33,803 nt of DNA from Actinomycetes bacterium (GTDB taxonomy: Bacteria; Actinomycetota; Acidimicrobiia; Acidimicrobiales; Acidimicrobiaceae), in assembly GCA_021786375.1 (NCBI GenBank), contig JAJYNL010000084.1, positions 66,022 to 99,824 of the forward strand. The letters are read 5' to 3'. Positions 1 through 33,803 of this stretch are shown here, one piece after another. Numbering within the stretch: position 1 is the first letter of the stretch; the number at the start of each line of letters is the position of its first letter. A program made the position numbers and the translations under genes. Under the pieces are notes generated by a model. That model saw nothing but the letters and a program-made list of their open reading frames with translations. It was not told the origin of the DNA and searched no databases.

Positions 1-453
1 GTTGAGGGGTGCGTCTATCGGCCTTCCCTCTCGGCCGTTTTCATCTCCGGGGGTGTTGCGGGGAACGTGGTGCCTGACGAGGTGGAGCTGCAGCTGAACT
101 GCCGCTTTGCCCCCACCGGCAACGATCGCGCTGCTCTGGCCGAGGTGGGCGAGGCTATCGCCGGCTTTCTCGATGACTCCCGCGGGGAGTCGCTCTCCCT
201 GTCCGACTGGGCGCCTTCGGCGCCTCCCAATCTCTCCAACCCGGTTATCGCCGGGTTGATCGGGCGCGCGGGTGGTGTGCGCGCCAAGCTGGGTTGGACG
301 GACGTCGCATTTTTCTGGGAGCGGGGCGTAGCGGCGTGCAACTTCGGTCCCGGAGATCCGGAACTCGCTCACACCGAGGCAGAGGTTGTCTCGGGTGCGG
401 AGTTGGAGGCTGCCTGGTCGGCCTTGCGAGAGGTTCTTGACGCCCTCACCTGA
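1..453 (+). CDS. dapE: Succinyl-diaminopimelate desuccinylase-like M20 peptidase, C-terminal part
   Basis: This is the last 150 codons of a gene that begins before the window; frame 1 is open from base 1 to the TGA at 451-453. The fragment reads through a lid/dimerisation-domain segment (ISGGVAGNVVPDEVELQLNC) and then the second half of the catalytic domain, where GWTDVAFFWERG and NFGPGDPELAHTEAE match the C-terminal metal-site region of M20 peptidases, with the late His in LAHTEAE. DapE removes succinate from N-succinyl-LL-diaminopimelate in the cytoplasm, a step to lysine and the meso-DAP of peptidoglycan. That fits the DNPR-type MurE encoded later in the window. Other M20 peptidases share this fold, but the GNVVPD and GPGDPELAHT segments favour DapE. 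The gene ends 9 bp from the convergent lexA stop. Confidence 0.8.
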   Translation, partial: VEGCVYRPSLSAVFISGGVAGNVVPDEVELQLNCRFAPTGNDRAALAEVGEAIAGFLDDSRGESLSLSDWAPSAPPNLSNPVIAGLIGRAGGVRAKLGWTDVAFFWERGVAACNFGPGDPELAHTEAEVVSGAELEAAWSALREVLDALT

Positions 454-462
454 GCCTGGAGT

Positions 463-1140
463 TCAGATCTCTCGCTGGAGGAAGACGACCTTGCCGTAGA
501 TCTGCACTTCGTCGGCGGAAAACTCCATCGGGGTGTAGGCGGGATTGGACGGCTTCAAGGTGACGCGGTTGTGCGCCCTGTCGAAGTCGATGCGCTTGAT
601 GGTCGCTTCCTGCTGGTCGAAGATGCCCGCGACGACGATTTCGCCCACATCCGCCGTGCTCTGGCGGCGGGCGACCACTACGTCACGCTCGAAGATTCCG
701 TCTCCCACCATGGAATCGCCCTTGACGCGCAGAGCGAAGAGAGTTCCCGCGGGGCCCAGATGCTGTGGTACGGCGACCATCTCTCCGGAGAAGTTCTGCT
801 CCGCAAGCGTACCAAGACCGGCGGCGACGTCGCCAAGCATCGGCACCTGCATGACGGCGGTGCCCACCTCCAGTTCCTGAGCGCGGGGAAAGTTTACGCG
901 CAGTGCTCGAGGCTTTGACGGGTCCCGCTGGAGGAACCCCTGCTGCTGCAGGACCTTCAAGTGGAACTGGACCGAGGCCGGCGAGGCGAGCTGGCAGGCT
1001 TCCCCGATCTCGCGCACCGATGGCGGGTACCCGCGCGTCCTTTGCGTGTCATCGATGAAGTTAAGGATGTCGCGGCGCTTCTTGGTGAGGAGGTCGCTGG
1101 ATGGGGCACTGTCTGCCATGGGTGGCAGCTTATCAGGCAT
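463..1140 (-). CDS. lexA: LexA SOS repressor
   Basis: This 225-residue repressor controls the DNA-damage (SOS) response and cleaves itself when RecA filaments form. Residues 17-82 form the winged-helix DNA-binding domain (KRRDILNFI, RGYPPSVREIG, ASPASVQFHL). The scissile Ala107-Gly108 lies in DVAAGLG. The catalytic dyad is Ser143 in VKGDSMVGD and Lys182 in ATIKRI. Length and motif spacing are normal for the family. The ATG at 1140 gives the full N-terminus; a second ATG at 1119 (MADSAP) is possible, and neither has a strong Shine-Dalgarno. The gene is divergent from a LysM protein gene, and LexA-box-like sites at 1174-1191 lie between them, so it probably represses itself and its neighbour. 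Function is nearly certain; the exact start is not. Confidence 0.97.
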   Translation of the reverse strand: MPDKLPPMADSAPSSDLLTKKRRDILNFIDDTQRTRGYPPSVREIGEACQLASPASVQFHLKVLQQQGFLQRDPSKPRALRVNFPRAQELEVGTAVMQVPMLGDVAAGLGTLAEQNFSGEMVAVPQHLGPAGTLFALRVKGDSMVGDGIFERDVVVARRQSTADVGEIVVAGIFDQQEATIKRIDFDRAHNRVTLKPSNPAYTPMEFSADEVQIYGKVVFLQREI

Positions 1141-1173
1141 TTGGCACCGAATTCAGGTCATGTTCGAAAAAAC

Positions 1174-1191
1174 CGAACGAACGTATGTACG
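1174..1191. promoter_or_regulatory. Two overlapping LexA boxes (SOS operator) between lexA and the LysM gene
   Basis: Two 14-bp matches to the Gram-positive LexA consensus CGAAC-RNRY-GTTYG overlap by 10 bp: CGAACGAACGTATG at 1174-1187 and CGAACGTATGTACG at 1178-1191. Each has one mismatch, in the right half-site, and a perfect RNRY centre. A lone GTTCG half-site lies at 1162-1166 and another at 1208-1212. The position between divergent lexA and its neighbour is where the operator lies in mycobacteria and Bacillus. Site identity is inferred from the consensus only. Confidence 0.7.
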
Positions 1192-1235
1192 ATGAAGTAG
1201 TATACGTGTTCGAAGGAGTCCTGGAGGTGGCGGCA

Positions 1236-1574
1236 ATGAACGGTTTGCAGGAGCGGGTAACATCAGCCGAGTCACGTTCCGCGGAGCGGAGGCGGAGGCC
1301 CCCCAGGCCGCGCATCGCGGTGCGCCGAGGAAGTGGACTCTTCTTCGCGGTTGTGGTACTTGGCGCCGGAGTGCTCTTCACCGAGATGCGCAACGGGGGA
1401 GCCAATAGCGGGCTGGCTTCGCAGCAGGTCTACGTTGTGAAGCCGGGCGACACACTTTGGTCGATCGCGGGCCGCTTCGCGGGAAATGGAAACGTCTCCG
1501 CGCTTGAGTACCGCCTCTATAACGAGGTTGGCAGCACGAATATCCAGCCCGGGCAGGAGATCCGGATTCCCTGA
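1236..1574 (+). CDS. Small LysM membrane protein, probable SOS-induced division inhibitor (ChiZ/YneA-like)
   Basis: This 112-residue protein has a basic Arg-rich N-terminus (residues 18-31), one membrane segment (about 34-49, LFFAVVVLGAGVLF) and a LysM domain at 66-112 (VYVVKPGDTLWSIA to IQPGQEIRIP). The layout is that of proteins anchored with the LysM outside, on peptidoglycan. The ATG at 1236 is chosen because GGAGG lies 8 bp upstream (1223-1227); the longer open frame from 1101 would cover the LexA sites and the lexA start. In Mycobacterium the lexA-divergent gene Rv2719c (ChiZ), and in Bacillus yneA, encode SOS-induced LysM proteins that delay division. The shared position, architecture and LexA boxes support the same role here by analogy. 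No catalytic hydrolase domain is visible. Confidence 0.85.
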   Translation: MNGLQERVTSAESRSAERRRRPPRPRIAVRRGSGLFFAVVVLGAGVLFTEMRNGGANSGLASQQVYVVKPGDTLWSIAGRFAGNGNVSALEYRLYNEVGSTNIQPGQEIRIP

Positions 1575-1703
1575 GTAAGTCTCAGGGAACTCGCTGCTCG
1601 GAAGGCGGGGTCGGCGATAGCCTCCGGATTGGACTTCGCCTAGGCGGGGGGTACGCTTGAGCAGCGGGCGCAGTAGCGCTCCGGCTTTCAAGGGTGGCAA
1701 CCG

Positions 1704-2165
1704 ATGCGGTGTCCGACGTGCGGCGATCAAGAGGATCGGGTGGTCGACTCCCGTGTGATCGAGGAGGGCAGAAGCATCCGCCGCAGGCGGGAGTGCCTTT
1801 CCTGCCACCAGCGTTACACCACCTTCGAACGCGTCGAGGAGGGACCTCTTTGGGTCGAGAAGCGCTCCGGCGAGCGGGAGGTCTTCGAGCGCAGCAAGCT
1901 TCTGGGCGGTATCTCCGCGGCACTCAAGAACCGACCCATCTCCGAAGAGCGCGTGGAGACCCTCGTGAACGAGTTGGAGGACTCTCTGCGCCTGCGCGGA
2001 TCAATGGTGAAGAGTTCCGATGTCGGTGCTTTGGTCCTCAGCCGGCTGCGGGAGCTCGATAAAGTTGGCTATCTCCGTTTCGCCTCGGTCCACAAGTACT
2101 TCGAGGAGGCCGAGGATTTCGAGCGCGAGGTGGCGGAGCTGCGGGTGCGCAGGCCGGAAGAGTAG
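1704..2165 (+). CDS. nrdR: NrdR, transcriptional repressor of ribonucleotide reductase genes
   Basis: NrdR senses the ATP/dATP balance and represses nrd genes by binding paired NrdR boxes. The 153-residue protein has the usual length. Residues 1-34 form the zinc ribbon (Cys3, Cys6, Cys31, Cys34; MRCPTC and CLSCHQRYTTFE), with the Arg-rich RSIRRRRE loop between the pairs. An ATP-cone domain covers about 46-136 and includes the family segment GYLRFASVHKYF. The ATG at 1704 has AGGGTGG 6 bp upstream. It follows the LysM gene by 129 bp and keeps the lexA / LysM / nrdR order of mycobacteria (Rv2720, Rv2719c, Rv2718c). No nrd genes or NrdR boxes were seen in this window, so its targets lie elsewhere. 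Confidence 0.97.
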   Translation: MRCPTCGDQEDRVVDSRVIEEGRSIRRRRECLSCHQRYTTFERVEEGPLWVEKRSGEREVFERSKLLGGISAALKNRPISEERVETLVNELEDSLRLRGSMVKSSDVGALVLSRLRELDKVGYLRFASVHKYFEEAEDFEREVAELRVRRPEE

Positions 2166-2183
2166 GTTGGCGAGGGTACGGAG

Positions 2184-2618
2184 TTGAGTTGGCGCCGGGT
2201 TTCCGATCAGACCGAGGTCGCGGCTAGCGCCGAAGAGGTTTTCGACCTTCTTGCCGACGCGCGCAAGCATGCGGCGCTCGATGGCTCCGCAAGCGTGAAG
2301 GGAGTCCTGGAGGCTCCAAACCGCCTCTTCCTCGGCGCTAAGTTCAGGATGTCGATGAAGATCGGCCTTCCATACAGAATGACCAACCAGGTGGTCGAGT
2401 TCGAAGAGGGTCGTCGGATCGCCTGGCGCCACTACGGGCGCCACGTCTGGAGGTACGAGATCGAGCCGCTGGGCGAGGGGCATTGCAGGGTGACGGAGAC
2501 TTTCGATTACGAGAACGCTCGGTCGCCTCTTGTCTACGAGGTGCTGCACATACCCGAGAAGAACCTGGCTTCGATCAGGGCGACCCTCCTGAACCTGCAG
2601 TTGAGGTTCAGCTCCTAG
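2184..2618 (+). CDS. SRPBCC (START-like) family protein
   Basis: This 144-residue protein has the beta-alpha-beta outline of the SRPBCC ligand-binding or cyclase fold. It opens with the typical TEVAASAEEVFDLLAD (strand, then the first helix), followed by paired strands (RMTNQVVEFEEGRRIAWRH, GHCRVTETFDYENA) and a long C-terminal helix ([20 protein letters not shown]). Such proteins bind hydrophobic ligands or act as polyketide cyclases; the ligand cannot be read from sequence. The start is a TTG at 2184 with GAGGG 7 bp upstream. The gap to nrdR is 18 bp, so the two may be co-transcribed. The 3' end overlaps the convergent phosphatase gene by 11 bp. Confidence 0.75.
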   Translation: MSWRRVSDQTEVAASAEEVFDLLADARKHAALDGSASVKGVLEAPNRLFLGAKFRMSMKIGLPYRMTNQVVEFEEGRRIAWRHYGRHVWRYEIEPLGEGHCRVTETFDYENARSPLVYEVLHIPEKNLASIRATLLNLQLRFSS

Positions 2619-3429
2619 CGCCGTACTTGGCGGCGAGTGACAGCACCAGTTCGCGGAGCTGCTCGTGGATGATGCCGTTGGTGGCGATGGTCATCGCGGC
2701 GCCAGGTGTGGGTTCGAGGCCTCCAGTGACGGTTCCCCCCGCCTCTTCCACGATGATCGCTCCGGCCATGAAATCCCAGGGCCACAGGCCGCTCTCGTAG
2801 TATCCGTCGAGCTCTCCACAGGCGACCATGCACAGGTCGAGGGAGGCCGCGCCAGCCCTGCGAATATCCCTGATCAGGGGAAGAATCTCCGAGACCATCG
2901 CGCCCTGGGCCCGGCGGACCTCTGCGGCGTAGCCGAAGCCGGTTCCAATGAGCGATTCGGCGAGCCGGCTGCGCGAGGTGACCGAGATACGCCTTCCATC
3001 CACGTAGGCCCCCTTCCCTTCGGCGGCCTCGTACAGACGATCCCTGGGCACATCCAGGACAACCCCGCATACCGTCGTGTCGCGCCTGAGGTCGCGGACG
3101 GCAATGGAGATGGCGTAGGCCGGAAAGCCGTAGATGAAGTTTGTGGTACCGTCGATGGGATCCACCACCCAGGCGTAGGGTCCATCGCCGCCTCCGTCTC
3201 CGAACTCCTCGCCGACGATCTTGTCATGCTCAAAGTCCTCGCGAATGCTTCCCGCCAGGAGTTTCTCCACGGCCCGGTCGACGTCGGTGACCATGTCGGT
3301 GATGGAGGTCTTGGTGTCGACGCCCAGGGAGCGCGCAGGTCCCGAGATGCGCGAAAGGATCAGTTCCTGGCCGGCCCGGGCGTATGCCCGGGCGGCGTCG
3401 AGCCGGGTTGCAACTTCGTTTTCCTGCAT
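2608..3429 (-). CDS. Inositol monophosphatase family phosphatase
   Basis: This 273-residue enzyme belongs to the Mg2+/Li+-sensitive phosphatase family (inositol-1-phosphatase, histidinol-phosphatase, CysQ). Metal-binding motifs are present in order: GEE at 73-75, DPIDGTTNF starting at Asp90, and WDFMAG with Asp219. Length is standard. In actinobacteria, members make free inositol for mycothiol and phosphatidylinositol (SuhB/ImpA) or complete histidine synthesis (HisN). No his or ino gene lies next to it, so the substrate stays open. It is transcribed away from the threonine aldolase across an 84-bp divergent region, and its 3' end overlaps the SRPBCC gene tail to tail. Confidence 0.9.
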
Positions 3430-3513
3430 GGCCTACACGCTATTGGCCTGCTTTGCGTGGCAGGGAGGGGCGGGCGCATGATTCGCGGGCGCCCCCGGGT
3501 GGCCTTAGGATCG

Positions 3514-4545
3514 ATGGGCGTGAGTGAATTTAGAGTTGATCTCCGTTCCGATACCGTCACCCGTCCCACCCAGGCCATGCGCCGTGCCATGGCCGAAGCG
3601 GAGGTCGGCGACGATCTCTACGGTGAGGACCCCACCGTTTCCAGGTTGGAGGCGCTCTACGCGGAGATGGTCGGTAAGGAGGCGGGAATTTTCGTGCCAT
3701 CCGGGGTGATGGCAAACCAGATCGCCGTCCGCACCCACACGCGGCCGGGCAGCTTCGTCGTGGCGGGAAGATCGCAGCACGTCGTGGTCTTCGAGTACGG
3801 TGGCTCGGCGCGCAATGCAGGAGTGCAGTTCATGACGGTGGACGACTCAACCGGAAGCTTCGGGGCCGCCGAGGTCGAAGAGGCGCGCTCGGCGCTCGGG
3901 TATTACGAGGCCCCTCTCTCGCTGGTGTGTGTCGAGAACACCCACATGCCCTCGGGCGGAAGGGTGTGGAGCCTGGAGGCCCTGGCCGAGATCCGCCGCG
4001 CGGCGGGGGACCTTCCCGTGCACATGGACGGGGCCCGGCTGTTCAACGCCCAGGTGGCCAGCGGTGTACCGGCGGCCGACATCGCCGCCGCCGCCGACTC
4101 GGTCATGTCCTGCGTCTCCAAGGGGCTTTGCGCCCCGGTTGGCTCGATACTTGCCGGGAGCCGGGAGTTCATCCAAAGAGCCCGCTACGAGCGTGGAGTG
4201 CTGGGAGGACAGATGCGCCAGGTTGGAATCCTGGCCGCCGCCGGTCTCGTCGCCCTCCAGACCATGGTGGATCGGCTGGCCGAGGACCACGAACGTGCCC
4301 GCGTGCTCGCCGAGGCGGTCAACGAGCGCTTCCCGGGATCGATGGGCGAGCAGGAGACGCCTGAGACAAATATCGTCGCCTTCGACCATCCCGACGTGGA
4401 CGCTCTCACCAGGGTGCTGGCGGAAGCGGGAGTAATCGCCAACCCGATCGGGAATAGGCGCATGCGCCTGGTGACGCACCACGACCTCACCGATGATCAG
4501 GTGGAATACGCCGCCAAGGTCATCCGTGGGCTGGACGAGGCCTAA
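3514..4545 (+). CDS. Low-specificity L-threonine aldolase
   Basis: This PLP enzyme splits L-threonine or L-allo-threonine into glycine and acetaldehyde. It is 343 residues from ATG 3514. It opens with the family signature [12 protein letters not shown] (8-19) and carries [11 protein letters not shown] (32-42), the PLP-stacking His of [19 protein letters not shown] (170-179) and the PLP Schiff-base Lys203 in [10 protein letters not shown]. The open frame continues far upstream to 2665, but that stretch is antisense to the phosphatase and is not coding. AGGA at 3507-3510 is 3 bp from ATG 3514 and 9 bp from an in-frame GTG at 3520, so the GTG start (two codons shorter) is equally plausible. Function at family level is clear. 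Confidence 0.93.
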
Positions 4546-4572
4546 GGGGAACCGGGGTCAGGGGGCGGTCCA

Positions 4573-5289
4573 ATGCGCATCATGGCCGAGATTCCCTCAC
4601 GGGCGCTGTGTGTCTTTGCCCATCCCGACGATGCTGATGTCGGCGCCGGTGGCACCATCGCCCGCTGGAGCGAAGGCGGCTGCGAGGTTCGTCTTGTCGT
4701 GGCGGCGCGGGGCGAGAAGGGCACCACCGATCCTGCAGCGGATCCGGAGGAGCTTGCATCCAGCCGAGCCGCTGAGCTTGCCGCGGCCGCGGCCGAGCTG
4801 GGAGTTGCGCGTCTCGAAGTGCTCGGTTACGGTGATGGCGAGGTAGAGAACACTTACGAGCTGCGTGAACGTCTTGTGGCAATGGTGCGGGAGTTCCGGC
4901 CGGAGGTTGTCTTGAGCCACGATCCCTCCGCGCTTTTTTTCGGCGCCACTTACTTCAACCACCGCGACCATCGCGAGCTCGGCTTTGCCCTGCTCGACGC
5001 CGTCTTTCCCGCCTGCCACCTCCCTCTGTACTTTCCGGCCGCGGGGTCACCGTATCGGGTGCCCGTGGTGCTGCTGTCGGGGACGCTGGAAGGGCAGGTG
5101 GCCGTGGATGTTTCCGAGACCCTGGAGCGCAAGAAGAGGGCGGTGGCCGCCCATGCCAGCCAGGTAGGGCGCCGGGGGCGGGAGGTCGAGAGCTCGATCG
5201 AGGCTACAGCGAGGGGGCTGGGGCGCCGAGCGGGACTCTACGCCGCGGAGGTCTTCAGGGAGATGCGCAACGAGGTGGCGGAGAGATGA
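4573..5289 (+). CDS. PIG-L/LmbE family N-acetylglucosamine-type deacetylase
   Basis: This 238-residue zinc-dependent deacetylase has the family zinc motif AHPDD at 16-20 (His17, Asp20) followed by AGGTIARW, and the second zinc ligand region NHRDHRE (His130, His133). SHDP at 115-118 is also typical. Characterised actinobacterial relatives are MshB and Mca, which act on N-acetylglucosaminyl-inositol or mycothiol conjugates. This protein is shorter than those (about 290 residues), so its substrate is not assigned. The start is taken at ATG 4573 behind a G-rich stretch; ATG 4582 is an alternative. Its last four bases, ATGA, overlap the start of the next gene, so the two are probably translationally coupled. 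Confidence 0.88.
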   Translation: MRIMAEIPSRALCVFAHPDDADVGAGGTIARWSEGGCEVRLVVAARGEKGTTDPAADPEELASSRAAELAAAAAELGVARLEVLGYGDGEVENTYELRERLVAMVREFRPEVVLSHDPSALFFGATYFNHRDHRELGFALLDAVFPACHLPLYFPAAGSPYRVPVVLLSGTLEGQVAVDVSETLERKKRAVAAHASQVGRRGREVESSIEATARGLGRRAGLYAAEVFREMRNEVAER

Positions 5290-5663
5290 ACAGGATCAAG
5301 GTGGTTGGAACCGGGCACCACGAGCGGGCGGCTTTCGCCTCCACGCTGATTCCCAGGCTTGCATCGGCCGGATTCAAGGTGGTAGTGCTGGCGGACCTGC
5401 GCCCCAGACTGGCCGCCGACCTGTCCTCCATGCTCGAGGCAGGTGCCGACCTGGTCCGTCTCGAGGGCTCGGGAATCGCCGCACTCGCGGTTGCGGAGGG
5501 GGAGTCGGGCAGGCTGGACGCGGCCGAGGCTGCCATGGGTCCGGAGACTGTCGAAGTGGTGCTGTCGCCTGGAAGCGGAGAGGCGCACGCCGAGATCGAT
5601 CGGGCCGACGAAGGCGCACGGGACCGGCTTTCGGCCCTCCTGCTTAGCGCAGGGGCGGATTAG
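5286..5663 (+). CDS. MobB-like protein with a degenerate P-loop
   Basis: This 125-residue protein starts at the ATGA overlap with the PIG-L gene (5286-5289). The first 40 residues resemble the P-loop opening of MobB and related molybdopterin-guanine dinucleotide accessory GTPases: strand IKVVGTG, then helix FASTLIPRLASAGFKVVVLAD. The Walker A consensus GxxGxGK[ST] is replaced by GTGHHERAAF (8-17), with neither the Lys nor the following Ser/Thr. The rest (GADLVRLEGSGIAALAV, ETVEVVLSPGS) fits alternating strands and helices of a Rossmann-like domain. Nucleotide binding is therefore doubtful. The relationship rests on overall pattern, not a diagnostic motif, and it may simply be a conserved hypothetical partner of the deacetylase. 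Confidence 0.55.
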   Translation: MNRIKVVGTGHHERAAFASTLIPRLASAGFKVVVLADLRPRLAADLSSMLEAGADLVRLEGSGIAALAVAEGESGRLDAAEAAMGPETVEVVLSPGSGEAHAEIDRADEGARDRLSALLLSAGAD

Positions 5664-5732
5664 TGCCTCTTGACATTAGGGGATAAAGCAACAACTACGC
5701 TGCACCGACTTATGGATATGGGGTGCGCGATG

Positions 5733-5738
5733 TAGGAT
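5733..5738 (+). promoter_or_regulatory. Possible -10 element upstream of the DUF3040 gene
   Basis: TAGGAT at 5733-5738 lies 17 bp after TTATGG (5710-5715), giving a fair sigma-70-type spacing and a leader of about 50 bases. A perfect TTGACA occurs further up at 5670-5675 but without a convincing -10 at 16-18 bp. The assignment is weak. Confidence 0.3.
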
Positions 5739-5794
5739 GTACCCATAAGAAGAGCGGCCAAGTTCCGGCGGCGTTGGTTTCAAGGAGGAGCGCG

Positions 5795-6160
5795 GTGCCT
5801 CTTTCGGAACACGAGCAGAACATACTGCGTGAAATTGAGAAGAACTTCTACGAGTCGGACCCCAGCTTCGCTGCGCGCGTCCGCGAGGAGACGGTATACA
5901 AGCACGCGGGCCGGAACTGCAAATGGTCGGCGCTCACCTTTATCATCGGGCTTGCCTTCACCATTCTCACCTTCTCCATGTCGGCCGTCCTGGGAAGTGT
6001 CGGCTTCGCTGTCATGCTTGCCTCGGCCATCGTCTTCGAGCGCAACCTGCGCCGGCTGGGCAAGGCGGGCTGGGCTGAGCTGACCGGATCCCAGCGTGGA
6101 GGCGGCACCAAGGACATCAGCTCCAAGCTGCGCAAGCGCTTCGGTTCCAAGGACGCCTGA
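5795..6160 (+). CDS. DUF3040 small membrane protein
   Basis: This 121-residue protein belongs to the DUF3040 family, widespread in actinobacteria and of unknown function. The N-terminus (PLSEHEQNILREIEKNFYESDPSFA) is the family hallmark. It is followed by two adjacent hydrophobic segments (about 45-60 and 63-81), a short basic stretch (ERNLRRLGK) and a basic tail. The GTG at 5795 is chosen because AAGGAGG (5782-5788) sits 6 bp upstream and the family normally begins (M)PLSEHEQ; the open frame from 5723 adds residues unlike the family. In mycobacteria a DUF3040 gene (Rv2169c) lies near mraZ; here mraZ is about 3.6 kb downstream. Confidence 0.85.
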   Translation: MPLSEHEQNILREIEKNFYESDPSFAARVREETVYKHAGRNCKWSALTFIIGLAFTILTFSMSAVLGSVGFAVMLASAIVFERNLRRLGKAGWAELTGSQRGGGTKDISSKLRKRFGSKDA

Positions 6161-6242
6161 CCACCGCATGCCGTCCGCGCCGGCACGCGCGAGGTGACTT
6201 CAGGCTCTAAGCCACCACGCTTGTTGGTGTAGGTTTGAAGTC

Positions 6243-7505
6243 ATGGACATGAACTATCCAGCCGAGGCCGAGGCTTTCCGCGCCGAGATGCGTGCCTTCC
6301 TCGCCGCGAACCTTCCGGCCGATTGGAAAGGTACCGGTGGCCTGCCCGAGCACGAGGTCGCGGGGTTCACCGCCTCGTGGAGGGAGACCCTCTACAAGCA
6401 CGGACTGCTGGCGCTTACCTGGCCCGTCGAGTATGGCGGGGGAGGGCAGCCCTGGGTGAACCAGATCGTGCTGGCCGAGGAGTTCGCCCGCGCGGGTGTT
6501 CCCACCGGGGGTCCCAACGACGGCTTCGGCATCCAGATGGTGGGCAACACCATCCTTCGCTGGGGAACCGAGGAGCAGAAGCACCACTTCCTGCCACGTA
6601 TCATCTCGGGGGAGGACAAGTGGTGCCAGGGGTACTCCGAGCCGAATGCAGGATCGGATCTGGCCAACCTCGGAACCCGGGCCGTGCTGGACGGTGACGA
6701 GTGGGTCATCAACGGTCAGAAGATATGGACCTCCGCAGGCCACCTTGCCAACTGGATCTTCGTTCTCACGAGGACCGATCCCGAGGCTCCTAAGCACAAG
6801 GGGATAACCTTCCTGCTGGTGCCGATGGAGCAGACCGGCGTGGAGGTGCGCCCGATCCGCATGATCTCGGGAGACTCCGAGTTCAACGAGGTGTTCTTCA
6901 CTGATGCCCGTACTCCGGCCTCCAACGTCATTGGATCGATCGGGGCGGGATGGTCCGTGGCGATGACACTGCTCGGATACGAGCGCGGCGAGGCGGCGGC
7001 GACATTGGCCATCCGTTTCAAGGGTGAGCTGGAGCGCCTGATGGAGCTGGCAGTCGAGAGCGGGGCCAACCGTGACCCGGTGATTCGGGACCGCCTGGCC
7101 TGGTGTTATTCGCGGGTCGAGGTGATGCGCTACCTCGGACTACGCGCGATGACCTCGCTGCTGGCCGGTCAGGAACCCGGGCCGGAGTCCTCGATCTCCA
7201 AACTCTATTGGAGCGAGTACCACCGGGTGGTAACCGAGCTCGCCGTGGACATCCTTGGCCCGCGCGCCCTGAGTCCCACCGGGAGGCGCCCCTCAACGGC
7301 CTTCCGCACCGACGATGCGGGCGCGCCGAACTCGTCGAACTCCTGGGACATGGTCTTCCTGAATGCAAGGGCGGGAACTATCTACGCCGGGACCTCACAG
7401 GTGCAGCGCAACATTCTCGGAGAGTTGGTGCTCGGCCTTCCTAAGGAGCCTCGTGCCGATGCCGGTCCCTGGTCGAAGATTCCCCAGAGCGTGAAGCAAC
7501 CCTAG
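6243..7505 (+). CDS. Acyl-CoA dehydrogenase (FadE family)
   Basis: This FAD flavoenzyme introduces the alpha-beta double bond in acyl-CoA thioesters. The 420-residue protein has the three-domain order of the family: an N-terminal helical domain with LTWPVEYGGGG, the middle beta-domain with the FAD-binding segment GYSEPNAGSDLANLGTRA and INGQKIWTSAGHLANWIFVLTRT, and a C-terminal helical domain ending GTIYAGTSQVQRNILGE. The stretch around 350-370 (PTGRRPSTAFRTDDAGAPNS) is a loop seen in several mycobacterial FadE proteins. The start is ATG 6243 with only a weak ribosome site. It stands alone, 82 bp after the DUF3040 gene and not beside the beta-oxidation-type genes at 28-31 kb, so its substrate chain length is unknown. 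Confidence 0.93.
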   Translation: MDMNYPAEAEAFRAEMRAFLAANLPADWKGTGGLPEHEVAGFTASWRETLYKHGLLALTWPVEYGGGGQPWVNQIVLAEEFARAGVPTGGPNDGFGIQMVGNTILRWGTEEQKHHFLPRIISGEDKWCQGYSEPNAGSDLANLGTRAVLDGDEWVINGQKIWTSAGHLANWIFVLTRTDPEAPKHKGITFLLVPMEQTGVEVRPIRMISGDSEFNEVFFTDARTPASNVIGSIGAGWSVAMTLLGYERGEAAATLAIRFKGELERLMELAVESGANRDPVIRDRLAWCYSRVEVMRYLGLRAMTSLLAGQEPGPESSISKLYWSEYHRVVTELAVDILGPRALSPTGRRPSTAFRTDDAGAPNSSNSWDMVFLNARAGTIYAGTSQVQRNILGELVLGLPKEPRADAGPWSKIPQSVKQP

Positions 7506-7601
7506 GCTCCGGCCGCTGCCCGCATCTTGGCGGGGGCGTGGCTTCGGCGAGGGGCGCAAGCGTCTTGGGTAGGCTTTCAGGGCTCCATTAGGCTTGGGAT
7601 A

Positions 7602-7622
7602 CGGGCGGGGGGTTCCCGCCCG
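7602..7622 (+). promoter_or_regulatory. Strong hairpin just upstream of the 7641 gene's ribosome site
   Basis: CGGGCGGG (7602-7609) and CCCGCCCG (7615-7622) form a perfect 8-bp GC stem with a 5-base loop. It ends 4 bases before the GAAGGAGGG Shine-Dalgarno stretch (7627-7635). No T-run follows, so it does not look like an intrinsic terminator. It may affect translation initiation or mRNA stability of the following gene. Confidence 0.5.
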
Positions 7623-7640
7623 GCTCGAAGGAGGGTGGCA

Positions 7641-7934
7641 GTGGCGTCACTGTCGCGCAAGGGGAGGCGCGTGGCGAGAATGGCCACCTGGGCACTGGTG
7701 GCAGGGTCCAACGTCGCGCTGCGCCCTTCGCTGTGGGGCATCGCATTCACCCAGCTGCTGGCATTCGCCCGCCAGGACTGGTTCGGTCGGCCTCCGTACC
7801 TGCCGGTGCCGGACATGCGTTACCTGAGGTTCCGGATGGAGACGGTGTATGGCAACGGAGACGTCATGCCGCCCACTCGCGATCTGCTGGAATACCTACG
7901 GTGGTGTCGCACGCAGCGCCGGCTGTGGCTATAG
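7641..7934 (+). CDS. Small conserved actinobacterial protein of unknown function
   Basis: This 97-residue protein begins at GTG 7641, 5 bp after GAAGGAGGG (7627-7635); longer in-frame starts would run through the hairpin. It has a basic N-terminus, a mildly hydrophobic middle (ATWALVAGSNVALRPSLWGIAFTQLLAFA, about 15-43) that may touch the membrane, and a C-terminal part PPYLPVPDMRYLRFRMETVYG followed by LLEYLRWCRTQRR. The YLRFR(M/L)xTxYG plus EYLxWCR pattern recurs in small hypothetical actinobacterial proteins as I remember them. No function is assigned. Confidence 0.7.
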   Translation: MASLSRKGRRVARMATWALVAGSNVALRPSLWGIAFTQLLAFARQDWFGRPPYLPVPDMRYLRFRMETVYGNGDVMPPTRDLLEYLRWCRTQRRLWL

Positions 7935-8064
7935 GATTTAGTTCGAAGCACGATGGAGCGCACCTTGGGACTCCGAGCTCTACATCGATGTGTAGCCCCA
8001 GGCCAAGGCCATGACTCGACTCGCCTTTTTCCCGACTGTCGCCTAGACGAGCTGAGTAGGTGAG

Positions 8065-8568
8065 ATGACGAGGGCTCTCGTGCTGAACGTAAGCTACGAA
8101 GCCCTCTCCGTCGTTTCCACGCGCCGTGCCCTCTCGCTCATCCTTTGTGACAAGGCCGAACTTCTCCACGACACCGGGTCGTACTTCCACTCCGAGCGCC
8201 AGGCGTTCCCCGAGCCCTCGGTGGTACGCCTGCTCTACTTCGTGAAGGTCCCGTTTCCGAAGCGAGTGGCCCTGACCAAGCGCGCCGTTTTTGCGCGGGA
8301 CAGCTACCGCTGTCAGTACTGTGGGGCCCCGGCGGAGAACATCGACCACGTGGTCCCGAGATCCCGAGGTGGCAGCCATAGCTGGGACAACGTCGTCGCA
8401 TCGTGCAAACCGTGCAATGCGCGCAAGGAGGACCGGCTCCTGCACGAGACCAACTTCGTGCTGAAAAGGATGCCCGGCCAGCCGCGGGCGAAAGCTTGGA
8501 TATGGCTGCTCGGGAACCCGCGCGAGGATTGGCTCCCCTACATCGGCGAGTCCTCCCTCTCCGCCTGA
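8065..8568 (+). CDS. HNH endonuclease
   Basis: This 167-residue protein is of the type common in actinobacterial chromosomes. The N-terminal part (MTRALVLNVSYEALSVVSTRRALSLI) is the conserved lead-in of this subfamily. The HNH zinc-finger nuclease motif lies at 80-125: Cys83/Cys86 (CQYCG), IDHVVPRSRGG with the catalytic His95, WDNVVASC with Asn109, and Cys114/Cys117 (CKPCNARK). All key residues are intact. These standalone proteins are chromosomal housekeeping-type genes rather than signs of an intron or phage, and no mobile-element context is seen. The start ATG 8065 follows AGGTGAG. Cellular role is unknown. Confidence 0.92.
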   Translation: MTRALVLNVSYEALSVVSTRRALSLILCDKAELLHDTGSYFHSERQAFPEPSVVRLLYFVKVPFPKRVALTKRAVFARDSYRCQYCGAPAENIDHVVPRSRGGSHSWDNVVASCKPCNARKEDRLLHETNFVLKRMPGQPRAKAWIWLLGNPREDWLPYIGESSLSA

Positions 8569-8598
8569 CGGCCCTTAGCGATCGGCTGGGGCGGGCAC

Positions 8599-8607
8599 TG
8601 GTATATT
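8599..8607 (+). promoter_or_regulatory. Extended -10 promoter element
   Basis: TGGTATATT matches TGnTATAAT with one mismatch. No good -35 is present, as is usual for extended -10 promoters. It stands about 270 bp upstream of the LplA-like gene start. The same TGGTATA form occurs before coxM at 20805. Confidence 0.5.
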
Positions 8608-8834
8608 CCATTAGGGTCCCGGCATATCCCGGCCGTCGGAGCCTCGATCCGGGGCCACAAAGATGGGGCGGTGTCGCCTGAGCAGTTCGCCGGGAAAGCC
8701 GGGCCGCCAAGGACAGATGCCAGAACCGAATCGAGAGAACGGGGGTCGCCGCCGGGCAGGATGGTCCGCTTCGATCACCAAGGCGGACCCAGGCGTGATC
8801 GTTCGCGTTGTGCTGGCCCGATCGGCGCCGTTCC

Positions 8835-8853
8835 CCCGGGCTTTGGGCCCGGG
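8835..8853 (+). promoter_or_regulatory. Leader hairpin upstream of the LplA-like gene
   Basis: CCCGGGC (8835-8841) pairs perfectly with GCCCGGG (8847-8853) across a 5-base TTTGG loop. It lies 12 bases before GTGGAG, the likely ribosome site. No T-run follows. Confidence 0.45.
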
Positions 8854-8877
8854 CGCCTCCGGGCGTGGAGCGCGGGC

Positions 8878-9570
8878 ATGACCGGCTTGGGCTTTGCCGT
8901 CCATGCGTTGGAGGCGAGCGCCTCCGATATTCACGCGCGCCACCGATCCGCACCGCTCGAGAGGCAGGTGTGGCTCTGCAACACCACCGCCGACGCTCTG
9001 ATCCTCGGCTCGGCGCAGAACCTTAATCATGGGCATGAGCGCTTCGTGGCCCGGCATGGCTTCGAGTTGGCGCGCCGCTCGTCCGGGGGGACCGGTGTTG
9101 TGGTGGTGCGAGGTGGGGCGGTGTGGATCGATATCGGCCTTCCGCCGGGGGATTCGTTGCTTGTCGACGACGTCTCGCGGTCCTTCGCGCCGGTCTCGCG
9201 GGCTTGGGCCGATGCCTTGGACCTGATCGGGGTGCATGGTGTCGAAACTTATTCGGGCCGCATGTTCAAGGGAGGCGAGCTTTCCGAAGTCTGCTTCGCC
9301 GGCCGCGCCTCAGGTGAGATCGTGTTCGATGGGCGCAAGCTGGTGGGTATGTCACAGCGCCGTACCGGCCACGGCGCTTGGTTCCACACCATGGCCTACC
9401 TGGCATTCCCAGCAGCGCTGAGTGCGGAAGCCCTGCTCCCGGGGCTCGATGGCGGCGCCGATAGGTTGGCGGCGTCGGTGACCGACCTGCCCGCAGCCGG
9501 TGCCCGGTGTGGTGCCGATTGCGCGAGGCTCCTGGCCGGTTCCATCGCGGCGAGCCTCTCCGCGCCCTAG
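8878..9570 (+). CDS. Lipoate-protein ligase A-like protein (BPL/LplA/LipB fold)
   Basis: LplA-type ligases attach lipoate or octanoate to lipoyl domains of 2-oxoacid dehydrogenases and the glycine cleavage system. From ATG 8878 the protein has 230 residues. Family motifs are the ligand-loop ARRSSGGTGVVV (66-77), GGAVWIDIGLP (79-89) and FAGRASGEIVFDGRKLVGMSQRR (140-162), where Lys154 in GRKLVG aligns with the lysine of the LplA NGRKI.G motif. The ATG is preferred because GTGGAG (8865-8870) lies 7 bp upstream; the upstream open frame to 8671 is low-complexity leader. No C-terminal accessory domain is present. It could instead be an octanoyl-transferase relative, or a non-catalytic member of this diverse family. 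Confidence 0.75.
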   Translation: MTGLGFAVHALEASASDIHARHRSAPLERQVWLCNTTADALILGSAQNLNHGHERFVARHGFELARRSSGGTGVVVVRGGAVWIDIGLPPGDSLLVDDVSRSFAPVSRAWADALDLIGVHGVETYSGRMFKGGELSEVCFAGRASGEIVFDGRKLVGMSQRRTGHGAWFHTMAYLAFPAALSAEALLPGLDGGADRLAASVTDLPAAGARCGADCARLLAGSIAASLSAP

Positions 9571-9679
9571 CTCAGCGGGGAGGCACCGCCCGCGGAGGTC
9601 ATTGCTCCGGGCTGCCACCCTCAGTGAAAAATCTCATGACGCGCCGTGATAAAACATGGCCCGATTTGGATCTTTGCCG

Positions 9680-9708
9680 TTGAAGGGTGGGTGAGAATGG
9701 TGTAGAGT
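9680..9708 (+). promoter_or_regulatory. Candidate mraZ promoter
   Basis: TTGAAG (9680-9685), a 17-bp spacer and TAGAGT (9703-9708) make a plausible sigma-70-type promoter, with the transcript starting near 9714 and a leader of about 40 bases. The core promoter lies inside the MraZ repeat array, as expected for autorepression. Confidence 0.4.
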
Positions 9709-9730
9709 GGTCCAAAAGGGATCAAAGTGG
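9684..9730 (+). promoter_or_regulatory. MraZ-binding repeat array (five 10-bp-phased repeats)
   Basis: Five 7-mers start exactly 10 bp apart: AGGGTGG (9684), AGAATGG (9694), AGAGTGG (9704), AAAAGGG (9714) and AAAGTGG (9724), each followed by a 3-base spacer. MraZ proteins are known to bind TGGG-containing direct repeats with a 10-bp period (E. coli), or AAAGTG(G/T) with N3 spacers (Mycoplasma), upstream of their own operon. The array ends 22 bp before the mraZ start and overlaps the likely promoter. Confidence 0.8.
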
Positions 9731-9752
9731 GTCCATAGAGCTGGGATCGGGG

Positions 9753-10175
9753 GTGAAAGTGACCGAAACGCCGTCGACTCGGTTCATCGGCACTCACGAA
9801 CACACCCTCGACGCCAAGGGCCGGCTCACGCTCCCTGCGCGATTCCGCAGCCTGCTTGGCGACGGATGCGTGGTGGCTCGCTCCCAGTACTCCGATGCCT
9901 GCCTGGCAGTGTGGAAGCACGAGGACTTCGAGCGCTTCTCCTTGCAACTCCTCTCCCAGGACATGGGTGATGAGTCCGTCCGCCGGCGTGTGCGCATCTG
10001 GTCCAGCGAGGCCTTTGAGGCCGAGATCGACGCCAACGGCAGGCTGGCCGTGCCGCAGCGCTTACGGGCATTCGCGGGTCTTTCGAAGGAAGTGCTTGTC
10101 ATCGGAGCGCTGGAGACCATCGAGTTATGGTCGCCCGAGAACTGGCGGAACTACCGGGGGAGCGAGGATGCCTGA
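9753..10175 (+). CDS. mraZ: MraZ transcriptional regulator
   Basis: MraZ is the double AbrB-like DNA-binding protein that heads the division and cell-wall cluster and regulates it. From GTG 9753 the protein has 140 residues, close to the family norm of about 143. It begins FIGTHEHTLDAKGRLTLPAR, with the first DxKGR motif at 20-24, and has a second half-motif EIDANGRLAVP (Asp93-Arg97). A further GTG at 9759 is an alternative start. The open frame back to 9687 would translate the MraZ-box array and is unlikely. The TGA at 10173-10175 overlaps the rsmH start by 8 bp. Confidence 0.95.
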   Translation: MKVTETPSTRFIGTHEHTLDAKGRLTLPARFRSLLGDGCVVARSQYSDACLAVWKHEDFERFSLQLLSQDMGDESVRRRVRIWSSEAFEAEIDANGRLAVPQRLRAFAGLSKEVLVIGALETIELWSPENWRNYRGSEDA

Positions 10176-11172
10176 GGCGCAACCAAGCGGCTTCGACTCC
10201 GCCTACCACGCCCCGGTGATGTGGCGGGAGGTCTGTGAGATCTTCTCCTCCAGCTCCGGAGTGGTGGTGGATGGGACACTCGGTGGGGGTGGGCACACCG
10301 CCGCGCTGCTTTCCAGCAACCAGGCCTTGGCGGTGATCGCCGTGGACCGCGATCCCGTGGCGATAGAGTTCGCCGGCGGCCGGCTGGCCGAGTTTGGGGA
10401 GCGTGTCGAGCTGAGGCGGGCGAGCTTCCATGCTCTCGACGAGGTGCTGGCGGACCAGGAAGTCCGCCATTGGATGGCCGATCGCCCGCTCGTAGGCGGC
10501 CTCTTCGACCTGGGAGTCAGCTCACGCCAGCTGGACGATCCCACCAGGGGCTTCTCGTTCCGGGAGGCGGGCCCACTCGACATGCGTATGGATCCGGCTT
10601 CCGGACTCAATCTGGCCGACTATCTGCGCCAGGTGGACGAGGTCGTGCTGGCGAGGGCCATCGCCGAGAATGGCGAGCCGCGCTTCGCCCGCACACTCGC
10701 CCGGCGCATCAAGCAGGCCATGGGCGCCGGAAGGATCACCACGACCTCGGATCTGCGTGACGTGGTGGCCGAGGTGGTGGGTCGCGCGTACGCCGGCCGG
10801 AGGATCGACCCCGCGACAAAGGTCTTCCAGGCCCTGCGCATAGAGGTCAACCAGGAGATGGAAGCTCTCGAGCAGCTGCTCGAGAAGATTCCCGCCGTTT
10901 TCGGGCCACCTGCGAGGGTGTGTGTGATCTCCTACCACTCCGGGGAGGATCAGCGGGTGAAGCGCGCCTTTGCCGCGATGACCGACGGCGGGTGCCGCTG
11001 CCCCAAGGATTTGCCCTGCGTCTGCGGGGCCCAAGTCGTGGCGCGCCGCCTAGGCGGAATGCACAGGCCCCGGGAGGACGAGGTACGCGCCAATCCGCGT
11101 GCTCGCTCGGCCAAGCTGCGGGCCGTTGAAATGATCGAGCCGGTTGCGGTGGCGGAATTGAGAGGGTTGTAA
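10168..11172 (+). CDS. rsmH: RsmH, 16S rRNA (cytosine1402-N4)-methyltransferase
   Basis: RsmH (MraW) methylates N4 of C1402 in the ribosomal decoding centre using S-adenosylmethionine. The 334-residue protein starts at ATG 10168, inside the end of mraZ. The family start AYHAPVMWREV (12-22) is followed by the SAM-binding motif VVVDGTLGGGGHTAALL (32-48). Further conserved parts are LFDLGVSSRQLDDPTRGFSFR, GPLDMRMDP, ALRIEVNQEMEAL and VISYHSGEDQRVKRAF. Near the C-terminus, CRCPKDLPCVCG is the Cys-rich segment common in this family. The TAA overlaps the ATG of the next gene by one base (TAATG at 11170-11174). Confidence 0.97.
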   Translation: MPEAQPSGFDSAYHAPVMWREVCEIFSSSSGVVVDGTLGGGGHTAALLSSNQALAVIAVDRDPVAIEFAGGRLAEFGERVELRRASFHALDEVLADQEVRHWMADRPLVGGLFDLGVSSRQLDDPTRGFSFREAGPLDMRMDPASGLNLADYLRQVDEVVLARAIAENGEPRFARTLARRIKQAMGAGRITTTSDLRDVVAEVVGRAYAGRRIDPATKVFQALRIEVNQEMEALEQLLEKIPAVFGPPARVCVISYHSGEDQRVKRAFAAMTDGGCRCPKDLPCVCGAQVVARRLGGMHRPREDEVRANPRARSAKLRAVEMIEPVAVAELRGL

Positions 11173-12149
11173 TGGCCGAGATCAGGCAGTTGCCCAGGGC
11201 GCAACGGCGTGGAGTCGGCTCCTTTGCCGACTGGGTCGCCATGCGCGAGGCGGAGCAGGAGGCGCTGGATCGCGTCCTGACGGCTGACATGCTGGCGGAG
11301 CACAGGCAGCGCGCCCGTTCGGCCGCGGTGGCACCACCCGAAGAGTCCCCGAAGCGTACCAAGCCCAGGGCGGTGCGCACTGCCACACCGCGCACCAAGG
11401 CCCATGCGGCGGTGCACTCCACCAAGCCTCGCATTGCGCGCGTGGAATCGACACCTTCTCGGCGTACGCAGGCCCGCCGTCTGGGCCCCACAGCACAACA
11501 TCGGATCCAGCGCCTGCGCACCGTCCCGACCGGCGCCGAGCTTCGCCACAACCGGCGCGTAATGCTGGCCGAGCGACTGATAGTCCTGCTCTCGGTGGCC
11601 TTCATTGCCGTTGGCGCACTGGTCTCGGTGGTGGTGCGGGCCGAGATTGCCAAGATGCAGCTGCATGCCGACACCATCCAGCCGGTGCTTTCCAGCCTGA
11701 ACAAGGAGAATGCCAACCTGACGGCGACCTACCAGCAGCTGAGTGCGCCGGCCAGGATCGCGGCCATTGCCCAGAGCCAGCTCCATATGGTCTTTGCCCC
11801 TGGCGGCGGCATCCCCGCCACGACCCAGCCCGGGTCCACCTACTCCGCCCAGGGCCAGCAGTACAGCTACTACTATTCGCCCTCCGGGGTGACGCCAACG
11901 CCGCCCACCACGGCCACCACCGCGCCACCTACGACGTCCACCACCGTGGCCGGCGCCGCGGCGCAGGCCTCGACCGCGACGACGACATCTGCCCAGGGTG
12001 GCCCTAAGGCCGGTGCGCCGACGACCGCCGCCGCTTCTGTCACCCCGCCCACCACCGCGCCGCCGACCACCACGCCTCCAAAGTCTCCGCCGACGACCTC
12101 CGGCCTGACGCTTGTCACACCCACCGGCACGGCGGGAGGAGCGGGCTAG
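11172..12149 (+). CDS. ftsL: FtsL-like divisome protein with long N-terminal and Pro/Thr-rich C-terminal extensions
   Basis: FtsL is a bitopic divisome protein that pairs with FtsB and activates FtsWI. Here it is identified by position between rsmH and ftsI and by architecture. A basic cytoplasmic part (1-130, very rich in Arg, Lys, Thr and Pro from 55) precedes one membrane segment (about 135-155) and a coiled-coil-like stretch (157-192, with EIAKMQ and SLNKENANL). Then comes the FtsL-like end SAPARIAAIAQSQLHMVFAPG (191-211). After it, residues 212-325 are a low-complexity tail of Tyr/Ser then Thr/Pro/Ala repeats. At 325 residues it is roughly two to three times the length of typical FtsL proteins. 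It starts on the TAATG overlap with rsmH and ends one base before ftsI. Confidence 0.82.
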   Translation: MAEIRQLPRAQRRGVGSFADWVAMREAEQEALDRVLTADMLAEHRQRARSAAVAPPEESPKRTKPRAVRTATPRTKAHAAVHSTKPRIARVESTPSRRTQARRLGPTAQHRIQRLRTVPTGAELRHNRRVMLAERLIVLLSVAFIAVGALVSVVVRAEIAKMQLHADTIQPVLSSLNKENANLTATYQQLSAPARIAAIAQSQLHMVFAPGGGIPATTQPGSTYSAQGQQYSYYYSPSGVTPTPPTTATTAPPTTSTTVAGAAAQASTATTTSAQGGPKAGAPTTAAASVTPPTTAPPTTTPPKSPPTTSGLTLVTPTGTAGGAG

Positions 12150-14126
12150 ATGGCAGTCTCCGCTCCGCCAAGAAGACCCCGCTCAGCCTCCGGCGCACAG
12201 GTGAGACGGGCCAGGCCGACCCGGGCCACCGGACTTTCCTGGCTGCCGGTTTCCCGGCGCCGGCTCGCTTTCCTGCGCTTGGCGGGAGCGGTGATGGCCC
12301 TGGTGCTCGTGGTTCGGCTGGTCCAGATCACCGTATTCCCAGGTGCGAACTACCGTGGCCTGGCCTCCCAGGAGGGCTACTCGGTGGTCAGCGTCACCCC
12401 GGAGAGGGGCTCCATTCTCGACGCGGCGGGTCAGGTGCTCGCGGCATCGGTGCCCCGCTCGACAGTGGTGGTCGATCCGCTGATGATCCAGAATCCGATT
12501 GCCGAGGCGTCCAAGCTGGGTGCGATCCTGGGCATCCCGAGGAGTACCATCCGCTCCGAGATGCTCGCCCAGGGCCAGTACGTCTACGTCGACCACCAGA
12601 TCAGTAATGCGCTTGCGAGAAACGTCCGCGCCGCGCTGGCCCAGCTCCCCGGCGTCTACCTCGTAAACGAGCCGGCCACCGTCCGTCCCAACGGCGCCAT
12701 GGCGGCGTCCGTGATCGGCAACGTCTCCATCTGGGGGCAAGGTCAGGGTGGGATCGAGCAGGAGCTCAATTCGGCAATGACCGGCAAGCCGGGCAAGGAG
12801 CTTCTCTCCTACGACCCATCCGGATCGACGCTGCCCGGCGGGACCAAGGTTCTCACGGCGCCGGTGCAGGGGTCGAACGTCACCCTTTCCCTGGACGCCG
12901 CGCTTCAGCTCAGGGCCGAGGAGGCATTGAGCAACGAGATGGTGGCCAGCCAGGCCCGGGCGGGAGTGGCCATCATCACCAACTACAAGACCGGAGCGGT
13001 CCTGGCGATGGCGAACCTGGTGGCGGGCGCGCCGCCGAACTCGAATCAGCTGAGTGGGGCCGTGCCGACCGACCAGCCCCAACCCCATTTCAGCTATACG
13101 CAGCAGGCTCCCATCAACATGGCGGTGGACTACGTCTACGAGCCGGGATCCGTGGCCAAGATTGCAACCTTCGCCGCCGCCCTGCGCAAGGGGGTGATCA
13201 CCCCGGGAACGGAGCTGGTGGTCCCCGACCACATCTACCTGGATGGGACCCGCTTTCACGATGCGGAGACGCACGCCCCGGAGATCCTCACCCCCCAGCA
13301 GATCCTCGAGCAGTCCTCCAACGTCGGTACCATCATGATCGCCTCAAAGCTCTCCCCTCAGACCATCGACGCTTCCTTCCGCAACTTTGGTTGGGGCGTG
13401 CCGACCGGGCTCAACCTTCCGGGCGAGTCACCTGGCTTCCTTGACCCGCCCTCCCACTGGTCCGGCACCGCACCCGGCTCGGTTCCCATCGGCCAGGACG
13501 AGGCGGTCACCCCCATGCAGGTGCTCGACTCCTTCAACTCCATCGCCAACGGTGGGGTCATGGTCACGCCCCGGCTGGTCTCCAAGGTGGGAGGCAAGGC
13601 GACGCCTATATCCACCCGCCGCGTGCTTCCCGGCTCGGTGGCGTCGGTGATGACCGGGCTGCTTTCCAAGGTGACCCACGCCAACGGCACCGCTCCCGCC
13701 GCGGCCGTGCCGGGATTCAAGATCTCCGGTAAGACCGGGACTGCATCGGTCCCCTACGGCGGTGGCCGCCCGGGATATGTCCCCGGGGGCTATATGGCCA
13801 CCTTTGTCGGTTTTGCTTCCAACTCCTCCGTCCCGCTCTCGGCCATAGTGGTCCTCACCGAGCCGCGCCAGCTCTACGGCGGACTCACCTCCGCCAAGGT
13901 CTTCTCCCAGATCATGTCCTATGCCCTCTATCACACCGGAGCTCACGTCGTAGCCACGGCTCCGACCGCAGGCACGGTGGCCCTCGCCCCGGCGGCGGCT
14001 TCTGCGCACCCCTCGTCCTTTGCCGGATGCCGGGTCTTCCCGCATCGCTTCGGGGCTAGTGTGTTGGGGACGAACTGCCCTGCTGCGGCGCGGCTTACTA
14101 GCTCTTCGCTGCTAGGACGTGGGTGA
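12150..14126 (+). CDS. ftsI: FtsI/PBP3, septal peptidoglycan transpeptidase
   Basis: This class B penicillin-binding protein makes septal peptidoglycan cross-links with FtsW. Its 658 residues comprise an Arg-rich cytoplasmic N-terminus (1-37), a membrane anchor (about 40-60), a dimerisation module with RGSILDAAGQVLA (86-98) and a transpeptidase domain. The active-site motifs are intact: Ser334 in EPGSVAKI (SxxK), Ser389-Ser390-Asn391 (SxN) and Lys528-Thr529-Gly530 (KTG). No PASTA domain follows. The last 60 residues are Ala/Ser/Thr-rich and hold two cysteines (FAGCRVF, GTNCPAA), which is unusual for a secreted tail. The ATG directly follows the ftsL stop, and the TGA at 14124-14126 overlaps the murE start. 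Confidence 0.96.
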   Translation: MAVSAPPRRPRSASGAQVRRARPTRATGLSWLPVSRRRLAFLRLAGAVMALVLVVRLVQITVFPGANYRGLASQEGYSVVSVTPERGSILDAAGQVLAASVPRSTVVVDPLMIQNPIAEASKLGAILGIPRSTIRSEMLAQGQYVYVDHQISNALARNVRAALAQLPGVYLVNEPATVRPNGAMAASVIGNVSIWGQGQGGIEQELNSAMTGKPGKELLSYDPSGSTLPGGTKVLTAPVQGSNVTLSLDAALQLRAEEALSNEMVASQARAGVAIITNYKTGAVLAMANLVAGAPPNSNQLSGAVPTDQPQPHFSYTQQAPINMAVDYVYEPGSVAKIATFAAALRKGVITPGTELVVPDHIYLDGTRFHDAETHAPEILTPQQILEQSSNVGTIMIASKLSPQTIDASFRNFGWGVPTGLNLPGESPGFLDPPSHWSGTAPGSVPIGQDEAVTPMQVLDSFNSIANGGVMVTPRLVSKVGGKATPISTRRVLPGSVASVMTGLLSKVTHANGTAPAAAVPGFKISGKTGTASVPYGGGRPGYVPGGYMATFVGFASNSSVPLSAIVVLTEPRQLYGGLTSAKVFSQIMSYALYHTGAHVVATAPTAGTVALAPAAASAHPSSFAGCRVFPHRFGASVLGTNCPAAARLTSSSLLGRG

Positions 14127-15625
14127 TGGTTCGGCCGGTGGCCGATGCCGCCGAGGCACTGGATGGCGGGGGTTTTAAGGAGGCCGAGATTCTCCTCAGC
14201 GAGTTGCTGAGCAAGGCAGGAGTCGATGCCGGCGAGCCGCTGGCGGCTGACCCCGATGTGACCTCCATCTCCTTCGATTCGCGCAGGGTGGCCCCGGGGA
14301 GCCTTTTCGTCGCCCTTCCGGGCCGTAACTACGACGGAGCCTCCTTTGCTCTGGAGGCATTGGAACGAGGCGCCGTGGCCGTGCTCGGAGATCCCGTCCA
14401 GCTGGGTGGCAAAATTCCAGGGGACAGGGCGGTGGGAGCCGTGGCGCCCGGCCGCGCACTCCTGGCCGACCTGGCGCTGGCTCTCTACGGGGATGTCTCG
14501 GCTCAGCTTTCGCTGGTGGGAGTGACCGGAACCAACGGCAAGACCACCGTCACGCACCTGGTGAGTCACATTTGTTCGCGCAACGGGGTTCCCGCCTCGG
14601 TAATAGGAACCTTGAACGGCGAGCGCACGACACCCGAGGCCGCGGAGTTGTTCGAGCGGCTCGCCGACCGGCGGGATGCCGGGGACAAGGCGGTGGCGCT
14701 GGAGGTGTCCTCGATCGCCCTCGACCAGGAGCGCACCCGCAACCTGCGCTTTGCCGTGGCGGTTTTCACCAATCTGAGCCCGGACCATCTCGACTACCAC
14801 GGAACGATGGAGAACTACTTCGCCGCAAAGGCGCGGCTCTTCGCCCCCGGAGTGAGCGAATTCGCGGTGGTCAACCGGGACAGCAACTACGGCCGACGGC
14901 TGCTGGCCGGGCTGGAGATTGCCGGCGCCGGATACGGCCTGGCCGATGCCGAGGGTTTGACCTTCGCACACGGCGTGTCGGGCTTCCGACTGCGGGGCCG
15001 GAAAGTCGCCTTGCCACTCTTCGGCTTGCACAACGTTTACAACGTGCTCGCCGCTATAGCCGCCGCCGAGCGGCTGGGAGTGGGATTCGCCGACTGTGTC
15101 GGGGCCGTCGCCGACTTTCCCGGGGTCCCGGGCCGCCTCGAGCGGGTTAACCGCGGCGGGTCCCCGGCCGTTTACGTCGACTACGCCCACTCTCCCGACG
15201 CCCTCGACCAGGTTACCCAGGCGCTCCGCGGAGTCATGGACCCGGGCGGGCGTCTGATTGTCGTCTTCGGCGCTGGTGGAAACCGGGACCGCACCAAACG
15301 CGCGCTCATGGGTGCGGTGGTGGGCAAGGAGGCAGACTATGCGGTGGTCACCAACGACAACCCTCGCGACGAGGACCCTGCCGAAATTGCGGCGGAGATA
15401 ATCGCGGGATTCGCGGGGCATCGCCAGGGTTTCGGCTTTGAGGTGGTCTACGACCGGGCGGAGGCCATTGGCCGGGCGATCGGGATGGCCAGGGCTTCCG
15501 ACGTCGTGGTGATAGCCGGCAAGGGCCATGAGACGTACCAGATTTCCGGTGGGGTCACCCGGCACTTCAGTGACCAGGAGACGGCCCGGGAGGTGCTCGG
15601 GATGGCCAGGGAGGCCGCGCGTTGA
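14126..15625 (+). CDS. murE: MurE, UDP-MurNAc-Ala-Glu : meso-diaminopimelate ligase
   Basis: MurE adds the third amino acid to the peptidoglycan precursor in the cytoplasm, using ATP. The 499-residue protein has an N-terminal UDP-substrate domain (SISFDSRRVAPGSLFVALPG, 47-66), the ATP-binding loop GVTGTNGKTT (132-141), SPDHLDYHGTMENYF and VDYAHSPDALD. The substrate-selecting motif DNPR is present (Asp411-Arg414), which marks meso-DAP rather than lysine specificity and agrees with the dapE fragment at the window start. GTG 14123 is an alternative start one codon upstream (GTGATG); both overlap the ftsI stop. The next gene is mraY, whereas many dcw clusters have murF here. The protein has the length of MurE alone, so it is not a MurE-MurF fusion. 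Confidence 0.96.
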   Translation: MVRPVADAAEALDGGGFKEAEILLSELLSKAGVDAGEPLAADPDVTSISFDSRRVAPGSLFVALPGRNYDGASFALEALERGAVAVLGDPVQLGGKIPGDRAVGAVAPGRALLADLALALYGDVSAQLSLVGVTGTNGKTTVTHLVSHICSRNGVPASVIGTLNGERTTPEAAELFERLADRRDAGDKAVALEVSSIALDQERTRNLRFAVAVFTNLSPDHLDYHGTMENYFAAKARLFAPGVSEFAVVNRDSNYGRRLLAGLEIAGAGYGLADAEGLTFAHGVSGFRLRGRKVALPLFGLHNVYNVLAAIAAAERLGVGFADCVGAVADFPGVPGRLERVNRGGSPAVYVDYAHSPDALDQVTQALRGVMDPGGRLIVVFGAGGNRDRTKRALMGAVVGKEADYAVVTNDNPRDEDPAEIAAEIIAGFAGHRQGFGFEVVYDRAEAIGRAIGMARASDVVVIAGKGHETYQISGGVTRHFSDQETAREVLGMAREAAR

Positions 15626-16662
15626 TCGCCATCCTCGTTGGATCGGCCGTCGCTTTCCTCGTTTCGGTCTCCTCCACCAGCTATCTCATCCGCTTTCTTC
15701 GCTTGCGCCGCATCGGTCAGCACATCCGCGAGGACGGGCCCCAGCGCCACGTGACCAAGGCGGGCACTCCCACCATGGGAGGCTTGGCCATCCTCGGGGG
15801 CTTGTTGATCGGCTACCTGGCGGCACATGCGCGCTTGGGCGTCCCGATGACGAGCCAGGGCCTTGCCGTGCTCTTCGCGGCGCTGGGCGCCGGTCTGGTC
15901 GGTTATCTAGACGACCTGATCAAGGTGCGCAAGGCGCGTTCATTGGGCTTGACCAAGTCGGCCAAATCCGCCGGACAGGTGGTGGTGGCGCTCGGCTTCG
16001 CCTTTTTGGCCCATTACCTCGCCAAGGTCCCCTCGGAGATCGACTTCGTGCGTTATTCGGGCTTCTCGATGCATGTGCCCACCCCGGTGTGGATCGTCTT
16101 CGCGGCACTCATCATCATCAGCTCATCCAATGCGGTCAATCTGACCGACGGCCTGGACGGGCTGGCCTCTGGCGCCGCCATCTTCGCCTTCGGTTGCCTG
16201 ACCATCGTGGGATATTGGCAGTTCCGGCATCCGGGTGCCTACCACCTGGCCAGTTCCCTGGATATGGCAATCGTGGCCGTGGCCATGACCGGTGCGTTGA
16301 GCGGCTTTCTCTGGTGGAACGCGCCGCCGGCCAAGATATTCATGGGGGATACCGGCTCGCTGGCGGTAGGCGCGGCTCTGGGTGCCGCGACCCTGGTGAT
16401 GGGCCTCGACCTCTGGCTGGCGGTGCTGGCCGGCCTTTTCGTCATGGAGACGCTCTCGGTGGTGATCCAGGTGATCTCCTACCGCGTCTTCCACAAGCGG
16501 GTCTTCAAGATGGCGCCCTTCCATCACCACTTCGAACTGGCGGGTTGGCCGGAGACCACGGTGATCATCCGCTTCTGGATGATGGCGGGCCTTTTCACCG
16601 CTCTTGCCCTCGGACTCTTCTACGCCGACTTCCTCGCGCTGCCCCAGGTGGTGAAGCCATGA
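15622..16662 (+). CDS. mraY: MraY, phospho-MurNAc-pentapeptide transferase
   Basis: MraY transfers phospho-MurNAc-pentapeptide to undecaprenyl phosphate, giving lipid I. The 346-residue polytopic membrane protein carries the family motifs in order: RHVTKAGTPTMGGLAIL, LDDLIKVRKARSLGL (catalytic Asp pair and Lys), the Asn/Asp motif SNAVNLTDGLDGLASG, FMGDTGSLAVG and the cytoplasmic loop MAPFHHHFELAGWPE. Ten hydrophobic segments are expected from the spacing. The start is a TTG at 15622 that overlaps the murE TGA (TTGA); starting on TTG may lower output relative to its neighbours. The TGA at 16660-16662 overlaps murD by 4 bp. Confidence 0.96.
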   Translation: MIAILVGSAVAFLVSVSSTSYLIRFLRLRRIGQHIREDGPQRHVTKAGTPTMGGLAILGGLLIGYLAAHARLGVPMTSQGLAVLFAALGAGLVGYLDDLIKVRKARSLGLTKSAKSAGQVVVALGFAFLAHYLAKVPSEIDFVRYSGFSMHVPTPVWIVFAALIIISSSNAVNLTDGLDGLASGAAIFAFGCLTIVGYWQFRHPGAYHLASSLDMAIVAVAMTGALSGFLWWNAPPAKIFMGDTGSLAVGAALGAATLVMGLDLWLAVLAGLFVMETLSVVIQVISYRVFHKRVFKMAPFHHHFELAGWPETTVIIRFWMMAGLFTALALGLFYADFLALPQVVKP

Positions 16663-17963
16663 CCGAGTTCGACTGGGGATCGATGCGCGGCGCACCGGTG
16701 CTGATCGGCGGCTACGGCATCGCCGGTCGTGCCGCTTACCGGCTGGTCCGTGAGCTTGGGGCACAGGCGGCCGTCTTCGAGGACGGGGCCAATCGGCCCG
16801 AAGAGGGTGTCGAGACGATGTCAACCTTGGAGGAGCTGGGAGCGCGCCTGGACTCCTTCGATCTGGTCGTCGTCTCCCCGGGGGTTCACCCCTCCCACCT
16901 CCTCTACTCGCGTCCCGGCAAGGTGGCGAGCGAGCTGGCCCTGGCGCGGCGCTTCCTGGAAGTGCCAATCATCGCGGTGACCGGCACCAACGGCAAGACC
17001 ACGGTGACCACGCTCGTCTCGAGGATGCTGAGCAGGTCGGGGGTGGACAACCTAGCGGTGGGAAACATCGGCGAGCCGATTAGTGCCCACGTCCTCGCAC
17101 CACCTTCGATGCTGGTGGTCGAGGCCTCCTCTTTCCAGCTCGCCTACACCGACTCCCTGGCACCCGCGCAAGCCGCCTTCCTGAACTTTGCGCCCGATCA
17201 CCTCGATTGGCACGGGAGCATGGAAGCCTACCTTGCCGCCAAGGCCCGCGTTGCGGAGGGAATGGACGAGGGTGCACCCATCTGGGTTCCCGCCGGAGAG
17301 GCCCGCATATCCGCCTCACTGGCTGCCAGCCTTGGCAGGCTGCATGAAATTCCCGGGCCTGGCGCCGAGGTGGCGGGGGACAAGGTGCGCATAGCCGGCC
17401 AGGAGATCGTCCGGGTTTCGTCACTGCGGCGCTCCCTCCCACACGACCTGCTCAATTTCTGCTTTGCTGGGGCCATGGCCATGGCGGCCGGTGCCGACGC
17501 CGGCTCGGTGGGGGCGGTGATGGAGGAGTTCACCGGCCTGGCGCATCGCATGGAGCTGATCGGAGAGGTGGAGGGCCATGCCGTCTACAACGACTCCAAG
17601 GCCACCACTCCGGATGCGGTCCTGTGCGACATGGAGTCCATTAGCCGGGCTGTGCTCATAGCCGGAGGGCGGAACAAGGGCGTGGATCTCGCGCCGCTGG
17701 CCTCGCTGGCCCCGCGCGTTAGCGCGGTGGTAGCCATTGGCGAGGCGGCCGGCGAGGTTGAAGCCGCGTTCAGGGGCACCGGCGCCAAAGTGGTTCGCGC
17801 CGACGGGATGGATCAGGCCGTCGCCTCCGCCTTTGCTTTAGCGGGCAGGGGAGACGCGGTGGTGCTCGGACCCGCCTGTACTTCTTGGGACGCCTACACG
17901 TCGTATGCGGAGCGTGGAGAGGATTTTCGCCGCGCGGTGCGCGAACGGGGGAAGGGGCAGTAG
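16659..17963 (+). CDS. murD: MurD, UDP-MurNAc-L-alanine : D-glutamate ligase
   Basis: MurD adds D-glutamate to UDP-MurNAc-L-Ala in the cytoplasm. It has 434 residues from ATG 16659, which sits on an ATGA overlap with mraY. The N-terminal Rossmann-like domain has GGYGIAGRAAYRLV (17-30) and VVSPGVHPS. The ATP loop AVTGTNGKTTVTTLV spans 106-120. NFAPDHLDWHGSMEAYLAAKARV and LAHRMELIGEVEGHAVYNDSKATTPDA (split in two here by the text limit: LAHRMELIGEV, then YNDSKATTPDA) are conserved Mur-ligase segments, with LIAGGRNKG and GPACTSWDAYTSYAERGEDF near the end. The open frame upstream into mraY is a shadow. The TAG at 17961-17963 directly abuts the ftsW ATG. Confidence 0.96.
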   Translation: MTEFDWGSMRGAPVLIGGYGIAGRAAYRLVRELGAQAAVFEDGANRPEEGVETMSTLEELGARLDSFDLVVVSPGVHPSHLLYSRPGKVASELALARRFLEVPIIAVTGTNGKTTVTTLVSRMLSRSGVDNLAVGNIGEPISAHVLAPPSMLVVEASSFQLAYTDSLAPAQAAFLNFAPDHLDWHGSMEAYLAAKARVAEGMDEGAPIWVPAGEARISASLAASLGRLHEIPGPGAEVAGDKVRIAGQEIVRVSSLRRSLPHDLLNFCFAGAMAMAAGADAGSVGAVMEEFTGLAHRMELIGEVEGHAVYNDSKATTPDAVLCDMESISRAVLIAGGRNKGVDLAPLASLAPRVSAVVAIGEAAGEVEAAFRGTGAKVVRADGMDQAVASAFALAGRGDAVVLGPACTSWDAYTSYAERGEDFRRAVRERGKGQ

Positions 17964-19367
17964 ATGGCCGTTGGCTTTGGAAAGGGAAAGGAGGCATCCG
18001 TGTCCAAGGGACGAGGAACTGCGGCGCCAAGGACCAGCGGGACAGCCAGGCCGGTCCGCGAGGCCCCGGGCCCTGGCCGTCGCGTGCTCTCCTTGGTGAG
18101 GGAGGCACCCGGGCCCGCGGGGCACGGGACCCCTTGGGCTTACATCGACCTCGACGAGCCCGGTGCCAGCCGCAAGGTGCCGGTGCGCGATGGGCTCTTT
18201 TCGCCTTCGCGGTCAACCGGTCTCAGTTTCGCGCTTTTGGTGCTGCTCGCCCTGCTTGTGCTGGTGGGTGCGGCAATGGTGCTCTCCACCAGCTTCGTGG
18301 CCAGCCTTGGCCCGAATGGTTCGGGTTCGCCGTTTGCCATCTTCGAGCGCCAGCTGGTATGGATCGTTGTCGGCTTCGCGGCCTTCTTTCTGGTTTCACG
18401 GGTGAACCCGCGCCGCATCGCCCCCGTCTCCCGTTTCCTTCTGCCTCCCGCGATCCTGCTTCTCCTGGTGGTGCTGGTTCCCGGCGTGGGCGTCACCGTC
18501 GGCGGCTCCAGCCGCTGGCTGGGTATCTCCTTTCTCCGCTTCCAGCCTTCCGAGATGGCCAAGGCGGCCGTGGTGCTCTACCTGGCCGGCTTCTTCACCC
18601 CGGCGGTGCCCGAGCGCCTGCACAAGCTCAAGGCGGCCGGCCCGGCCATCGGGCTGAGCGGCCTGGCCGCGGTGCTGGTCCTACTCGAGCCGGACATGGG
18701 GACAGCGCTCGTGATCGGCACCATCCTGCTCGGTGTGCTCTTCCTGGCGGGCATGCGCATGCGCACCTACGTGCCGTTCGTGACGGTGACCGTAGCGCTT
18801 GCCACCGTCGCGGCCCTGGCCCAGAGCTACCGGCGCAATCGCCTTCTCTCCTTCCTGCATCCCTGGAAGAACCGGCTTCTGTACTCCTACCAGGAGGTGC
18901 AGGGCCTGGTCGCGTTCGCGACCGGCGGGCTGCACGGGGTGGGCCTGGGCGCCGGCTCGGCCAAGTGGGGATATCTGCCGAACTCCCAGACCGACTTCAT
19001 CTACGCGGTGCTGGGCCAGGAGGCGGGCTTGATCGGCTGCCTGGTGGTTCTGGTCGCGCTGGCCGCCCTGACGGTGGTGATCATCAAGATCGGCCTCAAT
19101 GCCTCCAGCCGCTTCGAGTTCCTTTTCTGCTCCGGTGTGGCCATGTGGATCGGCGCCCAGACGCTCTTCAACATCGGCGCAGTGGTCGGAGTCCTGCCGG
19201 TTACCGGAGTCCCGCTGCCGCTTATATCCGCAGGAGGCACCTCGCTGGTGGTTCTCATGGCCGCTCTCGGGCTCGTGAACGGGACCGCCCGCCGCCCCGC
19301 GGAGCGTTACGACCGGGGGACGGCCCCTAACCACTCGATCAGGTCAGAGGCTCCAAGCGCGCGGTGA
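17964..19367 (+). CDS. ftsW: FtsW, septal peptidoglycan glycosyltransferase (SEDS family)
   Basis: FtsW polymerises lipid II into septal glycan strands in complex with FtsI. The 467-residue SEDS protein has a long basic cytoplasmic N-terminus (about 80 residues, Gly/Pro/Arg-rich) before the first membrane segment (86-108). Conserved segments include GGSSRWLGISFLRFQPSEMAK, LLEPDMGTALVI, YSYQEVQGLVAFATGG, NSQTDFIYAVLGQEAGLIG and PVTGVPLPLISAGGTSL. Two starts are credible: ATG 17964 with GGAAGGGG upstream, and GTG 18000 with AAAGGAGG 5 bp upstream, which removes 12 residues. It is the last gene of the cluster; no murG, murC, ftsQ or ftsZ follows. Its 3' end overlaps the convergent tryptophanase gene by 29 bp. 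Confidence 0.95.
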   Translation: MAVGFGKGKEASVSKGRGTAAPRTSGTARPVREAPGPGRRVLSLVREAPGPAGHGTPWAYIDLDEPGASRKVPVRDGLFSPSRSTGLSFALLVLLALLVLVGAAMVLSTSFVASLGPNGSGSPFAIFERQLVWIVVGFAAFFLVSRVNPRRIAPVSRFLLPPAILLLLVVLVPGVGVTVGGSSRWLGISFLRFQPSEMAKAAVVLYLAGFFTPAVPERLHKLKAAGPAIGLSGLAAVLVLLEPDMGTALVIGTILLGVLFLAGMRMRTYVPFVTVTVALATVAALAQSYRRNRLLSFLHPWKNRLLYSYQEVQGLVAFATGGLHGVGLGAGSAKWGYLPNSQTDFIYAVLGQEAGLIGCLVVLVALAALTVVIIKIGLNASSRFEFLFCSGVAMWIGAQTLFNIGAVVGVLPVTGVPLPLISAGGTSLVVLMAALGLVNGTARRPAERYDRGTAPNHSIRSEAPSAR

Positions 19368-20715
19368 AGTGGCGCAAGACCTTCGGCGCTTGGGTTATCA
19401 GGTAGCCGGGAAGGCTCTCAGCCCTTGACTTCACCTCGGTGCACACCTCGATGACATAGTCGATGTGGCTCTGGGTGTAGGTGCGCCGCGGGATCGCCAG
19501 ACGGACCAGCTCCATCGCCGCCGGCTTCTCGGTGCCGTCAGGCTGCATCCCGAACATGAGCGTTCCGATCTCGCAGCCGCGGACTCCGCCGACCTCGTAG
19601 AGCGCCACGGCCAAGGATTGGCCCGGGTACTGGAGTGGGTTGATGTGGGGGAGCATCTCCCTGGCGTCGATGTAGATTGCATGGCCGCCGTAGGGCATCA
19701 CAACCGGTATCCCTGCCTTGGTGAGGCCCTCGCCCAGGTAGGAGGTGGAGGCTATGCGGTATTGCAGATAGTCGTGGGAGACCGCCTCGGACAGGCCTTG
19801 GGCAACCGCCTCGAGGTCGCGGCCGGCCAGGCCGCCGTAGGTGGGGAAACCTTCGGTGAGTATCAGCATATTGCGGCACTGCGTGGCCATCTCCGGGTCG
19901 TTCATGGCCAGCCATCCGCCGATGTTGCCCAGGGGATCCTTCTTGGCGCTCATGGTCATGCCGTCGGCATAGCTCGCCATCTCCCGCACAATGTCTGCCA
20001 CGTCGGCGTTCGCGTAGCCCTCTTCGCGAAGCTTGATGAACCAGGCGTTCTCGGCAAATCGGCAGGCGTCCAGGAAGAAGGGGATTCCGTGGGCGTGCGC
20101 CACCGCCGAGACCTCGCGGATGTTGGCCATGGAGACAGGCTGACCGCCACCGGAGTTGTTGGTGATGGTGAGCATGACCACCGGGACGTTCTCGGCCCCG
20201 GTCTCGCCGATGAATGTCTCGAGGGCGGCGATGTCCATGTTTCCCTTGAAGGGATGCAGGGCCTTGGGGTCGTGCCCCTCGGCGATTACCAGGTCGACGG
20301 CGGTTGCACCGGTGAACTCCACGTTGGCACGGGTGGTGTCGAAGTGGGTGTTGGAGGGCACGGACCTGCCCGGGCCGCCGATGACGGAGAAGAGTATCTT
20401 CTCCGCGGCTCTCCCCTGGTGGGTCGGTATCACGTGGGCGAAGTCGAAGAGGTTGGTGACCGCGGCGTGGAAGATCTCCCACGAGGGTGAGCCGGCGTAG
20501 GACTCGTCGCCGTGCTGGATCGCCGCCCACTGGTCGCGGCTCATCGCCCCGGTGCCGGAGTCGGTGAGCAGGTCGATCAGAACCTCCTTGGCCGGGAGGT
20601 TGAAGACGTTGTAACCCGCTTTTGCCAGTGCCGCCCGGCGCTCGTCCTCGGTGGTGAGCCGGATCGGTTCCACCGAGTGGATCCGGAAGGGCTCGATGAC
20701 GGTCTTGAAAGTCAT
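19339..20715 (-). CDS. tnaA: Tryptophanase (tryptophan indole-lyase)-like beta-eliminating lyase
   Basis: This PLP enzyme would cleave L-tryptophan to indole, pyruvate and ammonia. The 458-residue protein aligns along its length with tryptophanase and tyrosine phenol-lyase: HGDESYAGSPSW, PTHQGRAAEKI, NNSGGGQPVSMANIREV, PFFLDACRFAENAWFIK, the PLP-lysine motif MSAKKDPLGNIGG, EGFPTYGGLAGRD and the C-terminal PKVLRHFTARL. Residues that separate the two enzymes favour tryptophanase. THFDTT keeps the Asp corresponding to E. coli TnaA Asp137 (Thr in tyrosine phenol-lyase), and GCEIG keeps the Ile corresponding to Ile396 (Arg381 in tyrosine phenol-lyase); Cys replaces the usual Val394. No TnaC leader peptide or TnaB permease gene is nearby. 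The gene stands alone, convergent with ftsW and divergent from coxM. Confidence 0.88.
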   Translation of the reverse strand: MTFKTVIEPFRIHSVEPIRLTTEDERRAALAKAGYNVFNLPAKEVLIDLLTDSGTGAMSRDQWAAIQHGDESYAGSPSWEIFHAAVTNLFDFAHVIPTHQGRAAEKILFSVIGGPGRSVPSNTHFDTTRANVEFTGATAVDLVIAEGHDPKALHPFKGNMDIAALETFIGETGAENVPVVMLTITNNSGGGQPVSMANIREVSAVAHAHGIPFFLDACRFAENAWFIKLREEGYANADVADIVREMASYADGMTMSAKKDPLGNIGGWLAMNDPEMATQCRNMLILTEGFPTYGGLAGRDLEAVAQGLSEAVSHDYLQYRIASTSYLGEGLTKAGIPVVMPYGGHAIYIDAREMLPHINPLQYPGQSLAVALYEVGGVRGCEIGTLMFGMQPDGTEKPAAMELVRLAIPRRTYTQSHIDYVIEVCTEVKSRAESLPGYLITQAPKVLRHFTARLEPLT

Positions 20716-20947
20716 GGCGTGATGCTATCTCCGCCTGCCGGCCCGCGCCATTGTCGCCCGGGCGCCGAATGGCGGCATAGTTGCCCGGCAAAGGGTTGCC
20801 ATCGTGGTATAAATATCAGCGGGGGATTCATGAGCGGGCATTGCGCCCGTGCCCTGTCGGCCCGCACGGTTGGGGGCCGAAGCTGTCCGCATTGCACATC
20901 CCTCGGGGGTCCAGGGGATGGGGTGGTGCCAAAACCGGGGGGTGTCG
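20716..20947 (+). other. 232-bp divergent region with coxM leader
   Basis: This gap separates tnaA (minus) from coxM (plus). It contains an extended -10 at 20805-20813, giving an untranslated coxM leader of about 125 bases. The leader has a hairpin CGGGC-ATTGC-GCCCG at 20835-20849, a second stem CATCCC (20897-20902) / GGGATG (20915-20920), and two copies of GCATTGC (20838-20844, 20889-20895). The G-run at 20937-20942 is the likely ribosome site. No known riboswitch class was recognised by eye. No promoter for tnaA was recognised. Confidence 0.45.
20805..20813 (+). promoter_or_regulatory. Extended -10 promoter of the cox operon
   Basis: TGGTATAAA matches TGnTATAAT with one mismatch; TTGCCC at 20781-20786 is 21 bp upstream, too far for a standard -35. 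It is the only good promoter-like element between tnaA and coxM and would place the transcript start near 20820. Confidence 0.5.
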
Positions 20948-21829
20948 ATGCAGGTTCCTGCGCCTGTGGAGTACGAGCGTGCCTTGAGCGTCGAGGAAGC
21001 CATTGCTCTGCTAGTCAAACATGGCTCCGAGTCGCGACTGATCGCAGGCGGCCACAGCCTACTGCCGATGATGAAGCTGCGTCTGGCCCGGCCCGAGGTG
21101 GTGATAGACATCAACCCGCTTGCCGGAGCGCTCTCCTACGTACGCCGGGAAGGCGACGAGTTGGCGATCGGGGCCATGACGCGCCATGCCGATCTCCTGG
21201 CTTCGGCCCTGGTCTCCGAACACGCGCCGATCATCGCCGAGGCCGAGCGGGTCATCGCCGACCCGGTGGTGCGCAATCGGGGCACCGTGGGAGGATCCCT
21301 CTGCCAGGCCGACCCCGCCGAGGACCTCTCCGCAGTCTTCGCCGCACTCGGGGCGACGGTGCGTATACGCGGTCCCCGTGGCGAGCGCAGCGTCGACATC
21401 GACTCCTTTCACACCGGCCCCTATACCACCGTGGTTGAGCCCGATGAGATCCTGACCGAGGTCCGGGTGCGGATACATCCCGGTGCCAGCAGCGCCTACG
21501 AGAAGGTGGAGCGAAGAGTGGGCGATTGGGCGATCGCTGCCGCCGGAGCGATGCTTCAGGTCTCCGGGGCGGCCATCACCTCGGCGCGCATAGGGCTGGC
21601 GGCCGTAGGCGCAGAGGCCTTCCGGGCCCCGCGCGCCGAGGCGCTGCTCTCGGGCAAGGAGGGCTCCCCCGAGCTGTTCGCTGCGGCCGGCGCCGAGGCG
21701 GGCAGGGAGTGCAACCCGCACTCGGATCAGCGTGGCCCCGAGGACTACAAGCGTCATCTGGTCTCGGTGCTGACCGAGCGCGCGCTCTCGCGCGCGTACG
21801 CCAGGGCTAGCGGAGGAGCAGCAAGATGA
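20948..21829 (+). CDS. coxM: CO dehydrogenase medium (FAD) subunit, CoxM
   Basis: CoxM carries FAD and passes electrons from the iron-sulfur subunit of aerobic molybdenum CO dehydrogenase to the quinone pool. From ATG 20948 it has 293 residues. The two FAD-binding motifs are AGGHSLLPMMKLRL (33-46) and TVGGSLCQADPAEDL (113-127). The C-terminal CO-dehydrogenase flavoprotein domain (EKVERRVGDWAIAAAGAML onwards) is complete. An in-frame GTG at 20942 is possible, but the G-rich ribosome site at 20937-20942 suits the ATG. The M-S-L gene order that begins here is that of form I CO dehydrogenase operons. The ATGA at 21826-21829 couples it to coxS. Confidence 0.92.
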   Translation: MQVPAPVEYERALSVEEAIALLVKHGSESRLIAGGHSLLPMMKLRLARPEVVIDINPLAGALSYVRREGDELAIGAMTRHADLLASALVSEHAPIIAEAERVIADPVVRNRGTVGGSLCQADPAEDLSAVFAALGATVRIRGPRGERSVDIDSFHTGPYTTVVEPDEILTEVRVRIHPGASSAYEKVERRVGDWAIAAAGAMLQVSGAAITSARIGLAAVGAEAFRAPRAEALLSGKEGSPELFAAAGAEAGRECNPHSDQRGPEDYKRHLVSVLTERALSRAYARASGGAAR

Positions 21830-22317
21830 GAATCGAGATGAACGTCAACGGCAGGCCGATGGCCGCCGAGGCGGAGGGGCGCACCCTGCTGGTGCACTTT
21901 CTCCGCGACACCCTGGGACTTACCGGCACCCACTGGGGCTGTGACACTACCAATTGCGGGGTGTGCGTGGTGTGGCTGGACGGCAAGCCGGTGAAGTCCT
22001 GCACCGTGCTGGCGGCCATGGCCGACGGACACGAGGTGCGCACCGTGGAGGGGCTGGAGGGCGAATCCGGGCTGGACCCCGTCCAGGAGGGGTTCATGCG
22101 CATGCACGGGCTGCAGTGCGGCTTTTGCACGCCGGGCATGATGATGACCGCGCGTTGGCTGCTCGACCAGAATCCCGACCCCAGCGAGACCGAGATCCGC
22201 GAGGCGATCTCCGGCCAGATCTGCCGCTGCACGGGATACGAGAACATTGTCCGGGCCGTCCGCTGGGCGGCCGAACACCCGCAAGGGGCTGACGAGAGCG
22301 AGGGGGTAAACGCATGA
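21826..22317 (+). CDS. coxS: CO dehydrogenase small (2x[2Fe-2S]) subunit, CoxS
   Basis: CoxS relays electrons from the Mo-Cu centre to the flavin through two [2Fe-2S] clusters. The 163-residue protein has the plant-ferredoxin-type cluster ligands Cys39, Cys44, Cys47 and Cys59 (GCDTTNCGVCVV, VKSC). The second, helical-domain cluster has Cys98, Cys101, Cys133 and Cys135 (QCGFCTPGMMM, ICRCTGYENIV). All eight cysteines are present and the length is normal. Both ends overlap neighbours by ATGA, so expression is expected to be tightly coupled to coxM and coxL. Confidence 0.95.
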   Translation: MRIEMNVNGRPMAAEAEGRTLLVHFLRDTLGLTGTHWGCDTTNCGVCVVWLDGKPVKSCTVLAAMADGHEVRTVEGLEGESGLDPVQEGFMRMHGLQCGFCTPGMMMTARWLLDQNPDPSETEIREAISGQICRCTGYENIVRAVRWAAEHPQGADESEGVNA

Positions 22318-24692
22318 CCACCGTCGAGGAGGGCAAGGCCCACGTCGGCTTCGGGCGGATGCTGCGCAAGGAGGACGCACGCTTCCTGCGCGGCAAGGGA
22401 AATTACGTTGACGACATCCGGCTGCCAGGGATGCTGCACGGCGCGATACTGCGCAGCCCGCATGCGCACGCCCGCATCCGCTCAATCGACACCTCGGCCG
22501 CCGAGGCGCATCCCAAGGTGAAGGCGGTGGTGACCGGAGCGACGCTGGAGACGCTGAACCTGGCCTGGATCCCGTCGCTCTCGCACGACGTGGTGGCGGT
22601 GCTGGCCACGGACAAGGTGCGCTTCCAGGGCCAGGAGGTCGCTTTCGTCGTGGCCGAGGATCGCTACTCGGCCAGGGACGCCCTCGAGCTCATCGATGTG
22701 GACTACGAGGTACTGCCACCTGTGGTGGATGCCAAGCGCGCTCTCGACCCGGACGCACCGGTCATCCGCGACGACATCGAAGGCAAGAAGGACAACTACA
22801 TCTTCGACTGGGAGGCGGGTGACAAGGCGGTCTGTGACGACGTCTTCGCCAAGGCCGATGTGGTGGTGTCCCAGGAGATGCTCTATCCACGGGTTCACCC
22901 CGCCCCGATGGAGACCTGCGGCGCGGTGGCCTGGATGGATCCGATCGACCAGAAGCTGACCATCTGGTCGACCACCCAGGCCCCACATGCGCACCGCACC
23001 CTCTATGCCCTGGTGGCAGGGCTTCCCGAGCACAAGCTCAGGGTGATCAGCCCCGATATCGGAGGCGGCTTCGGCAACAAGGTGGGCATCTACCCCGGTT
23101 ACGTCCTGGCCATCGTCGGCTCGATCCTCACCAAGGCCCCGGTGAAGTGGATGGAGGACCGCTCCGAGAACCTGATGAGCACCTCCTTCGCCCGCGACTA
23201 TCACATGCGCGGAGAGATCGCGGCCACCCGGGAGGGCAAGATCCTGGGCGTGAGGGTGGATGTGCTGGCCGACCACGGTGCCTTCAACAACACCGCCCAG
23301 CCCACCAAGTACCCGGCCGGTTTCTTCCACGTCTTCACCGGCTCCTACGACCTGGCCGCGGCTCACTGCCATGTGCGGGGCGTCTACACCAACAAGGCTC
23401 CCGGAGGTGTGGCCTACGCCTGCTCGTTCCGCGTCACCGAGGCGGTTTACCTGGTCGAGAGGATGGTCGACCGCCTGGCCCAGGAGCTGGGCGTGGACCC
23501 TGCCGAATTGCGCATGAAGAACCTTCTCCGCCCTGATCAGTTCCCGCATGTTACCCCAACCGGCTGGGAGTACGACTCGGGGGAGTATCCACGCGCCCTG
23601 CAGCTGGCAATGGACATCGCGGGCTACGACGAGCTGCGGCGGGAGCAGGCCGAGAAGCGCGCAAGGGGCGAGCTGATGGGTATCGGTATCAGCTTCTTCA
23701 CCGAGACGGTGGGCGCCGGGCCCAAGCGCCACATGGACATCCTCGGCCTGGGCATGGCCGACGGGTGCGAAGTTCGCGTGCATCCCACCGGCAAGGCGGT
23801 GGTGCGGCTATCGGTGCAGACCCAGGGCCAGGGACACGAGACCACCTTTGCCCAGATCGTCTCCGAGGTCACCGGCATACCCGCCGAGGACGTCGAGGTG
23901 GTGCACGGCGACACCGACAACACCCCCTTCGGCCTGGGAACCTACGGTTCGCGCTCCACCCCGGTCTCCGGGGCGGCGGCGGCCGTAGCCTCGCGGCGGA
24001 TCGTGGACAAGGCTCGTATAATCGCCGCCGCCATGCTGGAGTGTGCTCCCGAGGACCTGGAGTGGGATCGGGGAAGCTTCCACGTGAAGGGCGACCCCGG
24101 CACCTCCAAGACCATCCAGGAGGTGGCGCTGGCCGCCCACGGCCCTATGGATCTTCCCGATGGGGTGGAGGGCCACCTGGACGCGACATGCGTCTACGAC
24201 CCACCCAATCTGACCTATCCCTTTGGCGCCTACATCTGCGTGGTCGACGTCGACCCGGGAACGGGCAAGGTCGCCGTGCGCCGTTTCATCGCGGTGGACG
24301 ACTGTGGACCGCGCATCAACCCGATGATCGTGGAGGGCCAGGTGCACGGCGGCCTGGCCGACGGGGTGGGAATGGCGCTAATGGAAGCCATCGCCTTCGA
24401 CGAGGATGGCAACAACCTGGGTGCCTCCTTCATGGACTACCTTATCCCCACCTCGTTGGAGTGCCCGAGCTGGGAGACGGGGGAGACCGTCACCCCCTCG
24501 CCGCACCACCCGCTGGGGCTCAAGGGAGTGGGGGAGTCCGCAACCGTGGGATCGCCGCCTGCGGTGGTCAACGCCGTGATCGACGCGCTTGCCCCCTTCG
24601 GGGTGAAGCACGCCGACATGCCTCTCACACCCGCACAGGTGTGGCGGGCGATGCATGGCAACCCGATGCGCACGGACCTGGCCATCCAATGA
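22314..24692 (+). CDS. coxL: Form I aerobic CO dehydrogenase large (Mo-Cu) subunit, CoxL
   Basis: CoxL holds the molybdopterin cytosine dinucleotide and Mo-S-Cu active site that oxidises CO to CO2. It has 792 residues (Oligotropha CoxL about 809). The form I active-site loop AYXCSFR is present as AYACSFR at 367-373, with the copper-binding Cys at 370; form II proteins have AYRGAGR there. Other conserved parts are DIGGGFGNKVG (248-258), QGQGHETTFAQ, GTYGSRSTPVSG and the catalytic-glutamate motif GVGESATVGSPPAVVNAV (Glu741). The residue before the Cys is Ala rather than the Arg of the Oligotropha enzyme. ATGA overlaps tie it to coxS and to the next gene. Related form I-like hydroxylases with other substrates cannot be fully excluded. 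Confidence 0.92.
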   Translation: MTTVEEGKAHVGFGRMLRKEDARFLRGKGNYVDDIRLPGMLHGAILRSPHAHARIRSIDTSAAEAHPKVKAVVTGATLETLNLAWIPSLSHDVVAVLATDKVRFQGQEVAFVVAEDRYSARDALELIDVDYEVLPPVVDAKRALDPDAPVIRDDIEGKKDNYIFDWEAGDKAVCDDVFAKADVVVSQEMLYPRVHPAPMETCGAVAWMDPIDQKLTIWSTTQAPHAHRTLYALVAGLPEHKLRVISPDIGGGFGNKVGIYPGYVLAIVGSILTKAPVKWMEDRSENLMSTSFARDYHMRGEIAATREGKILGVRVDVLADHGAFNNTAQPTKYPAGFFHVFTGSYDLAAAHCHVRGVYTNKAPGGVAYACSFRVTEAVYLVERMVDRLAQELGVDPAELRMKNLLRPDQFPHVTPTGWEYDSGEYPRALQLAMDIAGYDELRREQAEKRARGELMGIGISFFTETVGAGPKRHMDILGLGMADGCEVRVHPTGKAVVRLSVQTQGQGHETTFAQIVSEVTGIPAEDVEVVHGDTDNTPFGLGTYGSRSTPVSGAAAAVASRRIVDKARIIAAAMLECAPEDLEWDRGSFHVKGDPGTSKTIQEVALAAHGPMDLPDGVEGHLDATCVYDPPNLTYPFGAYICVVDVDPGTGKVAVRRFIAVDDCGPRINPMIVEGQVHGGLADGVGMALMEAIAFDEDGNNLGASFMDYLIPTSLECPSWETGETVTPSPHHPLGLKGVGESATVGSPPAVVNAVIDALAPFGVKHADMPLTPAQVWRAMHGNPMRTDLAIQ

Positions 24693-25570
24693 GCAGGCTG
24701 GACCTGATGGCAAGGGCAAGCGAGCTGCGCGCCAGGCGCGTGCCCTTCGTGCTTGCCACCGTGCTTCGCGCCGAGGCACCTACCAGCGCCAAGCCCGGGG
24801 ATTCGGCGGTGGTGCTGGCCGATGGCAGCATCGAGGGATTCGTGGGCGGCTCCTGCGCCCAGGCCACGGTGCGGGCCGAGTCGCTGCGCAGTCTGGCCGA
24901 CCGTCGCCCCCGTATGGTCCTTATAGCCCCGGATGCCGTGGACGTGCCCGCAGGTGACGGTGTGGTGCGGGTCTCCAACCCCTGCCTCTCCGGCGGGACG
25001 CTGGAGATGTTCCTCGAGCCGACCCTGCCCGCCCCGTTGGTGCGTGTCTACGGGACCAGCCCGATCGCAGCCGCGCTGCGCGCAGGCGCGATCGCCCTCG
25101 GCTTCGACGCCGCCGAGGGTTTGCCCGGCGAGATGATCGCCGAGGAGACGGCGGCGGTGGTCGTGGCTACGCACGGCTTCGACGAGGAGGCGGTCATCGC
25201 CGAGGCGCTCCGCGCCGGGGTTCCCTATATCGGCCTGGTGGCCAGCCGCCGGCGGGCGGAGGGTGTGCTCGGGGCGATGGAACTCGGCCGTGCCGATCGG
25301 GCTCGGGTGCACTCCCCGGCCGGCCTTGACATAGGGGCGGGTTCGCCTGGCGAGATCGCCGTCTCCATACTGGCGGAGATAATCTCGCTCCGTCCCCGCG
25401 CCGAGGCCCGGCACGAGCCGGCGATGGCGGTTGACCCTGTATGCCAGATGGAGGTGGCGGCGGTAGAGTCGTCATTGCACACCGAGTTCGAGGGGCGCAA
25501 TTACTATTTCTGCGCCAAGGGCTGCCTGAAGGCGTTCTCCGCCGATCCCATGGTCTTTCTGGGGGGCTGA
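24689..25570 (+). CDS. XdhC/CoxF-family maturation factor fused to a C-terminal YHS domain
   Basis: XdhC-type proteins bind and protect the molybdenum cofactor and help sulfurate and insert it into xanthine dehydrogenase-family enzymes. This 293-residue protein has the N-terminal XdhC domain (PTSAKPGDSAVVLADGSIEG, 31-50; FVGGSCAQATV, 51-61; NPCLSGGTLEMFLEP, 97-111). The C-terminal Rossmann domain includes YIGLVASRRRAEGV (180-193) and HSPAGLDIGAGSPGEIAVSI (208-227). Residues 246-293 form a YHS domain (AVDPVCQMEV, YYFCAKGCLKAFSADP) with Cys252, Cys275 and Cys279, a small module linked with metal handling in copper pumps and other proteins. It starts on the ATGA overlap with coxL, so it is the fourth gene of the cox operon and probably matures CoxMSL. 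A role in copper supply is inference. Confidence 0.88.
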   Translation: MSRLDLMARASELRARRVPFVLATVLRAEAPTSAKPGDSAVVLADGSIEGFVGGSCAQATVRAESLRSLADRRPRMVLIAPDAVDVPAGDGVVRVSNPCLSGGTLEMFLEPTLPAPLVRVYGTSPIAAALRAGAIALGFDAAEGLPGEMIAEETAAVVVATHGFDEEAVIAEALRAGVPYIGLVASRRRAEGVLGAMELGRADRARVHSPAGLDIGAGSPGEIAVSILAEIISLRPRAEARHEPAMAVDPVCQMEVAAVESSLHTEFEGRNYYFCAKGCLKAFSADPMVFLGG

Positions 25571-25578
25571 GCGCGGCC

Positions 25579-25605
25579 CTCGAGCCTGCCGGCGGGGGTC
25601 TTTTT
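25579..25605 (+). terminator. Weak terminator-like element after the cox operon
   Basis: CCTG and CGGG (25586-25597) can form a short 4-bp stem with a CCGG loop, followed within a few bases by TTTTT (25601-25605). The stem is short, so it may only attenuate transcription into the kinase gene, whose TTG start follows 2 bp later. Low confidence. Confidence 0.25.
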
Positions 25606-25607
25606 CA

Positions 25608-27305
25608 TTGCATGAGCTGAACGAGCAGGGATCGAAGTCGATTCGGCGCATGCTAACCACCGCCGCCGTCATGGCACTTGTTGTCGCCTTAACCGTGCTC
25701 TACTCGGCCTTCGAAACCGCCTCCCATCGCGACGAGCAAGCCCTTTCCCAGGAGGTTGGCAACGCATCCGGGCTGATCGAGAGGGTGCCAAGTGTTGTAG
25801 CCGGCGTGTCCACTGACGGTACCCGGGTGAGGATCACCCCTTCTGCCGCCTTTGCCTTCACCAATGTCTGCCGGGCCTTTGGTGTCGCCATCGTGGTGCT
25901 GCCCGGTTACTTCAACCCGGTGCCAGAGCCCGCCAAGGGCCTCGCCCAGCTCACCACCCAGGCCGCGGCCACCTCCTCCTCTGCCCGCTTCGAGCCGGCC
26001 GCGGGGCACGTCCGCTACTGCGGTAGCCGTCTCGCGGGGAGCGGTGCCATTCGCTATCAATATGTCAAGCCGGCGAACTCCAAGGTCCCGGTAGCCACGC
26101 TCGAGGTTGCCAAGCGAGGGGAGAACTCGACCTCGCTGCTGGGAGAGGCGGCCAGGCAGGACTGGTGGCTGGTGCCGATGGTCTTTCTGGTGCTGGCGCT
26201 CGGCTTCTGGCGCATGCGCTCCCTGACCAGGAAGGAGACGCTCGGCCTCTCAACTGCTCAGGTGATCGGACTGCTGCAGGAGCAGGAGGCGCTCCTCAGG
26301 GGGATCTCCGAGGGGGTGATCGGCTGCGACCGTGACGGGGTGATCCGCTTCGTTAACACCGAGGCTAGGCGCCTGCTGAACCTGCCGGCAAACGCGGTGG
26401 GCAGGCCAATCCGCCATGTAGTACGGGGCCGCCGGCTGCGCCAGATCCTCACCGGCGAGATACCCGGCCGCGACCTGCCGGTGGTGGTGGGGCAGTCGAT
26501 ACTCTCGGTCTCGCGCATGAGCGTGGAGCGCGACGAGATGCATCTCGGCTTCGTCATCACCGTCTCCGATCGCACCGAGTGGGAGGGCCTCTTGCGCGAG
26601 CTGGACGGCATGGTCGGCATGACCGAGGCGCTCAGGGCCCAGGCGCACGAGTTCTCCAACAAGATCCACACCATCGTCGGCCTGATTGAGCTGGGTGAGG
26701 TGGAGGAGGCGGCCTCCTTTGCCATGAACGTCTCGGCGCGGCGGGAGGACGCCGCCGAGCGTGTCGAGTCCATCGCCGACCAGATGCTCAAGGCGCTCAT
26801 TCTGGCCAAGGGAGCAGTCGCCTCGGAGAAGGGCGTCGAGCTGATCCTGGAGGACGGCTCCTACCAGTGCGGGAAGCTCCACAACCAGTTGGACGTGGTG
26901 ACCCTGCTCGGCAACCTCATCGACAACGCCCTGGATGCGGTGATGGAGGGGCGGGCAACGCGCCGTGGGCCACAGGGTGAGGGATGGATATCGGTATGGA
27001 TGGCTACTCACGGCCCCGACCTGGAGCTGAGAGTCACCGACTCAGGGCCCGGGGTGGCGCCGGAAGTCCTACCCTCCATCTTCGTCGACGGCTTCTCCAC
27101 CAAGAGCTCCAAGGGCGGCTACCGCCGCGGCCTGGGACTGGCCCTGGTTGCCCAGATCGCCTCGGGCTACAATGGCACGGTGAAGGTCGAGAGCGTTCCG
27201 GGCGCATCTTTCGAGGTGGTGCTGCGCAACGCGGTGGAGCCTGGCGGCGAGGAGCCACTGGACTCCATGGAGCTGCTCGAGGAGCCGGCCGAGGCCGGGG
27301 GATGA
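25608..27305 (+). CDS. CitA/DcuS-like membrane sensor histidine kinase
   Basis: This 565-residue sensor has a membrane segment at about 15-33 and an extracytoplasmic sensing domain at 35-185 with two cysteines (Cys88, Cys138). A second membrane segment (187-201), a cytoplasmic PAS domain (about 226-325) and a kinase core follow. The phosphoacceptor is His347 in AHEFSNKIH, the form found in the CitA/DcuS family of carboxylate sensors. The ATPase domain has NLIDNALDAV, DSGPGV and GLGLALV. The start is a TTG at 25608 behind a G-run (25594-25598); ATG 25650 would remove 14 residues. It lies 37 bp after the XdhC-YHS gene and shares an ATGA with the regulator. Its signal is unknown; position suggests carboxylate or trace-gas metabolism. 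Confidence 0.9.
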   Translation: MHELNEQGSKSIRRMLTTAAVMALVVALTVLYSAFETASHRDEQALSQEVGNASGLIERVPSVVAGVSTDGTRVRITPSAAFAFTNVCRAFGVAIVVLPGYFNPVPEPAKGLAQLTTQAAATSSSARFEPAAGHVRYCGSRLAGSGAIRYQYVKPANSKVPVATLEVAKRGENSTSLLGEAARQDWWLVPMVFLVLALGFWRMRSLTRKETLGLSTAQVIGLLQEQEALLRGISEGVIGCDRDGVIRFVNTEARRLLNLPANAVGRPIRHVVRGRRLRQILTGEIPGRDLPVVVGQSILSVSRMSVERDEMHLGFVITVSDRTEWEGLLRELDGMVGMTEALRAQAHEFSNKIHTIVGLIELGEVEEAASFAMNVSARREDAAERVESIADQMLKALILAKGAVASEKGVELILEDGSYQCGKLHNQLDVVTLLGNLIDNALDAVMEGRATRRGPQGEGWISVWMATHGPDLELRVTDSGPGVAPEVLPSIFVDGFSTKSSKGGYRRGLGLALVAQIASGYNGTVKVESVPGASFEVVLRNAVEPGGEEPLDSMELLEEPAEAGG

Positions 27306-28012
27306 GTATGGATTCGATCCATGGAGCCGGTCCGGGCGCCAATGTGCGAACCCTGATCGTAGATGACGACTTCCGCGTCGCCCAGCTGCACGGCGCCTAC
27401 GTCGACCGTATCGACGGCTTCGAAACGTGCGGATACGCCAATACCGGGGGCCTTGCCATCCAGGCGGCGGAGGAACTCCACCCCGACCTGGTTCTGCTCG
27501 ACCTCTACCTGCCCGATACCGACGGCCTGAGCGTCCTACGCACGCTGCGCCAGAGCGAACCGCCCCGCCCGGACGTCATCGTGATCACCGCTGCCAGGGA
27601 TGCCGCCAGCGTGCGGGAAGCGATGAAGTGCGGGGCAATCCACTACATAACCAAACCCTTCGACCTGCGCAGCCTCACCGAGCGCCTTCACGCCTACGAG
27701 CTAATGCGCAACGAGTTCGAAACCTCCTCCGATCTGGACCAGGCCCAGATCGACCGGCTTTGGTCCGCGATGCGCACGTCGCCGGACGCCCGGCTGCCGA
27801 AAGGGCACTCGCCTCACACCATGGAGCTGGTGGTTTCCACCCTTAGGGCGGTGAACGAAAAGCTGTCAGCGGACGAGATCTCCAGGCGCACCGGCCTCGC
27901 GCGCAGCACCACCCAGCGCTACCTCTCCTATCTGGTGAAGCTGGGTAGGGTCAACCTGACCATGCGCTATGGTGCGAGCGGAAGGCCGGAGCACCTCTAC
28001 TTCTGGGAGTAG
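27302..28012 (+). CDS. CitB/DcuR-like response regulator
   Basis: This 236-residue regulator starts on the ATGA shared with the kinase gene; a second ATG at 27308 is close. The receiver domain (15-133) has the acidic pair Asp21/Asp22, phosphoacceptor Asp67 in LLDLYLPD, Thr96 and Lys118 in ITKPF. The C-terminal part, LSADEISRRTGLARSTTQRYLSYL (about 182-205, given here as LSADEISRRTG and ARSTTQRYL), is a winged-helix DNA-binding domain of the CitB/DcuR class, ending GRPEHLYFW. With the kinase it forms a complete two-component system. No target site could be identified; the cox promoter region is the nearest candidate. The stop lies 4 bp from the convergent enoyl-CoA hydratase gene. Confidence 0.92.
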   Translation: MSMDSIHGAGPGANVRTLIVDDDFRVAQLHGAYVDRIDGFETCGYANTGGLAIQAAEELHPDLVLLDLYLPDTDGLSVLRTLRQSEPPRPDVIVITAARDAASVREAMKCGAIHYITKPFDLRSLTERLHAYELMRNEFETSSDLDQAQIDRLWSAMRTSPDARLPKGHSPHTMELVVSTLRAVNEKLSADEISRRTGLARSTTQRYLSYLVKLGRVNLTMRYGASGRPEHLYFWE

Positions 28013-28016
28013 GCCC

Positions 28017-28817
28017 CTACTTGTTGGCCGAGGGAAACTGGGGTGCGCGCTTCTCCTTGAGCGCGGCGACGCCTTCAAGGACGTCTTCGCCCATGAAACA
28101 GAGCATCTCGTAAGCCGCGGACTGGTCGAAGATCGCCCCTGCATTGCGCAGCCACCCGTTGAGGGCGCGCTTGGTCAGCCGGATGGAGAGCTGCGAGCCG
28201 CGCGCAAGTTCTCCGGCCACGCGCATGGCCTCGCCCAGCACCTCCTCGCGGGGTAGTGCCTTGGATACCATGCCGATCCTCTCCGCCTCCTCGCCCAGGA
28301 TCATCTCCCCGGTGAGCAGGTAGTAGCGCGCCTTGGCCATCCCTGTCAGCAGTGGCCAGAGGATGGCGGCGTGGTCGCCGGCCGCCACGCCCAGCTTTAC
28401 GTGTCCGTCTCCGATGCGGGCGTCCTTGGCACAGATGGAGATGTCGGCGAGCAGGGCCACGACTGACCCCGCGCCCACCGCGACCCCGTTGATGGCGCTG
28501 ACGATGGGCTTCTCGCAGTTGATGATGTTGTAGACCATGTCGCTCATCTCGGAGAGCATGTGGGCAACCCGGTCGTGGTTGCCGGCTATATCGGCCACCA
28601 TGGACAGGTCACCTCCGGCGGAGAAGGCCTTCCCCGCCCCCGTCACCACCGCGACACGTGTCTCGGGGTCGGCGGAGACGTCGCGCCAGACCCGGGCGAG
28701 CTGGCCGTGCAGCTCAGCGTTGGTGGCGTTGTACTTCTCCGGCCGGTTGATGGTAATGAGAAGCACGCCGTCGGGATGGCGTTCGAAGGCAAGCTGGTCG
28801 TAGCTCGAGTAGTCCAT
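28017..28817 (-). CDS. Enoyl-CoA hydratase/isomerase family protein
   Basis: This 266-residue crotonase-fold protein has the oxyanion-hole segments [11 protein letters not shown] (64-74) and [18 protein letters not shown]. The region that carries the catalytic glutamates in classical hydratases reads [19 protein letters not shown], with no Glu at the usual PE position. That loop (HVKxG.xAGD) recurs in a mycobacterial EchA-type subgroup, so the reaction may differ from simple hydration. It is the last gene of the minus-strand operon, 36 bp after the acyl-CoA ligase, and probably acts on that ligase's product. Substrate unknown. Confidence 0.85.
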
Positions 28818-28853
28818 TGGTACCTTTCTTTATGGCTGTGGTCGGATCCTTGC

Positions 28854-30491
28854 TCAGGGCTCCTGGAAGAGCCCATGGGCACGCTCTTCCTCGGCATTGC
28901 GGGTGGCCACGTAGTGAACCTTCTTGCCGGTGGCAGTGAGGGGCAGGCTTTCCACGAACCGGTAGGCGCGGGGCCGCTTGTATCCGGCCAGCATGGGGTG
29001 CCCTTTACAGTATCGGTCCAGCTCGGCGGCGTTCAAGGTGGGATCCCGGGGGACCACGTAGGCCACCACCCGCTTGCCCCAGGTCGGATCGGAGATACCC
29101 ACCACCAACGAATCCGCCACCCCGGGGTGCTGGTTGAGGATCTCCTCCACCTGCACCGGGTGCACGTTCTCCCCGCCGGAGATGACCATGTCGTCCTTGC
29201 GCCCCACGATGGTCACGAACTCGTCCTCGTCCCATGTGGCAAGGTCGCCTATGTAGAGCCAGCCATCATGGTATTTGTGGTTCTCCTTTGTGCCCGCGCC
29301 GGCGTAGGCCATACCGGACTTGGGCGAGCGGACGATCACCTCGCCGACTTCACGGCCGTCCTTGGCCGCCAGCTCATGCGGTTCGGCGCGGCGGTCGTCG
29401 AACAGCCGGACAACAGCCACGTCGTCGTCGATGCAGGCCTGGCCTGCCGAGCCCGCGCCTTCGGGCAGGTCGCTCGGGCGCAGGAAGGTGTTCCAGAAGG
29501 CCTCGGTTGTGCCGTAGCCGTTGAAGATGCGCGGGGTGAGGAGCGTCTGGTAGCGCAGCGCCGCCTCACGCTCCAGAGGAGCGCCCATCGTGACTATCCC
29601 ACGCAGGCTGGAAAGGTCGCGTGGCCGCTCCTGCTGGGCACTGGCCAGCAATGCGATGGTGGTGGGTGCACCGATGAGGAAGGTGATGCGGTGCTGCTCG
29701 ACGTAGTCCAGGCAGAGCCTCGGGTCGAAAGCGCGCATCGGCAGGGCCGCCGCCCCCACGTAGAAGACGGGATTGGGGCCGCCGCTGTATAGTCCACCCC
29801 GATGGAACCAGGGGGTGGTGTTGAGGGTGCGATCCTCGGGTCCCAGGGGGAAGTGCATGATCACGTCGTGGGCGCTGAAGATCTCCACCGCGCTGTTCAG
29901 CGGCACCGCCTTGGGCATGCCGGTGGTGCCGGAGGTGAAGAGGCGGGTGGTCTCGTCGTAGATGCTCCCTTCCCTCTGCGGGACCGCGGCGCCCGGGCGC
30001 CCCAGCTCCTCCCAGGGCATGGCGTCCACTGTCTCCCGTTCGGCCTCACCCACCCGGACCAGGAGTCCGGGCCGGTGCTTGGCGAGAGAAAGGGCCCGGG
30101 CGGTGTCCTCCTCCTGGGCCGCGTCGTAGACCAGGGCCGCCGGGGTGCAGTCGTCGATGATGAAGGCGGTCTCGCCCGGCGCCAGGCGATAGTTGATGGG
30201 GGAGCCGATCGCCCCTATTGCCTGGGTGGCGAGGTATAGCTCGGCAAAGGGGAAGCCGTTGAAGAGCTGGTAGTTCACTATGTCGCCGCGTCCGACGCCA
30301 CGGTCGGCCAGGCCGGCGGCCAACTCGGCGACGCTCCGCCCGAGCTGGGCGTAGGTGGCCACGCTCCCGTCGGCCGGGTCGATGAGAGCCGGCCTGCCGG
30401 CATAGCGGTGGGTGTTCCTGAAGAACCCCCCGATGTAGCTGAAATCGCGCTCGAAGAATCGCTTGTAAGCGCTTGGGTCGTATCTGGACAT
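28854..30491 (-). CDS. AMP-forming acyl-CoA synthetase
   Basis: This 545-residue enzyme activates a carboxylic acid to its CoA thioester via an acyl-adenylate. Motifs are the phosphate loop FTSGTTGMPKAVP, the adenine-binding NGYGTTEAFWN, GWLYIGDLATWDEDEF, the hinge GRKDDMVISGGENVHP and the C-terminal catalytic lysine in PLTATGKKVHY. All are intact and the length is typical of fatty or aromatic acid ligases. The start is ATG 30491. The gap to the upstream SDR gene is 30 bp. The substrate cannot be read from sequence; with an SDR and a crotonase-fold protein it suggests catabolism of a carboxylic acid through a hydroxyacyl-CoA. Confidence 0.92.
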   Translation of the reverse strand: MSRYDPSAYKRFFERDFSYIGGFFRNTHRYAGRPALIDPADGSVATYAQLGRSVAELAAGLADRGVGRGDIVNYQLFNGFPFAELYLATQAIGAIGSPINYRLAPGETAFIIDDCTPAALVYDAAQEEDTARALSLAKHRPGLLVRVGEAERETVDAMPWEELGRPGAAVPQREGSIYDETTRLFTSGTTGMPKAVPLNSAVEIFSAHDVIMHFPLGPEDRTLNTTPWFHRGGLYSGGPNPVFYVGAAALPMRAFDPRLCLDYVEQHRITFLIGAPTTIALLASAQQERPRDLSSLRGIVTMGAPLEREAALRYQTLLTPRIFNGYGTTEAFWNTFLRPSDLPEGAGSAGQACIDDDVAVVRLFDDRRAEPHELAAKDGREVGEVIVRSPKSGMAYAGAGTKENHKYHDGWLYIGDLATWDEDEFVTIVGRKDDMVISGGENVHPVQVEEILNQHPGVADSLVVGISDPTWGKRVVAYVVPRDPTLNAAELDRYCKGHPMLAGYKRPRAYRFVESLPLTATGKKVHYVATRNAEEERAHGLFQEP

Positions 30492-30521
30492 TTAATTAAT
30501 CCCCCTCCTGTACAGGTTGTC

Positions 30522-31250
30522 TCAGCCGGCCATGGTCAGCCCTCCGCTGACCGAAAGAACCTGGCCGGTGATGTATCTCGCCTCCTCGGAGGCGAAAAAT
30601 ACGACGGCGGCGGCCACCTCCTCGGGGGAGGCGAGGCGCTTGAGGGGGATGGCCCGCACCAGGGCTTCCTTTAGGCGCTCGTCCTGTGCCGCGAAGAGCG
30701 GTGTGTCGGTGGGTCCGGGGCAAACGCAGTTCACCGTGATCGAGTGGCGCGCCATCTCCCTGGCCAGCGATTTCGACAGGGCGATGACTCCACCCTTGGC
30801 ACCGGCGTAGATGCTTTCGCCGGAGGAGCCCACCCGGCCAGCGTCGCTGGCGATGTTGACCAGCCTGCCTCCGCCGGACTCGATCATCGCGGGAAGAAAG
30901 GCCCGCGCGACCAGGATCGGTCCGAACAGGTTTATGTCGAGCACCTTGCGCGCGAATTCCACCGTGGCGTTGAGGAATGGCGCGGTCTTGTCCCAGCCTG
31001 CGGCGTTCACCACGACCGACGGAGCGCCGAAGTTGGCCAGTGTCCAATCCCGGGCCTCGTCCACCTGTTCGGGACTGGTGACGTCGGTCTGGCGAAAAGC
31101 TATTAGATCCGGCGCGAAGGCCGCGGTGGCCTTGGCACCATCCAGGTTCATGTCCAGCGCCACCACCCGCTGTCGCCTTGCCGCGAGCTCCTGGGCGACT
31201 GCCCGCCCGATACCCGAACCGGCCCCGGTTACAACCGCTACCCCGTCCAT
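30522..31250 (-). CDS. Short-chain dehydrogenase/reductase (SDR)
   Basis: This 242-residue classical SDR has the NAD(P)-binding TGAGSGIG (8-15), Asp33 at the end of the second strand (VVALDMN), which suggests NAD(H) preference, and VNAAGWD in place of NNAG. The catalytic set is Ser135 (NIASDAG), Tyr148 and Lys152 (YAGAK), followed by CPGPTDTP. The start ATG at 31250 lies inside the end of the TetR reading frame (13-bp overlap), so the two were translationally coupled before the TetR gene was disrupted. A 3-hydroxyacyl-CoA or alicyclic hydroxyacyl-CoA dehydrogenase role would fit the operon but is inferred. Confidence 0.92.
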   Translation of the reverse strand: MDGVAVVTGAGSGIGRAVAQELAARRQRVVALDMNLDGAKATAAFAPDLIAFRQTDVTSPEQVDEARDWTLANFGAPSVVVNAAGWDKTAPFLNATVEFARKVLDINLFGPILVARAFLPAMIESGGGRLVNIASDAGRVGSSGESIYAGAKGGVIALSKSLAREMARHSITVNCVCPGPTDTPLFAAQDERLKEALVRAIPLKRLASPEEVAAAVVFFASEEARYITGQVLSVSGGLTMAG

Positions 31251-32162
31251 CGTTCACCTCTCGTCGTGTCGGGCCGCTCGGGCCGTTTTCCTTGGATCAA
31301 TTGCCCCGCTTCCGGCGAGAGCGCCAGCAGCGCAGCGTGGCGCGGCCAGAGGCCCGGCTCCACCACGGCGCGCAGGAAGACGGCGCGCTGGCGGGAGATG
31401 TAGGCCTCCAGGTCGAGCTTGGGCTCGAAGTACCAGTGCTTGAGCGCCCAGCCATGGGCGAGCAGAAGAATGTCGTAGGCGGCCAGCTCGGGGTCCACGG
31501 TCACCAGCGATCCGTCGCCGACGCCTCGGGCTATTAGCGCCACCAATGGTCGGGCCGTCTCCTCTTCGAGCCGCTTCAGGCGGGATCGGCCATCGGCCGA
31601 GAGCGACTTGCTCTCCCGATAGGTGAGCATGGCCGCCTGCCGATGACGCCCGATCACGCGGCAATAGGCGGCGATGCCCGCCGCCAGCGCCACCACAGTG
31701 TCATCTCCAGCGTCGGCAATGGCCTTTGGTACCTCGTCCAGTAGCTCGTCCAGGATTCGGGTGATGATGGCACTTGCTCTCCCGATAGGTGAGCATGGCC
31801 GCCTGCCGATGACGCCCGATCACGCGGCAATAGGCGGCGATTCCCGCCGCCAGCGCCACCACAGTGTCATCTCCAGCGTCGGCAATGGCCTTTGGTACCT
31901 CGTCCAGTAGCTCGTCCAGGATTCGGGTGATGATGGCGAAGAGGATCTCCTGCTTGCCCGAGAAGTAGCGGTAGAGCAGCCCTACGCTTACCCCGGCCTC
32001 CTCGGCCAGGGCCTGCATCGAGACCTCCTCGAAGCCGGACGCCGCCATCATCCGCGCGGCGGCCTCCAGGATCTCGCGGGTGCGGAGGCTGGAGCGGAGG
32101 TGCCGGACCCGGTCGCCGATCTCAGGCTGGGGCTCATGGCGGGCGGTCGGGGAGGGGCTCAT
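31238..32162 (-). pseudogene. TetR/AcrR regulator split by a frameshifting 166-bp tandem duplication
   Basis: The regulator starts at ATG 32162, 3 bp after GGAG on the minus strand. Residues 20-75 form an intact TetR helix-turn-helix (RTREILEAAARMMAASGF, VSMQALAEEAG, VGLLYRYFSGKQEILF). After RESK the frame shifts into CHHHPNPG and stops at 31701 (153 residues). Removing one copy of the duplication restores a 252-residue TetR protein that ends RGERWTG at 31241. The second half is still open from GTG 31696 (152 residues), with GGAG 8 bp upstream of it and the first ORF's stop 4 bp away. The locus may therefore make two separate pieces rather than nothing. The intact protein would have repressed the operon downstream of it. 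Confidence 0.88.
31606..31937. repeat. 166-bp perfect-length tandem duplication inside the TetR gene
   Basis: Bases 31606-31771 are repeated directly as 31772-31937, with one difference (G at 31676, T at 31842). The flanks diverge at once on both sides (31605 G against 31771 C; 31772 A against 31938 G after the shared C). Since 166 is 3x55+1, the duplication shifts the reading frame. The single difference is synonymous in the TetR frame (GGC or GGA, Gly). No IS-like ends are seen, and no junction homology longer than a couple of bases. Confidence 0.95.
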
Positions 32163-32176
32163 TGGCTCCGCCCATA

Positions 32177-32211
32177 TGAACTGAAATTCACAAACACTGA
32201 ATCGAAATTCA
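32177..32211. promoter_or_regulatory. Paired TGAA-N6-TTCA operator sites upstream of the TetR gene
   Basis: TGAACTGAAATTCA (32177-32190) and TGAATCGAAATTCA (32198-32211) share 11 of 14 bases or more and start exactly 21 bp apart, two helical turns. Each is an inverted repeat of TGAA/TTCA (TGAAT/ATTCA in the second) around a short centre. They lie 15-49 bp upstream of the TetR start, where an autoregulatory operator is expected. Ownership by this TetR is inferred from position. Confidence 0.65.
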
Positions 32212-32355
32212 CCTCAATCAGATTAGGCCTCCCGCCACCCGGCTGTCAAGTGTTCGCAGCCCTATTGTCGGGGAGTGCAGTTAATTTGATCGCCAATTGC
32301 CTGCGGTTCACCCGGGGCTGCAGTCATCGGGCCAGGACAGGAAGGGAAAGCGGAA

Positions 32356-33803
32356 TTGGATACCTCTAAGGAGAAGCTGGGATTCGGTGCTGTGGAGAGC
32401 TGTGGCGAGCAGCATGATTTCCGCGCCCTGGCGGTGGAGCCGGGCGAGGAGCACGTGGATCGCCTGGAGCTGTACCGCCCCGCGCTCTCCCCTCGGGCGG
32501 GGCGCAGCCGTCTCCGCCTCGCCCACCTGACGGACTTCCAGTTTCTCGACCCGGGCAGTCCGGCCCGCTTTGAGTTCGTCAACAAGCTGGTGGGCCTCGC
32601 GACGATGGAGAAGTTTTTTCCGGGCCATCGCAGCCAGGAACTGCTGGTGCCTTTCGCGGTGGAGGCGGCGATCCGCTACGTTAACCAGCTCGATCAGGAG
32701 GGTGGCCGGCGCTTTGACATGTGTCTCATAAGCGGGGACTCGGTTGACAACACCCAGGGTAACGAGCTGCAGGCGCTGGTTGCGATACTCGCGGGCGGCG
32801 AGTTCTCGCTGGAGGAGTACTTTGGCGATTACCATGGCGTGCAGTCGGTGGCATGGGACGACGACTTCTACTGGCACCCGGACCCGGTCACCGACCAGCC
32901 CAAGCGCATGCTGGGATACCCGCACGCCGAGGGACTGCTCGACGAGGTGCGCGCCCGGCAACGCTTCGTGGGCCTGGGGGTACCCTGGTTGATGGCCAAC
33001 GGCAACCATGAGGTCCTCATCCAGGGCATGGGCATGCTCAACCAGGAGGTTGCCGACTTTGCGGTCGGTGGAGCCAAGCCGCGCGGCGTGGACCTGCAGG
33101 CTACCTTGGCCGACCTGCCCCAGCTGGCCTCGGCCTTCGAGGCAGATCCTCAGAGCCTCTTTGCCCGCGCCGTGCTCGAGCCGATCGAGGCCAACCCGCT
33201 GCGTGCTCCGCTCACGCGCGATCAGCAGGCTGCGATCCTGGCCGCGGCGGGGGGAGCGCCGGCCGGGCACGGTCTGGCCGGGTTCGACCTGCAGGGCCGG
33301 GAAGGACTGTACTTCTCCTACTATGACGTGGCCTCGAAAACTTTCTACCTGTGCCTGGATACCGCAAAGCGTGGGGGCGGAGCCGATGGCTTCCTGGGAG
33401 CCGGCCAGCTGGCATGGCTGGAGGGGGAGTTGAAAGCGATGGCCGAGACCGATCCGGAGGCGCTGGCAGTGATCTGCGCGCACCACGGCCCGCAGGAGAT
33501 CGACTACGCCCACCCCGGTTGCGTGAGCCGGGAGCAGCTGCTGGCCACTGTGCACCGGCACGGGCAGGTTGTGCTTTGGATCTGCGGACACACCCACGAA
33601 AACCTCATCGACGCTTTCGCCGATCCCGCCCGGCCGGGTCGGGGCTTCTTTTCGGTGACCACCTCGTCCATCATGGACTGGCCCTGCGCCTTGAGGGAGG
33701 TTGAGATATTCGAGATGGGCGATGGCTCGCTGATGGCCGAGACGACCGTGCACCACTTCGACTACGTCTCGGATCCGCAGGACCTATCGGTGCCGGGCCT
33801 GGC
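32356..33803 (+). CDS. Metallophosphoesterase, PPA1498-like (TIGR03767 type), 3' end outside the window
   Basis: The frame is open from TTG 32356 to the window end (482 codons, no stop). AGGAAGGG (32339-32346) lies 9 bp upstream of this TTG, and the in-frame stop TGA at 32287-32289 limits the N-terminus; no ATG is available earlier. Metal-binding motifs of calcineurin-like phosphoesterases appear in order: RLAHLTDFQFLDPGSPAR (DFQ in place of the usual DxH), ISGDSVDN, NGNHEVL, ICAHHGPQE and ICGHTHEN. The combination and length fit a family of large actinobacterial phosphoesterases first described from Propionibacterium. No signal peptide is seen. The substrate is unknown. An antisense frame of 482 codons covers the same region and is a GC-driven shadow. 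Confidence 0.82.
   Translation, partial: MDTSKEKLGFGAVESCGEQHDFRALAVEPGEEHVDRLELYRPALSPRAGRSRLRLAHLTDFQFLDPGSPARFEFVNKLVGLATMEKFFPGHRSQELLVPFAVEAAIRYVNQLDQEGGRRFDMCLISGDSVDNTQGNELQALVAILAGGEFSLEEYFGDYHGVQSVAWDDDFYWHPDPVTDQPKRMLGYPHAEGLLDEVRARQRFVGLGVPWLMANGNHEVLIQGMGMLNQEVADFAVGGAKPRGVDLQATLADLPQLASAFEADPQSLFARAVLEPIEANPLRAPLTRDQQAAILAAAGGAPAGHGLAGFDLQGREGLYFSYYDVASKTFYLCLDTAKRGGGADGFLGAGQLAWLEGELKAMAETDPEALAVICAHHGPQEIDYAHPGCVSREQLLATVHRHGQVVLWICGHTHENLIDAFADPARPGRGFFSVTTSSIMDWPCALREVEIFEMGDGSLMAETTVHHFDYVSDPQDLSVPGL

Follow-up and report, generated by a model that had tools for sequence, protein, structure and literature searches.

Form I CO dehydrogenase requires copper bridged to molybdenum, and the cox operon described here raises the question of whether its fourth gene could serve that metal site. 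The operon lies in a stretch of 33,803 nucleotides from a genome of the Acidimicrobiaceae (GCA_021786375.1, contig JAJYNL010000084.1, positions 66,022 to 99,824), the whole of which we refer to as the window. A sequence-only reading had interpreted the gene, which follows coxL, as a fusion of an XdhC domain with a YHS domain and as a candidate single maturation factor for both molybdenum and copper.

Table 1. Features of the cox operon and its downstream neighbours (window positions).
Feature	Position	Strand	Basis or remark
coxM, FAD subunit	20948..21829	+	ATG picked to agree with the homologue in L007
coxS, iron-sulfur subunit	21826..22317	+	
coxL, form I CO dehydrogenase large subunit, AYACSFR	22314..24692	+	TIGR02416
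ATGA overlap, coxL stop/coxF start	24689..24692	+	Sequence
coxF-type gene	24689..25570	+	XdhC (CoxF) with C-terminal YHS, 293 aa; same clade as Afipia carboxidovorans CoxF
XdhC_CoxI domain, residues 14-77, Cys56 (GGSC)	24728..24919	+	Pfam PF02625
N-P-C99-L-S-G-G-T loop (C-x-S-x-G)	24977..25000	+	Aligns with M107CPSHGTM of O. carboxidovorans CoxF
XdhC_C Rossmann domain, residues 147-231	25127..25381	+	Pfam PF13478; fold match 2we8/2we7/3on5
YHS domain, residues 248-291, candidate metal ligands D249, C252, C275, C279	25430..25561	+	Pfam PF04945, conservation, predicted structure
DcuS-type sensor histidine kinase	25608..27305	+	TTG start as listed, uncertain
DcuR/CitB-type response regulator	27302..28012	+	ATGA overlap with kinase

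The fusion itself was borne out, since all three domains scored above their Pfam cut-offs: PF02625 with 57.7 bits (cut-off 24.3), PF13478 with 68.8 bits (cut-off 29.7) and PF04945 with 42.0 bits (cut-off 30.3). The three cysteines of the YHS domain are located as proposed, and Asp249 is the likely fourth ligand; Cys56 of the N-terminal domain is unchanged in 13/13 aligned proteins. The predicted structure of the YHS domain has a pLDDT of 92.5. The domain was the single match of a Pfam YHS search of its own genome at E≤1e-6, a threshold at which Pfam recovers the CoxF domain in 6 of 21 genomes that are positive by a model built from 12 fusions. Because the four ligand residues are also invariant in all 12 aligned fusions, its presence is not due to chance. 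The proposed coupling to coxL was likewise confirmed by the stop/start overlap, and the assignment of this coxL to form I by a TIGR02416 score of 1347 bits (cut-off 991) together with AYACSFR, which fits AYXCSFR. The sensor kinase and response regulator further downstream are treated here as neighbours and not as parts of the CO dehydrogenase system. As a separate observation, a DcuS-type kinase is also found 3' of CoxF in close relatives.

Phylogenetic analysis placed 68 CoxF-type proteins and 10 plasmid CoxF, including that of A. carboxidovorans OM5, in one clade (support 0.972) that contained 0/71 other XdhC proteins. The CoxF set leaves aside L004, L005, L009-L011 and L015, which are the same locus twice or near-identical, and L018 and L021, which lie at contig ends. 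For 66 of the 68, all of which have the CoxF-type N-domain, form I coxL or part of it is present on the same contig, and the other two, L162 and L165, are located at contig ends. The window protein was neither seen to group with the sampled XdhC/CoxI proteins nor found to carry their CGG loop, and on its sequence it is a CoxF orthologue. A C-x-S-x-G loop was present in 84/85 CoxF, a count that includes both members of near-identical plasmid pairs (Bradyrhizobium, Caballeronia), and in 0/30 unique XdhC ORFs outside CoxF for which an N-domain could be detected (CGG or CGA in 29 of them); the use of this loop as a mark of CoxF comes from the present analysis and not from the literature. The corresponding MCPSHGTM of O. 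carboxidovorans CoxF has been named a putative copper motif (PMC4240915). RGD was present in 11/85 CoxF, RHGxR in 2/85 and the exact MCPSHGTM in 3/85, so that these three motifs do not define the family, and none of them was found in the window protein.

The CoxF of O. (Afipia) carboxidovorans OM5 (plasmid pHCG3, 280 aa) shares with the window protein the XdhC N-terminal and Rossmann domains, the form I cox cluster and the C-x-S-x-G loop, but it has no YHS domain, contains both RGD and RHGxR, and is encoded after coxD and coxE instead of directly after coxL. A closer counterpart in layout is found on the megaplasmid of Thermomicrobium roseum (WP_143714800.1), where an XdhC-YHS protein is encoded directly 3' of form I coxL with no adjoining coxD or coxE, although this protein is only 43 percent identical, longer (336 aa) and annotated merely as an XdhC family protein. 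The XdhC of Rhodobacter capsulatus also has XdhC domains and a molybdenum hydroxylase partner, but as described in PMC2997495 it binds Moco, takes part with NifS4 in sulfuration and serves in insertion, with no copper. It is set apart here by that description, and the sampled XdhC/CoxI proteins lie outside the CoxF clade and are without C-x-S-x-G.

In order to establish where the fusion occurs, we analysed form I loci with their flanks in Actinomycetota, 54 out of 63 coxL rows of at least 54 percent identity among the matches listed; the rows left out were the window's own, G165, G087 and G076 at or near contig edges, and the fragments G217, G072, G332, G206 and G181. In G076, G206 and G332, form I coxL is followed by a CoxF that is cut by the contig end. 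A CoxF gene was found directly 3' of coxL in 50/54 loci (among the matches listed), at distances of -12 to +97 bp, with the gene start estimated from the domain model. YHS was called with the 12-fusion model and was present in 46 of these 50 CoxF, absent from three and cut by a contig end in one; in Actinomycetota, CoxF without YHS stand beside form I coxL at L118, L122, L125 and L020. Pfam YHS recovers 44/53 of the fused tails tested at E≤0.01 and falls short on 9, and the G096 protein gave a Pfam match only to a TRASH family. Away from form I coxL, 40 XdhC ORFs were taken in rank order among the matches listed, passing over G218 (the second piece of its CoxF) and G277:C11, and YHS was found on 0/40, the best score being 1.8 bits with filters off; a coxL-like ORF, in each case without AYXCSFR, occurs in the fetched stretch of 13 of the 40. 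Equal frequency of the fusion in the two settings, which the sequence-only reading had named as evidence against itself, was therefore not seen among the matches listed. Fisher's test, leaving aside the contig-cut case, gives p 3.7e-22, the loci being relatives and not independent events. Among the loci examined, the intact fusion is thus confined to form I, and it is not peculiar to the window genome, a possibility we rejected since it occurs across actinobacterial form I loci. One orphan (L228, genome G277, contig C11) is a 135-aa XdhC_C-YHS fragment with no N-domain and no cox genes in the 9 kb read around it; it looks decayed.

Outside these loci, 19 plasmid records were used, from 60 of 245 records listed with coxL-like matches, and they include one actinobacterium, Nonomuraea, whose CoxF is without YHS. 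Fused CoxF was also found in Thermomicrobium, the haloarchaeon Natronorubrum, Deinococcus (degenerate), Paraburkholderia and Caballeronia, and on 0/10 of the alphaproteobacterial CoxF read. Adaptation to acid water was rejected as an explanation of the fusion because a haloarchaeon, Deinococcus and Burkholderiaceae also have it. One plasmid match (H24) was discarded as a fusion, its alignment reaching the YHS region yet its ORF stopping after the Rossmann part. The YHS and XdhC parts are inherited together (Mantel r 0.56 against a maximum of 0.10 on permutation, n 68, with L158 at a contig end left out), and the presence or absence of YHS requires about six changes on the tree versus 13 on average when shuffled. 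The association of the fusion with form I reflects one clade and not many independent fusions.

Across the YHS domains of CoxF the candidate ligands are strongly conserved, with D249 in 65/67, C252 in 66/67, C275 in 66/67 and C279 in 67/67, the first Cys being lost from the otherwise retained domain of Deinococcus AJ005. Their spacing, D-x2-C-x22-C-x3-C, is that of D178, C181, C204 and C208 in the adenylyl cyclase of Mycobacterium phlei, whose YHS domain is also C-terminal to an enzyme domain and confers copper-specific activation; that domain, unlike ours, is attached to a cyclase and is described as a sensor rather than as a means of delivery (PMC4626032). TRASH/YHS relatives can also bind metals other than copper; according to the same source, ribosomal L24e contains Cd and the YHS domain of toluene-4-hydroxylase is metal-free. 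A Foldseek search with the 55-residue YHS query gave phenol hydroxylase, toluene monooxygenases and L24e as best but weak matches (E 0.1 to 2), and a sequence profile gave phenol hydroxylase at 9e-7 and L24e at 0.006. The Rossmann part matched the Moco carrier 2iz6 (Z 9.5, rmsd 2.5 over 106 residues) as one among many Rossmann folds; the VIA-align rows mostly cover residues 113-238, outside YHS.

The function of CoxF in copper loading is known from insertion mutants of one organism, O. carboxidovorans. CO dehydrogenase from the coxF::km mutant contained 0.043 mol Cu, 1.85 mol Mo and 1.40 mol S per mol, the sulfur being sulfane S, against 1.47-1.62 mol Cu in the wild type; copper alone restored 14 percent of its activity, sulfide and dithionite were needed before copper to regain most of it, and sulfuration was assigned to CoxD (PMC4240915). 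The low reactivation by copper alone implies that part of the sulfur in the mutant enzyme may not be normal. The proposal of one protein for both metals is thus supported in part: a copper role would fit the orthologue's genetic role in copper loading, whereas the case for a part in sulfuration of the Mo cofactor is weak, as the mutant enzyme keeps Mo and sulfane S.

It had also been argued that coxD, coxE and coxG are absent and that this enlarges the task of the fourth gene. They are absent from this operon, but not from the genome: contig C98 carries a form II-type coxS-L-M set (AYRGAGR) and, after it, ORFs read as CoxD, CoxE, XdhC, a MocA-like protein and CoxG; of these, a family model confirmed CoxE only (198.7 bits). 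With these ORFs elsewhere in the genome and CoxE-family proteins in 58/60 genomes searched, the argument for an enlarged role is weak. We also rejected YHS as a substitute for CoxE, because CoxE lies within 8 kb of coxL in 30/55 form I loci, several of the remaining 25 being on short contigs, and 26 of these 30 have YHS.

In light of these data, we consider it moderately probable that the window gene encodes a CoxF that loads copper on the sulfurated Mo site of apo-CO dehydrogenase, with its own putative YHS copper-capture domain. Sulfuration would come earlier, through CoxD, the likely gene for which is elsewhere in the genome. We infer that YHS would take a copper ion via Asp249, Cys252, Cys275 and Cys279 and keep it close to the XdhC part, which would dock onto folded apo-CoxLMS; copper would then reach the active-site Cys in AYACSFR of CoxL and the Mo-SH sulfur, perhaps by way of Cys99 (in the C-x-S-x-G loop), Cys56 or both. 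A counterpoint is that the best-studied CoxF works without YHS, the domain being dispensable there. YHS has been lost from some CoxF in which the C-x-S-x-G loop persists, and the nearest solved relatives by sequence and fold, the YHS regions of the alpha subunits of phenol hydroxylase and toluene monooxygenase and L24e, include none named a copper chaperone, as would be expected if YHS were a structural (zinc) or docking module that stabilises CoxF or places it on CoxLMS or CoxE, leaving copper to the XdhC part only. We regard such a module as rather unlikely, given that the fusion is confined, among the loci examined, to those of a copper-containing enzyme and that the first ligand position holds Asp, a feature shared with the copper-responsive domain of M. 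phlei, where L24e has Cys.

The likeness to the M. phlei cyclase, which copper specifically activates through YHS (PMC4626032), could also suggest a sensor that binds copper and turns the XdhC part on without itself handing copper on. A separate copper carrier would then be required, none is evident within the four-gene operon, and Thermomicrobium shares the same compact layout, which makes a gating role improbable. We give as little credence to one protein combining XdhC-like binding and sulfuration of the Mo cofactor with copper delivery: in R. capsulatus, Moco is bound by XdhC and sulfurated by NifS4 (PMC2997495), the Rossmann part resembles 2iz6 and the coxF::km enzyme required sulfide and dithionite before copper, but that enzyme has full Mo and 1.40 sulfane S, CoxF differs from other XdhC proteins in clade and Cys loop, and a CoxD-like ORF is found elsewhere in the genome. 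Shared ancestry alone, in which an early CoxF acquired YHS a single time and its descendants kept it with little function, would agree with the one clade, the few changes on the tree, the losses in several lineages and the decayed appearance of the orphan fragment; it is very improbable in view of ligands kept in 65-67 of 67 domains while 15 of 16 aligned domains share only 32-58 percent identity with the window domain.

We found no description of an XdhC-YHS fusion in the literature searched, most subscription journals being outside its coverage. The published copper-insertion model that we found, which invokes phytase activity and RGD-integrin docking, is drawn from one organism, Oligotropha, and the two motifs central to it are rare among CoxF, whereas most CoxF examined bear a conserved candidate copper site that is missing from the CoxF of this model organism. 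It is possible, and we propose it only tentatively at somewhat less than an even chance, that YHS is the ancestral copper port of bacterial and archaeal CoxF, with the domain-less Oligotropha protein derived, the phytase and RGD motifs outside the general mechanism, and a general path that runs from YHS to the Mo-S-Cu site by way of the C-x-S-x-G loop. Taken together, a CoxF with a YHS tail suggests a simple and testable copper route into CO dehydrogenase, and reduces the question to a few mutants.

The window's XdhC-YHS gene closes a coxM-coxS-coxL-XdhC-YHS operon and is joined to coxL by an ATGA overlap. The coxL is form I (1347 bits with TIGR02416, whose cut-off is 991; AYACSFR motif) and the three domains of the fused protein all score above their Pfam cut-offs, which confirms the fusion in a form I operon described in the sequence-only reading. 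The XdhC part matches the solved XdhC structures 2we8, 2we7 and 3on5, and the AlphaFold model of the whole protein is confident (pLDDT 89.5). The genome assembly comprises 119 contigs and 2.83 Mb. A DcuS/DcuR-type two-component pair begins 37 bp after coxF; a DcuS-type kinase also follows CoxF in the near relatives L004, L005 and L042, with the regulator behind it in L042, and no homologue was found in the Acidithrix stretch compared. The pair is possibly a CO or copper regulator. Divergent from the operon lies a tryptophanase-like beta-eliminating lyase, found at the same place in Acidithrix with 75.5 percent identity. The Acidithrix ferrooxidans stretch (L007) is identical, where compared, in genome G002, which is assigned to the window's genus.

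Coordinates of the coxF-type gene, its domains and the other features discussed
Feature	Locus	Position	Strand	Remark
coxF-type ORF	window	24689-25570	+	293 residues
XdhC_CoxI domain	window	residues 14-77		above Pfam cut-off
XdhC_C domain	window	residues 147-231		above Pfam cut-off
YHS domain	window	residues 248-291		above Pfam cut-off
DcuS/DcuR-type pair	window	25608-28012
Beta-eliminating lyase	window	19339-20715	-
XdhC_C-YHS fragment	L228 (G277:C11)	2642-3046		135 aa
CoxF, Deinococcus sp. AJ005 p380k	L213	6992-8053
Haloarchaeal CoxF	L212	6983-8122
CoxF without YHS	L118	10471-11460
CoxF without YHS	L125	8515-11856

All 14 best-match loci among 60 relatives (L009-L022) adjoin form I coxL; two more strong matches, G024:C72 and G029:C72, are located where their contigs end, and no form I coxL was flagged in the parts examined. 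The search was then widened to 396 evenly sampled Actinomycetota genomes, with the window's CoxL and a profile built from 12 fusions as queries, and 54 intact form I loci were fetched from 63 rows with at least 54 percent identity. In 50 of the 54, CoxF shares the coxL strand and starts -12 to +97 bp from where the coxL frame ends, its start being an estimate based on the domain model; 46 of the 50 genes carry YHS, the others being L118, L122, L125 and L158, the last cut by a contig end. Of the four coxL loci without such a neighbour, L127 carries a fused copy within a few kb but on the opposite strand, the contig of L130 stops just inside the gene, and the genomes of L149 and L157 hold another form I locus with adjacent CoxF. 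L149 (G149) and L157 (G245) are second form I coxL copies with AYRCSFR; their coxM is encoded on the other strand, and the stretch contains no CoxF. The XdhC-YHS gene is the usual fourth gene of the form I cox locus in these genomes.

We also examined 40 XdhC ORFs that do not adjoin form I coxL, taken in rank order from the listed matches to the same profile. A coxL-like ORF was present in 13 of the 40 stretches, none with AYXCSFR. Equal frequency of the fusion beside copper-free enzymes, which would have spoken against the sequence-only reading, was not what we found: YHS was absent from all 40 (best score 1.8 bits with filters off), against the 46 of 50 beside form I coxL. The comparison of 46:3 with 0:40 gives p 3.7e-22, although the proteins are related by descent and this value does not count independent events. 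The exception, outside the 40, is the orphan fragment G277:C11, which lacks the N-domain, has no cox genes within 9 kb and is followed by an ORF resembling an RND-type transporter; no form I coxL was found in genome G277 among the matches listed. We read it as a probable decayed CoxF remnant or a misassembly join.

The YHS calls are based on a model from 12 fusions. Pfam YHS matches 44 of 53 fused tails (E<=0.01), the remaining tails being weaker; the protein of G096 hits only a TRASH family in Pfam. At E<=1e-6, Pfam YHS gave 12 matches in 35 genomes, six of them at CoxF positions, and therefore misses the CoxF YHS in 15 of the 21 genomes positive by the 12-fusion model. At G057:C78, G012:C64, G034:C62 and G027:C18 there are open frames of ~500-650 aa, each giving two or three YHS-like matches.

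XdhC proteins were sorted according to whether they matched the CoxF-type N-domain, and 66 of the 68 CoxF-type proteins have coxL, or a piece of it, on the same contig. A tree built on the Rossmann domain (149 sequences, 142 columns) unites all 68 with 10 plasmid CoxF, including that of Afipia carboxidovorans OM5, in one clade (support 0.972) that contains none of the 71 other XdhC proteins, CoxI among them. On this phylogeny the window protein is CoxF. A review also finds the nearest relatives of CoxF among XdhC proteins from other CODH operons (PMC2997495). A C-x-S-x-G loop, containing Cys99 in the window protein, is found in 84 of 85 CoxF and in none of the 30 other unique XdhC ORFs whose N-domain could be detected; it aligns with M107CPSHGTM of O. 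carboxidovorans CoxF, proposed as its copper motif (PMC4240915).

CO dehydrogenase of an O. carboxidovorans coxF mutant contains 0.043 Cu per enzyme (wild type, 1.47-1.62) but retains Mo (1.85) and sulfane sulfur (1.40), so that the tested role of coxF is in copper; sulfuration is attributed to CoxD (PMC4240915). With copper as the sole addition, only 14 percent of the mutant enzyme's activity was regained, more requiring sulfide with dithionite, which argues against a clean split between CoxF for copper and CoxD for sulfur. The published model further includes RGD-integrin docking and phytase activity (PMC4240915). The phytase motif occurs in 2 and the RGD motif in 11 of 85 CoxF, and these activities are therefore unlikely to be a general CoxF mechanism.

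The candidate metal ligands of the YHS domain are conserved in 67 fused domains (D249 in 65, C252 in 66, C275 in 66, C279 in 67). Paraburkholderia has Asn for Asp, and in the degenerate domain of Deinococcus AJ005 the YHS fold region is retained, the DxxC half of the metal set is gone and CxxC stands instead of CxxxC. The spacing, D-x2-C-x22-C-x3-C, is that of the YHS domain of M. phlei adenylyl cyclase, through which copper specifically activates that enzyme (PMC4626032). AlphaFold predicts the domain alone with confidence (pLDDT 92.5); the nearest Foldseek matches, YHS regions of phenol hydroxylase and toluene monooxygenases plus L24e, were not significant for this short query. The YHS-less CoxF of L118 and L125 end in Cys/His tails, HCAAHGH and GGGCCGHGSG, and SCCGGG occurs in the linker of the haloarchaeal CoxF; these are possible substitute or extra metal sites.

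The absence of coxD, coxE and coxG from the form I operon, as first read, is correct, but the genome holds candidates for all three: contig C98 (L204) carries a form II cluster followed by ORFs judged from sequence to be CoxD, CoxE, XdhC/CoxI, MocA-like and CoxG, with a Pfam check for CoxE. The CoxD-, CoxE-, XdhC-, MocA- and CoxG-like proteins could act in trans for the form I enzyme. Of 60 genomes searched, 58 encode CoxE-family proteins, and CoxE lies within 8 kb of coxL at 30 of 55 loci; the compact layout is also found in Acidithrix and Thermomicrobium.

In the open-licence literature searched, we found no description of an XdhC-YHS fusion or of YHS with coxF or coxL; two selenoproteome papers mention the YHS domain and CO dehydrogenase. 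Beyond Actinomycetota the evidence comes from plasmids: at least 19 listed records have coxL at >= 54 percent identity, each with a CoxF match, and 17 of the 19 CoxF sequences were examined, those of Roseivivax THAF197b and A. carboxidovorans OM4 giving only tblastn matches that end before the YHS region. The domain occurs in plasmid CoxF of Thermomicrobium, Natronorubrum, Deinococcus, Paraburkholderia and two Caballeronia, and absent from that of Nonomuraea and all 10 alphaproteobacteria examined. On a tree of 82 CoxF (68 with YHS), there are six changes in the presence of YHS, fewer than the 13.2 obtained by shuffling (minimum 10). Distances between YHS domains are correlated with those between the XdhC parts (Mantel r 0.56; permuted maximum, 0.10; n 68). 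The data are most simply read, with the direction of change inferred, as an old fusion that was later lost in several lineages, including that of the model organism.
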